A stretch of DNA of 64,000 nt from Corallium rubrum. Lineage: Eukaryota; Cnidaria; Anthozoa; Scleralcyonacea; Coralliidae. The notes under the pieces are model-generated. The model worked only from the letters and a program-made list of their open reading frames with translations. It ran no database searches and was not told where the DNA came from. The stretch lies in assembly GCA_964035015.1 (NCBI GenBank), contig OZ036003.1, positions 4,803,754 to 4,867,753 on the forward strand, in the 5' to 3' direction. Both the position numbers and the translations under genes were made by a program. Shown here piece after piece: positions 1 through 64,000 of this stretch. The stretch's first letter is position 1, and every line of letters begins with the position of its first letter.

Positions 1-10
1 CAGTCCTTAC

Positions 11-142
11 CTATATAATTCCATCATTCCCCTTGCTTTTTTCTTCAGAAATTGTAACCCGTAGTAATCGATGAAAATTAAATCCAAACTTTTGTGGCCA
101 CCTTTTGGAGGACAAGATCTTGCTACATTTACATCAAGAGCA
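11..142 (-). CDS. MGAT5: MGAT5-like glycosyltransferase, exon 12 (catalytic domain, last exon in window)
   Basis: The minus-strand exon follows a pyrimidine-rich acceptor (TTCTATTTCAG before 142) and ends at a GTAAGG donor formed by bases 10-5. It enters in phase 2, joining exon 11, and leaves in phase 2. It reads through LDLIFIDYYGLQFLKKKAR, which corresponds to the VELIYID..GL..FKK stretch early in the catalytic domain of vertebrate MGAT5 (GT18). The enzyme transfers GlcNAc from UDP-GlcNAc in beta-1,6 linkage to the core alpha-1,6 mannose of N-glycans in the Golgi lumen. The remaining catalytic exons lie beyond the left edge. Homology is by recall of the family; splice sites are seen directly. 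Confidence 0.85.
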
Positions 143-204
143 CTGAAATAGAAGAAAATATAGTTAAAACATTTATACAGCCGTACAAGCTGATCTCTAC
201 AACT

Positions 205-1745
<1,541 letters not shown>

Positions 1746-1792
1746 ACAATTGAAATTTTAATGTCTATAAATAACTCTGCTAAAACACATAC

Positions 1793-1962
1793 CTCAGTAG
1801 TTCCATATGATCAACAGTCACTCGTATGTCATGTCCTAAGACAAACAGTGACGTAATCAAATCACTCCACTGCACTAGCTCACCAAGAGGGCCTCCTTTA
1901 CCAGCTGTTTGGGCAAAGTGAAATTTTTTCTCCTCCGCTAAAACTCCAATATGAATAACAAC
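1793..1962 (-). CDS. MGAT5: MGAT5-like glycosyltransferase, exon 11 (start of catalytic domain)
   Basis: This exon is bounded by acceptor TACTAG (before 1962) and donor GTATGT (after 1793), entering in phase 0 and leaving in phase 2. It begins VVIHIGVLAEE and contains GGPLGELVQWSDLITSL, then GHDIRV. The GGPLGELVQWSDLI block is essentially identical to the vertebrate MGAT5 catalytic domain and is the strongest single piece of evidence for the gene's identity. It reads in frame from exon 10 and into exon 12. No stop or frameshift is present. I cannot tell MGAT5 from MGAT5B with the part available. Confidence 0.93.
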
Positions 1963-2067
1963 CTAGTACGCAAAAATCATTCACGAAAGCATACAAATTA
2001 AGAGAAGAGCCGATTGATGCATGGTTACAGCATCTCACTGGCAATCAGAATGTTGTGGGTTTGAGAG
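1963..2067. other. Short intron stretch
   Basis: Intron 10 sequence between exon 11 and the 25-bp satellite. I see nothing else in it. Confidence 0.6.
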
Positions 2068-2862
2068 TAAAACCAGACTATTTTACTCTGTCTAACACCA
2101 GACTATTTTACTCTGTCTAACACCAGACTATTTTACTCTGGCTAACACCACACTATTTTACTCTGTCTAACACCAGACTATTTTACTCTGGCTAACACCA
2201 GACTATTTTACTCTGTCTAACACCAGATTACTTTACTCTATCTAACACCAGACTATTTTACTGTGTCTAACCCCAGACTATTTTACTGTGTCTAACACCA
2301 GACTATTTTACTCTGTCTAACACCAGACTATTTTACTCTGTCTAACACCAGACTATTTTACTCTAACACCAGACTATTTTACTCTGTCTAACACCAGACT
2401 ATTTTACTGTGTCTAATACCACACTATTTTACTCGGTCTAACACCAGACTATTTTACTCTGTCTAACACCAGATTACTTTACTCTGTCTAACACCAGATT
2501 ACTTTACTCTATCTAACACCAGACTATTTTACTGTGTCTAACCCCAGACTATTTTACTGTGTCTAACACCAGACTATTTTACTCTGTCTAACACCAGACT
2601 ATTTTACTCTGTTTAACACCAGACTATTTTACTCTAACACCAGACTATTTTACTCTGTCTAACACCAGACTATTTTACTCTATCTAACACCAGACTATTT
2701 TACTCTGTCTAACACCAGACTATTTCACTCTGTCTAACACCACACTATTTTACTCTGTCTAACACCAGACTATTTTACTCTGTCTAACACCAGACTATTT
2801 TACTCTGTCTAACACCAGACTATTTTACTCTGGCTAACACCAGACTATTTTAGTGGTCAAAG
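2068..2862. repeat. 25-bp satellite array in intron 10
   Basis: About 31 head-to-tail copies of a 25-bp unit, consensus GACTATTTTACTCTGTCT followed by AACACCA. Variants include GGCT for GTCT and copies lacking CTGT. Two diverged copies in opposite orientation occur at about 44515-44572 (GGCGTTAGCCAGAGTAAAA) inside the large CACTA-type element, and one half-unit occurs near 24370. Confidence 0.95.
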
Positions 2863-2916
2863 TAGATTCCTCCCAGCAATTGCCAAGTAAAGGGTTAATT
2901 TTCTCTTTTAGAATAC

Positions 2917-3087
2917 CTTTTTTATTGCCTTGTCTGTAACATTTACTCTCGCTTGTAGTTCCTTCAAGCCATTAACCCAGTAGCTATACATAAAAGCAAC
3001 TCTTGAACGGATCCAACTCAAACGAGACTCTGCTACAACACGAGTCAGTTTATCTAACAGCTTTGCCATGCTAGTGTCTCTTATATT
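2917..3087 (-). CDS. MGAT5: MGAT5-like glycosyltransferase, exon 10
   Basis: A 171-nt exon of exactly 57 codons, phase 0 at both ends, with acceptor GATATTAG (before 3087) and donor GTATTC (after 2917). It starts NIRDTSMAKLLDKL and continues SRLSWIRSRVAFMYSYWVNG. This matches the family segment with an IR.D start and a W(M/I)R.R......W tryptophan pattern just before the catalytic domain. It joins exon 9 upstream (long intron with many transposons) and exon 11 downstream in frame. Predicted to be alpha-helical and luminal. Confidence 0.88.
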
Positions 3088-3351
3088 CTAATATCAACAA
3101 AAGGAATAAAAAATAACAATTTAAAGACATTTAACCGTGACGTCACAACCGTGTTTGCATAATTTTATTTTATTTTATTTAACTTTGCCCTGATAATATC
3201 ATTAATTATATATGTACACTTTGTACCAACAAAAGTAATACAAGACAGGAATACCACAACAGCTAAAGCCAATTACTGCGGATCCTTTGTTAAAAATATT
3301 ATAACAACGTGGACGGAAATACACAAGCACAAGATAATATAAAAACAAAAT
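3088..3351. other. Intron stretch, nothing recognised
   Basis: AT-rich intron 9 sequence. It contains a short TTTTA repeat near 3163-3180 and no feature I can support. Confidence 0.5.
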
Positions 3352-4302
3352 AATTAATTAATTAAATGAATAAATAAATAAATAAAAAATAAATAAATAA
3401 ATAAATAAATGAAAAGTAAATAAGTAAATAAATAAATAAATAAATAGACAAATAAATAAATATATAAAAAATAAATAAATAGATAAATAAATAAATAAAT
3501 AAATAAATAAATGAATAAATAAATAAATAAATAAATAGATAAATAGATAAATAGATAAACAGATAAACAGATAAAGAGATAAATAGATAAATAGATAAAT
3601 AGATAAATAGATAAATAGATAAATAGATAAATAGATAAATAGATAAATAGATAAATAGATAAATAGATAAATAGATAAATAGATAAATAGATAAATAGAT
3701 AAATAGATAAATAGATAAATAGATAATAGATAAATAGATAAATAAACAGATAAATAGATAAATAGGTAAATGGGTAAATAGGTAAATGGGTAAATGGGTA
3801 AATGGGTAAATGGGTAAATGGGTAAATGGGTAAATGGGTTAATGGGTAAATGGGTAAATGGGTAAATGGGTAAATGGGTAAATGGGTAAATGGGTAAATG
3901 GGTAAATGGGTAAATGGGTAAATGGGTAAATGGGTAAATGGGTAAATGGGTAAATGGGTAAATGGGTAAATGGGTAAATGGGTAAATGGGTAAATGGGTA
4001 AATGGGTAAATGGGTAAATGGGTAAATGGGTAAATGGGTAAATAGCTAAATAGCTAAATAGCTAAATAGCTAAATAGCTAAATAGCTAAATAGCTAAATA
4101 GATAAATAGATAAATAGATAAATAGATAAATAGATAAATAGATAAATAGATAAATAGATAAATAGATAAAGATAAATAGATAAACAGATAAACAGATAAA
4201 CAGATAAACAGATAAACAGATAAACAGATAAATAGATAAATAGATAAATAAATAAATAGATAAATAGATAAACAAATAGATAAATAAATAAATAATAAAT
4301 TG
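3352..4302. repeat. TAAA-based tetra/octanucleotide block with sharp sub-domains
   Basis: About 950 bp of a repeat that keeps TAAA in phase while the partner tetramer changes by block: TAAA/TAAA, then TAAATAGA, then about 30 copies of TAAATGGG (3770-4042), then TAAATAGC (4043-4100), then TAAATAGA and TAAACAGA again. It lies in intron 9 of the MGAT5-like gene. Confidence 0.95.
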
Positions 4303-4739
4303 GGCGAGGTTTAAAAACAACAAGAAGGGGAAACTAATAGACTACGAGCACAATTACACTTAACACAGGCTGTCTTCCGCGTGTACGTGGGTCGTCAGGG
4401 TCGAATGTTGAGCAAAGAGCGGAGTAGTAATATTCTTTCAACCTGATATACCGTAAATACCTTATTAACTACCTTTGATACATACAGACCTGCTGTGCAC
4501 ATGGACACTTGCACAGGACTGTTCATGCCACAGGGCAAAACCTTGAGTAGCGTTTCGCGTGCTGTGATTTGTCGGACCGGTTTCTGGCTTAGATGCATTG
4601 TCAAGAAACGGGGGGAATCGGAAGAAGAATATGAAAACAAGCCTAGTGATCAATTGGCGATCCCTCTTTTTCTTGGTGTGCATCTGGGTCGGAGGTTGGT
4701 CCAGCGCGTCGCAGCGTTAGTTTGCTTCTTTCTTTTTTT

Positions 4740-4770
<31 letters not shown>

Positions 4771-5073
4771 TTGGGGTTGTTGTTGTTTGTTGTTGTTGTT
4801 GTTGTTGTTTCATCTTCTTTCTTTGTAGTTTTTTTTGTTGTTGATTGGGTTTTTTTAGGGGGGCGCCTCGCATGGGTCTTCGTGTCCCGTTTGCGCCTTC
4901 TCCCTATTGGGTACACTATTTTCCTCATTTTCTTATAACACTTTCTTTATCTTATAACTTAGTCTTATTATTGTAGTATATACTTTTGCTAATACCCAAT
5001 AATGTTGTAAAAAAGAAAAATGCAGTAACTGACCTATCCAGTTCCTCCACTTTACCAGTATTTGTCCGAAATA
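4303..5073. other. Intron sequence with a T/G homopolymer block
   Basis: Mostly unique sequence. A poly-T run followed by a poly-G run and GTT repeats occupies about 4733-4830. Short open frames on both strands show no family signature, and I do not call a gene. Confidence 0.6.
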
Positions 5074-5268
5074 TAGTCGAACCCCTATTAAGCGGAGACT
5101 TTGGGACCTCGTCAGGTGTCCGCTTAATAGGGGTGTCCGCTTAATAGGGGTTGGCACAGTAGGGGGTGCGCAAGGGTTACCAGGTTTTATTATAGACTTC
5201 GTTTGGTTTCACTGTAAAACAATTAATACAGCACTATTTGACTTAAAATAAGTCCACATATTTCTTTA

Positions 5269-5728
5269 AAGTGCTTATGTCACAAAAAAAAATTTTAACT
5301 TTTGAGTAGAGGACAAAAAGTTTGTTAATAGGTTCTTTAACATTTTTCGGTTTTCTCTTTTCATTCGCGAGATATGCGGCTCTAAACAGCAATTTTCGTG
5401 AAAATGTCGCGTATCAACAAGAGTCTGGGACGAGCGTGGTGTGACGTAGCTTAAGGGACTTATTAATTTTAACAATAGCTTTTTAGTACTCCTTCACATG
5501 TGAATTCGAACCTCCGTCCCTTAAGCTACGTCACACGGCTGTCGCCCCAGACCCTTTTCCGTTTTTTTCTCGGGCGCGACAATTTTTTGCTAAAAGCCAA
5601 TTTTTCAAGGTTTAGAGCCGCATATCTCGCGAATGAAAAGAGAAAACCGAAAAATGTTAAAGAACCTATTAACTAACTTTTTGTCCTCTACTCAAAAGTC
5701 AAAAAAATTTTTTGTGACATAAGCACTT
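5269..5728. repeat. Long inverted repeat (about 200-bp arms)
   Basis: The segment 5269-5460 pairs with 5513-5728 in inverse orientation. Shared blocks include AAGTGCTTATGTCACAAAA, TATTAGGTTCTTTAACATTT-like sequence, CATTCGCGAGATATGCGGC and the CTTAAGCTACGTCAC end. The loop is about 50 bp. Confidence 0.9.
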
Positions 5729-6040
5729 TAATCGTTCAAAATATAACAAAACATTAACCAAACTGAAAATTATGAAATACATTAGATAAGTTAAATTATT
5801 AAATAAAGAAAGAATCTATAAGTGTTTGCTTGCGAGGTTCGCGTAGCCGCAAGCCTCTCAAAACGTCGTTAACGTTCAAAAGAGCACTGGAAAGCTTTTC
5901 ATTACATGTATGTCGATCGCCTAATGTCGGTATGTCTTGTAAAATCTTAAGTGTTGAATGTTACTGTCAAAGGAAAACATTAACCTTGAACTCCATGTGT
6001 CCGCTTAATAGAGGTTATTCTGTTCATTGGGGCCCAAGAT

Positions 6041-7690
6041 AGGTGTCCGCTTCCGCTTAATAGGGGTGTCCGCTTAATAGGGGTTGTAACTATAGGGTTT
6101 TATTAAAGAAATGGCCGGGACCTTTCATAGATGTCCGCTTAATAGGGGTGTCCGCTTAACGGGGGTGTCCGCTTAATAGGGTGTCCGCTTAATAGGGGTG
6201 TCCGCTTAATAGGGGTGTCCGCTAAATAGGGGTGTCCGCTTAATAGGGGCGTCCGCTTAATAGGGGTGTCCGCTTAATAGGGGTGCCCGCTTAATAGGGT
6301 GTCCGCTTAATAGGGGTGTCCGCTTAATGGGGGTGTCCGCTTAATAGGGGTGTCCGCTTAATAGGGGTGTCCGCTTAATAGGGGTGTCCGCTTAATAGGG
6401 GTGTCCGCTTAATAGGTGTGTCCGCTTAATAGGGGTGTCCACTTAATGGGGAAGTCCGCTTAATGGGGGTGTCCGCTTAATAGGGGTGTCCGCTTAATAG
6501 GGGTGTCCGCTTAATAGGGGTGTCCGCTTAATGGGGGTGTCCGCTTAATGGGGGTGTCCGCTTAATGGGGGTGTCCGCTTAATAGGGGTGTCCGCTTAAT
6601 AGAGGTGTCTGCTTAATAGAGGTGTCCGCTTAATAGGGGTGTCCGCTTAATAGGGGTGTCCGCTTAATAGAGGTGTCCGCTTAATAGGGGTTGTAACTAT
6701 AGGGTTTTATTAAAGAAATGGCCAGGACATTTCATAGGTGTCCGCTTAATAGAGGTGTCCGCTTAATAGGGGTGTCCGCTTAATAGAGGTGTCCGCTTAA
6801 TAGGGGTGTCCGCTTAATAGGGGTGCCCGCTTAATAGGGGTGTCCGCTTAATAGGGGTGTCCACTTAATAGAGGTGTCCGCTTAATAGGGGTTGTAACTA
6901 TAGGGTTTTATTAAAGAAATGGCCAGGACATTTCATAGGTGTCCGCTTAATAGGGGTGTCCGCTTAATAGAGGTGTCCGCTTAATAGGGATGTCCGCTTA
7001 ATAGGGGTGCCCGCTTAATAGGTGTCCGCTTAATAGGGGTGTCCGCTTAATAGGGGTGTCCGCTTAATAGGGGTGTCCGCTTAATAGGGGTGTCCGCTTA
7101 ATAGGGATGTCCGCTTAATAGGGATGTCCGCTTAATAGGTGTCCGCTTAATAGGGGTGTCCGCTTAATAGGGGTGTCCGCTTAATAGGTGTCCGCTTAAT
7201 AGGGGTGTCCGCTTAATAGGTGTCCGCTTAATAGGGGTGTCCGCTTAATAGGGGTGTCCGCTTAATAGGGGTGTCCGCTTAATAGGGATGTCCGCTTAAT
7301 AGGGATGTCCGCTTAATAGGTGTCCGCTTAATAGGGGTGTCCGCTTAATAGGGGTGTCCGCTTAATAGGTGTCCGCTTAATAGGGGTGTCCGCTTAATAG
7401 AGGTGTCCGCTTAATAGGGGTGTCCGCTTAATAGAGGTGTCCGCTTAATAGGGGTGTCCGCTTAATAGGGGTGTCCGCTTAATAGAGGTGTCCGCTTAAT
7501 AGGGGTGTCCGCTTAATAGGGGTGTCCACTTAATAGGTGTCCGCTTAATAGGGGTGTCCGCTTAATAGAGGTGTCCGCTTAATAGGGGTGTCCGCTTAAT
7601 AGGGGTGTCCGCTTAATAGAGGTGTCCGCTTAATAGGTGTCCGCTTATAATAGGGGTGTCTGCTTAATAGGGGTGTCCGTTAAGAGGGGT
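6041..7690. repeat. 17-bp TGTCCGCTTAATAGGGG satellite
   Basis: About 90 units of TGTCCGCTTAATAGGGG, with 14-15-bp short forms (AGGTGTCC junctions) and base variants. A 50-bp interrupter beginning GTTGTAACTATAGGGTTTTA recurs at 6083, 6690 and 6891, giving a higher-order structure. There are no unique spacers, so it is not a CRISPR array. Confidence 0.95.
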
Positions 7691-7701
7691 TTGATTGTAC
7701 C

Positions 7702-7995
7702 AGACTAACTAGATCATCCTCCAATAATGCTAACACTAAAACATTTGTCGTTCCCAAAAGCAAAACATCAACATACCAGAAATCTTTCTTTGTAAGGTTA
7801 ATTAGAATATGGAATGCTTTAGCAAATGAACTTAATCTCACTATGGACAACCTTCCTTTGTTTAAATCCGTTATGCTTAATTATTATTTCTCATCTTTGG
7901 AAACTACTTATGACTGTGAAAACCCTCGTACATTTAAAACAATCTGCTTAAAATGTTCCCGTAGCCTTAGGTACCCTATTTCTTGTTGTTATTAA
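7702..7995 (+). pseudogene. 3' end of a non-LTR (LINE) reverse transcriptase ORF
   Basis: A 98-codon open frame without a start runs to TAA at 7993-7995. It contains VVPKSKTSTYQKSFFVR, RIWNALANEL, and a C-terminus of CLKCSRSLRYPISCCY. This is the typical tail of LINE pol proteins of invertebrates: R(T/K)..Y..SFF.R....WN.L, then a short C..C....CC(F/Y) end. The reading frame begins almost exactly at the right end of the TA-flanked element, so the copy is either 5'-truncated or was split by that insertion. No RT core motifs are in the window. It is a dead fragment within intron 9 of the MGAT5-like gene, on the opposite strand. Confidence 0.8.
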
Positions 7996-8365
7996 CATAT
8001 TTAGTTTAGTTAGTATTTTGCTGTTATTAATTGTAGCTAAGATTTGACTTTGTAGTTAGTATATTTATTTACTACTTTATTTAGTTTATTTAGTTTAGTT
8101 TACTTTAGTTTAGCTTAGCTTAGCTTAGCTTAGTTTAGTTTAGTTTAGTTTAGTTTAATTTAGTTTAGTTTAGTTTAGTTTAGTTTAGTTTAGTTTAGTT
8201 TAGTTTAGTTTAGTTTAGTTTAGTTTAGTTTAGTATAGTTTAGTTTAGGGGCAGCAGTAATTGGATTATTGCTGTTGCGGTGACCATGCCGTTATATTTT
8301 GAATTCATTTTGTTGTGCATGTATACACTATAACATTATAATGGCGAATCTAATAATAAAAAAAA
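7996..8365 (+). mobile_element. LINE 3' UTR with (AGTTT)n and A-rich tail
   Basis: After the stop codon comes about 150 bp of a TTTAG pentanucleotide repeat (8095-8247), then GTAATTGGATTATTGCTGTT and ATGGCGAATCTAATAATAAA ending in A-rich sequence. A diverged copy of the last 100 bp (GTAATTGGCGATTGCTGTTG ... TTTGGCGAATTTAATAAA) is inserted in the Gypsy element at 53683. Its recurrence without the ORF marks it as the LINE's 3' terminus. Confidence 0.75.
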
Positions 8366-8703
8366 ATCACAGCGTACGTAACACGTAACGTATTTTTTTA
8401 AAGTAAAACTACACTTGTTGTCAGAAATTACATTACTACAGCCGTGGCAAAAAATATACTTATATTTGTGGTACAAAGCAAAAAACGCGGATGAACTGGC
8501 AAAGCACGCGTGGGAATAGGTAAGCACGAGTGGTGTTAGTACCGTTAGCACGTTTCCTGTTACCGTTCAGACATTGGCATCAGTGCCGGATTAAGGTTGC
8601 GCGGGACCCGTAGCAAATGAAAAATGCGGGGCCCTATATTACGTATGTCAATAGGGACCTTAAGCAAGTTAGGACGACGACGGCAAATAAGTTATTATAA
8701 GTA

Positions 8704-8837
8704 ATAACATGACTTGAGGGAAATTAGCGATTAAATTGCCAGCCGCCGAGGGAAGATTTGTGAAGCCCGAGGACTTTTACAAATCTTCCCGAGGCGAAGG
8801 GCAATTTAATCGCTAATTTCCCGACAAGTCATGTTAT
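8704..8837. repeat. Fold-back repeat inside the hAT-like element
   Basis: Arms of about 45 bp (ATAACATGACTTGAGGGAAA ... and its inverse ending CAAGTCATGTTAT) flank an inner hairpin GAAGATTTGT/ACAAATCTTC. Confidence 0.85.
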
Positions 8838-8902
8838 CAGTTCGTAATATTATGATCGCCGAGGAAAACTTTGAGAATCTTACCGCCAGGAAATTTACAC
8901 GG

Positions 8903-9220
8903 TTGAACCATAGTTAATAGAAAATATACATGGTTTGGAAGCTCACAACAGTCATTGTTTTATGTTTTTGTTCAGGTTTATGGAAATTTTTGCACTTTCA
9001 TGGTTACTGAACATATTGTGTTTCTGTATAATGAAGCAATCATCCAATAGCAACGTTTAGCTTCAATCACTCAACCGTACTGTTTAAATATTAATAAACC
9101 TAAAACAAAGGATTTGGCACCTTCGTGTACCTTTCAAGATGAATCGTAGCTTGATTGTTAACCGCTTTGAAGTTTGCCGGGTTTCCAAACCATGTATATT
9201 TTCTATTAACTATGGTTGAA
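8903..9220. repeat. 38-bp inverted repeats around a 242-bp centre
   Basis: Bases 8903-8940 and 9183-9220 are inverse copies (core AGTTAATAGAAAATATACAT) with one mismatch. A second palindromic stretch of GGGAAATT(T/A)AGAAGACAAAG-type sequence follows at 9225-9410. Confidence 0.8.
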
Positions 9221-9678
9221 CAGAGAAGTTGCATCTAATTTTCTCGTGCATGTTGATGATGGAAAATATATGCAAGCGGGAAATTTAGAAGAAGACAAAG
9301 GATTTCTTTGTCTACTAATTTTCCCCTGCATGGTTGATGAGGGAAAATTAGTAGACAAAGAAATCTTTTGTTTTCTACTAAATTTCCCGGGGAAATTTAG
9401 AAGACAAAGGCGTATGCATGGGTAATGAGGAAAATATGGGATTTACATTCCCTTTGAGAACAATGAAAACCGTAGTGATCATGATATTAATTACTACATT
9501 TAAAAGAAACCATAGATCAGGACATCGTATCTTGTATATGCTTTATGTATTTTGTAAGATATTTAAAAGGCAGCCATAGCTTCGACAACATAACGTACGA
9601 TAGATTAACGCCTAAGTAAACTAACAATTCTTGCTGTTCCTTGCCACGTCGTCGTCTTGAAAACGTAAAAACGCTTCA

Positions 9679-10128
9679 GGCCACGTTTACACTAGAGCAA
9701 AAGTATCCGGATTCACATTGTTTGTCATCCTCATGGTAATAAAAAACAATGTGAATCCGGATATTTTTGCTCTACAGGGTGTATCAAAAAAAAGGCTACC
9801 CTTAGAAAATATAATTAACATTCTTTTCAAATAACCTATTGTATATTGACAGCCCTGGACACATACGCGTTGCTCTGTGGTCAGTTGAACCATTTTTAAT
9901 CGAACTGATATGAATATAATTAACATTTTTATTTCAGTTATGCTCCTTCATACGTTTAGAAGTTATCGTAATTTCCCAGGTGTATACGACCATTTGTTTT
10001 TTACGCATCCGTGACTTCAGAGGTGTCCAGGGCTGTCAATATACAATAGGTTATTTGAAAAGAATGTTAATTATATTTTCTAAGGGTAGCCTTTTTTTTG
10101 ATACACCCTGTTGTGTAAACGGGGTCTC
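9679..10128. mobile_element. Fold-back MITE split by a second MITE
   Basis: The outer element has inverted arms that begin (A/C)CGTTTACAC and continue AGAGCAAAA and CCGGATTCACATTGTT. The right arm is interrupted after GCTCTA by an inner element at 9775-10110 and resumes as GTGTAAACGGGGTCTC. The TA preceding the inner element (9773-9774) and a TT after it (10111-10112) suggest a TA target with one substitution. Confidence 0.7.
9775..10110. mobile_element. Nested mariner-like MITE, 336 bp
   Basis: Terminal inverted repeats begin CAGGGTGTATCAAAAAAAA and extend for about 85 bp through TTGACAGCCCTGGAC on each side. The short centre has no ORF of note. The CAGGGTGT(A/C)TC start next to TA is common for mariner-type MITEs. 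Confidence 0.75.
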
Positions 10129-10884
10129 AGTTGACGTTGTATGTGCAACGAGGACGGTGTTGGGATTACCCTTGGGCCTGCAAATTATTCAACGTTTTGT
10201 TTTGGTTGAAAAATACTATTGTACTTGGGTCGTCGTCGTGACGTTCGCGTTGTGATCGCTTAAGGTCCCTAATGTCGCCATTTAAACTCTTTTTCATTTC
10301 ATATGAATCATATCTAGAATGTAGACTACAGGGGCGCAACTAGAAAATTTCGAGGACAGGGGTTGAACGCAAAAAAAGGGCAAAGTCGTTCAGTATTCTA
10401 AACAATTTGGGATACTAGATATCCTCGTTATGCTTCTTCGAGAACACTCAACAACCACAACAACAATCAGTGCAGTAGCAAGGTGTCAAAAAGTTGGGGG
10501 GGAGGGCAGTAGTGGCAATTAGTTACCGCATTTGTAGGGGGATCCGGGGGTCCTCCCCCGGAAATTTTTGAAATCTAGCACCTCGGAAACACCATTTGCA
10601 GCAATTTGAGCGAACGTTTTCATCTAATTCTAAAGCGAGTATAAATGTCTCTTCGAATAGATAGTGTTTGGTACTTTGGACGATTTTCTTCTTCGTTGTT
10701 TTGGTTTCCAGTGCCCCCCCCCCCCCAATCGCGGGGCCCGTAGCATTTGCTACATCTGCTACCAGATTAGGCCCTGATTGCCATCAGTCGGTGGGGAGAG
10801 ATTGGGATTTTCCGTATTGTGGTATTTTTCGTACAGTACAGTTTCAGTAATTTTTCAGCTTTGTTGGAACACCAGTTCACTTAC

Positions 10885-10962
10885 AACTTTCTCTCCAGAA
10901 TTTCCAGCTTCCTCTTCTCTAACAGAACGTCTTCCAGAAAATGTTGGGCAACAGGATTCCAC
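10885..10962 (-). CDS. MGAT5: MGAT5-like glycosyltransferase, exon 9 (tail of module 3)
   Basis: A 78-nt exon of 26 codons, phase 0 at both ends, with acceptor ATCGTAG (before 10962) and consensus donor GTAAGT (after 10885). It reads VESCCPTFSGRRSVREEE and then AGNSGEKV. The VE..CP start repeats in exons 5 and 7, and in vertebrate MGAT5 the sequence YLSE is followed directly by VE.WCP. It fills the gap between exon 8 (ends YLSE) and exon 10 (starts NIRD) in frame, which supports both. It lies just outside the right end of the hAT-like element, so that insertion did not disrupt it. Confidence 0.85.
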
Positions 10963-11067
10963 CTACGATAGTAATAGCAACGTAAACTAATTTAATAATG
11001 GCAAAGCCTGGTTCTCATATGTCGCCGTTGGTCGCCGACCCATGATTTAGATGCATGTTAAGTAAAA

Positions 11068-11206
11068 GAATTTCACTCGATTACATAGCATGTTCTAAGG
11101 ATTTTGGGTGAAGGAAAATTCGAGTGTAGAATATAACATTTTGAGATAAAACCGGGACCAGTTGCGAAAAATGCAACTACACAGGCCTTCCGGCAGGAAT
11201 TGAACC
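11068..11206 (-). mobile_element. tRNA-derived SINE, truncated copy
   Basis: On the minus strand it shares the body of the SINEs at 18276 and 18518: TTCAATTCCTGCCGGAAGGC, GTTGCATTTTTCGCAACTGG, then ACTCGAATTTTCCTTCACC. The tRNA-like head with box A is missing. Confidence 0.75.
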
Positions 11207-11291
11207 CGGTCAAATTTGTATAACGCCGTCGTGAAATCTGACCGGTCAAAAATCGCCTTTGACCGGTCACAATTGGAACTGACCAGTCAAT
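11207..11291. repeat. GACCGGTCA-type repeats flanking the GAT array
   Basis: Short repeats of (T)GACCGGTCA and GGTCAAATTTGTATAA occur here. They recur at 12800-12860 and, with variation, at 15787-15840, on the outer sides of the GAT arrays. Confidence 0.6.
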
Positions 11292-11925
11292 AATGGTGGT
11301 GACAGTGATAGTGGTAAGAATAATGATCATGATCACGATAGTGATGATGATGGTGGTAAGTGATAACGGTAGTGATGATGATGATGGTATAAGTGATAAT
11401 GATAATGGTAGTGATGATGATGGTCATGATGATGATGATGATGATGATGATGATGGTACAATAATGGTGGTGACAGTGATAGTGGTAAGAATGACGATCA
11501 TGATGATGATAGCGATAATGATGATAGTGGTAAGTGATAATGATAATGGTAGTGATGATGATGATGATGATGATGGTATAAGTGATAATGATAATGGTAG
11601 TGATGATGATGGTGATGATGATGATGGTACAATAATGGTGGTGACAGTGATAGTGGTAAGAATGATGATCATGATGATGATAGCGATAATGATGATAGTG
11701 GTAAGTGATAATGATAATGATAATGATAATGGTAGTGATGATGATGATGAGAAGATAGTGGTGATGGTACAATAATGGTGACGACAGTGATAGTAAGAAT
11801 GATGGTCATGATGATGATAGCAATGATGATGGTAAGTGATAATGATAATGGTAGTGATGATGATGGTGATGAAAATATTGGTGATGATAATGGTAGTAAT
11901 GATGATGATAATGATGATGACGATG

Positions 11926-11990
<65 letters not shown>

Positions 11991-12262
11991 GATGATGATG
12001 ATGGTGTTGATGGTGTTGATGATCATGGGGATGATGGTGGATGATGATGATGGTGGATGATGATGATGGTGGATGATGATGATGTTGGTAATGATGATGG
12101 TGGATAATGATGTTGGTAATTGATGATGGTGGATAATGATGTTGGTAATGATGATGGTGGATAATGATGTTGGTAATTGATGATGGTGGGTGATGATGGT
12201 GGTGATGATGGTGATGATAGTCAGGTGATAATGATATCTGATGGTGGTGGTGATGATCAGGA
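11292..12262. repeat. GAT/GGT higher-order minisatellite, array 1
   Basis: Imperfect GAT trinucleotides are organised in longer units that restart with ACAATAATGGTGGTGACAGT (11459, 11631, 11771). The open frames of Asp/Met/Val and of His/Ile/Ser on either strand result from the three-base period. Confidence 0.95.
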
Positions 12263-12292
12263 GATGAAGAAGAAAAACAACCAAGATTTTAC

Positions 12293-12385
12293 CTCACTAA
12301 GATAACTAAGAAATGAACAAATGGTCCCATTCACACCATAATCTTGAGCATAGCATCTGTCTGTCTTCCACGATGACTTCATCCA
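12293..12385 (-). CDS. MGAT5: MGAT5-like glycosyltransferase, exon 8 (module 3, second exon)
   Basis: A 93-nt exon of 31 codons, phase 0 at both ends, with acceptor TTTTCTTAG and donor GTAAAA. It starts WMKSSWKTDRCYAQDYGVNG and continues TICSFLSYLSE. This is the copy closest to vertebrate MGAT5, whose equivalent has WMK..W..DPCYA.YGV.G..CSF..YLSE. The two cysteines (CYA and ICS) are the expected disulfide partners in the N-terminal lumenal domain. The intron to exon 7 is only 144 bp. Confidence 0.93.
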
Positions 12386-12529
12386 CTAAGAAAAGAAGAA
12401 AGAAAAAAATCCAAACTGTAATGAACATCAATTAATCTTGTGGATTTTGAACAATACTTAACAAGATACAGAAATGCTCTGTTTCATAGAAATGTTTTCC
12501 ACTTAGAAAGGTAAGAATTGTTAACTTAC

Positions 12530-12634
12530 AGCCACTTTAGCAGCACAATTGGGAAATGCCTTATCCTGAGGAACCTTGCAATCATCTTTGTGAGCTTTTT
12601 GACGACCAGGCAACAAAGGACACCATGTTTCAAC
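12530..12634 (-). CDS. MGAT5: MGAT5-like glycosyltransferase, exon 7 (module 3, first exon)
   Basis: A 105-nt exon of 35 codons, phase 0 at both ends, with acceptor TTGTTAAAG and donor GTAAGT. It reads VETWCPLLPGRQKAHKDDCK and then VPQDKAFPNCAAKVA. The first half (VE.WCP.LP.R) finishes the preceding module; the second half (DC.VP....FP.C..KV) opens the next. Homologous exons are 5 (19837-19935) and, for its second half only, 3 (22724-22777). Confidence 0.92.
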
Positions 12635-12887
12635 CTTTAACAAAATGAAGAAGATAGAAATCTTTCAATCTGGGGCCGTTCACAAAATATGTGATGCTTG
12701 GGGGGGGGGGGGGGGCATTTATTGAAGTGTAACATAACATCACAAGGGGAGAGTGGGGAGGGGTATAACAAACACAGTCATGGACAGACTGAAAAACGTC
12801 AATGACCGGCCAGATTTTTAATCCCGCGGTCAAATTTGTATAATGCCGGTCATTTTGATAGGAATTTGAAGGAACTTAAAAGGGTTA
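12635..12887. other. Intron 6 stretch
   Basis: It holds a poly-G run at about 12701-12716 and GGTCAAATTTGTATAA-type repeat sequence. There is no coding signal. Confidence 0.5.
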
Positions 12888-14041
12888 CATCCTCGTTCCC
12901 AGCGTCTCCTCGGTACACTGGGAAATCGGAGGGCCTGGTCAGATGAAAACGATTGAAGCGTGTGATTGGCCACACGAAGGCTATTGTCGAAAACAGGAAG
13001 TGGGCAATTATATTTTCAACTGTCAAACAACGATGTGAATAGAGTGAAGATTATCGCTCAGATAACACCGAAAAAGTCTACAAATAAAGCCAACAAAGTA
13101 GGATTCTTAAAGCGAGTTGGAACTGCAATGAGTTTCATCATTTAACTCTCAAAATCGAGCGATTTTAGACATAGCGTGCATTTCGGTAAGCGAAATTATG
13201 CTATTTTGTCCAGCGGGAAGAACAGTAAACACGAAACCTTTCGGACGTCATAATAAAGCAACTTTCCTTCAAATATCTGAGTGTATCTCGTTTGTTTCGT
13301 TATATTATATCCATGTTCGCATCCAGGGCGATGTGATATATTCAATGACTCAACGTCCTAGAATCTAGGACATCCAGTTTTCATCTGACCAGGTGACCAG
13401 GGCACAGAATAGTAATACAACCAGAAGTCCAACTCGCGTCGGAACCTTTGAAGTTTATATCTTCGCGCATGTCGCCTCGCGCATCTTGATTCCTCGCCAT
13501 CCTACGCCATCTCACGCCATCCTACGCCATCTCACGCCATCCTGGCAAGTTCCCCCGGCAGTTTGGACCTTCAAAAGAAGGTTAAAACTGCCGGGGTAAC
13601 TTGCAAGGACGGCGTAGGATGGCGTAGGACATTGCCACAGAATAGTAATACAACCAGAAGTCCAACTCAAGTGAAAACTTGTCCGCATTTCTTCAATGCG
13701 CATGCGCGATATTTTACGCCATCCTACGCGATCCTACGCAATGTCCTACACCATCCTACGCCATCCTGGCAAGTTCCCCCGGCAGTTTTAATCTTCTTTT
13801 GAAGGTCCAAACTGCCGGGGGAACTTGCGAGGCGCATGCGTGAGGATATAAACTTCAAAGGTTCCGACGCGAGTTGGACTTCTGGTTGTATTACTATTCT
13901 GTGGCATTTGCGTAGAATCGCGTAGGATGGCGTTGGATGGCGTAAGATATCGCGCCTGCGCATTGAAGAAATGCGGACAAGTTTTCACTTGAGCTGGGGC
14001 CTCCGATTTCCCAGTGTACCGAGGCGCTGGGAACGAGGATG
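12888..14041. mobile_element. Large composite fold-back element
   Basis: Outer inverted repeats begin CATCCTCGTTCCCAGCG and run through CACTGGGAAATCGGAGG. A second inverted pair (13403-13461 against 13849-13905, core CAACCAGAAGTCCAACTCGC) and repeated CTACGCCATC and CTGCCGG blocks lie inside. The ORFs here are frames across the palindrome. I find no clear target duplication or transposase. Confidence 0.75.
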
Positions 14042-14282
14042 AAAATGATTATTGTTGTGCTGTTGTAGACCAGTTTCATAATGTCTGATGTATTTTGAAG
14101 TGAACGATGCATGCATTTCCTTTTTATGTCAAACGTTCATATCATTACTAGCTTATAAATAGCGTCGAATATACTTTATATGTTTTGTTGTGTTGTGGTT
14201 TGTTTGTTTTTTTGGAGGGCGGGGAAGCATCCTGATATCTGACAGGTCAATGAAACATGTAACGATATTTTGAGCCCTGTAA
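14042..14282. other. Intron stretch between fold-back and GAT array
   Basis: AT-rich unique sequence with a TTTGTTTGTTTTTTTGGAGGG run. Nothing is recognised. Confidence 0.5.
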
Positions 14283-14399
14283 TGATGGTGGTGGTACAAT
14301 AATGGTGGTGACAGTGATAGTGGTAAGAATGATGATCATGATGATGATGATAGTGATGATGATGGTGATGATGGTGGTAAGTGATGATGATAATGGTAG

Positions 14400-14446
<47 letters not shown>

Positions 14447-14646
14447 GTAAGTGATACTGATAATGGTAGTGATGATGATGATGATGATGGTAAGTGATAA
14501 TGATAATGGTAGTGATGATGATGAGATGATAGTGGTGATGGTACAATAATGGTGATGACAGTGATAGTGGTAAGAATGATGATCATGATGATGATGATAG
14601 TGATGATGATGGTGATGATGGTGGTAAGTGATGATGATAATGGTAG

Positions 14647-14693
<47 letters not shown>

Positions 14694-15579
14694 GTAAGTG
14701 ATACTGATAATGGTAGTGATGATGATGATGATGATGATGGTAAGTGATAATGATAATGGTAGTGATGATGATGAGATGATAGTGGTGATGGTACAATAAT
14801 GGTGATGACAGTGATAGTGGTAAGAATGATGATCATGATGATGATAGTGATGATGATGGTGATGATGGTAAGTGATAATGATAATGGTAGTGATGATGAT
14901 GAGATGATAGTGGTGATGGCACAACAATGGTAGTAATGATAATGATGATGATGATGATGATGATGGTACAATAATGGTGGTGACAGTGATAAGAATGATG
15001 ATCGTGATGATGATGGTAATGATGGTGGTAAGTGATAATGATAATGGTAGTGATGATGATGATGATGATGGTGGTAAGTGATAATGATAATGGTAGTGAT
15101 GATGATGATGATGATGATGATGGTGGTAAGTGATAATGATGAGATGATAGTGGTGATGGTACAATAATGGTGATGACAGTGATAGTGGTAAGAATGATGA
15201 TCATGATGATGATGATGGTAAGTGAAAATGATAATGGTAGTGATGATGATGATGATGATGATGATGGTGGTGGTAAGTGATAATGATAATGGTAGTGATG
15301 ATGATGAGATGATAGTGGTGATGGTACAATAATGGTGATGACAGTGATAGTGGTAAGTAAGAATGATGATGATGATAATGATGATGATGATGATGATGAT
15401 GATGGTAAGTGATGATAATAATAATGGTAGTGATGATGATGAAATGATAGTGGTGATGGCACAATAATGGTAGTAATGATAATGATGATGATGGTACAAT
15501 AATGGTGGTGACAGCAATAGTGGTAAGAATGATGATCATGATGATTGATGATGGTGGTAAGTGATAATGATAATGGTAG

Positions 15580-15611
<32 letters not shown>

Positions 15612-15790
15612 GTAAGTGATAATGATAATGGTAGTGATGATGATAATGATGATGATGGTGGTAAGTGATAACGATAATGGTAGTGATGATGATGAGATGA
15701 TAGTGGTGATGGTACAATAATGGTGGTGACAGTGATAGTGGTAAGTCTGATGATCATGATGATGATAGCGATGATGGTGGTAAGTGATGG
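14283..15790. repeat. GAT/GGT higher-order minisatellite, array 2
   Basis: This is the same family as 11292-12262. Units restart with ACAATAATGGTG(G/A)TGACAGT and contain runs of GAT plus GGTAAGTGATAATGATAATG segments. The two arrays flank the exon 7/8 pair and the composite fold-back. Confidence 0.95.
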
Positions 15791-16824
15791 TCAAAAATCA
15801 CCTTTGACCAGTCACAATTGGAACTCAGACCAGTCACCATGACTGGTGTAACATGAAACGTTATTTTAAGCCCTGTTTTTATAAAGTTTTAGATACTATC
15901 AATGTACTATCATTCTAATACTATTTCTTACTATTACACAAAGAAAAGCCTATTATGTACAGTAGCTGATACTATATTTTATATTAGAGTATGGGTGGGA
16001 GGGGGGGATTAGCCCAAAGTCACATATTTACTGTAAGACTGATTATAATCTCTGTAAATTACACAATTATTGAAAGATACTTATTTGTTAGGTAATGCTC
16101 ATATGTCAACGTTGTATTTAGTTAGGCTGTTATGTTCTCTGTAAACATATATATATTACATAATTGATTAATGTGGATGAACTTCCATAATGACCATATT
16201 TGGTAACAGTGATCGTAATTCTGATCAATCATAGTTTAACGTTGTTTTTGTAAATATGTGTAACTTCTATAATAATATCACTTCGTCTCTCCTCTTGAAA
16301 ACCTCAATGTTTATGTTCGTTTGATATGAAATAAATACTTTATTATATAAATGGCAACCGTGAACCCAACATTATTTATTTAGCAATAACAGTTTATTTA
16401 TAAATTTTAACTCTTTCATTCATCAGTTCCACTTGGCACTTCTATCTTTTACTACTGCTGTCTAGACTAATTGCCACAAGTCGATCTCTACAAGCGACGA
16501 AGTTGAGAGCATCAAGTGCCAAAGGCGTAAGTGCAAACACCGAAGGTGCGAGCACGAATGCCAAAAGCTTGAGCTCATGGTGGCTGAATAGGGTTACCAT
16601 TAATAAACTTAATAATTGCCTTTATTACCCTTCATTCCCAATGGTGCCATAAATTGGCACTTCTATTTTTTACTCTCAGTCTAACACTGCAGATGACTTT
16701 ACTCATGAAGGGGAGACCTGCTGACATGGTGGGATCAGTAATAAAAAAAAGGGTACATGCATGTATTAACAATTTAAGGTCATTTGTGAATATAATTTTC
16801 TAAGAAGACAATTAATGGCAATAC
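15791..16824. other. Intron stretch, nothing recognised
   Basis: About 1 kb of AT-rich sequence, slightly enriched for GGTCAAAAATCACC-type repeat at its left edge. There is no ORF, splice-flanked homology or repeat that I can name. Confidence 0.5.
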
Positions 16825-16914
16825 CTCACTAAGATATCTCAGGATAGAACATAATGATCCATTCACACCATTTGAAGAAAACTTTACATCAGTACGCCAA
16901 TGTCTCAATATCCA
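16825..16914 (-). CDS. MGAT5: MGAT5-like glycosyltransferase, exon 6 (module 2, second exon)
   Basis: A 90-nt exon of 30 codons, phase 0 at both ends, with acceptor TTTTTCTAG and donor GTATTG. It starts WILRHWRTDVKFSSNGVNG and continues SLCSILRYLSE. It aligns with exons 4 and 8. The CYA cysteine of exon 8 is replaced (VKFSS), while the CS cysteine is kept. Confidence 0.9.
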
Positions 16915-16956
16915 CTAGAAAAATATCAAAATAATTATATATATATATATACATAT

Positions 16957-17060
16957 AAAGCATGAAGTAATCAGTTACCTTAAAGTCTTTGCTACCAGAG
17001 GTTTCACCAGGGTGAAACCTCTGGTAGCGAAGACTTTAAGGTAACTATACTTCATGCTTT
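16957..17060. repeat. Near-perfect 104-bp palindrome
   Basis: Arms run from AAAGCATGAAGTA through GCTACCAGAGGTTTCACC with a 2-bp centre. The outer right half (CTTTAAGGTAACTATACTTCATG) recurs near 59930 next to the same GAGAGTGCTCAATA-type neighbour found here at about 17090. Confidence 0.9.
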
Positions 17061-17122
17061 GTATTTTGCTCTAGCTATACAGTATTGAGCACTCTCTAAC
17101 ATTTCTTGAACCAAAACTCACT

Positions 17123-17154
<32 letters not shown>

Positions 17155-17274
17155 ATTATATAACTCATTAATAATTCATGAGGAAAACACAAAGAAAATC
17201 AGTACCATGTTGGTGGTTTGGATATCAGAAGGAGAAATTATGTAAATTAATCAAACTTTTCCCCCAATTTTCTC
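17061..17274. other. AT-rich intron stretch with (TA)n
   Basis: It contains a (TA)n run around 17128-17155. Nothing else is recognised. Confidence 0.5.
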
Positions 17275-17278
17275 TTAA

Positions 17279-17844
17279 CCCTATCCAGACTGGGGGGGGG
17301 GGGGGGGGGGGGGGAGTGCCCGCACTGATTTTAAAAGTTAATATCTCCTAAACCAGTACAGGTATCATGGCTCTGAAATTTTATGACTTTTCCTAAATAT
17401 GTATGGGCTTCATGTGTGGAAAATTTGGTGAAAAAATATTACGCAAAAAAAAAGTTACAGTGGAGTCGTGAACACCTACCAACACTAAATTTCAGCAGAC
17501 AATTTTTCTTATGTTTACTTTTATAATAGTTACAATAAAAGTAAGCACTTTTTAATAAAGAGAAACTATTTTTTTGATATACTACCTTTTTTATGTTAAC
17601 AAAACAATAAGAAAAAGAATTTTGGAAATTCTAAAAATCCGGGCTTTTTGCAATTAATGACATCATGTCATAATTTGTTGCCATGACAACATAAGTGTAA
17701 CACATACTTGAACAAGGCATACCATCCACCTGTAAAAGTTTCGTTGGAATACACTAAATGGTTCAGGAGATATTGACTGCAGGCACTTTCCCCCCCCCCC
17801 CCCCAAGTCCCAGAAGACAAAAAAAAAGCCCGGTCTGGATAGGG
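17279..17844. mobile_element. piggyBac-like non-autonomous element, copy 1
   Basis: The 566-bp element has termini CCCTATCCAGAC(T/C)GGG in inverse orientation. It is flanked on both sides by TTAA (17275-17278 and 17845-17848), the target used by piggyBac transposases. It contains no transposase. An inverted copy lies at 22114-22679. Confidence 0.8.
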
Positions 17845-17870
17845 TTAAAATACTGATTTGTTTGAGATGC

Positions 17871-18013
17871 TATATCATACACTCGGAGAAGTGTTTCATC
17901 AGGATATCCAAACACTTCAAAGTTTGTTCAAAAACCTCAGCTTCACCTCGGTTTTCAACAAACGTCTTGGTGTTTGGATATCCTGATGAAACACTTCTTC
18001 TCGTGTATGATAT
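17871..18013. repeat. Inverted repeat with about 48-bp arms
   Basis: TATATCATACAC(T)CG ... AGTGTTTCATCAGGATATCC at the left pairs with its inverse at the right. Confidence 0.8.
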
Positions 18014-18212
18014 ATTACATAATACAGTATTTAAAACATGAGCAGCAGTGTTTTATCAGATTTATTAAAACACGAGGTGATAGCAGAGTGTTAAATAGCT
18101 AGATCTGATAAAACACGTATTGCAATGTTTTAAATAGCTTCAAAAATGACCCATTTGGTAAGTTAATTGGTGTAAGTAAGTTTGAAAAATAACGTTGTCT
18201 AAGCTGAGAAAA

Positions 18213-18265
<53 letters not shown>

Positions 18266-18275
18266 AATATTGGGC

Positions 18276-18445
18276 ATTTCACTCGATTACATAGCGTGTA
18301 CTAAGGATTTTAGGTGAAGGAAAATTCGAGTGCAGAATAGCGAAAAATGCAACTACACAGGCCTTCCGGCAGGAATTGAACCCACGACCTTGCGATTGTA
18401 GTGCAATGCTCTGACCATTGAGCCACGGAGGGCGTTGCCGAGAGC
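18276..18445 (-). mobile_element. tRNA-derived SINE, minus copy
   Basis: The minus strand has the tRNA-like head with box A (TGGCTCAATGG) and box B (GGTTCAATTCC), then the CCGGAAGGCCTGTGTAGTTG body and the ACTCGAATTTTCCTTCACC tail. It lacks about 40 bp of body present in the neighbouring plus copy. Confidence 0.85.
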
Positions 18446-18517
18446 AATATTCCTTATAATATACCCAATTCTCTCCTGGCATTACCACCTTATTATATAT
18501 ACAGAACTCGCGATCAA

Positions 18518-18700
18518 GCTCTCGGCAACACCCTCCGTGGCTCAGTGGTCAGAGCATTGCACTACAATCGCAAGGTCGTGGGTTCAGTTCCTGCCGGAAG
18601 GCCTGTGTAGTTGCATTTTTCGCAACTGGTCCCGGTTTGGTCTTAAAATGTATATATTCTGCACTCGAATTTTCCTTCACCTAAAATCCTTAGTACACGC

Positions 18701-18701
<1 letters not shown>
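18518..18701 (+). mobile_element. tRNA-derived SINE, plus copy
   Basis: The head carries CCCTCCGTGGCTCAGTGGTC (box A inside) and GTGGGTTCAGTTCCTGCC (box B), followed by the same body and tail as the copies at 18276 and 11068. The two copies here are head to head, and each tail adjoins a TA dinucleotide run. Confidence 0.85.
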
Positions 18702-18733
<32 letters not shown>

Positions 18734-18738
18734 ACACG

Positions 18739-19582
18739 CCGGGTCTGAAATTTGCGGTATCCCGATATCCACAGGATACTAAAATTTCGTTTTGGATACT
18801 AACTTCTGTTTTACTTGTATCCCGATGGGATACCACAAAATTTCAAAAATCGGAATAGTGGAAAAGGCCTCCGTTGGTCTCCTGAAAGCTTTGTTAGCAC
18901 TGACCACCACTTCAAAAGCGTCATCGTAAATTTTCCACAACTTAGTTAATTGGAAAAAAGCTTTTCCCTGGGTCAAGTTTACAGAATGATAAGATGTTCT
19001 GTGAAATTTGTTTGGCATATCCTACTTGGTGTGACAAGGCTGTGACATGCAGATCTCATTGGGATTTCACTGCAGTCAGCAGATATTCATTCTTTTGACC
19101 CAGACCCAGCAATACATGTTTGGAACAACAGTTCTATCAGAAGTCGCTGTCCAAACCAAAAGAAATGGAGAAAATGCAGAAAGGGTGTCATCCCTTTCAG
19201 AAGACTCATCCAGTGAAACTCAAAGTGATACTGATATTAGTCTATCGGGCAGTGACACAAACAGTAAATAATGACAATGTGAACAATGTGACATTATGTC
19301 ATCAACATGATGTTGGTGCTTTGAGTTTATTTAATTCAGAGTCTGACTCTGAAAGTGACTTTGATGGGGTTTAGTGCAAAATAAAACTGTTTTGATTAAT
19401 TAATGTTTTCTTAATATATTTCTTGTGATGCAGTACAGTCACCCCGACAAATAGGGGGGGGTACTAAAAATTATGGTAACTAGTATCCAGAAGTGGGATA
19501 CTGGATTCTTAGGGGGGATACTAAATCTTTGAACCCTGGTATCCCATGGGATACTGAAAAAAAAATTAAATTTCAGACCCTG
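18739..19582. mobile_element. TIR element with GGGTCTGAAATTT ends
   Basis: The left end C(C)GGGTCTGAAATTT and the right end AAATTTCAGACCCTG are inverse. Subterminal GGATACT/AGTATCC motifs recur on both sides (for example GTATCCCGATGGGATACC). A Ser/Asp-rich open frame at 19120-19374 shows no known domain. No target duplication is clear, so I leave the superfamily open. Confidence 0.6.
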
Positions 19583-19836
19583 ATATATGGTATATAATCG
19601 ATGTGACTGCATGAAAAACCCACCGTTAAGTCAATATGTTACAATTAAACTTAAATGACAACTAGTGTCATGCAGTGATCAGTCTAATATAGATGTATAC
19701 ATGTATATAATAGATTAACTTACATGTAAAATGAACATAATCATAAAATACTGGGATTTAATGTGATGGCAAAAACTACATCTACAGTATGCATATATGA
19801 CCAAAGACAGTTTGACTAAAGTGTATGTTTACCAAC

Positions 19837-19935
19837 CTTGACTTTTTCTCTGCATTGAGGAAAATCTTGTTCACTAGGTACAATGCAGTCTTTGCTTTTT
19901 ATATATTTTTGAGATCTAGGGCAGAAATCTTCTAC
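19837..19935 (-). CDS. MGAT5: MGAT5-like glycosyltransferase, exon 5 (module 2, first exon)
   Basis: A 99-nt exon of 33 codons, phase 0 at both ends, with acceptor CTCTATAG and donor GTTGGT. It reads VEDFCPRSQKYIKSKDCI and then VPSEQDFPQCREKVK. It is a paralog of exon 7: VE..CP, DC.VP, FP.C..KV are all kept, with conserved cysteine spacing. The intron to exon 4 is 139 bp. Confidence 0.9.
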
Positions 19936-20074
19936 CTATAGAGTATAAATTACAAAAAGCATTAAAATAAAAAATATTAAACAATAAAAAAAATTAAAAT
20001 TTAAAAACCTTATTACATTTTAAAATTTATAAATTTTAAAAATATTATATTTAATGTTCACAATTGCTACTCAC

Positions 20075-20164
20075 TTCACTAAGGTAATGTAGGAATGAAC
20101 ACAATGAACCAGTCACACCATTTTTTGAAAACTTTATATCACTTTTCCAATGCTCTTCCAACCA
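20075..20164 (-). CDS. MGAT5: MGAT5-like glycosyltransferase, exon 4 (module 1, second exon)
   Basis: A 90-nt exon of 30 codons, phase 0 at both ends, with acceptor TTTTATTCAG and consensus donor GTGAGT. It starts WLEEHWKSDIKFSKNGVTG and continues SLCSFLHYLSE. It is a paralog of exons 6 and 8 and most like exon 6, as if modules 1 and 2 are the younger pair. Confidence 0.9.
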
Positions 20165-20350
20165 CTGAATAAAAAACCCAAGAAAAACAAATTCAAAATT
20201 GATTATTTAAGACAAATTTATCTGGGTTTTTTTCAGGAGATTATAGTTGAATACAGTAAAATAATTTTATAAAGCTTTCAAATAAAGTTGTGTTAAAGAG
20301 TACTGTATAAAAGATTTAAAGATGTTTGAAGCAAAACCAGGATTATTCAT

Positions 20351-20940
20351 ATTAGGTTTTTAGACGTTCTCTGGTTTAAAATATAAGGGACAGACCATCA
20401 CCCGAAGATCAGACTAATGTGGTGTACCATATTAATTGCTCGTTTTGCTCGTGGAGCTACAATGGTGAGACAGGCAGAGCCTTCAACACTCAGAGAAAAG
20501 AACACAAAAGAAATGTAGAGCAATGTAAAAGTGGGTCCAACATCACCAAACATGCTTGGTCAAACAATCATCGAATAGACTTTAAAAACAGTAAAATCCT
20601 TGATAAGGGCAACTATCGGCATAGAACAACATTAGAATCATGGCACACCGCAAGCACAAACAATTTGGATAATAATTGTAAACATTTGCCTGAACAATAC
20701 CGCTTCCTTATTAAAAAAATCTAAATACCATAAACATTTAAATTTAGTCGTTAACCTTATACGTAGGCGGAACTGTCACTTGCATGTCACTATACTATCT
20801 GTTTGTCTCTATATGTAATTGAAAACCACTGACATGTCACTTTTTTCATCGTAATTCATCCGTCGAAGACTGCAGACTGGCAATCGAAAGCATGTAAACT
20901 AAATAAATATTTTAAACCAGAGAATGTCTAAAAACCTAAT
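20351..20940 (+). mobile_element. Penelope-like element 3' fragment with inverted termini
   Basis: A 590-bp unit is bounded by 34-bp inverted repeats (start ATTAGGTTTTTAGAC; 33 of 34 match). It carries the C-terminal GIY-YIG endonuclease part of a Penelope-like retroelement followed by about 180 bp of 3' sequence. Only the 3' end is present, as usual for truncated copies. It sits in the intron between exons 3 and 4 of the MGAT5-like gene, on the opposite strand. Confidence 0.75.
20386..20724 (+). pseudogene. GIY-YIG endonuclease domain of a Penelope-like element (partial)
   Basis: The open frame reads RPSPEDQTNVVYHINC, then WSYNGETGRAFNTQRKEHKR, later HAWSNNHRIDF and KILDKGNYRHRTTLESWH, and stops at 20724. 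The VVY.I.C..C....Y.GETGR....R..EH pattern with the later H.W...H.IDF and LES.H blocks is the GIY-YIG module fused to Penelope-type reverse transcriptases. The usual I of YIG is N here. The RT part is absent, so the element cannot move itself. Confidence 0.85.
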
Positions 20941-21031
20941 ACTGTAAGTATAAAAGATGTTATTAGTAATACAGCAGATTCAGGTTGAGCATTCGTCGTC
21001 ATTAATTGTTGCATTAGTTGGAACTGATTAA
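20941..21031. other. Short intron spacer
   Basis: Unique AT-rich sequence between two mobile elements. Confidence 0.4.
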
Positions 21032-21665
21032 GTGGCTCTGTACAGTTTCTTGAAAAATGGAAAATACAAGTTTGAGAGTCCAAAACACGTGATTAAACAA
21101 TTCGGAAAAAGAATAAAACTAAATGTTATGCATAGTTAAACAGTCTGATAATCAAAAACTGTTACCAAATAAGTAGTAACAGTTGTTGCTATGGCAACAA
21201 TGACATTTCAAAATGGCTGCCAATTACACTTCAAACTAATTTAAATCGAGAAAAACTTTGGTGACCCCTAATTTTTTTTTCATTAAAATTTTCCTGGAAG
21301 TATAAGTAATCAACAGGCCAATTTAAAAAAAAATTCTGTAGAACGGAATTTTTTAAAAATTAAAAAACATGATTTTTAAAATCGGCCTATTGATTACTCA
21401 TACTTCAAGAAAAGTTTTAATGAAAAAAAAATGGGGGTCACCAAAGTTTTTTTCGAATTAAATTAGTTTGAAGGGTAATTGGCAGCCATTTTGAAACGTC
21501 GTTGTAACAACTGTTACTACTTTAATATTTGGTAACAGTTTTTGATTGTCAGACTGTTTAATTATGCAAACATTTAGTTTAATTCTTTTTTAGAATTGTT
21601 TATGCACATGTTTTGGACTCTCAAACTGGTACTTTCCAGTTTTCAAGAAACTGTGTGGAGCCACC
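21032..21665. mobile_element. 634-bp fold-back element flanked by TTAA
   Basis: Almost the whole unit is a palindrome. Arms start GTGGCTC and run through AGTTTCTTGAAAA, GTTACCAAATA, ATTGGCAGCC-type and GATTACT(C/T)ATACTTC blocks to a 20-bp centre near 21345. TTAA lies at 21028-21031 and 21666-21669, so a piggyBac-like transposase is the likely mover. No coding sequence. Confidence 0.75.
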
Positions 21666-21801
21666 TTAAATTACATGACGTTTCTGGATTACAAGTTCTT
21701 ATGAAATTCACACGCTGACACACAACACAGATATTTTTATATAGACAGAATGTTGTAAGGCCCACTCAGCGAGTCTGACATTTTGCCTGGAAATGTCTTA
21801 A

Positions 21802-22048
21802 TAGGCAAGTTTCAGGGTGTTGCGCACGCATTGTTTTGGAAAGGAATTGGCGGGCTCTTGACAGGCTCCCCACAAAGTAAGCAATGGCAAACAGACTTTC
21901 TAGCGAGTCAACAACAGCAGAATAACAGTGTTAAACATCCAGAAACTGTACCTATACTTTGTTTATCTTCAACAGTATGTTTACTTTGAGTGGAGCTTGC
22001 CAGTTTCTTTGAAAAATGATGCGCGCGCAACACCCTGAAACTCGCCTA
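21802..22048. mobile_element. 247-bp MITE, copy 1
   Basis: Inverted termini TAGGC(A/G)AGTTTCAGGGTGTT are flanked by TTAA at 21798-21801 and 22049-22052. A related copy, inverted, is at 45106-45352. Confidence 0.75.
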
Positions 22049-22113
22049 TTAACTCAAGTGCAACTAATGCAACAATTATTGTCATTAAACACTCAACCTA
22101 AATCCACTGTTAA

Positions 22114-22679
22114 CCCTATCCAGACCGGGCTTTTTTTTGGCTTCTGGGACTGGGGGGTGGAAAGTGCCCGCGGTCAATATCTCCTGAACCAGTTGGTGTA
22201 TTCCAACAAAATTTCTACAGGTGGATGGTATGCCTTGTTCAAGTATGTGTTACACTTATGTTGTCATGGCAACAAATTATGACATCATTATGACATCATT
22301 AATTGCAAAAACCCCGGATTTTTAGAATTTCCAAAATTCTTTTTCTTATTGTTTTGTTAACATAAAAAAGGTAGTACAGGTATATCAAAAAAATAGTTTC
22401 TCTTTATTAAAAAGTGCTTACTTTTATTGTAACTATTATAAAAGTAAACATAAGAAAAATTGTCTGTTGAAATATAGTGACTTGATAGGTGTTCACGACT
22501 CTGCTGTAACTTTTTTTTGGCGTAATATTTTTTCACCAAATTTTCCACACATAAAGCCCATACATATTTAGGAAAAGTCATAAAATTTCAGAACCATACC
22601 TGTACTGGTTTAAGAGATATTAACTTTTAAAATCAGCGCGGGCACTTTCCCCCCCCCCCCCCCCCCAGTCTGGATAGGG
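22114..22679. mobile_element. piggyBac-like non-autonomous element, copy 2
   Basis: This is the same family as 17279-17844 but in opposite orientation. The left end CCCTATCCAGACCGGG follows TTAA (22110-22113). The right end GTCTGGATAGGG is followed by TTTTAA, a slightly altered target. Confidence 0.8.
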
Positions 22680-22723
22680 TTTTAATAGAAAAATTTTGGA
22701 AATCACTGGCTAACTTGTTTTAC

Positions 22724-22777
22724 CTTGACTTTAGAAGCACAGTTAGGATAGTTTGAGTCATTTGGAACCTTGCAATG
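22724..22777 (-). CDS. MGAT5: MGAT5-like glycosyltransferase, exon 3 (module 1, first exon)
   Basis: A 54-nt exon of 18 codons, phase 0 at both ends, with acceptor TTTGTGCAG and donor GTAAAA. It reads HCKVPNDSNYPNCASKVK, equivalent to KCVLPP..GYPHC..KIK just before the WMK exon in vertebrate MGAT5. It lacks the VE..CP half seen in exons 5 and 7, as expected for the first module. Confidence 0.85.
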
Positions 22778-23090
22778 CTGCACAAATAAATCTTACAATA
22801 AAAATATAATAAAAAGTATAATTATAAAAATAATAATAAAAAAAATTACAAAAAATTAATTTTAAAGTTTAAATTATTTTACTGTTGGTACAAGTTACTA
22901 AAATGTATAGAAGTTCATTCCAAAGTTCAATCCGAAGTTTGTTTAGAATTACGTACATTTGATTTGTTACTTAGTGCACCAAGATAAACTTACACTACTT
23001 TAAATAAATGTATACCTGAAACTTTTTAAATTCAAAAATAAATACTGTTAAGACCAGAAAAAATCCCTGTTTGATTAATACTGTATTTAC

Positions 23091-23137
23091 TTTTAAAGAT
23101 AAAATTGCTAAAAATGAAACATTGATGGGCAATATAC
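23091..23137 (-). CDS. Possible small MGAT5-like exon between exons 2 and 3
   Basis: Exon 2 ends in phase 1 and exon 3 starts in phase 0, so at least one exon of 3n+2 nt is needed between them. This 47-nt stretch has acceptor CTGTACAG and donor GTAAAT, enters in phase 1, leaves in phase 0 and has no stop; it would read GILPINVSFLAILSLK. The sequence is not conserved enough to confirm by eye, and a chance match is possible. Confidence 0.35.
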
Positions 23138-24714
23138 CTGTACAGTTGTATAAACATTGAAACTACAATTTTTTCATCATTGATACCCCGGCGAAAATTT
23201 GATGAATTGTTCATGAATAGTTCATGAATTTTGTTCATGAACATCCATGATAAGTACATGAACAGTTCATGCCCATGCATGAACATTAAATGGCACAGTT
23301 CATGAAAGTGATAGTTCATGAACCATAAGTTCATGAACATTTGTGTTCATGAACAGTTCAAGAACTAAATTTCAAGATAAGTTCACGAATTTTTTATGAA
23401 CAATTGATGAATAATGTTCATGAGCTGTTCATGAAAAGACTCATGAACATTAAATGGCCGAATTCATGAAAATTGGAATTCATGAATAATTCATGAACAA
23501 CCACGTTCATGAAGTTTTGAGTTCATGAAGTGTTCATGAATATTGTTCATGAACTGTTCATGAAAAGACTCATGAACATTAAATGGCCGAATTCATGAAA
23601 ATTAGAGTTCATGAATATATTGTTCATGAACTTGTATGTAATCAATAATGATGATGAACAGTGTTCATGAAATGACTCATGAGCGGTAGATATTCATGAA
23701 AATTGAATTGAACTCGTATAGGTTTCAATATTCATGTGATGAAACGTTCATGAAATGACTCGTGAACATTTAGTCGCGGATTTATGAAAATTGCACAGTT
23801 CACCGAATACCTCATGAACTTGTAGTTTTCTAGTGAACGTTGATAATTCTTTCATGAAGTGTTCGTGAACGTTGTTCGTTAAAATGACTCAATAGTCATG
23901 TTGACTTATTCGTTATATTATCAAGGATTCATTAGGGCAGTTTATACGAGAGCTAATAACGCGACATACACAGGACGCGGCTTTATAAAGGGTCCCCTAT
24001 ACCCTTTCACAAAATGCATTCACCTAAAAACATTTAGTCATTTCACGAGTCACAAAAAATCACAAAAATCGCGTTCACACAAAAATCGAGGCAATCACGA
24101 TTCACGTAAAAATACGAAAGAAATTCACAGATTAATATTTCGCATCATCTGACGGATTAATAATATTTCGCATTCTCAAAGTCTTTCTCTTCAATCGCAG
24201 CAGGATGCAGCAAGTTTGAAAGATTTCTTTCTGTCCTTGCAGTCCATTGTAAAGACTAAAGGTTTGTAAACACTGCAATCATGCCAAATTGCGCCTGGCG
24301 TCGCTTTTTATTATCTTTGTCTCAACACTCTGAAGCCTGAAGGTCTTCACTTGACGAGTACAATCGTCTGGAGTTTAAGTCAGAGTAAAATAGTCAAAAT
24401 AATCTGTAAGTACCGGTGTTCAACTGTTCGAAGACAAACAACAGAAATTCCATTAATCCTAAAAAACTGTTCACGCAAAACAGACGATTCACGAATCACG
24501 TTTAATTCTAGCCTTCATTCACGGGTCACGGTTAAATCAAAAGTTACTTTCACGTGCACGTAAAAAGATTTGAAACCTTACGATCACGAATCACGGATTA
24601 AAAAAATCATCGAATCGATCACGTTTCACGGGTAAGTAAAATAACCCAATCACGCTTCACGCAAAAAGTATAGAGGACCCTCGTTATACACAAGACGCGA
24701 AACACTTGTAACAA

Positions 24715-24965
24715 AACATATTCGTTATATTATAAGGAATGCGTAATTGGATTCATTGGGGCCGTTTGTAGGAGAGCTTAACGCAACTTACACAGGACGC
24801 GGCTTACACAAGACGCGAAACACTTGTAACAGTAACAAAACATATTCGTTATATTATAAGGAATGCGTAATTGGATTCATTAGGGCCGTTTGTAGGAGTG
24901 CTAATAACGCAACTTATACACAGGACGCGGCTTACACAAGAAGCGAAACACTTGTATAAAAGGTA
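24715..24965. repeat. Two tandem copies of a 125-bp unit
   Basis: Each unit runs from ATTCGTTATATTATAAGGAA through GGGCCGTTTGTAGGAG, ACACAGGACGCGGCTTACAC and CGAAACACTTGTA. A diverged third copy covers 23909-23990. Confidence 0.8.
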
Positions 24966-25463
24966 CAAAGACTAAATATTCTCGTCTTATACACACGCTA
25001 CGGCCTGTTCAAAAAGGTCGTATAAATGGGTCAGATCAAGGCGCCTCTTATCGGCTCTCGTATAAACGGCCATAATATAAACCTTAGTTTACCCATCGGC
25101 CGAGTTATAACAAGTAACACCTGCGATTTTTGATGCGATAAATATCACCAACTTCTGGTTTAGTGAAACCACGGCACAATCCGCGGACTGTCGTTCACAT
25201 AACATGCATCTAAATTAGAAGTTGGTAATATCGTAACAAAAATCGCACTAAGATCCTTCACAAATATTAAAGCGACGCGCTTTACAAAACCATTAGCCAC
25301 AGAAGTGGTAAGACAATCAGACAAAGCATTTGAAGAAACTCGATTAAACGCTTACACAGAATGTTAATAGGACTACGAAAAAACCCCGAGTAATACAGAT
25401 TATAACCAAGCATTGCAACCGGACTACATGACACAGAGAAGAAACAATTTGACATAGATTTAC

Positions 25464-25621
25464 CTCTGAATGGCACCGATTGTCCGATTGCTAATTTGGT
25501 TCTTTGTAAACGTTGAAGAGAATTTCAGAAGACTGAGAGCTATAGCAACATTAAATGCAAGTACCAGCGCATTTTTCCTCCTTTCTTTAGGACGTTCACC
25601 AGACTGTGTGGAATTATCCAT
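25464..25621 (-). CDS. Putative first exon with a signal anchor
   Basis: The minus strand from ATG at 25621 reads MDNSTQSGERPKERRKNA, then hydrophobic LVLAFNVAIALSLL, then KFSSTFTKNQISNRTIGAIQ, and meets a GTAAAT donor after 25464. A basic N-tail before one hydrophobic segment suggests a type II or signal-anchored protein. It lies inside the TTCATGAAC element, so it may belong to that element or be an alternative first exon. I recognise no family. Confidence 0.35.
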
Positions 25622-26748
25622 TCCATATATCAACGGCTTTTAACGCACGCACAATATTCAAATGTTCAAGGACAGGCGCCAAAATGATAATGACACTTGA
25701 ACGGATTGAATTACGCACTATCATATTATAGCCGCAAGGCCTCAACAGTATATTTTATTTAGTCTACTCTGAGGAGTCTTAGGATTTATAGGTATTATTA
25801 TGTTAGCTAGATCGCAGATGCGAGAACTGCTACTGCTACAAGTCTATTAACGTCCTTTATATTCGATGATAATAATTATGTTGGCAAGAGATTAAGTAAT
25901 TATCTCTTCGGCTTTGCTATTTCATGCCAATTATTGGGTCAAAATAGAAAAATTCAAAGTAAAATTGCCTGCGCTCATTCAGACAACTATATAGCATTTG
26001 GACTAAACGGCTCATTCTTCACTTTAACCTAGACTAAAATGAATTACGGTACGTTTTGACTTTTTGAATCTAGCTAGTCTATATTTAGCCATTTATAGCC
26101 TCACTGTGTAAAATATCTAAAATAAGAAGCTTCAGACCAATTTTGCAGTAAAACCTTAACTGGCAACAAAGACATGCGGATTTGTGTCACAGCGCAAAGT
26201 TTCTGCGCTACATGCAGTGGAATCAAATTAGTACATTTCATGAAATGTATTGTTCATGACCGATGAAATGTTCATGACCAAATTTCATGAACCTTTCATG
26301 ATTCATGAATAACTGTATTTTGTCAAAATTGTAACTTTTGTTCATCAAAATTTCATTAAATATTCATGAACAAGTTCATGAAATTTTCATGAATAATAAG
26401 TTCATGAAATAATCAATAGATTTCCTATGAATATTCATGAACAATCATGAACGATACAACATAATGAACATAAAGTTCATGAACTAATTTGTTGTTCATC
26501 AAACTATTCATGAACTGTTCATGAAATACATTCATGAATAGTTCATGAACAGTTGTTCATGAACTACATGTTTCATTTTTGATGAACTGAACATAACTAT
26601 TCATGAACGGACATGAACATTCATGAACGACCCATGAAAGTTCATCAATTCATGAACAAATTTTCGCCGGGGTGATAATCACACATATTTTCCATACATA
26701 CAGTATATCATCAGGGAAATTTATGAATTATTTTTACTTAAAACATAC

Positions 26749-26928
26749 CATGAGAATTTAAGTTAAAAGTTATGGCTTTCTTGAGAGAATCAACTTCCTT
26801 TAAAAGTCCAGAAAAATCTTGGGAATTTTGAGCTATACTAATTTCAACCCGTTCTTCTAATGTGTGTAGTCGACCGAGCAAGTTTTGTAGCAATATAGCT
26901 ATTGGCTGTTCCTTGTCTTGAAGTTCAA
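26749..26928 (-). CDS. MGAT5: MGAT5-like glycosyltransferase, exon 2 (stem)
   Basis: A 180-nt exon, phase 1 at both ends, with acceptor TTTTTTTATGAAG and donor GTATGT. It reads VELQDKEQPIAILLQNLLGR then LHTLEERVEISIAQN and LKEVDSLKKAI. It corresponds to the helical stem of MGAT5 (LKK.LA.LL.N.L.R...LE..V). A coiled coil is likely. Downstream, the intron carries the TTCATGAAC element 77 bp away. Confidence 0.85.
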
Positions 26929-27546
26929 CTTCATAAAAAAATAGATGTTATGTCATAATATAAAAACAACCTAATTTGTTTTTGAGTTTTATTTATTTAT
27001 ATAGATAATTCACCCATATATATCCGCAAAAATATTAGAAACATGCGACAGTGTATTTATTCATGCAAACACATACACAATACAGTACATGTACATAATT
27101 ATATACATACTATAGATGTACATAATCATTTATGTGTTCAACAAAATTTTCAAATCTGAGTGGTAAAGGGTAGAGTTTAATAAAAGCGACGACTCAAAAG
27201 GACCCATCCAGTCCTTTCACAACTTTTCCAAACAATGTCATCAAATTTGTTTTTTTCCAAATTTGTCATCAAGCTTCAATGAGTCGCAAGATTTTATCAT
27301 TATCTTTTTGATAACCCAGAAATCTGGTTTAACAGCCTATCTTTTGGAGAAAAAAACATATTTACAATGTATTTTGCAAAAGCCATGTTTAAGGATTGCT
27401 TGTGACCCTTTGAGTTATCCCTTTTAGCCAAAACCATGATTAAGACCTACTTAATATGAACGACAGAATGAGTTATTTGATTGGCTATAAGTAACCAATC
27501 GCATTGTCAATTATCAATTCATTCCCATGCTCCTTACTGATTAGGG
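26929..27546. other. Intron 1 stretch, nothing recognised
   Basis: AT-rich unique sequence. No ORF, repeat or element end that I can support, apart from a GGGTTAGGG dimer at its right edge. Confidence 0.5.
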
Positions 27547-27549
27547 TTA

Positions 27550-28116
27550 GGGACCGTTCATTATTTATCGGGGGGAGGGGGATGGGTGAGAAATTGCCAA
27601 ACTTTCTCTTTTTTTTCAGGTACCCCCCAAGCAAAGTTCAAAAATTTCGTAGCCCCCCTGTTTTTATTTGACATAATTTCAGTGCCCCCCCCCCCCCCCC
27701 TTCAAATTCTGACATTAATCTTAAAACTAACCTCACCCACCCTACCTATAAAACCTCAACATTCAACCCCATTAATCCTAAACCTAACCTTAACCCTAAG
27801 CCTAAGCTTAACCCTAAATATAACCTTCTTAACCCCAAGCTTAATTCCCACCTGACCCACACATTAAACCAATTGTCACCTTAACCTTCTCCTTAATCTC
27901 AATCATAATTATTACCCTAACACCTTAAACCTCAAATTATAAACCATTCTCCACTACTTTTCACCAACACAATACACCAGGATCTAAATACCTGAACCTT
28001 ATGGTTTACTTTTACTTTACATTTTACAAAACAACACAAAATAATTCCAATTAAAGACTTCCCCATTTTCTCACCCATCCCCCCCCCCCCCCCTCCGATA
28101 AATAATGAACGGTCCC
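27550..28116. mobile_element. Harbinger-like non-autonomous element
   Basis: Termini GGGACCGTTCATTATTTATC continue into a G-rich stretch and TGGGTGAGAAA, and appear inverted at the right end. Both ends are flanked by TTA (27547-27549 and 28117-28119). GGG-starting termini with a 3-bp TWA duplication fit the PIF/Harbinger superfamily. The interior contains CCTAACC-rich simple sequence. Confidence 0.7.
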
Positions 28117-28119
28117 TTA

Positions 28120-29321
28120 GGGGAACACCGCTGCCAAACGTTTGCGCATGTGTGAATTCACTGAGTAAATATTGCAAGAGAAGTGGGAACTAGCCATGGC
28201 AACAACAACCAGACAGTGAAGACTAAATAAGACTCAACTATTCATTTGTGTTTTAAAAAAAGGGTAAAGAAAATTACAAAGGGGTAAATTCAGAATATGT
28301 TACAATATTGACAAGGAAGTCATGCACAAATTACCTACCTTATCTTTTTGGTAGTATGCTTATAATTTTAACTTTTGTGTTGGACTCTCGGACTAGTCCA
28401 AATATTTCAGTGTTTTCCTGCTCTTTTTCCAAGGCTGAGCTCGGACGTCACACATGTGCAAAACATTTGGCAGCAGTGTTGGTTAGGGGTTTTGTTTGGG
28501 TTAGGTAATCTAAACCAATCAGAAGCCCTATTTCCTAAATAATGTATGTAACTTCCAGTTCTCTTTTTCACCCAGGTTGAAGTTTACTTAATATGTAGTT
28601 GTTTAGGCACTATATTTTAGGTGTACATTACTCTTTCATTGAAAAAATCCATAGTCTCTGTAATATATACAACAATATTCAAACTAATACTAGTAATCAC
28701 TTTAATTATTCAGATATGCATGCACCTGCTTATCTGCATGCAGTGTTAAGAGAATATTCAGCATGAACAAAGTCAAGAGTGTTAACATAGATTTTGCAAT
28801 CAGGAATGACTTATGAGCTTAAATAAATACTGTAATATGTTAATATCATGCCATAAAATGTAAGCTGGTCAGCTGGACATAAGAGGATAAGCCGTTTTAA
28901 TATTATAATTACAACTTACAATACTTGATAAAACAATTGACAGCTGTAATAATTTGATTCAGCAGGTTCTGCCGTTCTGTCAGATTAAAATATGTTGAAT
29001 TCAGTTTTGGTTTGGTTAACCAAAATGCGGTTGACATATTCTGCAACTATAAGCTAACTTATTGAACGGGAACTTATTGCTACAAAATAACACTTGAACA
29101 CAATAATATTAAGTTTATAACATCGTTTATTAACATACTTGATGCTTGTGGAGTCAGGTGCATAATTATACAGTTATATCTACATAAAATATCTACTGAC
29201 TACACACTTGAGAAATAATAACCTTCATGCGTTATATAGTGCTTGTTATACAGATCTGGCAGACAACAATACCAACATACTTAATCCACAATTTAATAAG
29301 ATCGATAAATGACAAACTTAC
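28120..29321. other. Intron 1, nothing recognised
   Basis: About 1.2 kb of AT-rich sequence without repeats or exon-like signals that I can support. Confidence 0.5.
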
Positions 29322-29562
29322 CAGTTCTCTGGCCATCAATACCAAAGACCTTTTCCTTCTTGTCGGCAACAACACGTACATATTCCTTCGATAAGTCTAT
29401 GATCTTTCTTCGTAAGTAATCTTCGTTGATGTGTTGGGTTTGAAATTCCAATTGGATTTTGATAACATAAAGCATCCAAAAGAAACAAACGAATATGAAG
29501 AAGAAAAGTAGTCGACGTGTAGGACGCAGGCGCCTGTGCAACATCGAAGATATCTTCTCCAT
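29322..29562 (-). CDS. MGAT5: MGAT5-like glycosyltransferase, exon 1 (start codon, membrane anchor)
   Basis: It starts at ATG 29562 and ends at a GTAAGT donor after 29322 in phase 1. It reads MEKISSMLHRRLRPTRR, a basic cytosolic tail, then hydrophobic LLFFFIFVCFFWMLYVI (about residues 18-34), then after a linker LRRKIIDLSKEYVRVVADKK. LR..I.DLS..Y...... is the same element that follows the anchor in vertebrate MGAT5. Type II Golgi topology is therefore predicted. This ATG is the first in the frame, and the exon length agrees with the family. The promoter should lie to the right, in 29563-29977. Confidence 0.88.
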
Positions 29563-29977
29563 ATTATAAATTGGTACAAGTTCGCGACATTACATAAGAA
29601 TGTTTTTTTGTACAAAGTCACAGCAAGAGAAACGCGCAACAATATATACAACTCACTACTAGAAAGATATCTAGAAAGCGGCAAAGCGCGCGTCCTTTCA
29701 TGTAAACCACTGATCTCAAATAATATACTCATATTATTTGAGATCAGTGATGTAAACAACCACTCTCGTACCCAGACCCACGCGCTGATGAGTGAGTGGC
29801 TCTTGGGAATCTCTGGAAATATGAGCGTTCTGATTGGCTTTACGAAACAATGAAAATAATTCAAACAAATTCAACAAAATATTGAATTTCAAATCTACAC
29901 TCTGTTTGCCATAAACGTACGTTTGATATAATTTGAATGACAAATCAAATAACAGCAATATGTTAGACTGTGATTAT
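29563..29977. other. Upstream flank of the MGAT5-like gene
   Basis: No TATA box or other promoter element is certain. A strong hairpin lies at 29708-29749 (ACTGATCTCAAATAATAT paired with its exact inverse over a 4-bp loop). Confidence 0.5.
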
Positions 29978-29995
29978 AAATGTTAGAGAATAAAT

Positions 29996-31143
29996 TTTTA
30001 AAAACAAAATTTTTAATAAGATCCAATGTAGGATTACATATAACATTCAATTACAAATAGTATTAATATAAATTATAAATTATAAGCCTATACAAAACGT
30101 GTATTTTACAAAATGGTTATCACATTTCTTTAGTTACATTTGAGAGTTTTTCTCAGATAGTTCAATGTCCGATGCATTGAGAACAGGAGCCCGCTTGTGC
30201 AATGATCGGCTTCCTCTAATGCAAAGAACTTGAGCTCGCAGCAGGGCGAAGGAAATTTTCTTCCGCAGCCAACTCATCACCGTACTTTGCTCAAAGTGCT
30301 TCTTCAAAGCAATCTTGTCTGCCAGCGAGGAAAGGAAATGTTGAGTTTCTCTTCCACACCCGCCAAAAGCACTGAAAACGAGTGGTGTGAAGGATCCATG
30401 CTCAATCTCAATGATGCGTTGATTGTAGTGTCGCTTCTTTTCCTTCTCATTGTCGTTGAAGGCACTGGCGAGGCTCCGGTTTCGATGTGTAGAGGCGTAG
30501 GGGTTAAATACCCGGACATCAAAAAATGCCTTTTCACATCTCTGCCAAAAGCCTCGCGCAGCTATGTCGACTCGAGCATCATCAGCTGAATTGGCACTCG
30601 GTGGCAGCATTTCACCAGATAACGGAGCAAGGGCAGGTTCTTTTGAAACATCATACGCTACTTCATCAATAGCAGCAGCTAGGAGATCGCGTATTTCATC
30701 GTGTCGACGGTGGATGAAGCCTCCTTTCAAGCAGGATAAGGCATGATCAACTGTGAATCCCTTGCCACACGCGCAATGCGTTGGAAGACGTTTCAACTCC
30801 CATCGATAGCGAAGATAGATTGCGTCGTAAAACTCCCGCTTATTTAGGACATACCCCTCATCAGCGAGTGGAAGTGCTGTCAGCCAAATAGACGAAGCTT
30901 TTAACTGGGCAAGGTCATTTGCACGGATCTGTTCTGATGTCATGTGCAATCGCAGATCATCAAGCTGAGCTTTGTACCTTGCTTCTCGTTCGTAGTCAAC
31001 ACGATGGCGTATCTTCTGGATTGGGTCGGTAGACTCGTCAACTTTCTCGTTGTTTTGCTGGATGATCTTTTCAACAAGGCTTTGACATAGGACCATTGAA
31101 TTTTCGTTTTCTTTGGCACACATTTCGGAAAAAATTGAGAAAA
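29996..31143 (-). mobile_element. 1.15-kb retro-inserted unit with 18-bp target duplication
   Basis: The same 18 bases, AAATGTTAGAGAATAAAT, lie at 29978-29995 and 31144-31161. Between them is a minus-strand ORF plus 138 bp of 3' sequence ending in A/T-rich TTAAAAATTTTGTTTTTAAA. A long perfect duplication of this kind is the mark of target-primed reverse transcription. The unit is either a 5'-truncated non-LTR element or a retrocopy. Confidence 0.8.
30134..31123 (-). CDS. Retroelement-type ORF with zinc motif and nuclease-like segment
   Basis: An intact 329-codon frame starts 20 bp from the insertion's 5' edge. It contains a helical N-terminus, LPLADEGYVLNKREFYDAIYL, then LPTHCACGKGFTVDHALSC (a C.C........H...C zinc-type motif), KGGFIHRRHDEIRDLLA, and DARVDIAARGF followed by EKAFFDVRVFNP. 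The D...(about 15)...D.RV arrangement resembles the PD-(D/E)XK restriction-like nuclease at the C-terminus of some non-LTR pol proteins. I recall abundant relatives in cnidarian and sponge genomes annotated as RT-related proteins. No RT core is present here. Function is not known; a domesticated role cannot be excluded because the frame is intact. Confidence 0.7.
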   Translation of the reverse strand: MCAKENENSMVLCQSLVEKIIQQNNEKVDESTDPIQKIRHRVDYEREARYKAQLDDLRLHMTSEQIRANDLAQLKASSIWLTALPLADEGYVLNKREFYDAIYLRYRWELKRLPTHCACGKGFTVDHALSCLKGGFIHRRHDEIRDLLAAAIDEVAYDVSKEPALAPLSGEMLPPSANSADDARVDIAARGFWQRCEKAFFDVRVFNPYASTHRNRSLASAFNDNEKEKKRHYNQRIIEIEHGSFTPLVFSAFGGCGRETQHFLSSLADKIALKKHFEQSTVMSWLRKKISFALLRAQVLCIRGSRSLHKRAPVLNASDIELSEKNSQM

Positions 31144-31161
31144 AAATGTTAGAGAATAAAT

Positions 31162-31356
31162 AGACCGAAATAATAGTTAATTTAACTCAGCGGAAATGTT
31201 GCGTAAGGCACATCATGATTGACAGTCGAAACCAGAGCACATGGTTTCTAACTCAATTAGTGGGGTTATGCAATAACCAAGGTTAACAACTAGGTAACCG
31301 CGCATTGCACAGGATAAACGCAATTAGCAAACAGCATGAGGGGCGTGCTTGGAGAC
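31162..31356. other. Spacer before the 33-bp array
   Basis: Short unique sequence. Nothing is recognised. Confidence 0.4.
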
Positions 31357-32070
31357 TGGGCCGAGATTGCTGCTATCTATGTGAACGTGCTATCCAATAC
31401 TGCCGCTATTCGTTGGATGTGCTATCTAACATTGCTGCTATCTATGTGGATGTGCTATCCAATACTGCCGCTATTTTGTTGGATGTGCTATCTAACATTG
31501 CTGCTATCTATGTGCATGTGCTATCCAATACTGCCGCTATTTTGTTGGATGTGCTATCTAACATTGCTGCTATCTAGCTATCTAACATTGCTTTTATCTA
31601 TCTGAATGTGCTATCCAATACTGCCGCTGTTCGTTGGATGTGCTATCTAACATTGCTGCTATCTATGTGGATGTGCTATCCAATACTGCCGCTATTTTGT
31701 TGGATGTGCTATCTAACATTGCTGCTATCTATGTGGATGTGCTATCCAATACTGCCGCTATTTTGTTGGATGTGCTATCTAACATTGCTGCTATCTATGT
31801 GAATGTGCTATCCAATACTGCCGCTGTTCGTTGGATGTGCTATCTAACATTGCTGCTATCTATGTGGATGTGCTATCCAATACTGCCGCTATTTTGTTGG
31901 AGTGCTATCTAACATTGCTGCTATCTATGTGGGATGTGCTATCCAATACTGCCGCTATTTTGTTGGATGTGCTATCTAACATTGCTGCTATCTATGTGGA
32001 TGTCCTATCTAACATTGCTGCTATCTATGTGGATGTGCTATCCAATACTGCCGCTAGTTTGTTGGATGTT
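31357..32070. repeat. 33-bp satellite, segment 1
   Basis: Two 33-bp variants alternate: GATGTGCTATCTAACATTGC TGCTATCTATGTG and GATGTGCTATCCAATACTGC CGCTATTTTGTTG, giving a 66-bp dimer. The period is a multiple of three, so long open frames appear in all frames. Confidence 0.95.
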
Positions 32071-32852
32071 TTTCATGATGTCTTACTCTGCTAAAGTCAA
32101 CCGAAAAATTTCGGCTGACTCGCGCGGGATTTAAACTCGCACCTTCGGGATTCCGGTCCGCCGCTCTACCTGTTGAGCTATCGAGCCGCACATGCAGGGA
32201 TTGGAGGCAAGTTCTATCCAACTTAAGTGCACGAGATATTCTCGCGACAACTTAACGCTTATCCGTGAGGACGTGCAGTGTTTCAATTCTATTACAGAAT
32301 CATCCTCAGAAACATGAGAAAATTTTTCATGATGTCTTACACTGCTAAAGTCAACCGAAAAATTTCGGCTGACTCGAGCGGGATTTGAACTCGCACCTTC
32401 GGGATTCCGGTCCGCCGCTCTACCTGTTGAGCTATCGAGCCGCACAGGGATTGGAGGCAAGTTCTATCCAACTTAAGTGCACGAGATATTCTCGCGACAA
32501 CTTAATGCTTATCCGTGAGGACGTGCAGTGTTTCAATTCTATTACAGAATCATCCTCAGAAACATGAGAAAATTTTTCATGATGTCTTACACTGCTAAAG
32601 TCAACCGAAACACTGCACATGCACGGATAAGCGTTAAGTTGTCGCGAGAATATCTCGTGCACTTAAGTTGGATAGAACTTGCCTCCAATCCCTGTGTGGC
32701 TCGATAGCTCAACAGGTAGAGCGGCGGACCGGAATCCCGAAGGTGCGAGTTCAAATCCCGCTCGAGTCAGCCGAAATTTTTCGGTTGACTTTAGCAGTGT
32801 AAGACATCATGAAAAATTTTCTCATGTTTCTGAGGATGATTCTGTAATAGGA
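32071..32852. mobile_element. Cluster of three tRNA-derived SINEs inside the satellite
   Basis: There are two minus-strand copies (about 32071-32335 and 32336-32600) and one plus copy (about 32610-32852). Each has a tRNA-like head with TAGCTCAACAGGTAGAGC (box A) and GAGTTCAAATCCCGC (box B), and a shared body (AACTTAAGTGCACGAGATAT on the minus copies) and tail (ATGAGAAAATTTTTCATGA). The tRNA-like heads lie at 32114-32188, 32368-32442 and 32698-32771. The last two copies form an inverted repeat. Confidence 0.85.
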
Positions 32853-34901
32853 TTTGTTGGATGTGCTATCTAACATTGCTGTTATCTATGTGGATGTGCT
32901 ATCCAATACTGCCGCTATTTTGTTGGATGTGCTATCTAACATTGCTGCTATCTATGTGCACGTGCTATACAATACTGCCGCTATTTTGTTGGATGTGCTA
33001 TCTAACATTGCTGCTATCTATGTGCACGTGCTATACAATACTGCCGCTATTTTGTTGGATGTGCTATCTAACATTGCTGCTATCTATTTTGATATGCTAT
33101 CCAATACTGCCGCTATTTTGTTGGATGTGCTATCTAACATTGCTGCTATCTATTTGGATGTGCTATCCAATACTGCCGCTAGTTTGTTGGATGTGCTATC
33201 TAACATTGCTGCTATCTATGTGGATGTGCTATCCAATACTGCCGCTATTTTGTTGGATGTGCTATCTAACATTGCTGCTATCTATGTGCATGTGCTATCC
33301 AATACTGCCGCTATTCGTTGGATGTGCTATCTAACATTGCTGCTATCTATGTGAATGTGCTATCCAATACTGCCGCTATTTTGTTGGATGTGCTATCTAC
33401 CTTCGCTGCTATCTATGTAAATGTGCTATCTAATACTGCCGCTATTCGTTGGATGTGCTATCTAACATTGCTACTATCTATGTGGATGTGCTATCCAATA
33501 CTGCCGCTATTTTGTTGGATGTGCTATCTAACATTGCTGCTATCTATGTGAATGTGCTATCCAATACTGCCGCTATTTTGTTGGAGTGCTATCTAACATT
33601 GCTGCTATCTATGTGGATGTGCTATCTAACATTGCTGCTATCTATGTGGATGTGCTATCCAATACTGCCGCTATTTTGTTGGATGTGCTATCTAACATTG
33701 CTGCTATCTATGTGGATGTCCTATCTAACATTGCTGCTATCTATGTGGATGTGCTATCTAACATTGCTGCTATCTATGTGGATGTGCTATCTAACATTGC
33801 TGCTATCTATGTGGATGTGCTATCCAATACTGCCGCTAGTTTGTTGGATGTGCTATCTAACATTGCTGCTATCTATGTGGATGTGCTATCCAATACTGCC
33901 GCTAGTTTGTTGGATGTGCTATCTAACATTAATTGCTGCTATCTATGTGGATGTGCTATCCAATACTGCCGCTATTTTGTTGGATGTGCTATCTATAACA
34001 TTGCTGCTATCTATGTGGATGTGCTATCCAATACTGCCGCTATTTTGTTGGATGTGCTATCTAACATTGCTGCTATCTATGTGGATGTGCTATCCAATAC
34101 TGCCGCTATTTTGTTGGATGTGCTATCTAACATTGCTGCTATCTATATGCATGTGCTATCCAATACTGCCGCTATTTTGTTGGATGTGCTATCTAAGATT
34201 GCTGCCATCTATGTGGATGTGCTTATCAAAGGCTTCTGCTATTTTGTCGGATGTGCTATCCAATACCACTGCATGCTAGTTTGTTGGATGTGCTATTTAA
34301 CATTGCTGCTATCTATTTGGATGTGCTATTTAACATTGCTGCTATCTATTTGGATGTGCTATCTAACATTGCTGCTATCTACTTGGATGTGCTATCCAAT
34401 ACCACTGCTAGTTTGTTGGACGTGCTATCTAACATTGCTGCTATCTATTTGGATGTGCTATCCAATACCAATGCTCTTTTGTTGGATGTGCTATCCAATA
34501 TACCACTGCATGCTAGTTTGTTGGACGTGCTATCTAACATTGCTGCTATCTATTTGGATGTGCTATCCAATACCAATGCTCTTTTGTTGGATGTGCTATC
34601 TAACATTGTTGCTCTCTATTTGGATGTGCTATCCAATGCCACGGGTAGTTATTTGGACGTGCTATCAAAGGTTTCTGCTATTTTGTTGGACATGCTATCT
34701 AGCTAACATTGCTGCTATATATCTATGTGCATGTGCTATCTTATACCGCTGCGATTTCGTGGGATGTGCTATCTGTCATTGCTATATGTGGATGCGCTAT
34801 CCAATACTGCCGCTATTTGTTGGTTGTGCTATCTAACAGTGCTGCATGCTATCTATATGGATGTGCCATCCAATACCACTGCTCTTTGGTTGGATGTGCT
34901 A
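32853..34901. repeat. 33-bp satellite, segment 2
   Basis: This continues the array of 31357-32070 and becomes more diverged after about 34200 (for example AATACCACTGC and AAAGGCTTCTGC variants). It is cut at 34901 by the large CACTA-type element and resumes at 48285. Confidence 0.95.
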
Positions 34902-35065
34902 CACTCTAAAAAATATCTGGTGAAAATATCCTGGTGAATTTTTTTTAACCCTATCCTGGTTGTTTGTAACAAACATCCTGGTTAATATCTTAACAAACCT
35001 TCATTGCATAATCGCTACGAAATCGCTACAACACAAATCTGGTGAAAAAATATCATCTTGCTTGT
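34902..35065. promoter_or_regulatory. Left terminal and subterminal repeats of the CACTA-type element
   Basis: After the terminal repeat come CTGGTGAA, CCTGGTGAA, ATCCTGGTTG and ATCCTGGTTAA copies. By analogy with EnSpm they are candidate transposase-binding sites. Confidence 0.55.
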
Positions 35066-35211
35066 GATTGGTTGTCACCCGATCAGCTGATCCGATCTAC
35101 TCACGGTCACAGCTCACTTTTTCGCCGCCATTGTAAAGAAAGTCTGCTTTAGAAGCTATTTTTCGAAGGTATTTCATGCTTTAATTCACGTAAACGAAGT
35201 GACACGGTAAT

Positions 35212-35281
35212 ATGATGGATAGTTTTGTTGCTGAAAAACTGGAGGAATGGAAGTTGGCCACTCTAAAAGACGTCTTTGAAG
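35212..35281 (+). CDS. Element-encoded SAM-like protein, exon 1
   Basis: It starts at ATG 35212 (ATGATG) and reads MMDSFVAEKLEEWKLATLKD then VFE, ending in phase 1 at donor GTAAAT. With exon 2 it forms a helix set of the sterile-alpha-motif type (EW.L..L...F). SAM-like N-termini accompany the second protein of some animal EnSpm elements. The role is probably DNA or protein binding with the transposase. Confidence 0.65.
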
Positions 35282-35369
35282 GTAAATTTTACAAAAACAT
35301 GATTTTATGTTTGGGCGGGAAACGACGATAAAGCACTTTTTTACACCTTTTGTTGATGTGTTGACTCTT

Positions 35370-36150
35370 TATAGTGATGTTTTAACGTTTTGAACGTTTA
35401 CTCTTCTGTTTTAATGTTCACCTCTGGTGTTTTAATGTTCAACTTTGTGTTTTAATGTCCAAATCTGGTGTTTTAATGTTCAACTCGATCTGGTGTTTTA
35501 ATGTTTAACTCTGGTGTTTTAATGTCCAACTTTGGTGTTTTAATATTTTATTCTTGTGTTTTAATGTTTTACTCTAGTGTTTTAATGTCTTATTTTTTGT
35601 TTTAATGTTTTATTCTTGTGTTTTAATGTTTTACTCTAGTGTTTTAATGTCTTGTTTTTGTTTTTCATGTTTTATTCTTGTGTTTTAATGTTTAACTTGG
35701 TGTTTTAATGTTGAACTCTGGTGTTTTATTCTTCTTTTTTTTTTAATGTCGAACTGTGGTATTTTAATGTTGAACTCTGGTGTTTTAATGTTTAACTCTA
35801 GTGTTGTAATGTTTTATTTTTTTTTTAATGTTTTACCCTTGTGTTTTAATGTTTAACTTGGTGTTTTAATGTTCATGCAACTCTGGTGTTTTAGTTAACT
35901 CTGGTGTTTGAACATCCAAATCTAGTGTTTTAATGTATAACTCTTGTGTTTTAATGTTTTACTCTTGTGTTTTTATGTTTTACTCTGGTGTTTTAATGTT
36001 TAACTCTGGTGTTTTATTGTTTAACTCTAATGTTTTAATGTTTAAGTCCTGTATTTTAATGTTTTATTGTTGTGTTTTAATGTTTTACTCTTGTGTTTTA
36101 AAGTTTAACTCTGGTGTTTTAATGTTTTTCTCTTGCATGTGTTTTGATGT
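35370..36150. repeat. Minisatellite of about 22-24 bp in the element's intron
   Basis: Diverged tandem copies of TGTTTTAATGTT(T/C)AACTCTGG, with many variants (TTTATTCTTG, TTTACTCTAG). It lies within the first intron of the SAM-like gene. Confidence 0.85.
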
Positions 36151-36809
36151 TTTATGCATCAGTCAAATCCAGCGTTGCCCCCCTCCCCCTCAGGACAGTG
36201 CCAGGCACTTCCAAGCTTTTTTGTCATGAGAGTGGGGCATCTGTAGTGTCCATATCTCCCTGGGGACCAGGTATTTGTGTAGCCCAAGGCATTAGGGCAG
36301 GGCATTGGTCACAGTTGTTTCTACGTTCAAAATTTCTCACTTGTGATCGTGAGTCAAAGAGATTCATTAGGATATGATAGTCCTGAAGAAAAATCATTGC
36401 GTGTAGATGGGCCTTTTACAAAATTGTTACAAGTAAATTTGGAAGTATATTTTAATCTACCCCCAGGGTGGGGCATTTTTAGCTTTGATAGTGCCCAACC
36501 CCAGGGAATTTACATTAAAATATGAAAAAATTATAAATGCCTGGGGGGTGGCCAAGGGATGGGGTGTGGCCAGGGGGGGTGGGCATCACTGGAATTGACT
36601 GATGTTGACACTGGGGTTTTTAATGTTTAATATTGTTGTTTTTTCTTGTGAAGTTGAAACATAAAAATACAACTAAAACAATTACCAAAGCTAGTGCCTT
36701 TGTTCTTTAAGTGCTCGTGATGCATTAATTCCTCAGGAAATCATTACTTGTGGGACTGCATGCTATAATTATATAAATTTTAACCTATTTCTTTTTTGGT
36801 TTTATAGAG
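36151..36809. other. Intron of the SAM-like gene
   Basis: C- and G-rich patches (CCCCCCTCCCCCTCAGG, GGTGGCCAAGGGATGGGG) and otherwise unique sequence. I see no gene. Confidence 0.5.
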
Positions 36810-36892
36810 AATTGTATTTTAAGGAGATGATCAAAGCTGTTGGACCACGAATGAAGTTTTCAGCAAAGCTGAAGAAGCTCAAAGGTGACAAG
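36810..36892 (+). CDS. Element-encoded SAM-like protein, exon 2
   Basis: An 83-nt exon entering in phase 1 and leaving in phase 0 (acceptor TTTTATAGAG, donor GTAATC). It reads ELYFKEMIKAVGPRMKF then SAKLKKLKGDK. The VGPR.KF..KL..L end is a typical last helix of SAM domains, which supports the call for exons 1-2. Confidence 0.65.
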
Positions 36893-36946
36893 GTAATCAG
36901 CAGATAATTAAATTCAACTGGAACTATTTAAACTAATTTTACTACC

Positions 36947-39442
36947 ATGGGTTATGTCTCTCCCAAGTGTGGCCATATTATTAATGGAGATTCTACTACA
37001 CTTATGTCACATCTAAAAAACACACATGCACTTATTTTTGGAGATTCGTTCACATGTGCCATTACATGTTCACAAGATGGATGTAAGCGTACTTTTAGGT
37101 ACCGATATGCACTAAAACGACATATCGATAGACATCATGAATCAATTCAGAGTGACCAAGAGGATTTGCACGATAACGATGATAATAATAGGGGACTAAA
37201 TGGTAGCAATGATAGTAATCCCAATTGTAATGGTTCAGATGAGGAAGATAATATATGTGATGTGTTCAACCAGGAAAAACTAACTGAAATGGCGGCGGTT
37301 GGCATTGCTCAAATGAAATCTTCAAGTAGTGTGGTCCAATCAACCATAGATATGGTTGTAGCACAGTCTTCTAATTTGTTCCATGACATTGTTGGTGGTT
37401 TAAGGGAAAGAACATCCAAATTTTTGTCAGAAAGGGGATTTGGTGAAGACGATGAAGAAGTTCAAAATTTGCTTGATACCTTTCAAAATTGTGAAGTTCC
37501 ATATCAGCATATTCAAAATTCATACCAGCAAAATAAATATTTTGAAAATTCTGGTTTCTTTATCAAGCCTGTGGAAGTACCAATTGGTGTCGGATATTTC
37601 CCACATCACAACAGAACAACTGGTCATGTCGAACAACATGCCAAGCATATTACTTTTCAGTATATACCAATTCAGAAACTTTTGAAATGCATTCTTGAGA
37701 GCAAAAACTTCATGTCTACTGTGTTACAATATCAATGCAGTAATGATGGCATTTTAAGAGATTTCAATGATGGCCAATACTGTAAAGAGCACAATTTCTT
37801 TTCCAATCCACAAAATCTTCAGCTTCTCTTGTATGTTGACGAGTGCGAGGTTGCTAATCCTCTTGGCTCCAAGGCAGGTCTACATAAGATTGGAGTGGTC
37901 TACTGCACAATAATGAACATACCCCCTAAATATCGCTCATCCTTGTCGAATTGCTTTCTTGTTTCAATGTTTAACGCTGGAGATGTGAAGACATATGGTT
38001 ATGACACTATTCTGAGGCCTCTTGTTGATGATATTAAGAAGCTGGAGACTGATGGTGTGCACATTGACAGTGATGTGTACAGTGGAACTGTTAAAGTGAG
38101 CATTGCTCAGGTTTCAGGTGACAACCTTGGTGTCAATGGTATTTGTGGATTTGTGGAAAGTTTTGTTGGCAACCATTATTGCAGGCACTGCAAGATGCAC
38201 AGGAATGACACATGGTACTCCTCAATTGAGAGACCAGATGTCCTTCGGACAGAAGAGGATCATGAAGTTGACATTGGCATTAATAATCCAGCAACGACCG
38301 GTGTAAAGTCCTCGTGCCTTCTTAATGATGTCGAAAATTTCCATGTAACAAATAACATTGCTCCTGACATAATGCATGATCTTTTGGAAGGCATTTGCAG
38401 TTTGGAGGTTCATCTTGTCCTTGCTGTGTTGATACAAGAAGGCTTTTTCACCTTAGATTTATTGAATAGCAGGGTTACCAGCTTTGACTATGGATTACAA
38501 GATTTAAAAAATAAGCCTTCTGTAATTTCGGCTTCCAAACTGCAAACCCCAGATGGTCCAACTCATCAAACAGCTGCACAAATGTGGTGTCTGGTACGTC
38601 ATATTCCTCTGCTAATTGGTGACAGAGTACCTGAAGATAATGAATACTTTGAATTGTTATTGTTACTGCTAGACTGCATGGACATCATATTTTCATATGA
38701 AGTAACTGTAGAGGAAACACTGTTTCTCAAGCACCTTATCAATGAACACCATCAGCTGTTCTTAGAGTTATTCCCAGCACGCCATCTAAAGCCCAAACAC
38801 CACTTCATGACACACTATCCTCGTCAGATCCGCATGCTTGGGCCCCTCATACGCTACTGGACAATGCGGTTTGAAGCTAAGCATGGATTCTTTAAACGTT
38901 TGGGCCATATAGTGTGCAATTTCAGGAACATTCTCAAGACACTCAGCTATAGACAGCAGATGTACTTCTGTTATAATATGATGAGTGCAAAAGATCTTGT
39001 CAAAAGAGATCAGGAGGTTGGGCCAGGGTCGTCTGTTCTTGTGGCTTCTTTACCAAATGCCAGGATTTTGGAGGCTGCACTTGGTGCTCATCTGTTGGAT
39101 GAGGTTTATCTTGCAAAATGGTGTGTTGTCCATGGAAATAAGTACCAGAAGAATATGGTGGTTGTTACTGGAAAAACAGATGAACTTGAACCTGTTTTTC
39201 AAAGGATTGTATATGTGATTTGTATGGAGGATGGAATTAAACTGGTTACTGAGCCACTTAACCTTGTGAAGTTTGATCGACACTCACACTGCTATGTAGT
39301 GCAAGAACCACAAGTGCAGAGATTATGGAACATAAATTGTGTGGAAAATCTGCTGGATTACCAACCATACCATGCAGCCAAGTCATATGACCAGACCAAA
39401 GAGTCGCATCTTTTCATTGCTTTAAGACACAGGATTCACTAA
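36947..39442 (+). CDS. EnSpm/CACTA-type transposase
   Basis: An intact 831-codon frame starts at ATG 36947, just after an in-frame stop. The N-terminus has a C2H2 zinc finger (CSQDGCKRTFRYRYALKRH plus a second H) preceded by a partial finger. An acidic Asp/Asn-rich linker follows. The catalytic core fits the TNP2-like fold: LLLYVDECEVANPLG with D298, SGDNLGVNGICGF with D392, and MRFEAKHGFFKR with E643; PARHLKPKHHFMTHYPRQ lies between. The enzyme would cut at the CAC termini in the nucleus. The ORF lies on the same strand inside the intron between exons 2 and 3 of the SAM-like gene. No stop or frameshift suggests recent activity. Confidence 0.88.
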   Translation: MGYVSPKCGHIINGDSTTLMSHLKNTHALIFGDSFTCAITCSQDGCKRTFRYRYALKRHIDRHHESIQSDQEDLHDNDDNNRGLNGSNDSNPNCNGSDEEDNICDVFNQEKLTEMAAVGIAQMKSSSSVVQSTIDMVVAQSSNLFHDIVGGLRERTSKFLSERGFGEDDEEVQNLLDTFQNCEVPYQHIQNSYQQNKYFENSGFFIKPVEVPIGVGYFPHHNRTTGHVEQHAKHITFQYIPIQKLLKCILESKNFMSTVLQYQCSNDGILRDFNDGQYCKEHNFFSNPQNLQLLLYVDECEVANPLGSKAGLHKIGVVYCTIMNIPPKYRSSLSNCFLVSMFNAGDVKTYGYDTILRPLVDDIKKLETDGVHIDSDVYSGTVKVSIAQVSGDNLGVNGICGFVESFVGNHYCRHCKMHRNDTWYSSIERPDVLRTEEDHEVDIGINNPATTGVKSSCLLNDVENFHVTNNIAPDIMHDLLEGICSLEVHLVLAVLIQEGFFTLDLLNSRVTSFDYGLQDLKNKPSVISASKLQTPDGPTHQTAAQMWCLVRHIPLLIGDRVPEDNEYFELLLLLLDCMDIIFSYEVTVEETLFLKHLINEHHQLFLELFPARHLKPKHHFMTHYPRQIRMLGPLIRYWTMRFEAKHGFFKRLGHIVCNFRNILKTLSYRQQMYFCYNMMSAKDLVKRDQEVGPGSSVLVASLPNARILEAALGAHLLDEVYLAKWCVVHGNKYQKNMVVVTGKTDELEPVFQRIVYVICMEDGIKLVTEPLNLVKFDRHSHCYVVQEPQVQRLWNINCVENLLDYQPYHAAKSYDQTKESHLFIALRHRIH

Positions 39443-40249
39443 ATGGAATACACTTGATTGCAAAATAATATTGTGGTGATGTCATAAATTGCAATGCTGT
39501 TTAGGGTTTACTGTGATTAGGGCCAAATATATGGTCCCTGTAAACCCCTTTGGGAAAACGGTGCATTTTGGGTGATTCACAGTAAAATTGAAAAGTAATA
39601 CTGGCTGAAGTTTCAGGACAAGTTTTTCTTTTCAGTTTTGCCCCGGTTACTACTATTATAAACCAATTTTCCTTAGATGGCTTATAAAGTTGTAGTGACG
39701 CAATGTATTCAAAGAGTTTTTACTCAAGTTTAACATCTCAATCAATTGATAAGTCATTTGAAGTCATATATAATACATGCCTTTTTATAGCCGCATTTTA
39801 TCAAGTTGTAATGCATATTGTTTTTAACAGTATACAGTATATTTACTATATTATGCATGGTAGCACCAATGCGTGGCGAATTGTCTAAATCTTATAAGTG
39901 ATTGCAATGAAATTATTACATTCATGACTAAAATGCTGCTACACCAGACTATAATCGTTTTAACATGAAGTACACATGTTGGCATGCATTTACAAATTCG
40001 ATTGCTAGATTCGAAAAATTGGGTAAAAACTATTTGGAAAGCTTCTGAGTATAACAAGTTTGGAATAATAAACTAGCTAACAATGTATCTGGCCCTGGCA
40101 ACAGTATTTAACACTAAAAGCCTTACTTCTATGACATTGCTGCCATATTTTGCAATTGGTCTATTCCTACTTCAGCTACTTGTTACAATTTAATAGCCCA
40201 GTAAGTATTCTACGCCAGCTATATGGAAACAACAAATTAATTTTACAGG

Positions 40250-40616
40250 AAACCCCGCAAGTTTTGACAAATATAGCCTTACAAAATTTACTTACAAATC
40301 AAGATTTTGTATTAAATCTTCAAATGATTACTTTTTAATTCGCTTTAAACTTAAGTCACTTCGGGGTTTGAAATGCCCTCGGAAATGCCTGGGCACCGCC
40401 ATCTTGTTTTGATGACGCGTTTAATCATGCATAATTATTAGAGCCCATTTAACGCTTCGTCAAAACAAGATCGCGGCGCCCAGGCATTTCAAAGAGTTTA
40501 AAGCGAATTAAGCAAATAATCATCTGAAGATGCTTCGTTTTAATAAGAAATCTTGATTTGTATAAGTATACATTTTGAACATTTGCAAGGCTATTTGTGT
40601 AAACTTGCGGGGTTTT
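40250..40616. mobile_element. 367-bp fold-back MITE
   Basis: Arms begin AAACCCCGCAAGTTT and run through AAATCAAGATTT, TTAATTCGCTTTAAA and GAAATGCCTGGGC to a centre near 40425. There is no ORF. Confidence 0.8.
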
Positions 40617-40861
40617 ATTTAAACCCATATAGACCACTTGCACATGACGTCAAAACGGTTCATCTGGAGGACAACTTCAAATAGTTTATAAACATTTTTC
40701 CTCCACCAGGGGAATAAGAGCAAGTGGTCTATTATAAACCCTATAAATTTGGGAAACCCCAGAAATCTAATCTGTGGGGGCTTATAAATTATTAGGGCGT
40801 ATTGTAGAAATCATTTTATTCACAGGTTGATGTTACACAATTTATAGTTCTTACTTAGTTA

Positions 40862-40943
40862 TAGCCTGCAAAGCAGGCCCTTTTTCTCCGAATTAAAAAA
40901 ATAAAAAAATAACGCGAAAAAAACCCGCCTGCTTTGCAGGCTA
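40862..40943. mobile_element. 82-bp MITE with 9-bp target duplication
   Basis: Termini TAGCCTGCAAAGCAGGC are inverted and flanked by ACTTAGTTA at 40853-40861 and 40944-40952. A 9-bp duplication points to a Mutator-type mover. Confidence 0.75.
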
Positions 40944-41076
40944 ACTTAGTTACCAAGTACCAACCCATTTGTTTTTAGAATATTATTTATTACTGGTAAT
41001 TACTTATTACTACATAATTATTTTTTTACTTTGAAACCAATATACTGTTTTTATTTATATCATATTTACCATATAG

Positions 41077-41217
41077 CTTCCACAGATACAAACTGACTCA
41101 GACAACACTGGAATGGAGTGCAGCCCCCCTTGTAGTCTTAATGCAGGCCCACTCCAAGCAAATAAAGAGGACAACTATAATGGCATGAGAGCACAAAAGA
41201 GGTTTAAGTCTGATTTT
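41077..41217 (+). CDS. Element-encoded SAM-like protein, exon 3
   Basis: A 141-nt exon of 47 codons, phase 0 at both ends, with acceptor ACCATATAG and donor GTAAGT. It reads LPQIQTDSDNTGMECSPPC then a polar linker ending AQKRFKSDF. It is a low-complexity linker; identification rests on splice sites and phase. Confidence 0.6.
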
Positions 41218-42395
41218 GTAAGTGTCAGTTTTGTGTATTTACAGGATGTATACATTAAGTATGTAACGATACGCAAAGGGTTCTCTTGAGTTGTGTTGTA
41301 AGAAAGTCTGGTCTCTTAGCTTATACTGCAGGAAACAATGTACACAGGGTTGTGGCCATAGTGGGAGGCAGTGGATGTGCTGCCCAGCAGTCGTAACTAC
41401 AGCCTACCACTATTTTTTACAAAATAGTCCCATTACTCCCATATTTTAATGCAGTTAAATGCAATTTAAGTAAGTTAACAACAAAGAGCGGTTAGCGTTA
41501 GTATGGTCAGCGAGTTCCAGCATATCAGCATACGCATACGTGGTATGCCCATACAAGCATGGCGGTTAGCAAGGTCAGTGGTTTCTAGCGCATGCGCAAA
41601 CGTGTGTTCTCAGGTTGTGGGATTACCTCTAGCGTGGCGTGTTTGAATTGGGGTTTGTACTGGATCATTTTTCTTCTTCTTTTTTTTTTATTATTATTTT
41701 TCATTTATTTATTATTTATTATTATTTTTTTTCCCACTGACCTAGTCAGTGTGATGGGTCCCTCGGTCTGGTGTGGGGGCTCATGGCTGGGTTGCGGGGA
41801 TTGGCCAGCCATGAGAGCGGTATTGTATCTAGGGGCTGGCTTTGGAAGTGGAAGCCCCTGGATGACCCAGCCACCCATTACCCACAAAGCGATGCAGTTG
41901 TTTACAAGAAATTTACCGATTAAGTAGAACACCAAAAAAATTACTTTCACTATTAGCTGTTGAATTGCAGTGTTGCTATGCCTCGGATATTTTGTTTTGA
42001 TTGGCTAAGCTGCAACTGTCAGCTAATAAAAGGGTGCAATTCTCATGGCGTGCACCTTCCTTTCAAATGAGCAATCACGCATGACTTGGGGTAGGCATGG
42101 GCAACGAGAAGGGCGTATGAAGACTATGAACACCAGGAGTCTGGGACCCACTGGGATGCCGACAGGGTGGGTGGCCAGTGCAGCTTAAAACTTTTTCTTC
42201 AGTTTGTTTTATGAGATCTGATCAGCTGGAACTATTCTGAAATTTATTAGCCTGTGTGTAGACTCATTTTATTATGTAAATGCGTCTGCACGCATGCTAG
42301 AAATTTATTGAATTTAAACAATAGAAAGTCGTTTTGTGTATAATAAATCACTTAGTGGAAAACCAGCTTAACAACCATTACTGATATTTTTTCAG
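41218..42395. other. Intron of the SAM-like gene
   Basis: It contains a T-rich run at about 41670-41735 and no recognisable element or gene. Confidence 0.5.
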
Positions 42396-42538
42396 AATGT
42401 ACGAGCTATGCTGATGGAGAATTCAGCTGTTGGGGAACCTATCATTTCTGAAATAGAGAAAGGTGCACTGACAAGAATGAGCCGAGTGAAGTTGGTTCGA
42501 ATAGCTGTTGCACACATAATACAACACTTTGGAGATAG
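42396..42538 (+). CDS. Element-encoded SAM-like protein, exon 4
   Basis: Acceptor TTTTTTCAG, donor GTGTGT; enters in phase 0, leaves in phase 2. It reads NVRAMLMENSAVGEPIISEI then TRMSRVKLVRIAVAHIIQHF. It is helical and basic. This region is conserved among animal EnSpm second proteins as far as I recall; function is unknown. Confidence 0.65.
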
Positions 42539-42747
42539 GTGTGTAGTCTACAAATTATTGCATGTACAATGTATTTGCTACTGCAGACTGTGCAAGTGTA
42601 ACTTATTTCGAGGACAGAAGTTAATACTTTATCTGACAGAATAACTGAGTCTAATCTGTATGTTAATTGCTTGACTATTACTTAAAATGCCAGGTATACA
42701 CTGTAATTCTCCTAAATGAGATTTTTTAATTTCAATTATCTTACTAG

Positions 42748-42832
42748 GCCTAAATGTGAAGTGAAGGCCAGAATGGCTAAAGCCATAATTGATGAGTTCC
42801 CATCACTTAAAGATGATGAAGGTCAAGGTTTT
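42748..42832 (+). CDS. Element-encoded SAM-like protein, exon 5
   Basis: Acceptor CTTACTAG, donor GTAAGT; phase 2 in, phase 0 out. It reads PKCEVKARMAKAIIDEFPSL then KDDEGQGF, continuing exon 4 in frame. Confidence 0.65.
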
Positions 42833-42936
42833 GTAAGTACTAGTACATGCATATGAAATGAAATGTTATATAGTTAAACATTGCATATAGCTGTATCAGT
42901 ATACTGTATAATTATATATGGTATACATTATAACTT

Positions 42937-43069
42937 ATTGGATTCATCTGAGCCCGATATGGCAAAATGTTTGAGTCGAAAATTCAATATTGGGCGAGAC
43001 CGAAGGTCGAGCCTAATATTAAAATTTGAGACTTACATATTTTCCATATCGGGCGAAGATGAATCCAAT
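42937..43069. mobile_element. 133-bp inverted-repeat element in the element's intron
   Basis: ATTGGATTCATCT(G)AGCCCGATATGG at the left is matched by its inverse at the right, around CAATATTGGGC...GCCTAATATT. Confidence 0.7.
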
Positions 43070-43298
43070 GGTGTTTTATTATATCGAACAAATAATTGTG
43101 TGATTAAAAAGTAAATATACCTTGTGAACCTGTCCAAAGGTTGCTGCCCAATATGTAGTTGCCCTACATCCTAAAATATTGGGCTGGCACGTGACACTAA
43201 TGTAGACATTTGATTGGACGATTAATTGTGAGGGTATAATAAGTAGCTATATATTGATATTAAAATTATAGATAATAATTACAGTATATTTTATACAG

Positions 43299-43452
43299 GA
43301 AGCTTGGTATAGTCCTGGAAAAGGACAACATTCTTCGACAGGATGGATAGAGGAGCGCCTAAGAAATGTCAGGCGTAGTTACAATGTGAAGGCTGTTGCT
43401 TCAACTACTACTTCTCATTCATCCTCAAAATTGGTTGTTCCTACTTTACCAG
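43299..43452 (+). CDS. Element-encoded SAM-like protein, exon 6
   Basis: Acceptor TTTATACAG, donor GTACAG; phase 0 in, phase 1 out. It reads EAWYSPGKGQHSSTGWIEER then LRNVRRSYNVKA and a Ser/Thr-rich stretch. Confidence 0.65.
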
Positions 43453-43543
43453 GTACAGTATGATGTAATTTATCAATGTGCATCCTTTACTGTGTTGGTG
43501 TGTGTTTTTGTATGCTGTAGACTATTTATTTATTTATTTCTAG

Positions 43544-43737
43544 AATCTGATATATCTAATGAGCAGTTTCAGTGTATGGTAGAATGGCTAAAGCACAATA
43601 TATCGCCAACCACGCAAGTTAGTTCATTTATGGAAAAAACAGCTGTAAAAAGGGCAGAATGGATCAGGATAAACCGCGGCGAATCATTTGAGAATATATT
43701 GAGAGAATACCCACGGCTGTTCGACACTCCTGGCATG
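43544..43737 (+). CDS. Element-encoded SAM-like protein, exon 7
   Basis: Acceptor TTATTTCTAG, donor GTGAGT; phase 1 in, phase 0 out. It reads SDISNEQFQCMVEWLKHNIS then KRAEWIRINRGES and REYPRLFDTPGM. Confidence 0.7.
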
Positions 43738-43938
43738 GTGAGTATGATGCCACAGGTACTGGTATAATTTGTGTGATACAGAAATTGAAGATTGCTAGCG
43801 TTTTTGACAGAAAATTCTAATTTCCCCCATCCTAAACATGTGCAAACTTCAATCACCTTACTCATTTAACTGTGAACTTGTACATGAAATAATATTCTTA
43901 AATTTGTTAACAATGACATTTTTATATTGTGTAAACAG

Positions 43939-44086
43939 GTAGAAATTGATTTCCGCACCTTGTTTCCGGATGTAGCGGATAAGCTCTACATGGTTTGGAC
44001 ACCAACCTATGCCGATGAAGTGCTGAAATATGCCAGTCTTCAAGGGAACTGGCAGTTGTACTTGAATGTAAATGCACCAACATTGC
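43939..44086 (+). CDS. Element-encoded SAM-like protein, exon 8
   Basis: Acceptor TGTAAACAG, donor GTAAGT; phase 0 in, phase 1 out. It reads VEIDFRTLFPDVADKLYMVW then TPTYADEVLKYASLQ. It joins exons 7 and 9 in frame. Confidence 0.7.
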
Positions 44087-44258
44087 GTAAGTATAATTTC
44101 AGAAATGTATGATTATATTGGTCTAATATTTTACGGGATTTCTCTGTTAAAATTCTTATTATTATGAGAAATCTAGTCTGTTTTAACATGATTCATCATG
44201 ATGTTTGTTTTGCAAGATGGAAAATAGGCTTTAATGTACAGTATACCTTTATGTACAG

Positions 44259-44377
44259 GTTTAACTACAAGAGGTTCCAATAAATTAGCCTATTTATGCA
44301 AACAATTGAACAATTTTGCCCATGATGGGGAAATCCCTGACAAACCAGTTTTTGAGTTTTGTATACAATTAACTACG
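44259..44377 (+). CDS. Element-encoded SAM-like protein, exon 9
   Basis: Acceptor TATGTACAG, donor GTAATG; phase 1 in, phase 0 out. It reads LTTRGSNKLAYLCKQLNNFA then FEFCIQLTT. Exon 10 needs phase 1, so a small exon between the two is missing from my model or the gene is damaged there. Confidence 0.6.
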
Positions 44378-45816
44378 GTAATGAAAAATGTACAATGAAT
44401 TGAAAAAGGTACGGTAACTATATATAATTATATAGTTTACTGTAATACATATAATATATAATGTAAATATTATTTATAAAATAACATTTTGAAAAACAGG
44501 GGGTTTCCTATTAATGAGTAAAATCGTCTGGCGTTAGCCAGAGTAAAATCGTCTTGTGTTAGCCAGAGTAAGTACTAAAGGCACTCTTGGGCATTAAAGG
44601 GTTAAATACTATAGCCATGTTTCTGTAACTTGATGGAAACATGGAACTTTCCCATCTTTTTTAGAAAAACAGACTTTCTGCCAAACGTTTTATTAATTAA
44701 GCTACCAAAAATGTCAACTAACGAGTTGTGTGGCAGTCTACAAAAAGAACAATGAGAACACTGAATGCTTTTCTTTACAGTTATTTAAGGAGAATTTACC
44801 TTTTTATCATTTAATAAACAAACTTTGTTACAATATTTTTCTTATTGCCTTCGGGTTATTTTATAAAACAAATATGAAACATTTTTTTTGTGTTCCCATA
44901 CGTTATAAAAGCACTGGTGAAACTTTGGGAGAACTTGAAATTGTGTGGAAACACTCGCCTGTGGGCTCATGTTCCCACTAAATTTCTCGTTCTCCCAAAC
45001 TTTCACTCGTGTTTCTATAACTCGATGGAAACATAGAAAATGTTTTCTATTTCTTAAATGTTGCATCCTTGCAAAGAAGTCGTTAAAATGCATTCAACCC
45101 TTCTGTAGGCGAGTTTCAGGGTGTCACACGCGCATCATTTAAAAAAAACACCTGGCAATTGCACTCAAAGTAAACATGCTGTTTAAAACAAACAAAGTAT
45201 AGATAAAGTTTGTGGATGTTTAACACTGTTATTCTGCCGTTATTGGCTCGCTAGCAAGTCTGTTTGCCATTGCTTACTTTGTGGGGAGCCTGCCAAGAGC
45301 CTGCCAATTCCTTTTCAAAATGATGCGCACGCAATATCCTGAAATTCACCCATTGAGCTTTTCTGTGACAGTTGCTGCCTGTCATGGGAGGGGTATGGAT
45401 ATTTTCTCGAAACTACGTACACCATATGTTATGGATCTGATAATACCTTTTGAGTTTTGAACATATTAACTAACTGTTAATGTCTGTTTGGGAATCAAAT
45501 GTAGTGCATGTACTGTTGATTATTGATATATCAGTATGGTATATCCCTTATGAAAATGTTCTATAGGATTCTATAGAATATTATTCTATTAGAAATTGGG
45601 ACTTCTATGGAATATTCTGTTGGATTTCAGAATATGCTTTAGAACATTAGGCAGGACTTTCATATATAGAATATGCTATAGAATATGACATTAATTCTAT
45701 AGAATAGGTCGCAATTTCTTATTGAATATTCCATAGAATATCCTAAAGAAAATTTTTGTATGGGGTAATTAATTATATCAGTGGGCTCATATGCAACTTT
45801 TTTTTCTTATAAGCAG
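44378..45816. other. Intron with MITE and satellite remnants
   Basis: It contains two inverse 25-bp satellite units (44515-44572), the MITE copy at 45106-45352, and repeated TTCTATAGAATATT palindromes at about 45560-45750. No gene apart from a possible missing exon. Confidence 0.55.
45106..45352. mobile_element. 247-bp MITE, copy 2
   Basis: This is the same family as 21802-22048, in opposite orientation, with termini TAGGCGAGTTTCAGGGTGT and CCTGAAATTCACCCA. No clean target duplication remains. Confidence 0.7.
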
Positions 45817-45938
45817 CTCCAGACGATAAGACAAACATCTCATTGGGCCTTCTCCCCTGCATTCTTCCCCCTGGAAGAAAGGGGAAGAAAAGGGCAAGTA
45901 TTGACGAGGCTTTGGCATCTTACATTGATGTTAAACCG
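45817..45938 (+). CDS. Element-encoded SAM-like protein, exon 10
   Basis: Acceptor CTTATAAGCAG, donor GTAAGA; phase 1 in, phase 0 out. It reads PDDKTNISLGLLPCILPPGR then KGKKRASIDEALASYIDVKP. A basic patch (GRKGKKR) may be a nuclear localisation signal. Confidence 0.65.
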
Positions 45939-46376
45939 GTAAGAAATTTCAAATACACATTTAATGTAGTATTCTGGTGTGACAAATATGTGGGAATGTG
46001 TTACTGAAGTGATCGAAGAATAAAATAATGGGTTTTTTATTTGGTACGCTATACTCACGAGCACTTTGCTGAGAAGAAGATGCAAAGAATTGCCAGTGAC
46101 AGTGTGACAATTGATTATGTTTGAAACCTGAGTAAACCTTATGTCCTCCAACTCACAATTGTAGCTATACAGTAGACTATTTAAGTAGCCAGTATTTGGA
46201 TAATTCAAACACCTGTTTGTGTCTGCCTGCATCAGGACGATCAAGTCATCCTGGTAAAGATGTTTATACAAATAACACATTTTTCAGTTCAGTATAATAC
46301 ACGTGGTTGGTGGGTTTTTAGAAAATTATAATACTTTGATAAATCTTAAAAAATGTTACATTTATTACCTTTCTAG

Positions 46377-46697
46377 ATTGGCACAAACATGCCGAAATAT
46401 TTAGAGGAGGTTACAAATACCCAACCGTACGTACTAATCTTGGGAACATTAGTAGAGCCATTACAGTGCTTCGTAATTGTAGAGAGGAAGGCCCTGGAGC
46501 AGACGTGTTTATTAAAGGCTATCGACGTCTGCTTTAAGATGTTTTACATATTGGATATAACTTACCCATGGCAGTGTCACACCACTTGGGAGTATTTCCA
46601 GAAAGTGGTGTTTGGATTGGAAGATGCTGGTGGTCGCCAAAAAACATCCCCATCTGTCATTGCAATGCGTACAGCATTGAAAGAATTCACAACATAA
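46377..46697 (+). CDS. Element-encoded SAM-like protein, exon 11 (C-terminus)
   Basis: The last exon runs from acceptor CTTTCTAG to TAA at 46695. It reads IGTNMPKYLEEVTNTQPYVL, then CFVIVERKALEQ, FKMFYILDITYPWQ and WEYFQKVVFGLED. The PYVL.LG......CFVI.E...... F...YVLD..YP........FF(Q) pattern is widespread at the C-terminus of the second EnSpm protein and related host proteins. It is helical, with no catalytic motif I can name. Confidence 0.75.
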   Translation: MGTNMPKYLEEVTNTQPYVLILGTLVEPLQCFVIVERKALEQTCLLKAIDVCFKMFYILDITYPWQCHTTWEYFQKVVFGLEDAGGRQKTSPSVIAMRTALKEFTT

Positions 46698-47849
46698 CTG
46701 TGTTTCAGGTTACTATCGCTTCTGAGACATAGTAAGGAGACTCAGACTTACCAAAAAAAACTGTCCGTGACGTCACCATTTTCCCCGCGAAGCAATGCTT
46801 AATGGTCTTGATTTGTGGTTATTACAAACTACTTATTCTTTCCACAACTAGCTCGATTTTTGACAATCTTCAGGATTTCCTCTCCAAATCGAGTAATTTT
46901 ACTAAAAAAAGCTTGACTTCTTGGACTTCTTGTCTAGACATCAAACGGCCGTATATGGCAACGCGTGTTTTAACAGTGGGAAATGTGCTGGAGAGTTTGA
47001 AATTTGGAGCATCAGGGTCGTGTCAGTGTTTGGAAAAAGGATTAGTAAACAGTTTATCATAAAAAACGATGATTAATTTTTAAAACTCTGGTCGTTAAAA
47101 AAGTGGGCGTGGCTCCAAGTTTTATCTCAGAATTTTACTGTTCATTGAGTTGTTCGTGACAGGACGTCAAGCTCCTTGTTATAGTAAACTCGCCCGATTT
47201 CGTGAAGGAATCTTGCAGTTTGTCGAAAATCGAACTGGTTCAAATCGAATTATTACGCCAAGTTTTATAGTTCATTTTTAAATTTTAATTGTTCCACTGA
47301 AATGTTACTAACGTATTGAAGTTACGGTCTATGACCTTCAATCTTGCCATATTAATATACAATTTTTAGAGGGAGATGGGAATTATCGCAATTTTTTAGG
47401 AAGAAAATTATTATTGTTGAAAGCTTGCATGATGACAAATTTAAGCGTTAAAAGTGGCGCGGCAGTATGTGTGATGCGAAACAGTATTAACAGTATTAAA
47501 TGTTTTTCTTGTTAACTGCATTCAGTTATGTTATTTGGTGCATTAATCATATGCCATGGAGTGAGATTCTTTGATAAATATCTCAATATATGTAGTAATT
47601 ACTACGTGTGACTCACAATTAATAAATGTTCGTTGGGCATCGTTAAACTTTTGCTTTGTTTATCTGTCGAGTAAGCTTGTATATATTAGATTGTGGATAT
47701 GAGTTAGTATATGTATGTACACTACATTAGCCGTGAATGATGGTCAAATCTTGACCAGTAAAAGGTGAGAAATTGATGATGGTCAAATCAGACATAGAAG
47801 CTACTTGATTCTATGGCCAGGAATGAGGTGACAAACCCTGTAACGTTTA
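46698..47849. other. Element 3' region without genes
   Basis: About 1.15 kb of AT-rich sequence downstream of the SAM-like gene. Nothing is recognised. Confidence 0.5.
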
Positions 47850-48284
47850 ACATAATAGTTGTCAAATTAACCAGAATATGGTGATATACCCCGTGATCTT
47901 TAACATAATAGTTGTCAAATTAACCAGGAATATGGTGACATACCCCGTGATTGTTACCACAATAGTTGTAAAATTAACCAGGAATGTAGTTACATACGCT
48001 ATGATCTTTACCACAATAGTAGTCAAATTAACCAGGAACATGGTGAAGTAATCACGAAATAACGAAACCAAATTAACCAGGACAGATTGGTATGTTTAAC
48101 CAGGAATTGGTTAAAAATAACCAGGAATATTTCACCATAATCTTAACCAGGATTGTGGTTGGAATAAATTCACCAGGATTTCCTGGTGAAAATAACCAGC
48201 ATAATGTAGGTGCAGTGGGCACATGGAGCCTGGTGAAATTTTCACCAGTTTCTGGTGAAATTTCACCAAATATTTTTTAGAGTG
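47850..48284. promoter_or_regulatory. Right subterminal repeats of the CACTA-type element
   Basis: Three to four copies of a unit of about 58 bp (ATAGTTGTCAAATTAACCAG then GAATATGGTGA) are followed by AACCAGGA-rich sequence and the terminal repeat. AACCAGG recurs about ten times. These are candidate transposase-binding sites. Confidence 0.6.
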
Positions 48285-48590
48285 TATATCTAACAGTACT
48301 ACTAGTTATTTGGATGTCCTATCAGAGGCTTCTGTTACTTTGTTGGATGTGCTATCTGACATTGCTGCTATATCTACGTGAAGGCGCTATCCAATACTGC
48401 TGCTATTTTGTTAGATGTGCTATCTACCATTGCTGCTATCTATGTGCATGTGCTTTCCCGGAGGTGCTTTCCAATACTTCTACTAATTTGTTCGATGTCA
48501 TGCCATCTAACAGTGCCGCGATCGATTTGGATAGGCTATCCAATGCTGCTGCTAGTTCGGATGCACTAGTTAACCAACATATCTCAATTG
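48285..48590. repeat. 33-bp satellite, segment 3
   Basis: Diverged copies of the 33-bp unit (TTGGATGTGCTATCT...) resume immediately after the CACTA-type element and fade out near the Gypsy LTR. Confidence 0.85.
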
Positions 48591-48969
48591 TTCATCCATC
48601 GAGATAGGAATTTCGGAGGTACTTGGAAGGGTGATACTTCGCATCACTTTGGGTGGTCAGCTCAAGATACCACCTGGTTGGATCTTAACAAGTACCACTT
48701 CTCGCTCCAGTCCAAGGCCCCCTCGGCCAACAGCTTGCACCTAACCAACCAAGCGGGTAAGTAAGGTGAACGAAGATGTTAAATAGGTCTAGTTTTTCAG
48801 AAGTCAGATCAGTGTCGAGATCGACACACGTGTAAATAATAGAAGTGTAAGAACGACGTGTAAATATTTGGGTTAAACTCGGAAAATAAAGTATAAGTTG
48901 GAGTCTACTTTGTCTTTGGTTTACGTTGGTAATATCTGGTATAAAGAACCTGAACGAACAAGAGTAACA
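48591..48969 (+). repeat. Candidate 5' LTR of the Gypsy element
   Basis: The right edge is set by AACA directly before the primer-binding site. AATAAA occurs at about 48885. The left edge is a guess because the matching 3' LTR lies beyond the window, so no direct comparison is possible. Confidence 0.5.
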
Positions 48970-48971
48970 TT

Positions 48972-48989
48972 TGGCGACCCCGCCAGGAT
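48972..48989 (+). promoter_or_regulatory. Primer-binding site
   Basis: TGGCGACCCCGCCAGGAT begins two bases after the LTR edge. TGG pairs with the CCA end of a tRNA. I do not assign the tRNA with certainty. Confidence 0.6.
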
Positions 48990-49203
48990 TTCCAGGTCAA
49001 CTAAGAATGGTTGTAGGTGTGCTACCAAGTTCCCAACCAAAGTTAAAGGACGAAAGACGACTTCATTCGAGGTGAGATCGTTTTAATTTGTTTATCATAT
49101 AGAAGACTTTATGACTGCGAGTTGCGGCAAAGAAGGCAACCTTGTTATTGATACAATTGAACTTTGATCCGTCATTTGAACTCTAACACATCAGATAAAC
49201 TGT

Positions 49204-50597
49204 ATGGCTATGGATGAGCTCGAAGCGTTGCAATTTGAGTTAGAATCCCTGCTCTATACGAAAGACGAGGCTGAATTAAAAGAATTCGCGGTTTCGATAA
49301 GCCTAGATGTTGAGCTCTCGGGGAAAAGCAAAATAGTTGCGACAAAGCTAATTCAAAAATCTATCGAAGAAAGGGTAAACGAAGATGGGGAACTGCCAGA
49401 AAAAGTTTCGTGGTTTCAAAAAGCCATCAGTTCTTTGAAACCGGCATCGCAGAAAAAAAGCGAAGCTGAACTTGCGCTCAGCGACTTAGAACAGCAAATA
49501 GAAGAGTTAAGACAAAAACAACAAGCGGAAATGGACAACATGCTGTCTAAACTAGCACAAGCGAAAGTACAAGACAAACAATCGGTAGGCGGCACTAAGG
49601 TCACAAACGCTGGTAAACCCGTAGAAAACCCTGAGGAAAAGCTTCCAACAAATGCATCATTCTTGCGTCGCGAGTTTAAAATTTCGGGCAGATTGGTGAG
49701 CCAGGTCAGACCAACAAACTCACTTTCGTTTCGCTTACACATCAGATCGATTCCGGTTTAAAGCGTCAATACAAGGAAAGCGAAATTGTCGACGCCGTGA
49801 TCCGCGCTATTTCTTTGCATAGTAGCCTACGTAGCTACGTGGAAACGTTAAACGATTTGTCCCTTCCTAAACTGAGGAAAATCGTTCGTGTGCATTATCG
49901 AGAGAAATCTGCGTCAGAACTGCATCAACAGCTGGCTACGATCTTTCAACACCCGAAGGAGACCGCACAACAGTTCCTTCTTCGCGCCCTTGACTCGCGT
50001 AACAAAGTAGGTTTTGCTAGCAAAGAGCCATGCGAAGTGTACTACGATGAACCTCTAATTCAGAAGACGTTCATGAAATCCTTTGAGACTGGTCTTCGAG
50101 ACGACATCCTCGCTGCAAATTTGCGATCGATACTTCGTTTATCCGAACTGACAGACGAAGATTTAATGAAGAATGTCAACGAGCTGGCGTCCCACCAGGC
50201 AGAGCGACAAAACAAGCTCGCAACAGAAAGAAGGCTTGCCAAAGTTAATTCGTGTGAAGCGGACGAGACGGAAACAAAGCCAAGAAAATCTGTCGATAGC
50301 AACCAACAAATATTGGCCGAAATCCGCGAAATAAGATCCGAAGTCGAAAGCCTAAAACAACAAGCCACTCGAAGCGACGATAAACCGAAAGATAATCGGA
50401 ACAACTCGTACAAAGATTGGGGACCGTCGAGGGCTGTGCGCTACCGGGGGAGGGGATGCCAAGCCTGCAAGAAACGAAATATCGGCGCAACCTGCAGGCA
50501 CTGTTATGCGTGCGGAGAGCATGATCATATCGCCTCAGAATGCGAGAAAAATGCGCCTCAAACCCAGAATCAGGGAAACGGGAGACGGCTACCCTAA
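49204..50597 (+). pseudogene. gag: Gypsy gag with CCHC knuckle, frameshifted
   Basis: Gag starts near ATG 49204 (MAMDELEALQFELESLLY), with a SAP-like acidic helical start and a coiled coil (residues about 95-125, Glu/Gln/Lys-rich). The frame shifts by one base near 49690. The capsid-like part (LRSYVETLNDLSLPKLRKIV, HPKETAQQFLLRALDSR) continues to 50597. It ends with CRHCYACGEHDHIASEC, a C..C....H....C nucleic-acid-binding knuckle. The shift looks like a one-base loss. Gag would package the RNA in cytoplasmic particles. It is not functional as it stands unless the shift is bypassed. Confidence 0.8.
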
Positions 50598-51004
50598 ATG
50601 TGGGACAGGGGATAGCCGAAGAAAAGAAAGTGTCCCATCAATGCAATGGCTGCAATCGAGTTTTAGAACAGAATCAGACATTTTGGCGCTGTATGTGTTG
50701 CAAACTTGTTAACTACTGTGGCAGGAAATGCCAGAGAAATCACTGGCCACAGCATAAAACATTATGTAATGCCATCAAACAGGAAATTCAAAATAGAAAA
50801 CAAATGACGCAAGATACAGACTCTGGTATTTTTGTCAGCCATCTCACACCAAAACAACACAAAAAGCTTGTCAGCCTGGTAGGCAGGAGGTGCTCGATTA
50901 AAGGAAAGCTTAACGGGGAAAAGACAGAGATTCTGTGGGACACTGGAGCTCAGGTATCCATTGTTTCAGCAAGCTTCATGAAGGAGAACTTTCCAAACGT
51001 TTGA
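50540..51004 (+). pseudogene. pol: Gypsy pol, N-terminal part: MYND finger and protease
   Basis: It overlaps the end of gag in another frame. Residues 35-76 form a MYND-type zinc finger: C35..C38, C51..C54, C60...C64, H68 and H72...C76, including YCGRKCQRNHW. The aspartic protease active site follows as ILWDTGAQVSIVS (D134-T-G-A). The frame ends at TGA 51002 because of a frameshift; the protease continues in the next frame. A MYND finger here is not standard for Gypsy and resembles host protein-interaction modules. Confidence 0.8.
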
Positions 51005-51905
51005 TTAGAGATACGAGCGAACTAGTGGATGGTGATCTTACTGTGACTGCAGCCAATGGTAGCAACATACCGTATAAAGGATGGGTAGAACTAGATTTAC
51101 AAATCGGAGATTCTGAACACACACTTTCGGTTCCCTTTTTAGTAGCAAACGAGGAAGTGGAACTTCCTTTAGTTGGCTTCAATGTTATTGAACATTTTAT
51201 TAAGGACAACAAACTTCAAGGCAGCGATATGGAAACTGCTTTCGTTGGTGTAAATGCTTGTGATGCGACAGCCCTTGTCGATTTTGTGAACAATGTCAAC
51301 CATGATGAATTGTGTCTTGTAAAGACATGCAAGAAAGATGTGCTTATACCTCGAGGCCAGTCTGTGAAAGTAAGCTGCAGGGTAAACACTGGTCCACTAG
51401 ATAAACGAACACCAGTTTTGTTTGAAGCTGATGAGAACAGTCAGTGGCCTTCTGGGATTCAAGTTGTTGACACATTATTGACGGTAAATGTGGGCAAATC
51501 TAGTAAAGTGGAAGTGGAGGTAAAAAATACGACCAACCATGACATTAAGTTAAAGAACAGAACAGTACTAGGCCGCCTACAACTTATTCAATCAGTTGTT
51601 CCTGTAGAGGTGAAATTAAAGACAGATGGATCTACCGGACAATCATCTCCACAACGAAACGAAGAAAACAACAGCGCGGCAACTCCCCAGAATAATCGCG
51701 AACCAATAAACTTGCCGAACAACTTGAAAGACGTGGATTTAGGTGACTTAAACAGCGAGCAAAGAGAAACTGCTGCGCAGCTGCTGATCGAACAGGCCGA
51801 TGCATTCGCCCAAGACGACGATGACATTGGTTGTATCTCTGATCTCCAAATGAACATCCAACTCAACGACACCACACTGACCTGTTCAGAAGAACTACGT
51901 CGCTG
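50998..51905 (+). pseudogene. pol: Gypsy pol: rest of protease and linker
   Basis: This continues the protease fold (VTAANGSNIPYKGWVELDL, LVGFNVIEHF) and a linker with VPRG-like IPRGQSVKVSCRV and a beta-rich segment. It ends before RT with DIGCISDLQMNIQLNDT. The next frameshift is near 51890-51905. Confidence 0.75.
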
Positions 51906-52640
51906 TTCCCCGACCATTGTATCCAGAAGTGAAAGCTTATGTTGAAGATTTATTGAATAAAAATTTTATTCGCAAATCGACATCATCCTACAGTTCGCCT
52001 GTGGTTTGCGTTAGAAAGAAAGATCAGAGCCTAAGGTTATGTGTGGATTATCGTGAGCTGAACAAAAGAACTCAAGTAGATCGTCATCCTATTCCTAGGA
52101 TCCTAGACAATCTTGGTGGCAATTCATGGTTTTCGGTACTTGACCAAGGGAAAGCCTACCATCAAGGGTTCCTCAGGGCCGAAAGCCAGCCTCTCACTGC
52201 GTTCATAACACCATGGGGGCTGTACGAGTGGGTGCGCATTCCTTTTGGACTTTGCAACGCACCAGCCTCTTTTCAGCGTTTCATGGAAATGTGCCTTGGG
52301 GATTTACGAGATGAAATATGCGTGCCATATCTGGATGACATTATCGTCTTCAGCACATCCTTCGATGAACACATTGTACACCTTCGAAAAGTCCTTCAGC
52401 GCCTGAAAGAACATGGTGTCAAGTTGAAACCAAAAAAGTGTACCATGTTCAAGCGAGAGGTTTTGTTCCTTGGACGAGTCGTTTCAGAAGAAGGATACAA
52501 GTTGGATCCGTCTACAATTACACCCGTACTTCGTCTGAAAGAAACTCCTCCCAAAACCATAAACGAGGTCCGGAAACTAATGGAATTTTTGAACTATTAT
52601 CGTCGATCGATATATCGAGAACTTTTCACGGATTGCCAAA
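51890..52640 (+). pseudogene. pol: Gypsy pol: reverse transcriptase
   Basis: It contains the RT palm and fingers: [61 protein letters not shown], and the catalytic YLDDIIVF (positions about 52328-52351). The frame is lost again near 52630, at the end of the connection to RNase H. Without the shifts the order would be normal for Ty3/Gypsy. Confidence 0.85.
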
Positions 52641-53682
52641 CCAATTTACGACCTGGTAAAGTTAGTGGACAAAGACGAAACGAACACCAATCCCAAGAGA
52701 AAACGACGCAGCCAGTCACCTCCAAACCAAGAAATTATTTGGACAGCAACTCACCAATCAGCTTTGGAGCAACTTATCGAATGTCTTGTAAGCGTCCCAG
52801 TGATGGCATACCCAGAACCCAATAGCCCTTATGTACTGCACACAGATGCATCCGAAAGCGGACTAGGTGCTGTGCTCTACCAACAACAAAACGATGTTTT
52901 GCGTATTATTGCTTATGGTTCTCGCACATTAACTCCAGCAGAGAAGAATTACCATCTTCATTCCGGCAAATTGGAATTTCTCGCTTTGAAGTGGGCAATT
53001 TGTGAACAATTTAGGGACTACCTCTACTATGCTCCAAGTTTTCTTGTGTTTACAGATAACAATCCATTGACCTATGTCTTGTCAACTGCCAAGCTGAACG
53101 GCACTGGACTCCGGTGGGTTGGAGAGCTAGCGGATTTCCACCTTACAATACGTTATCGACCAGGAAGAGCAAACGCTGACGCTGACACGTTATCCCGAAC
53201 TCCGAATGATATGGACGAGTACATGAGATCGTGTACGGAGGAAACCAGTCAAAACGAGTTACGAACAATCATTCAAACCGTGCAGCTTCAAGAACAGGGA
53301 AAGGTGAACTGGGTATCTTCGTTGACTAACGATCCAAGTATTCTCACTGCCGACGCATCACGCCCTCTAGAGAACAACAGACCAACACTCGAATTAAATG
53401 ACATTCGACAGACCCAAACCGAAGATAGTGTTATTGGTACAGCGTACTCGTTTATCAAAGCAAACAAACGACCCACCGCAAGTCAGCGAGCCCGCGAATC
53501 AGCCGACACACGCCTGCTTTTCCACGAATGGCAGAAACTATCAATCGACGCACATGGAATCTTACGAAGGAAAAGTGGTCCACGCAACCAAATAGTTCTT
53601 CCCAGAAAGTATCACCCTATGGTTCTGAAAGAGCTCCACAACAATATGGGTCATCTGGGATCTGATCGGGTTCTTTCGGGCC
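52640..53682 (+). pseudogene. pol: Gypsy pol: RNase H and start of integrase
   Basis: RNase H motifs YVLHTDASESGLGAVLYQ, HSGKLEFLALKWA and FTDNNPLTYV are followed by IRYRPGRANADADTLSR. The integrase zinc domain begins with HNNMGHLGSDRVL and is then interrupted by the LINE 3' tail. Confidence 0.85.
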
Positions 53683-53841
53683 CACGGTAATTGGCGATTG
53701 CTGTTGTGGTGTCCCTGCCATTTTTCTTTCTAGGGTAGTTTTGTAGGTTTTTTTTTTGTATTTGTAATGTACATTTTTTCTTTGGCGAATTTAATAAATT
53801 AAAAATAAATTAAAAATTAAATTAAAATTAAAAATTAAGAG
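53683..53841 (+). mobile_element. LINE 3'-end insertion inside the integrase gene
   Basis: About 160 bp (GTAATTGGCGATTGCTGTTG ... CTTTGGCGAATTTAATAAA, then an AAATTAAAATT-rich tail) matches the LINE 3' terminus at 8255-8360. It separates the two halves of the integrase zinc-binding domain. I see no clear target duplication. Confidence 0.7.
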
Positions 53842-54221
53842 ATCGATTTTATTGGCCGCGAATGCAAAGTGATGTGGAACATTACGTTAAGAACCTCTGT
53901 CACTGTATTAAACAGAAACCCCAAAGATTAAAAAACAGAGCTCCACTTCAACCAATCATTACCTCTTCACTATTCGAATTGGTATCAATAGATTTTGTTC
54001 ACCTAGAAAAGTCGAGTGGAGGATTCGAGTATATCCTAGTGATTGTTGATCACTTTACGCGATACGCTCAACCGTACCCTACCCGCAACAAGGCAGGAAG
54101 AACAGTGGCAGAGAAACTGTACAACGATTTCGTGCTACGTTTTGGATTTTCCGCCAAATTCCATCACGATCAGGGTGGCGAATTCGAGAACCAACTCCTC
54201 CTGAGACTTGAACAGCTATGC
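53842..54221 (+). pseudogene. pol: Gypsy pol: integrase core, first part
   Basis: It contains RDRFYWPRMQSDVEHYVKNL and CHC of the zinc domain, LVSIDFVHLEKSSGGF with the first catalytic Asp, and FHHDQGGEFENQLL with the second. The frame is then cut by the CACTA-like element at 54222. The third catalytic residue lies on the far side, at about 62430. Confidence 0.85.
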
Positions 54222-54500
54222 ACTGTAATTTTTAGGGAGTAAAAACTACTCTTACTTGGGTCAAAAATTACTCTTCCGAGTGGAGTAACCTAAATTGGAG
54301 CAAAAGTTGCCCCTGTTTGGGGGTAAAATAATAATAAAACTACTCTTGTGTGGAGTAAATATTACTCGTACGATCGAGTAACTCTAAATTGGAGTAAAAT
54401 TTACCCCTGTTAAAGGGGTAGTCAGGGTAAGACAGGGGTAATAAGTCTGGTGGAGTAAATATTACTCCGTAATATCAGATTAAAAATTACCCCTCTTCAC
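54222..54500. promoter_or_regulatory. Left subterminal repeats
   Basis: Repeated GGAGTAA, GGGGTAA and TTACTC(C) motifs (for example AAATTGGAGTAAAATTTACC) occur in both orientations and are candidate transposase-binding sites. Confidence 0.5.
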
Positions 54501-55958
54501 GATATTTCAAGATGGCGTAATAATGGTGGATTTCGTCTGATTAAGATTTTATTTGTTTGATAACTTTGGTTACTGACGACCTTGAAGAGATGAATTGTCC
54601 TCAATGTACAGTCTTTGACATTGTGACTCCAGGGAAGTGAAGCTGTTATAAATATTATTTAGTATTGATACTTAATAAGGTTATGAGCGCGCTTAGGAGC
54701 GATTGTCTGAGGCAAACAAATGCGTTCTATAAAGTCTATTAAAACGACCGTGTGTCATATATTCAACATTTTAAACTATATACAGAATATATAGTAATAA
54801 CTAATTGAGATTGTTGAATGTATGCAATGAAACATGCTTTCATTTTGAGCCGCTATATGAGCTCTGTCAGGTGGACTGTTACCAGCATTGTTGTGTCAAT
54901 AATAAAACTAAATCTGTTGACTTGTGCTTGGCCGTGGTTTGGCTGAATCGGTGTTTACTCTATATGCGGTGTTTAGTTATGTATATGTAAAGTATAATGC
55001 GCGCGACGCTTACTAAATATATACTATATCATGCACTATTTTCTATTTCGGGTCGAAGGTTTAGTAAATTAATCTTCTTTGAGAACATTATGTTGAGCAC
55101 AGTTCATGATCAGCGCCAAGCAAAATATACTGTATGTATATTATCCTATATGCCATGCATAAGCGGTAGAAATTCGGATTATTAGTTAGGACGACGCATT
55201 CCGATGTTATTGGGAACTTTAATATGCATATATACGTGGAATCTTGCTAAACTTAATTCGGCGCAGAAATCTATTCAATGATTTTGTAGCATGCGGTAAT
55301 GTTACAAAAATCATTGAATATATTTCTGTGCCGAATTAAGTTATACAATCATGTACATCTGCTTGCCATATGTCACCTTTTACCGCGTTTATATAAAATA
55401 TTCGTGTAATAGTTTGCCTTGGTAGAGTGATATAAGCGGTGCTAACGTTCTAGTTATGAACGATAGTTTTTGGTGTGCGTTTCTGGCCTTATATATTGTA
55501 TAGCTAGCCTGATTGATATCCATGTTCTCTTATTTTGTCCTTTGAACACTTGACAGTTGGGTATTTTCTTGACGTGTTATAGAAAACGCAATTTCCGCTA
55601 AAAGATAATCTAATTTAGTGCATCAAACATCTGTTTATCATACCAGACCGTGCGTGCATGTGGAGGTGTCATATTTTCCTGTCGCAACCATAGCCAATCA
55701 TTTGATTTCTTATGTTGTATAAACCAATCAAAATGCATGCCAAGATCTGGCGCTTGATTCAGATTATGAGACGAAAAAGCGGTTGGTCTCCCATACAGTC
55801 AGTTATGGACTTCTGGTCTTCTGGAAGCCTACTAAAGCGTTGCTTTACATGTGGATATAGTATTAAATACTCGTTCATTAGAGTACATTTCTGAACGTAT
55901 GGAGAGCTAATACAAAGCCAAAGGTAAGCGAAAGTAATATTTTACTAGTACAGATGTC

Positions 55959-55960
<2 letters not shown>
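54501..55960. other. Interior sequence without genes
   Basis: Unique AT-rich sequence with one strong hairpin at 55249-55342 (AACTTAATTCGGC(G)CAGAAAT paired with its inverse). Nothing coding is recognised. Confidence 0.5.

Positions 55961-56004
<44 letters not shown>
55961..56004. repeat. (TA)n run
   Basis: A dinucleotide run immediately left of the hammerhead array. Confidence 0.9.
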
Positions 56005-56005
<1 letters not shown>

Positions 56006-56008
<3 letters not shown>

Positions 56009-56062
56009 CAATCTACAGACACGTGTTTCGCTGTACTACAGCTCATCAGTGTAGCTTGGAAC
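56006..56062 (-). ncRNA. Type I hammerhead ribozyme, unit 1
   Basis: On the minus strand: stem I (CTACA with TGTAG, extended by GTTC with GAAC across an internal loop), core CTGATGA, stem II GCTGT-AGT-ACAGC, core GAAA, a short stem III inside the self-complementary ACACGTGT, then C17. All core bases are canonical. Predicted cleavage follows GTC, between plus positions 56018 and 56017. A 2-bp stem III suggests that a dimeric fold is favoured. Confidence 0.9.
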
Positions 56063-56281
56063 AATCTGAATGAGTTTCATCAATTACTTATACACATGCG
56101 ATCGTTGGTGGCAACCGCATGTGGGACAGCATTGGTGAAGTACATTCAGATAGCGTGAAGTGCGCATGGGCCCAGAGTGCTCAAACTTCCACAAGGGTAG
56201 TGAGCGTTGCATTATCGCTAATAGGTACCCACGGCAACTTCACAGAGTGCTCAACAACACCGAAGTGAAGGAGCGTACATA

Positions 56282-56338
56282 GTTCAATCTACAGACACGT
56301 GTTTCGCTGTACTACAGCTCATCAGTGTAGCTTGGAAC
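56282..56338 (-). ncRNA. Type I hammerhead ribozyme, unit 2
   Basis: Same sequence as unit 1, 276 bp downstream. Confidence 0.9.
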
Positions 56339-56557
56339 AATCTGAATGAGTTTCATCAATTACTTATACACATGCGATCGTTGGTGGCAACCGCATGTGG
56401 GACAGCATTGGTGAAGTACATTCAGATAGCGTGAAGTGCGCATGGGCCCAGAGTGCTCAAACTTCCACAAGGGTAGTGAGCGTTGCATTATCGCTAATAG
56501 GTACCCACGGCAACTTCACAGAGTGCTCAACAACACCGAAGTGAAGGAGCGTACATA

Positions 56558-56614
56558 GTTCAATCTACAGACACGTGTTTCGCTGTACTACAGCTCATCA
56601 GTGTAGCTTGGAAC
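56558..56614 (-). ncRNA. Type I hammerhead ribozyme, unit 3
   Basis: Same sequence as unit 1. Confidence 0.9.
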
Positions 56615-56833
56615 AATCTGAATGAGTTTCATCAATTACTTATACACATGCGATCGTTGGTGGCAACCGCATGTGGGACAGCATTGGTGAAGTACATTCA
56701 GATAGCGTGAAGTGCGCATGGGCCCAGAGTGCTCAAACTTCCACAAGGGTAGTGAGCGTTGCATTATCGCTAATAGGTACCCACGGCAACTTCACAGAGT
56801 GCTCAACAACACCGAAGTGAAGGAGCGTACATA

Positions 56834-56890
56834 GTTCAATCTACAGACACGTGTTTCGCTGTACTACAGCTCATCAGTGTAGCTTGGAAC
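56834..56890 (-). ncRNA. Type I hammerhead ribozyme, unit 4
   Basis: Same sequence as unit 1; the 2-bp insertion of this unit lies outside the ribozyme. Confidence 0.9.
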
Positions 56891-57111
56891 AATCTGAATG
56901 AGTTTCATCAATTACTTATACACATGCGATCGTTGGTGGCAACCGCATGTGGGACAGCATTGGTGAAGTACATTCAGATAGCGTGAAGTGCGCATGGGCC
57001 CAGAGTGCTCAAACTTCCACAAGGGTAGTGAGCGTTGCATTATCGCTAATAGGTACCCACGGCAACTTCACAGAGAGTGCTCAACAACACCGAAGTGAAG
57101 GAGCGTACATA

Positions 57112-57168
57112 GTTCAATCTACAGACACGTGTTTCGCTGTACTACAGCTCATCAGTGTAGCTTGGAAC
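57112..57168 (-). ncRNA. Type I hammerhead ribozyme, unit 5
   Basis: Same sequence as unit 1. Confidence 0.9.
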
Positions 57169-57387
57169 AATCTGAATGAGTTTCATCAATTACTTATACA
57201 CATGCGATCGTTGGTGGCAACCGCATGTGGGACAGCATTGGTGAAGTACATTCAGATAGCGTGAAGTGCGCATGGGCCCAGAGTGCTCAAACTTCCACAA
57301 GGGTAGTGAGCGTTGCATTATCGCTAATAGGTACCCACGGCAACTTCACAGAGTGCTCAACAACACCGAAGTGAAGGAGCGTACATA

Positions 57388-57444
57388 GTTCAATCTACAG
57401 ACACGTGTTTCGCTGTACTACAGCTCATCAGTGTAGCTTGGAAC
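57388..57444 (-). ncRNA. Type I hammerhead ribozyme, unit 6
   Basis: Same sequence as unit 1. Confidence 0.9.
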
Positions 57445-57663
57445 AATCTGAATGAGTTTCATCAATTACTTATACACATGCGATCGTTGGTGGCAACCGC
57501 ATGTGGGACAGCATTGGTGAAGTACATTCAGATAGCGTGAAGTGCGCATGGGCCCAGAGTGCTCAAACTTCCACAAGGGTAGTGAGCGTTGCATTATCGC
57601 TAATAGGTACCCACGGCAACTTCACAGAGTGCTCAACAACACCGAAGTGAAGGAGCGTACATA

Positions 57664-57720
57664 GTTCAATCTACAGACACGTGTTTCGCTGTACTACAGC
57701 TCATCAGTGTAGCTTGGAAC
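57664..57720 (-). ncRNA. Type I hammerhead ribozyme, unit 7
   Basis: Same sequence as unit 1; on minus-strand transcripts this is the first unit reached. Confidence 0.9.
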
Positions 57721-57950
57721 AATCTGAATGAGTTTCATCAATTACTTATACACATGCGATCGTTGGTGGCAACCGCATGTGGGACAGCATTGGTGAAGTA
57801 CATTCAGATAGCGTGAAGTGCGCATGGGCCCAGAGTGCTCAAACTTCCACAAGGGTAGTGAGCGTTGCATTATCGCTAATAGGTACCCACGGCAACTTCA
57901 CAGAGTGCTCAACAACACCGAAGTGAAGGAGCGTACATGAGTGGCCGTGT

Positions 57951-59719
57951 CAGGGGCGGATCTAGAGGGGTGCAATAGGTGCTATAGCACCAGTCAGATT
58001 TTTGCAAAAAAATGATGCGAATTATTATCAGTCATTCGCCACAGAATTTGTATTCAATGCGCCCGCGATCTTATCTAGTCAGCTCTCACCCTTTGAAATT
58101 GTAAAACATAATATTTCTGTTTACATGAAGTATCGTTTGACCTGCCAAGCATCTCTCGCTGCATCCTACGGGTTAGCCACAGAGCGGTGCTGCAAGGGGG
58201 GAACTGCCGCTTGCACCCCTGGATCTATTTATAACAACAGTCTGTGCTATTTTTAGAAACAGAGCACCCATGAACGTAGGTGCCAGCCAATCAGAAGGGC
58301 GGAATCAGATGCAGTTTAAGGGGGGAGCCGCGATTTGCTACCCTCAGCGCTGTCATAATTTATATTTATTACATAATAATTTTTGTTTCGGACTACGGTT
58401 AATCTTATGTAAGACCATTGCACGCTGTGTCTACTCGAGATTTCTTTCAATTTCACTGTGAGTTTTGATCGTTTTACGATCGGATGGCTTCCAAAAACGT
58501 ATTGCAGTAATTGCGGAATATACTCAATGGGAGCTTTTCTTCTGTGGAAGGAGAGGAAAAATTATCTTTGCTTCGAGATGAATGTGCGCGGATTGTCGAT
58601 ATGGAGAGGAAGAAGGCTGTTGATGGTCGTGTTCGTTCCTTGAGCGTATGCCAGTTTGCGAGATCCCAATTTCCAAATAGCGAAGAATCACGCTGTTTTA
58701 ACTATTACCCAGTAAGGTAAGCATATATTTGTATTCATTTCGATAAAATATCTTATGAATAATAGATAGTTATGTAAAGTAAGTAGCGTCATCATGTCAT
58801 GAATAACTTAAGAATATCGCTGTCCAGTCGCCATGTTTTGAAATGCAACTGTCGAGTGTTAATAGATACTATAAGATGTAGTGCTTTTTCAGTCTTGCTT
58901 TGTATCATTTTTTTATTGTATAGGTTAAATCTAAAAGATTAAAGAATCTACCTATAATTATATTATCTAATGCCTTTAATTATGTTAAGATAATATTATA
59001 GGTAGATTCTTTAAAGTTATAATGATTAATCTTTATTTTTAGTTTATAATATTTTGTTTGAAGCTTTGAATTTGATGATCATGTCGATGATGTTCATGAA
59101 TATTTGTGTGTTAATATCTGTGATCATGCCATTGATGATTATTTACAAAATTACAATGTACTTCAATAACTTATTCTGAATTTAAACTTTAGAGAAATTC
59201 ATTTAAATTGAAAAATCCTTTAATTATTATTTTTTGATCCTATAATACTTGTTCTAGAACTTCGGGTGATGGTAACTGCCTGTACAAGTACTGTGCTGCT
59301 GCTTATTTTACTTGTTTATTAACTGGTGGAACTGTCTCAAGTACTGTTCTGCTGTTTACCCTACTTGTTTATTATCTGATGGAACTTCGTGCCCACGGCT
59401 AGTAAATCCCTTACCTCTTGCAAACATGGAAAAATGCTAGTATAAATTTATTTTGATATATTACAGTAATAAGTATAGATAAAATTCTAATTGATCAATA
59501 GAAAATTGCAAATTCTAGATTTTTAAGTCCTATGTACTGGTTAAAATTTGTAAAAAAAGTAAAGGAATAACTCGGGTAAAGTCACTCTCAGAATGCAGGA
59601 AATGCTGTTTCTGGGGTTTGAAATTTCAAAATTTTCCGGGGGGGCATGCCCCCGGACCCCCCTAGAATGGTGTCATCACTAATTTGCTACAGTCAGATTT
59701 TGGTCTAGATCCGCCCCTG
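57951..59719. mobile_element. TIR element with CAGGGGCGGATCTAGA ends
   Basis: The 16-bp termini are perfectly inverted, and the insertion is flanked by CGTGT on both sides (57946-57950, 59720-59724). Termini of this kind are frequent in hAT-related MITEs, but a 5-bp duplication is not the hAT length, so the superfamily stays open. An open stretch at 58540-58716 (LLRDECARIVDMERKKAVDG) followed by GTAAGC looks exon-like but matches nothing I know. A hairpin lies at 58938-59015. Confidence 0.65.
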
Positions 59720-59724
59720 CGTGT

Positions 59725-61985
59725 TGTATTGGATATATAAGCTCGAGCCGAAGGCAAGAGCTTGTCATATCCAATATAACCCGGACACGAATATTGTAAA
59801 ATATATTTGTTCAGATTAATTCAGAAAAAGCTCATTTTCAATGTTTTAGTGCGGAGATGAAGTGAGTTTTGGTTCACGAAATGTTAGAGAGTGCTCAATA
59901 CCATATAGATAGAGCAAAATATAAAGCTTTAAGGTAACTATACTTCATGCTTTATATATATATATATATTCCAGACAGTTTGCCTTTGTATTTAATGCCA
60001 GACAGTTTCAGTTTGCCTTGAGTGAGTTAATTTCCAAACTTGGCGCGTACTCACTTCTTGATTTGCGATGGCCAATAATGGCATTGGCGCTTACAAATAG
60101 ATATAAAGGAATGATATAGAGGAGCTATATATTATATCTTTTGATAGCAATGGGAGTAATTACCAGTGTAAGAAATGTTGTGATTGTTATTGTGAGCGAG
60201 TACTGTGCAAATAATATGTCAGTATAACTTCTGCTGTTTGGTCTTCAGTATATCTTTTCCAACTTTTCTGTACTAGTCTGCATACTATTTACATATACAT
60301 ATTTTTATATGCACGCACGTACTGAAAGAATATTGAAAGACTGACATGAATTCATTTTCGAAAGCACACGGGTACGCACGTCCTTTCACGACTTGATGAT
60401 TAATGTTTGTTTTATCTCACATTACAGATGCCTTTACAATACAGAACTTGAAGATTAAGTCTCATCAAGATGACGGTCTTGTAAGCAGGTTTTGGTAACT
60501 ATATGCATACTAAGATGGTTTACAAATATTATATCGTTAATCGGATATAGAAAATAACATAATTGAACTAGACTGACGTAAATAGCGTGCACTGCAAGGA
60601 AGACCCTGCAGGCATTTTTAAAGCTAAGGTATGCCAGCTTTTAAAAGCTAAATTATCGGTGAAAATATGCAATAATATCTGCATGTCCACACAATAAGAA
60701 ACTATCAATATATATTATATTATATTTGTACGTTATGTTGCCAGGTTTATTTTACACAGACTAGGATAATTCGTGTTTTACTGTGCTTTAAGACTTATTC
60801 CATCTGGGATGTGTGAAAAGTAAATATGAGATTATATAAAACCTGATACACTCAAATGTACTGTTGTATGCTGGATTTAAAATAAAGAAATGGAATTGAG
60901 ATATTGAACTCTCTACGTGCTGGAGTTTTGAGTTGACGCGACTTGAAACAGAACGTTGAGGCGGCACGCCTTGCGAGTAGAGAAATATTTCAATTCCCCA
61001 TGTTACTATGCTGGAGTTTTGAGTTGGCACGACTTGAAACAGAACGTTGAGGCGGCACGCCTTGCGAAAGTAACTATCTTTATTATTTTTCTTTATGCTT
61101 CCTTAAACAATATATTGATATAATTTTTATGAATATTTATCCAGATGGAACATGTCTCAAAGTGCGCCATAACGCAAAATATATTTTAAATGGAAAAATA
61201 GAATGTTGCCAAGCTGGCAAACTTTTTATTACATGCATTTTTCATAATACACATACCACAATTTAAAATAGAGGATGTATAACGTGTGATATGCTGGGAC
61301 AATATGTTGCTCTCCCTTCTCCTACTGCATCGCATTTAACTTGTATTCTTCTAATTGTTTAAAGGTGACAGCGATTCAGAACTGCTGTGGGAGAAATTAT
61401 CAATCGATAGATCTTTCAAAGACGGCGGCTAACTCTATTTCTGCTGTGTCTATATAATTAGCGTAGGAAAGTCATGCAATGTATAGCAACATTTGCGTTC
61501 AACGCAACGCAGCGGCTTTATTTGCGTTAACGTTTTGACCTTAGCACTATTAATGCTGTTATACCTGAACATTACTTATCTAACAGAATGAAAGGATAAG
61601 ACACGTTTAGTTTGAAAGATGGCATTCGACAGGCCGCTATTGTAAGAATAATGAATACATGGTTTTGTAAAGTTATATAATTGTTAAATGTATAATTTCC
61701 TTTACCTAAAAGTAAAAGTAAAAGGCTAAATATTTGAATGTGACGAAGGAGAGACGTTGCATGCGCTATTGCATCCCAGCGTATTAGTTATTTTCGATTT
61801 ATGTAGAACTTATTATTTCAAGGTATAGTAACACGTACTGAATAAAGTCACTGAAATATTTCCGAATCTTTCATGTTGCATATTTTACGTTATATGTTTT
61901 ATATTTTCGCTTTGTGAACGCTTTAACTAGAGCGCGCTAACAAAAACATTCACCACAAAAATGTTTGGCGTAATATATATTTCTC
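59725..61985. other. Interior sequence of the CACTA-like element
   Basis: Features seen: an inverted repeat TATTGGATAT/ATATCCAATA around 59728-59782; a diverged copy of the 17000-17130 region at about 59860-59960, in part inverted; and two copies of a 59-bp unit, TGCTGGAGTTTTGAGTTG to CACGCCTTGCGA, at 60918 and 61009. No gene is supported. Confidence 0.55.
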
Positions 61986-62372
61986 GTTTTGAAAGGTAGA
62001 TTTTACTCCTCAAAGCTTTACCTTTTAGGGTAAAACTTACTCTCCGTGCGTAGGAGTAATTTTTACTCCCCCAGAAATTTTACCCCTCAAAACTGGGGCA
62101 TTTCTACGACAAACCTTTTACCCACAATTTGAGGGTAAAAATTACCCTCTTTGGTTAGGAGTAATTTTTACTCCCCCAAAAATTTTACCCCTCAAAACTG
62201 GGGCATTTCTACGACAAACCTTTTACCCACAATTTGAGGGTAAAAATTACCCTCTTTGGTTAGGAGTAATTTTTACTCCCCCAAAAATTTTACCCCTCAA
62301 CACTGGGGCATTTCTACGACAAATATTAAGCCGTGTTTTGAGAGTAATTTTTACTCCCTAAAAATTACTGTG
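61986..62372. repeat. Right subterminal repeats: 105-bp tandem unit
   Basis: Units start at 62051, 62156 and 62261 (TAGGAGTAATTTTTACTCCC, then CCTCAAAACTGGGGCATTTC and CCCACAATTTGAGGGTAAAA). They contain the GAGTAA and GGGTAA motifs of the left end. Confidence 0.85.
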
Positions 62373-62374
62373 TG

Positions 62375-63686
62375 TGGTGTAAAGCATTCCCGCACAACAC
62401 CGTACCACCCACAAGGAAACGGACAGGTGGAACGATTTAATAGAACGCTGCTGGATATGCTTCGAACACTCCCTGACAACGAGAAGTCGCACTGGAAAGA
62501 TCACGTAAACAAGGTGGTGCATGCGTATAACTGCACGCGAAACGATTCGACCGGGTATTCACCATTCTTCCTCCTGTTCGGGCGACACCCCCGGCTACCA
62601 ATCGACCTTCTTTTTAACTCCAGCACATCAACACCTAATAAGAACTATCCACAGTACGTTTCACAATGGAGAAATGCAATGCAAGAAGCATACCAACTAG
62701 CAGGACAGAAGATGAATCAGAGAGGTGCTACAGCCAAGAAGTACTACGATCGTTGGGTACGGAGTTCAGTTCTACAGCCTGGTGATCGAGTTCTGGTGCG
62801 AAACCTGAGTGAACGTGGTGGCCCTGGAAAGCTTAGATCATACTGGGAAAATGACGTTCACGTCGTGGTTCAACGGAAAGGTCCGCAAAGTCCAGTTTAT
62901 GAGGTTAAGTCTGAAACTACAAGAACGAAAAGCCGAATTTTGCACAGAAATTTACTGCTTCCGTGTGACTTCTTGCCAGTGGAACGTCAACAGACTAATG
63001 CTACCTCAACAATTCCACCACAACGACCACGTAACAAATGGAAACCAAGGCTCGTTGTCCCAGTAACGAACAATAACGAAACTTCCACTGACGACGAAGA
63101 GATGCCTGATGTTGTCACGATCTTCAACCCCAGAGACGCAGTTCAAAATCCCCACCACGAGAGTGTTCCAGAGACCGAAATTGTTCCAGAGATCGAAATT
63201 GTTCCAGAGACTGAGATTGTTCCAGAGAACGTTGGGCATAACGATCAGCTGCAAGACGTATTACCTGTAGCACCTGAAGACAATAACGACCATGGTGAGA
63301 AAGATGGTGCAAATCAAATTGGTGAAATGGAAGCGCCTCCATTGGTGGAATCAAGAACAAGAAGAGTGAGACAACCACCTGACCGCCTAACGTACTACGG
63401 ACGTGGCCAAGTAGGACCAGCAAACCTGTTTCACACGTCGGCAACATCTCCACCAATTCGTTGGTGTCCACCTCACCTGTTTGCGACCAATACACCTTTT
63501 CCATTTGTCTACCCACCAACCATGTATGGATCGCCCGTCGTTAACATACCTTACCTATTTCCCAACCACAACACCTCGTACCCTACCCACAACTTACCTT
63601 ATCCACTCACCAACTTCCAGCAACCTGTATGTGGACAGACAACGATGCCTTATCAAGCCAACTGGAACTTTAATCCATATTATTAA
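62375..63686 (+). pseudogene. pol: Gypsy pol: integrase core, second part, and C-terminal tail
   Basis: After the CACTA-like element the frame resumes with TTPYHPQGNGQVERFNRTLL, which holds the third catalytic residue (Glu of QVERFNR), then YNCTRNDSTGYSPFFLLFGR and LQPGDRVLVRN of the C-terminal DNA-binding region. A polar linker has three to four VPE(T/I)EI repeats. The tail is rich in Pro, Tyr and Asn (FVYPPTMYGSPVVNIPYLF) and ends at TAA 63684. No envelope-like ORF follows within the window. Confidence 0.85.
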
Positions 63687-64000
63687 ATTAACTCTTACTA
63701 GTACAATTATTATAAACAACGAAAAAAAAAAGCTCCAGCTATACTGTTTAAGATACATGAGTATCTAGAAGCTATCATGCGAGACGAATAGATTTGATAC
63801 CAATTGGTGATACAAGCTGCAGCGTATTATTCTGGTATTTGATAGAAGAGAAGAGAGGATTATAAATTTGATAAGTAGGATCCTGTCAAAGTTTTTCAAG
63901 TATGATGATAGCGTTCATGAAGAGAATACCTCTAGAATAACTGGATACCACATGGTACCTCCAAATTTTTTGAAGATCAGTATGTTGAGAAGCCCCAGTT
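63687..64000. other. Downstream of pol, no LTR found
   Basis: About 310 bp of AT-rich sequence starting with an A-run at 63721. No stretch matches the candidate 5' LTR, so the 3' LTR is further right or the tail is longer than usual. Confidence 0.5.

Follow-up and report, generated by a model that had tools for sequence, protein, structure and literature searches.

A seven-unit hammerhead array abutting a (TA)n microsatellite in Corallium rubrum, interpreted as an animal retrozyme

What is the tandem array of hammerhead-bearing units that starts directly at a TA microsatellite in a 64-kb stretch of the Corallium rubrum genome (the window, 64,000 nucleotides in all), and how might it have been copied into that place? 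A sequence-only reading had taken the array for an animal retrozyme. The best reading remains an animal non-LTR retrozyme, whose RNA is predicted from its sequence to cleave itself and to form circles, because a type I hammerhead in each unit, the unit size, the GC content, a strand-biased RNA fold and a set of diverged relatives all argue for that class. Among the features that run against it, no target duplication was found among words not made solely of A and T, and the active hammerhead fold is not the predicted energy optimum.

Organization of the array and anatomy of the hammerhead

Tandem Repeats Finder and a script delimit an array of 1936 bp, which corresponds to seven units of 276 bp plus 2 bp for an insertion in unit 4 and 2 bp for a shared AT (Table 1). 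Both methods bear out the seven tandem units of about 276 bp that had been claimed, with six of the seven at 276 bp and unit 4 at 278 bp; the anchors at 56007, 56283, 56559, 56835, 57113, 57389 and 57665 are spaced by 276, 276, 276, 278, 276 and 276 bp. The accompanying claim that the units repeat with no change holds for the hammerheads but not for the whole units; the sole difference among them is an inserted AG (2 bp) in the fourth. Unit 7 stops two bases short of the next expected anchor. The array holds an integral number of units, its two ends being in the same phase and sharing AT. The near-identical units show no covariation among them. The GC content of the array is 47.1% versus 36% in the flank at 54226-55959, and the best match of the unit to the rest of the 64-kb window is an exact match of 14 bases (E 0.11).

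Table 1. Positions of the array, its hammerheads and the elements around it (numbering of the window)
Feature	Positions	Strand	Remarks
Putative retrozyme array, 7 head-to-tail units	56003..57938	-	Tandem Repeats Finder and script
Hammerhead, unit 1	56006..56062	-	Spans both outer ends of helix I; predicted cut 56018/56017
Hammerhead, unit 2	56282..56338	-	Outer ends by offset from unit 1
Hammerhead, unit 3	56558..56614	-	Outer ends by offset from unit 1
Hammerhead, unit 4 (278-bp unit)	56834..56890	-	Outer ends by offset from unit 1
Hammerhead, unit 5	57112..57168	-	Outer ends by offset from unit 1
Hammerhead, unit 6	57388..57444	-	Outer ends by offset from unit 1
Hammerhead, unit 7	57664..57720	-	Outer ends by offset from unit 1
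Perfect (TA)23 microsatellite	55960..56005		Adjoins the array without a gap, 3' in the RNA sense
Gypsy pol frames (RT, RNase H, split integrase)	51881..63686	+	Interrupted by the 8140-bp element
8140-bp element	54227..62366		Inverted ends 26/30 identical; 5-bp duplication ACTGT; holds the array
1769-bp element	57951..59719		16-bp inverted ends CAGGGGCGGATCTAGA; CGTGT on both sides

Every unit carries on its minus strand the order CUACA-CUGAUGA-GCUGU/AGU/ACAGC-GAAAC/ACGU/GUC-UGUAG, which is a complete type I hammerhead. The sequence-only reading had proposed such a hammerhead in each unit, and a strict descriptor confirms it in seven of seven. Helix II has the perfect 5 bp that had been described, and the short self-complementary stem III turns out to consist of two pairs closed by a palindromic ACGU loop. 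Since ACACGUGU in the helix III region is a palindrome, pairing of two RNAs at this place is possible. Helix I consists of 5 bp and is followed by an internal loop and an outer 4-bp helix (GUUC/GAAC) that was absent from the earlier description; the loops of the hammerhead are CAAG/AUU and AGU. The cut of unit 1 is predicted between 56018 and 56017, and the codon table places it at this same, previously proposed position.

The strict descriptor returned 14 rows at seven places in the 64-kb window, which are the seven units, and nothing in 100 windows simulated under a first-order random sequence model (12.8 million strand-bases). A loose hammerhead scan of the window found nothing outside the array. 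The covariance models that had been suggested as a check gave a divided answer: no hammerhead reached the Rfam gathering cut-off anywhere in the window, but in a search of 55900-58050, below the cut-off of 52 bits, RF02275 (Hammerhead_HH9) matched unit 1 at 23.3 bits (E 0.0088) and the remaining six units at 21.3 bits (E 0.038), with an alignment that takes in the core and all helices. These Rfam rows give the best family per clan only, and the score of the type I model itself is hidden behind that of HH9.

Pattern scans were extended beyond the window. An exact 32-mer pattern had no match in viral contigs, and a 39-base junction pattern had no match. A looser core pattern occurred in two viral and eight genome-contig stretches, and a pattern of the core followed by a TA run occurred in nine viral stretches, none of them with full helices. 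The 19 bare-pattern loci were considered as hammerheads and are taken as chance occurrences, as in none of them do helices I and II reach 4 bp while helix III reaches 2 bp. All seven units of the array attain these lengths. A comparison of the unit with phages gave one 34-base match (E 0.9).

The predicted fold of the RNA depends on the strand. As a circle, the minus-strand unit reaches -87.2 kcal/mol (z -4.18), with none of 200 dinucleotide shuffles equally stable, compared with -77.9 kcal/mol (z -1.90) and eight of 200 equally stable shuffles for the plus strand. The stable RNA fold is, by this prediction, mainly on the ribozyme (minus) strand, where 68% of the bases are paired in the circular optimum. 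Under an energy model of which tertiary contacts are not part, the active hammerhead fold lies above the optimum by 2.7 kcal/mol in a 62-mer and by 6.1 kcal/mol in the circle. Pair probabilities in the linear unit are 0.79-0.97 for helix II and at most 0.02 for helices I and III, and the computed two-strand optimum of the 62-mer has no paired helix III.

Could the hammerhead then be a dead relic or a look-alike within an ordinary satellite? Rfam scores under the cut-off, an active fold that is not the predicted optimum and the chance appearance of bare core patterns elsewhere would all agree with such an origin. However, helices of the required length occur in seven of seven units versus zero of 19 bare-pattern loci, and the core residues are kept in the diverged relatives described below, which makes a relic or look-alike highly improbable.

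Diverged relatives and the (TA)n junction

A frame of 120 aa, the longest one over the array, has no Pfam match and is open by chance across two units. Used as a protein probe, it identified four related ORFs (P0241-P0244) out of seven candidates, with E values from 2.6e-19 to 2.4e-7. Over the hammerhead stretch the four are identical to the unit at 25, 26, 20 and 25 of 27 residues, and outside this stretch they diverge and shift frame relative to the unit. The residues T-D-T-C-F, which cover the cut site and GAA, are unchanged in all four. The one change in the CUGAUGA stretch, Ile to Val in P0241, fits a change of the seventh-position U, and the seventh base of CUGAUGA is a free position. 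The first helix II pair is changed in both P0241 and P0244, where a G-U pair would be left if the change is G to A. As read from its residues, P0243 is the poorest hammerhead match of the four: one of its changes disrupts a pair of outer helix I, and a second may do the same in helix II. A search for relatives in viral contigs that started from P0241 gave two pattern matches, neither of which was confirmed.

The (TA)n junction, which the sequence-only reading did not mention, is the most informative feature of the locus. The (TA)23 run reaches precisely to the end of the first hammerhead's outer helix. Read in the sense of the ribozyme RNA, outer helix I is followed on its 3' side by UAU, which marks the 3' junction and lies 12 nt beyond the cut; the flank on the other (right) side of the array is not TA-rich. 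Directly before the codon that corresponds to the junction of the window, P0241, P0242 and P0244 carry Ile-Tyr runs, as (TA)n encodes, and the sequences beyond these TA-like runs differ among the three; P0243 shows no TA run at this codon at the residue level. The 3' end that stands beside AT-rich DNA in the window appears to do so in three of the four relatives as well, which are known at the protein level only and whose junction is read from residues. Six perfect TA runs of at least 12 bp occur in the 64-kb window, and repeated abutment at one and the same base is therefore not expected by chance. We give no chance probability for the relatives, which are open frames and carry a bias towards TA flanks. 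The accessible part of the open-licence literature yielded no description of retrozymes joined to (TA)n in this way.

P0242 has TA-like sequence on both sides. Its left run is imperfect, and TA-rich residues recur about 66 codons on, where the unit of the window continues. To judge from these residues, P0242 looks like a 5'-truncated single copy within a microsatellite. This relative bears on the possibility that the TA run did not serve as the target but arose upon insertion as a tail, through slippage of a reverse transcriptase on the junction UAU. Such a tail would explain why, in the window and the three relatives alike, the run follows the RNA-sense 3' end, and UAU is indeed present at the junction. 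We nevertheless consider it unlikely, as P0242 is TA-rich on both sides and its imperfect left run is what would be expected of an older microsatellite.

The flanks of the array were compared for a target duplication, and none was found in a count from which words of A and T only had been dropped. The longest word shared by the flanks has 6 bases in the raw comparison and 8 bases (TGGATATA, which lies off the junction) once the inner element is omitted. A missing duplication, near-identical units and an integral unit count, in phase at both ends and with AT shared between them, would also result from amplification at the DNA level, either by unequal exchange in place or by reinsertion of a multi-unit DNA circle through 2-bp AT microhomology. 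The hammerhead would then be a passenger at this locus, which is compatible with a retrozyme origin of the sequence. That the left junction is common to three of four relatives argues that this end was set at insertion and not by later expansion, and P0242 looks like a single part-unit; amplification at the DNA level consequently appears improbable to us as the source of the array.

Class assignment and a model of copying

How does the array compare with known hammerhead elements? In the available portions of PMC7229834, which describe animal non-LTR retrozymes of coral, mussel and axolotl, the units likewise carry a type I hammerhead each and are arranged in tandem at 150-450 bp, a range that includes the seven units of 276-278 bp found here. 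The same portions give the GC content of animal retrozymes as below 50% in the text and below 45% in one legend, and the value of the array agrees with the former only. The lack of an LTR, a stable self-paired RNA and, as in invertebrate hammerheads, a helix III of two pairs with a tetraloop are further common traits, and mussel hammerheads are said there to lack most conserved loop contacts. A (TA)n junction in a fixed position at the hammerhead foot does not appear in these portions. Self-pairing of retrozyme RNA is given as about 70% in the consulted part of PMC4918200, and the unit of the array lies just under this value. Animal retrozymes are described, in the published accounts as far as consulted, with target duplications of more than 4 bp when these are present; at the array none was found among words not made solely of A and T. 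They are also described as dispersed in copies, for which the four related ORFs are candidates here, and as lacking a primer-binding site and a polypurine tract. The retrozyme family is probably new, the published retrozymes having been compared by description and not by sequence. Plant LTR retrozymes differ in having a type III hammerhead within LTRs and a size of 600-1000 bp, and Penelope-like elements differ in carrying, between their repeats, an ORF for a reverse transcriptase and a GIY-YIG endonuclease, which the array does not contain.

Which enzyme could have moved such a sequence? The fixed 3' junction at AT-rich DNA suggests, by analogy with known elements, target-primed reverse transcription from an internal start. 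Across the window and its relatives, the RNA-sense 3' end looks fixed and the 5' end looks variable, with an array of seven units here and a part-unit in P0242. Copying therefore probably began inside a circular or multimeric RNA and not at ends made by the hammerhead.

A close parallel is Poseidon, a Penelope-like element of Anolis (PMC11167929), which also has a hammerhead near the start of copying. Poseidon combines a fixed internal start, an AT-rich target and tandem copies; for the array, the start is deduced from the junction. In vitro, Poseidon cuts AT-rich DNA and performs reverse transcription from fixed internal sites, a mode reported as unlike that of other retrotransposons, and hammerhead mutants still insert (PMC11167929). 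The two differ in geometry: Poseidon starts at 111-118 into the ORF, which is some 85-92 nt downstream of its hammerhead cut (at 26), and the site is non-homologous to the cut DNA, whereas the start here would be 12-15 nt past the cut, with a UAU able to pair with TA DNA. Rotifer terminons, as described in the accessible part of PMC6431247, resemble the array in having a hammerhead as the 3'-terminal fold with landing-site sequence directly downstream, although they are giant, coding and telomeric and the unit of the array is small, non-coding and abuts (TA)n. Penelope elements are also said, in the extracts of PMC3846280, to work in trans and to prefer targets of simple, AT-rich sequence. We propose a helper of the Penelope type on the basis of the internal starts of Poseidon, the landing sites of terminons and the AT-rich targets of Penelope elements in trans.

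We favor, with some confidence, the view that the array is a non-autonomous animal retrozyme copied from a fixed internal start into AT-rich DNA by a trans-acting reverse transcriptase. Read-through transcription of the minus strand would yield a multimeric RNA, in which the hammerheads may fold singly or as a dimer via the palindromic helix III and would cut at GUC. As in published animal cases, a host ligase would close 276-nt circles. A reverse transcriptase supplied in trans would then open AT-rich DNA, here the (TA)n microsatellite, and take the RNA, circular or multimeric, as its template, with the UAU that borders outer helix I on the 3' side, 12 nt beyond the cut, as the starting point. 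Running on round the circle or along the multimer would produce a head-to-tail array, and an early stop would leave a 5'-truncated single copy.

More tentatively, and with less than even confidence, we suggest that animal retrozymes in general may be parasites of the Penelope machinery, with the hammerhead as a 3'-terminal fold that presents the UAU start at (TA)n and with circles copied into arrays. If this is true, the locus would provide a signature, at the sequence level, of the enzyme behind the movement of animal retrozymes. The authors of PMC7229834 suggest, in its available portions, LINEs or Penelope-like elements as the mover, and the consulted part of PMC7761336 reports no conserved repeat motif that points to the helper enzyme. 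If found at the DNA level in many copies, the fixed abutment of the hammerhead foot on (TA)n would supply a pointer of this kind.

The mover could instead be a LINE-type enzyme that favors AT-rich or microsatellite DNA. LINE families specific to microsatellites exist (PMC4640811, in the part available), and LINE-like duplications of 15 bp are reported for Nematostella repeats in the consulted part of PMC4918200. Given that a fixed-site internal start is reported as unlike other retrotransposons (PMC11167929) and that no duplication was found at the array, a LINE-type mover seems rather doubtful, and a Penelope-type enzyme is preferred.

Nested elements and other features of the window

The array lies within an inverted-repeat element that itself lies in a Gypsy integrase gene, as the sequence-only reading had recognized: the integrase frame is broken at 54226, resumes at 62367 and is continuous once the 8140-bp element is removed. 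The right end of this element carries three 105-bp repeats (62023-62337), and shorter related repeats occupy its left end (54242-54411). The inner 1769-bp element is separated from the array by 12 bp. Past the inner element, 18 bases at 59886-59903 resemble a part of the unit (AGAGAGTGCTCAA) with an exact core of 11 bases, probably by chance.

Further repeats and frames are spread over the rest of the window. A 114-aa ORF at 20380-20724, which has no Pfam match even at E 10, resembles by eye the terminal GIY-YIG endonuclease part of a Penelope-like element and may be a remnant of one. Two inverted tRNA-Cys-like sequences (18361-18432 on the minus strand and 18531-18602 on the plus strand) lie within 18223-18727 and are flanked by TA runs at 18223-18262 and 18701-18727. 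This stretch, to which a copy at 11070-11207 is related, seems to be another element between TA runs. Three tRNA-like matches at 32116-32769 (two minus, one plus), two of them tRNA-Ser according to ARAGORN, sit in a block of 250 bp that is duplicated and bordered by long 33-bp minisatellites. Finally, an 836-aa open frame at 36932-39442 has a weak match to Transposase_21 (tnp2) under the cut-off; among the best 120 of its 256 relatives, the best match is 99% identical, the best-scoring one from a named species (the sea cucumber Apostichopus japonicus) is 57% identical over 99%, and the highest identity to a named species (the crinoid Anneissia japonica) is 75% over 67%.
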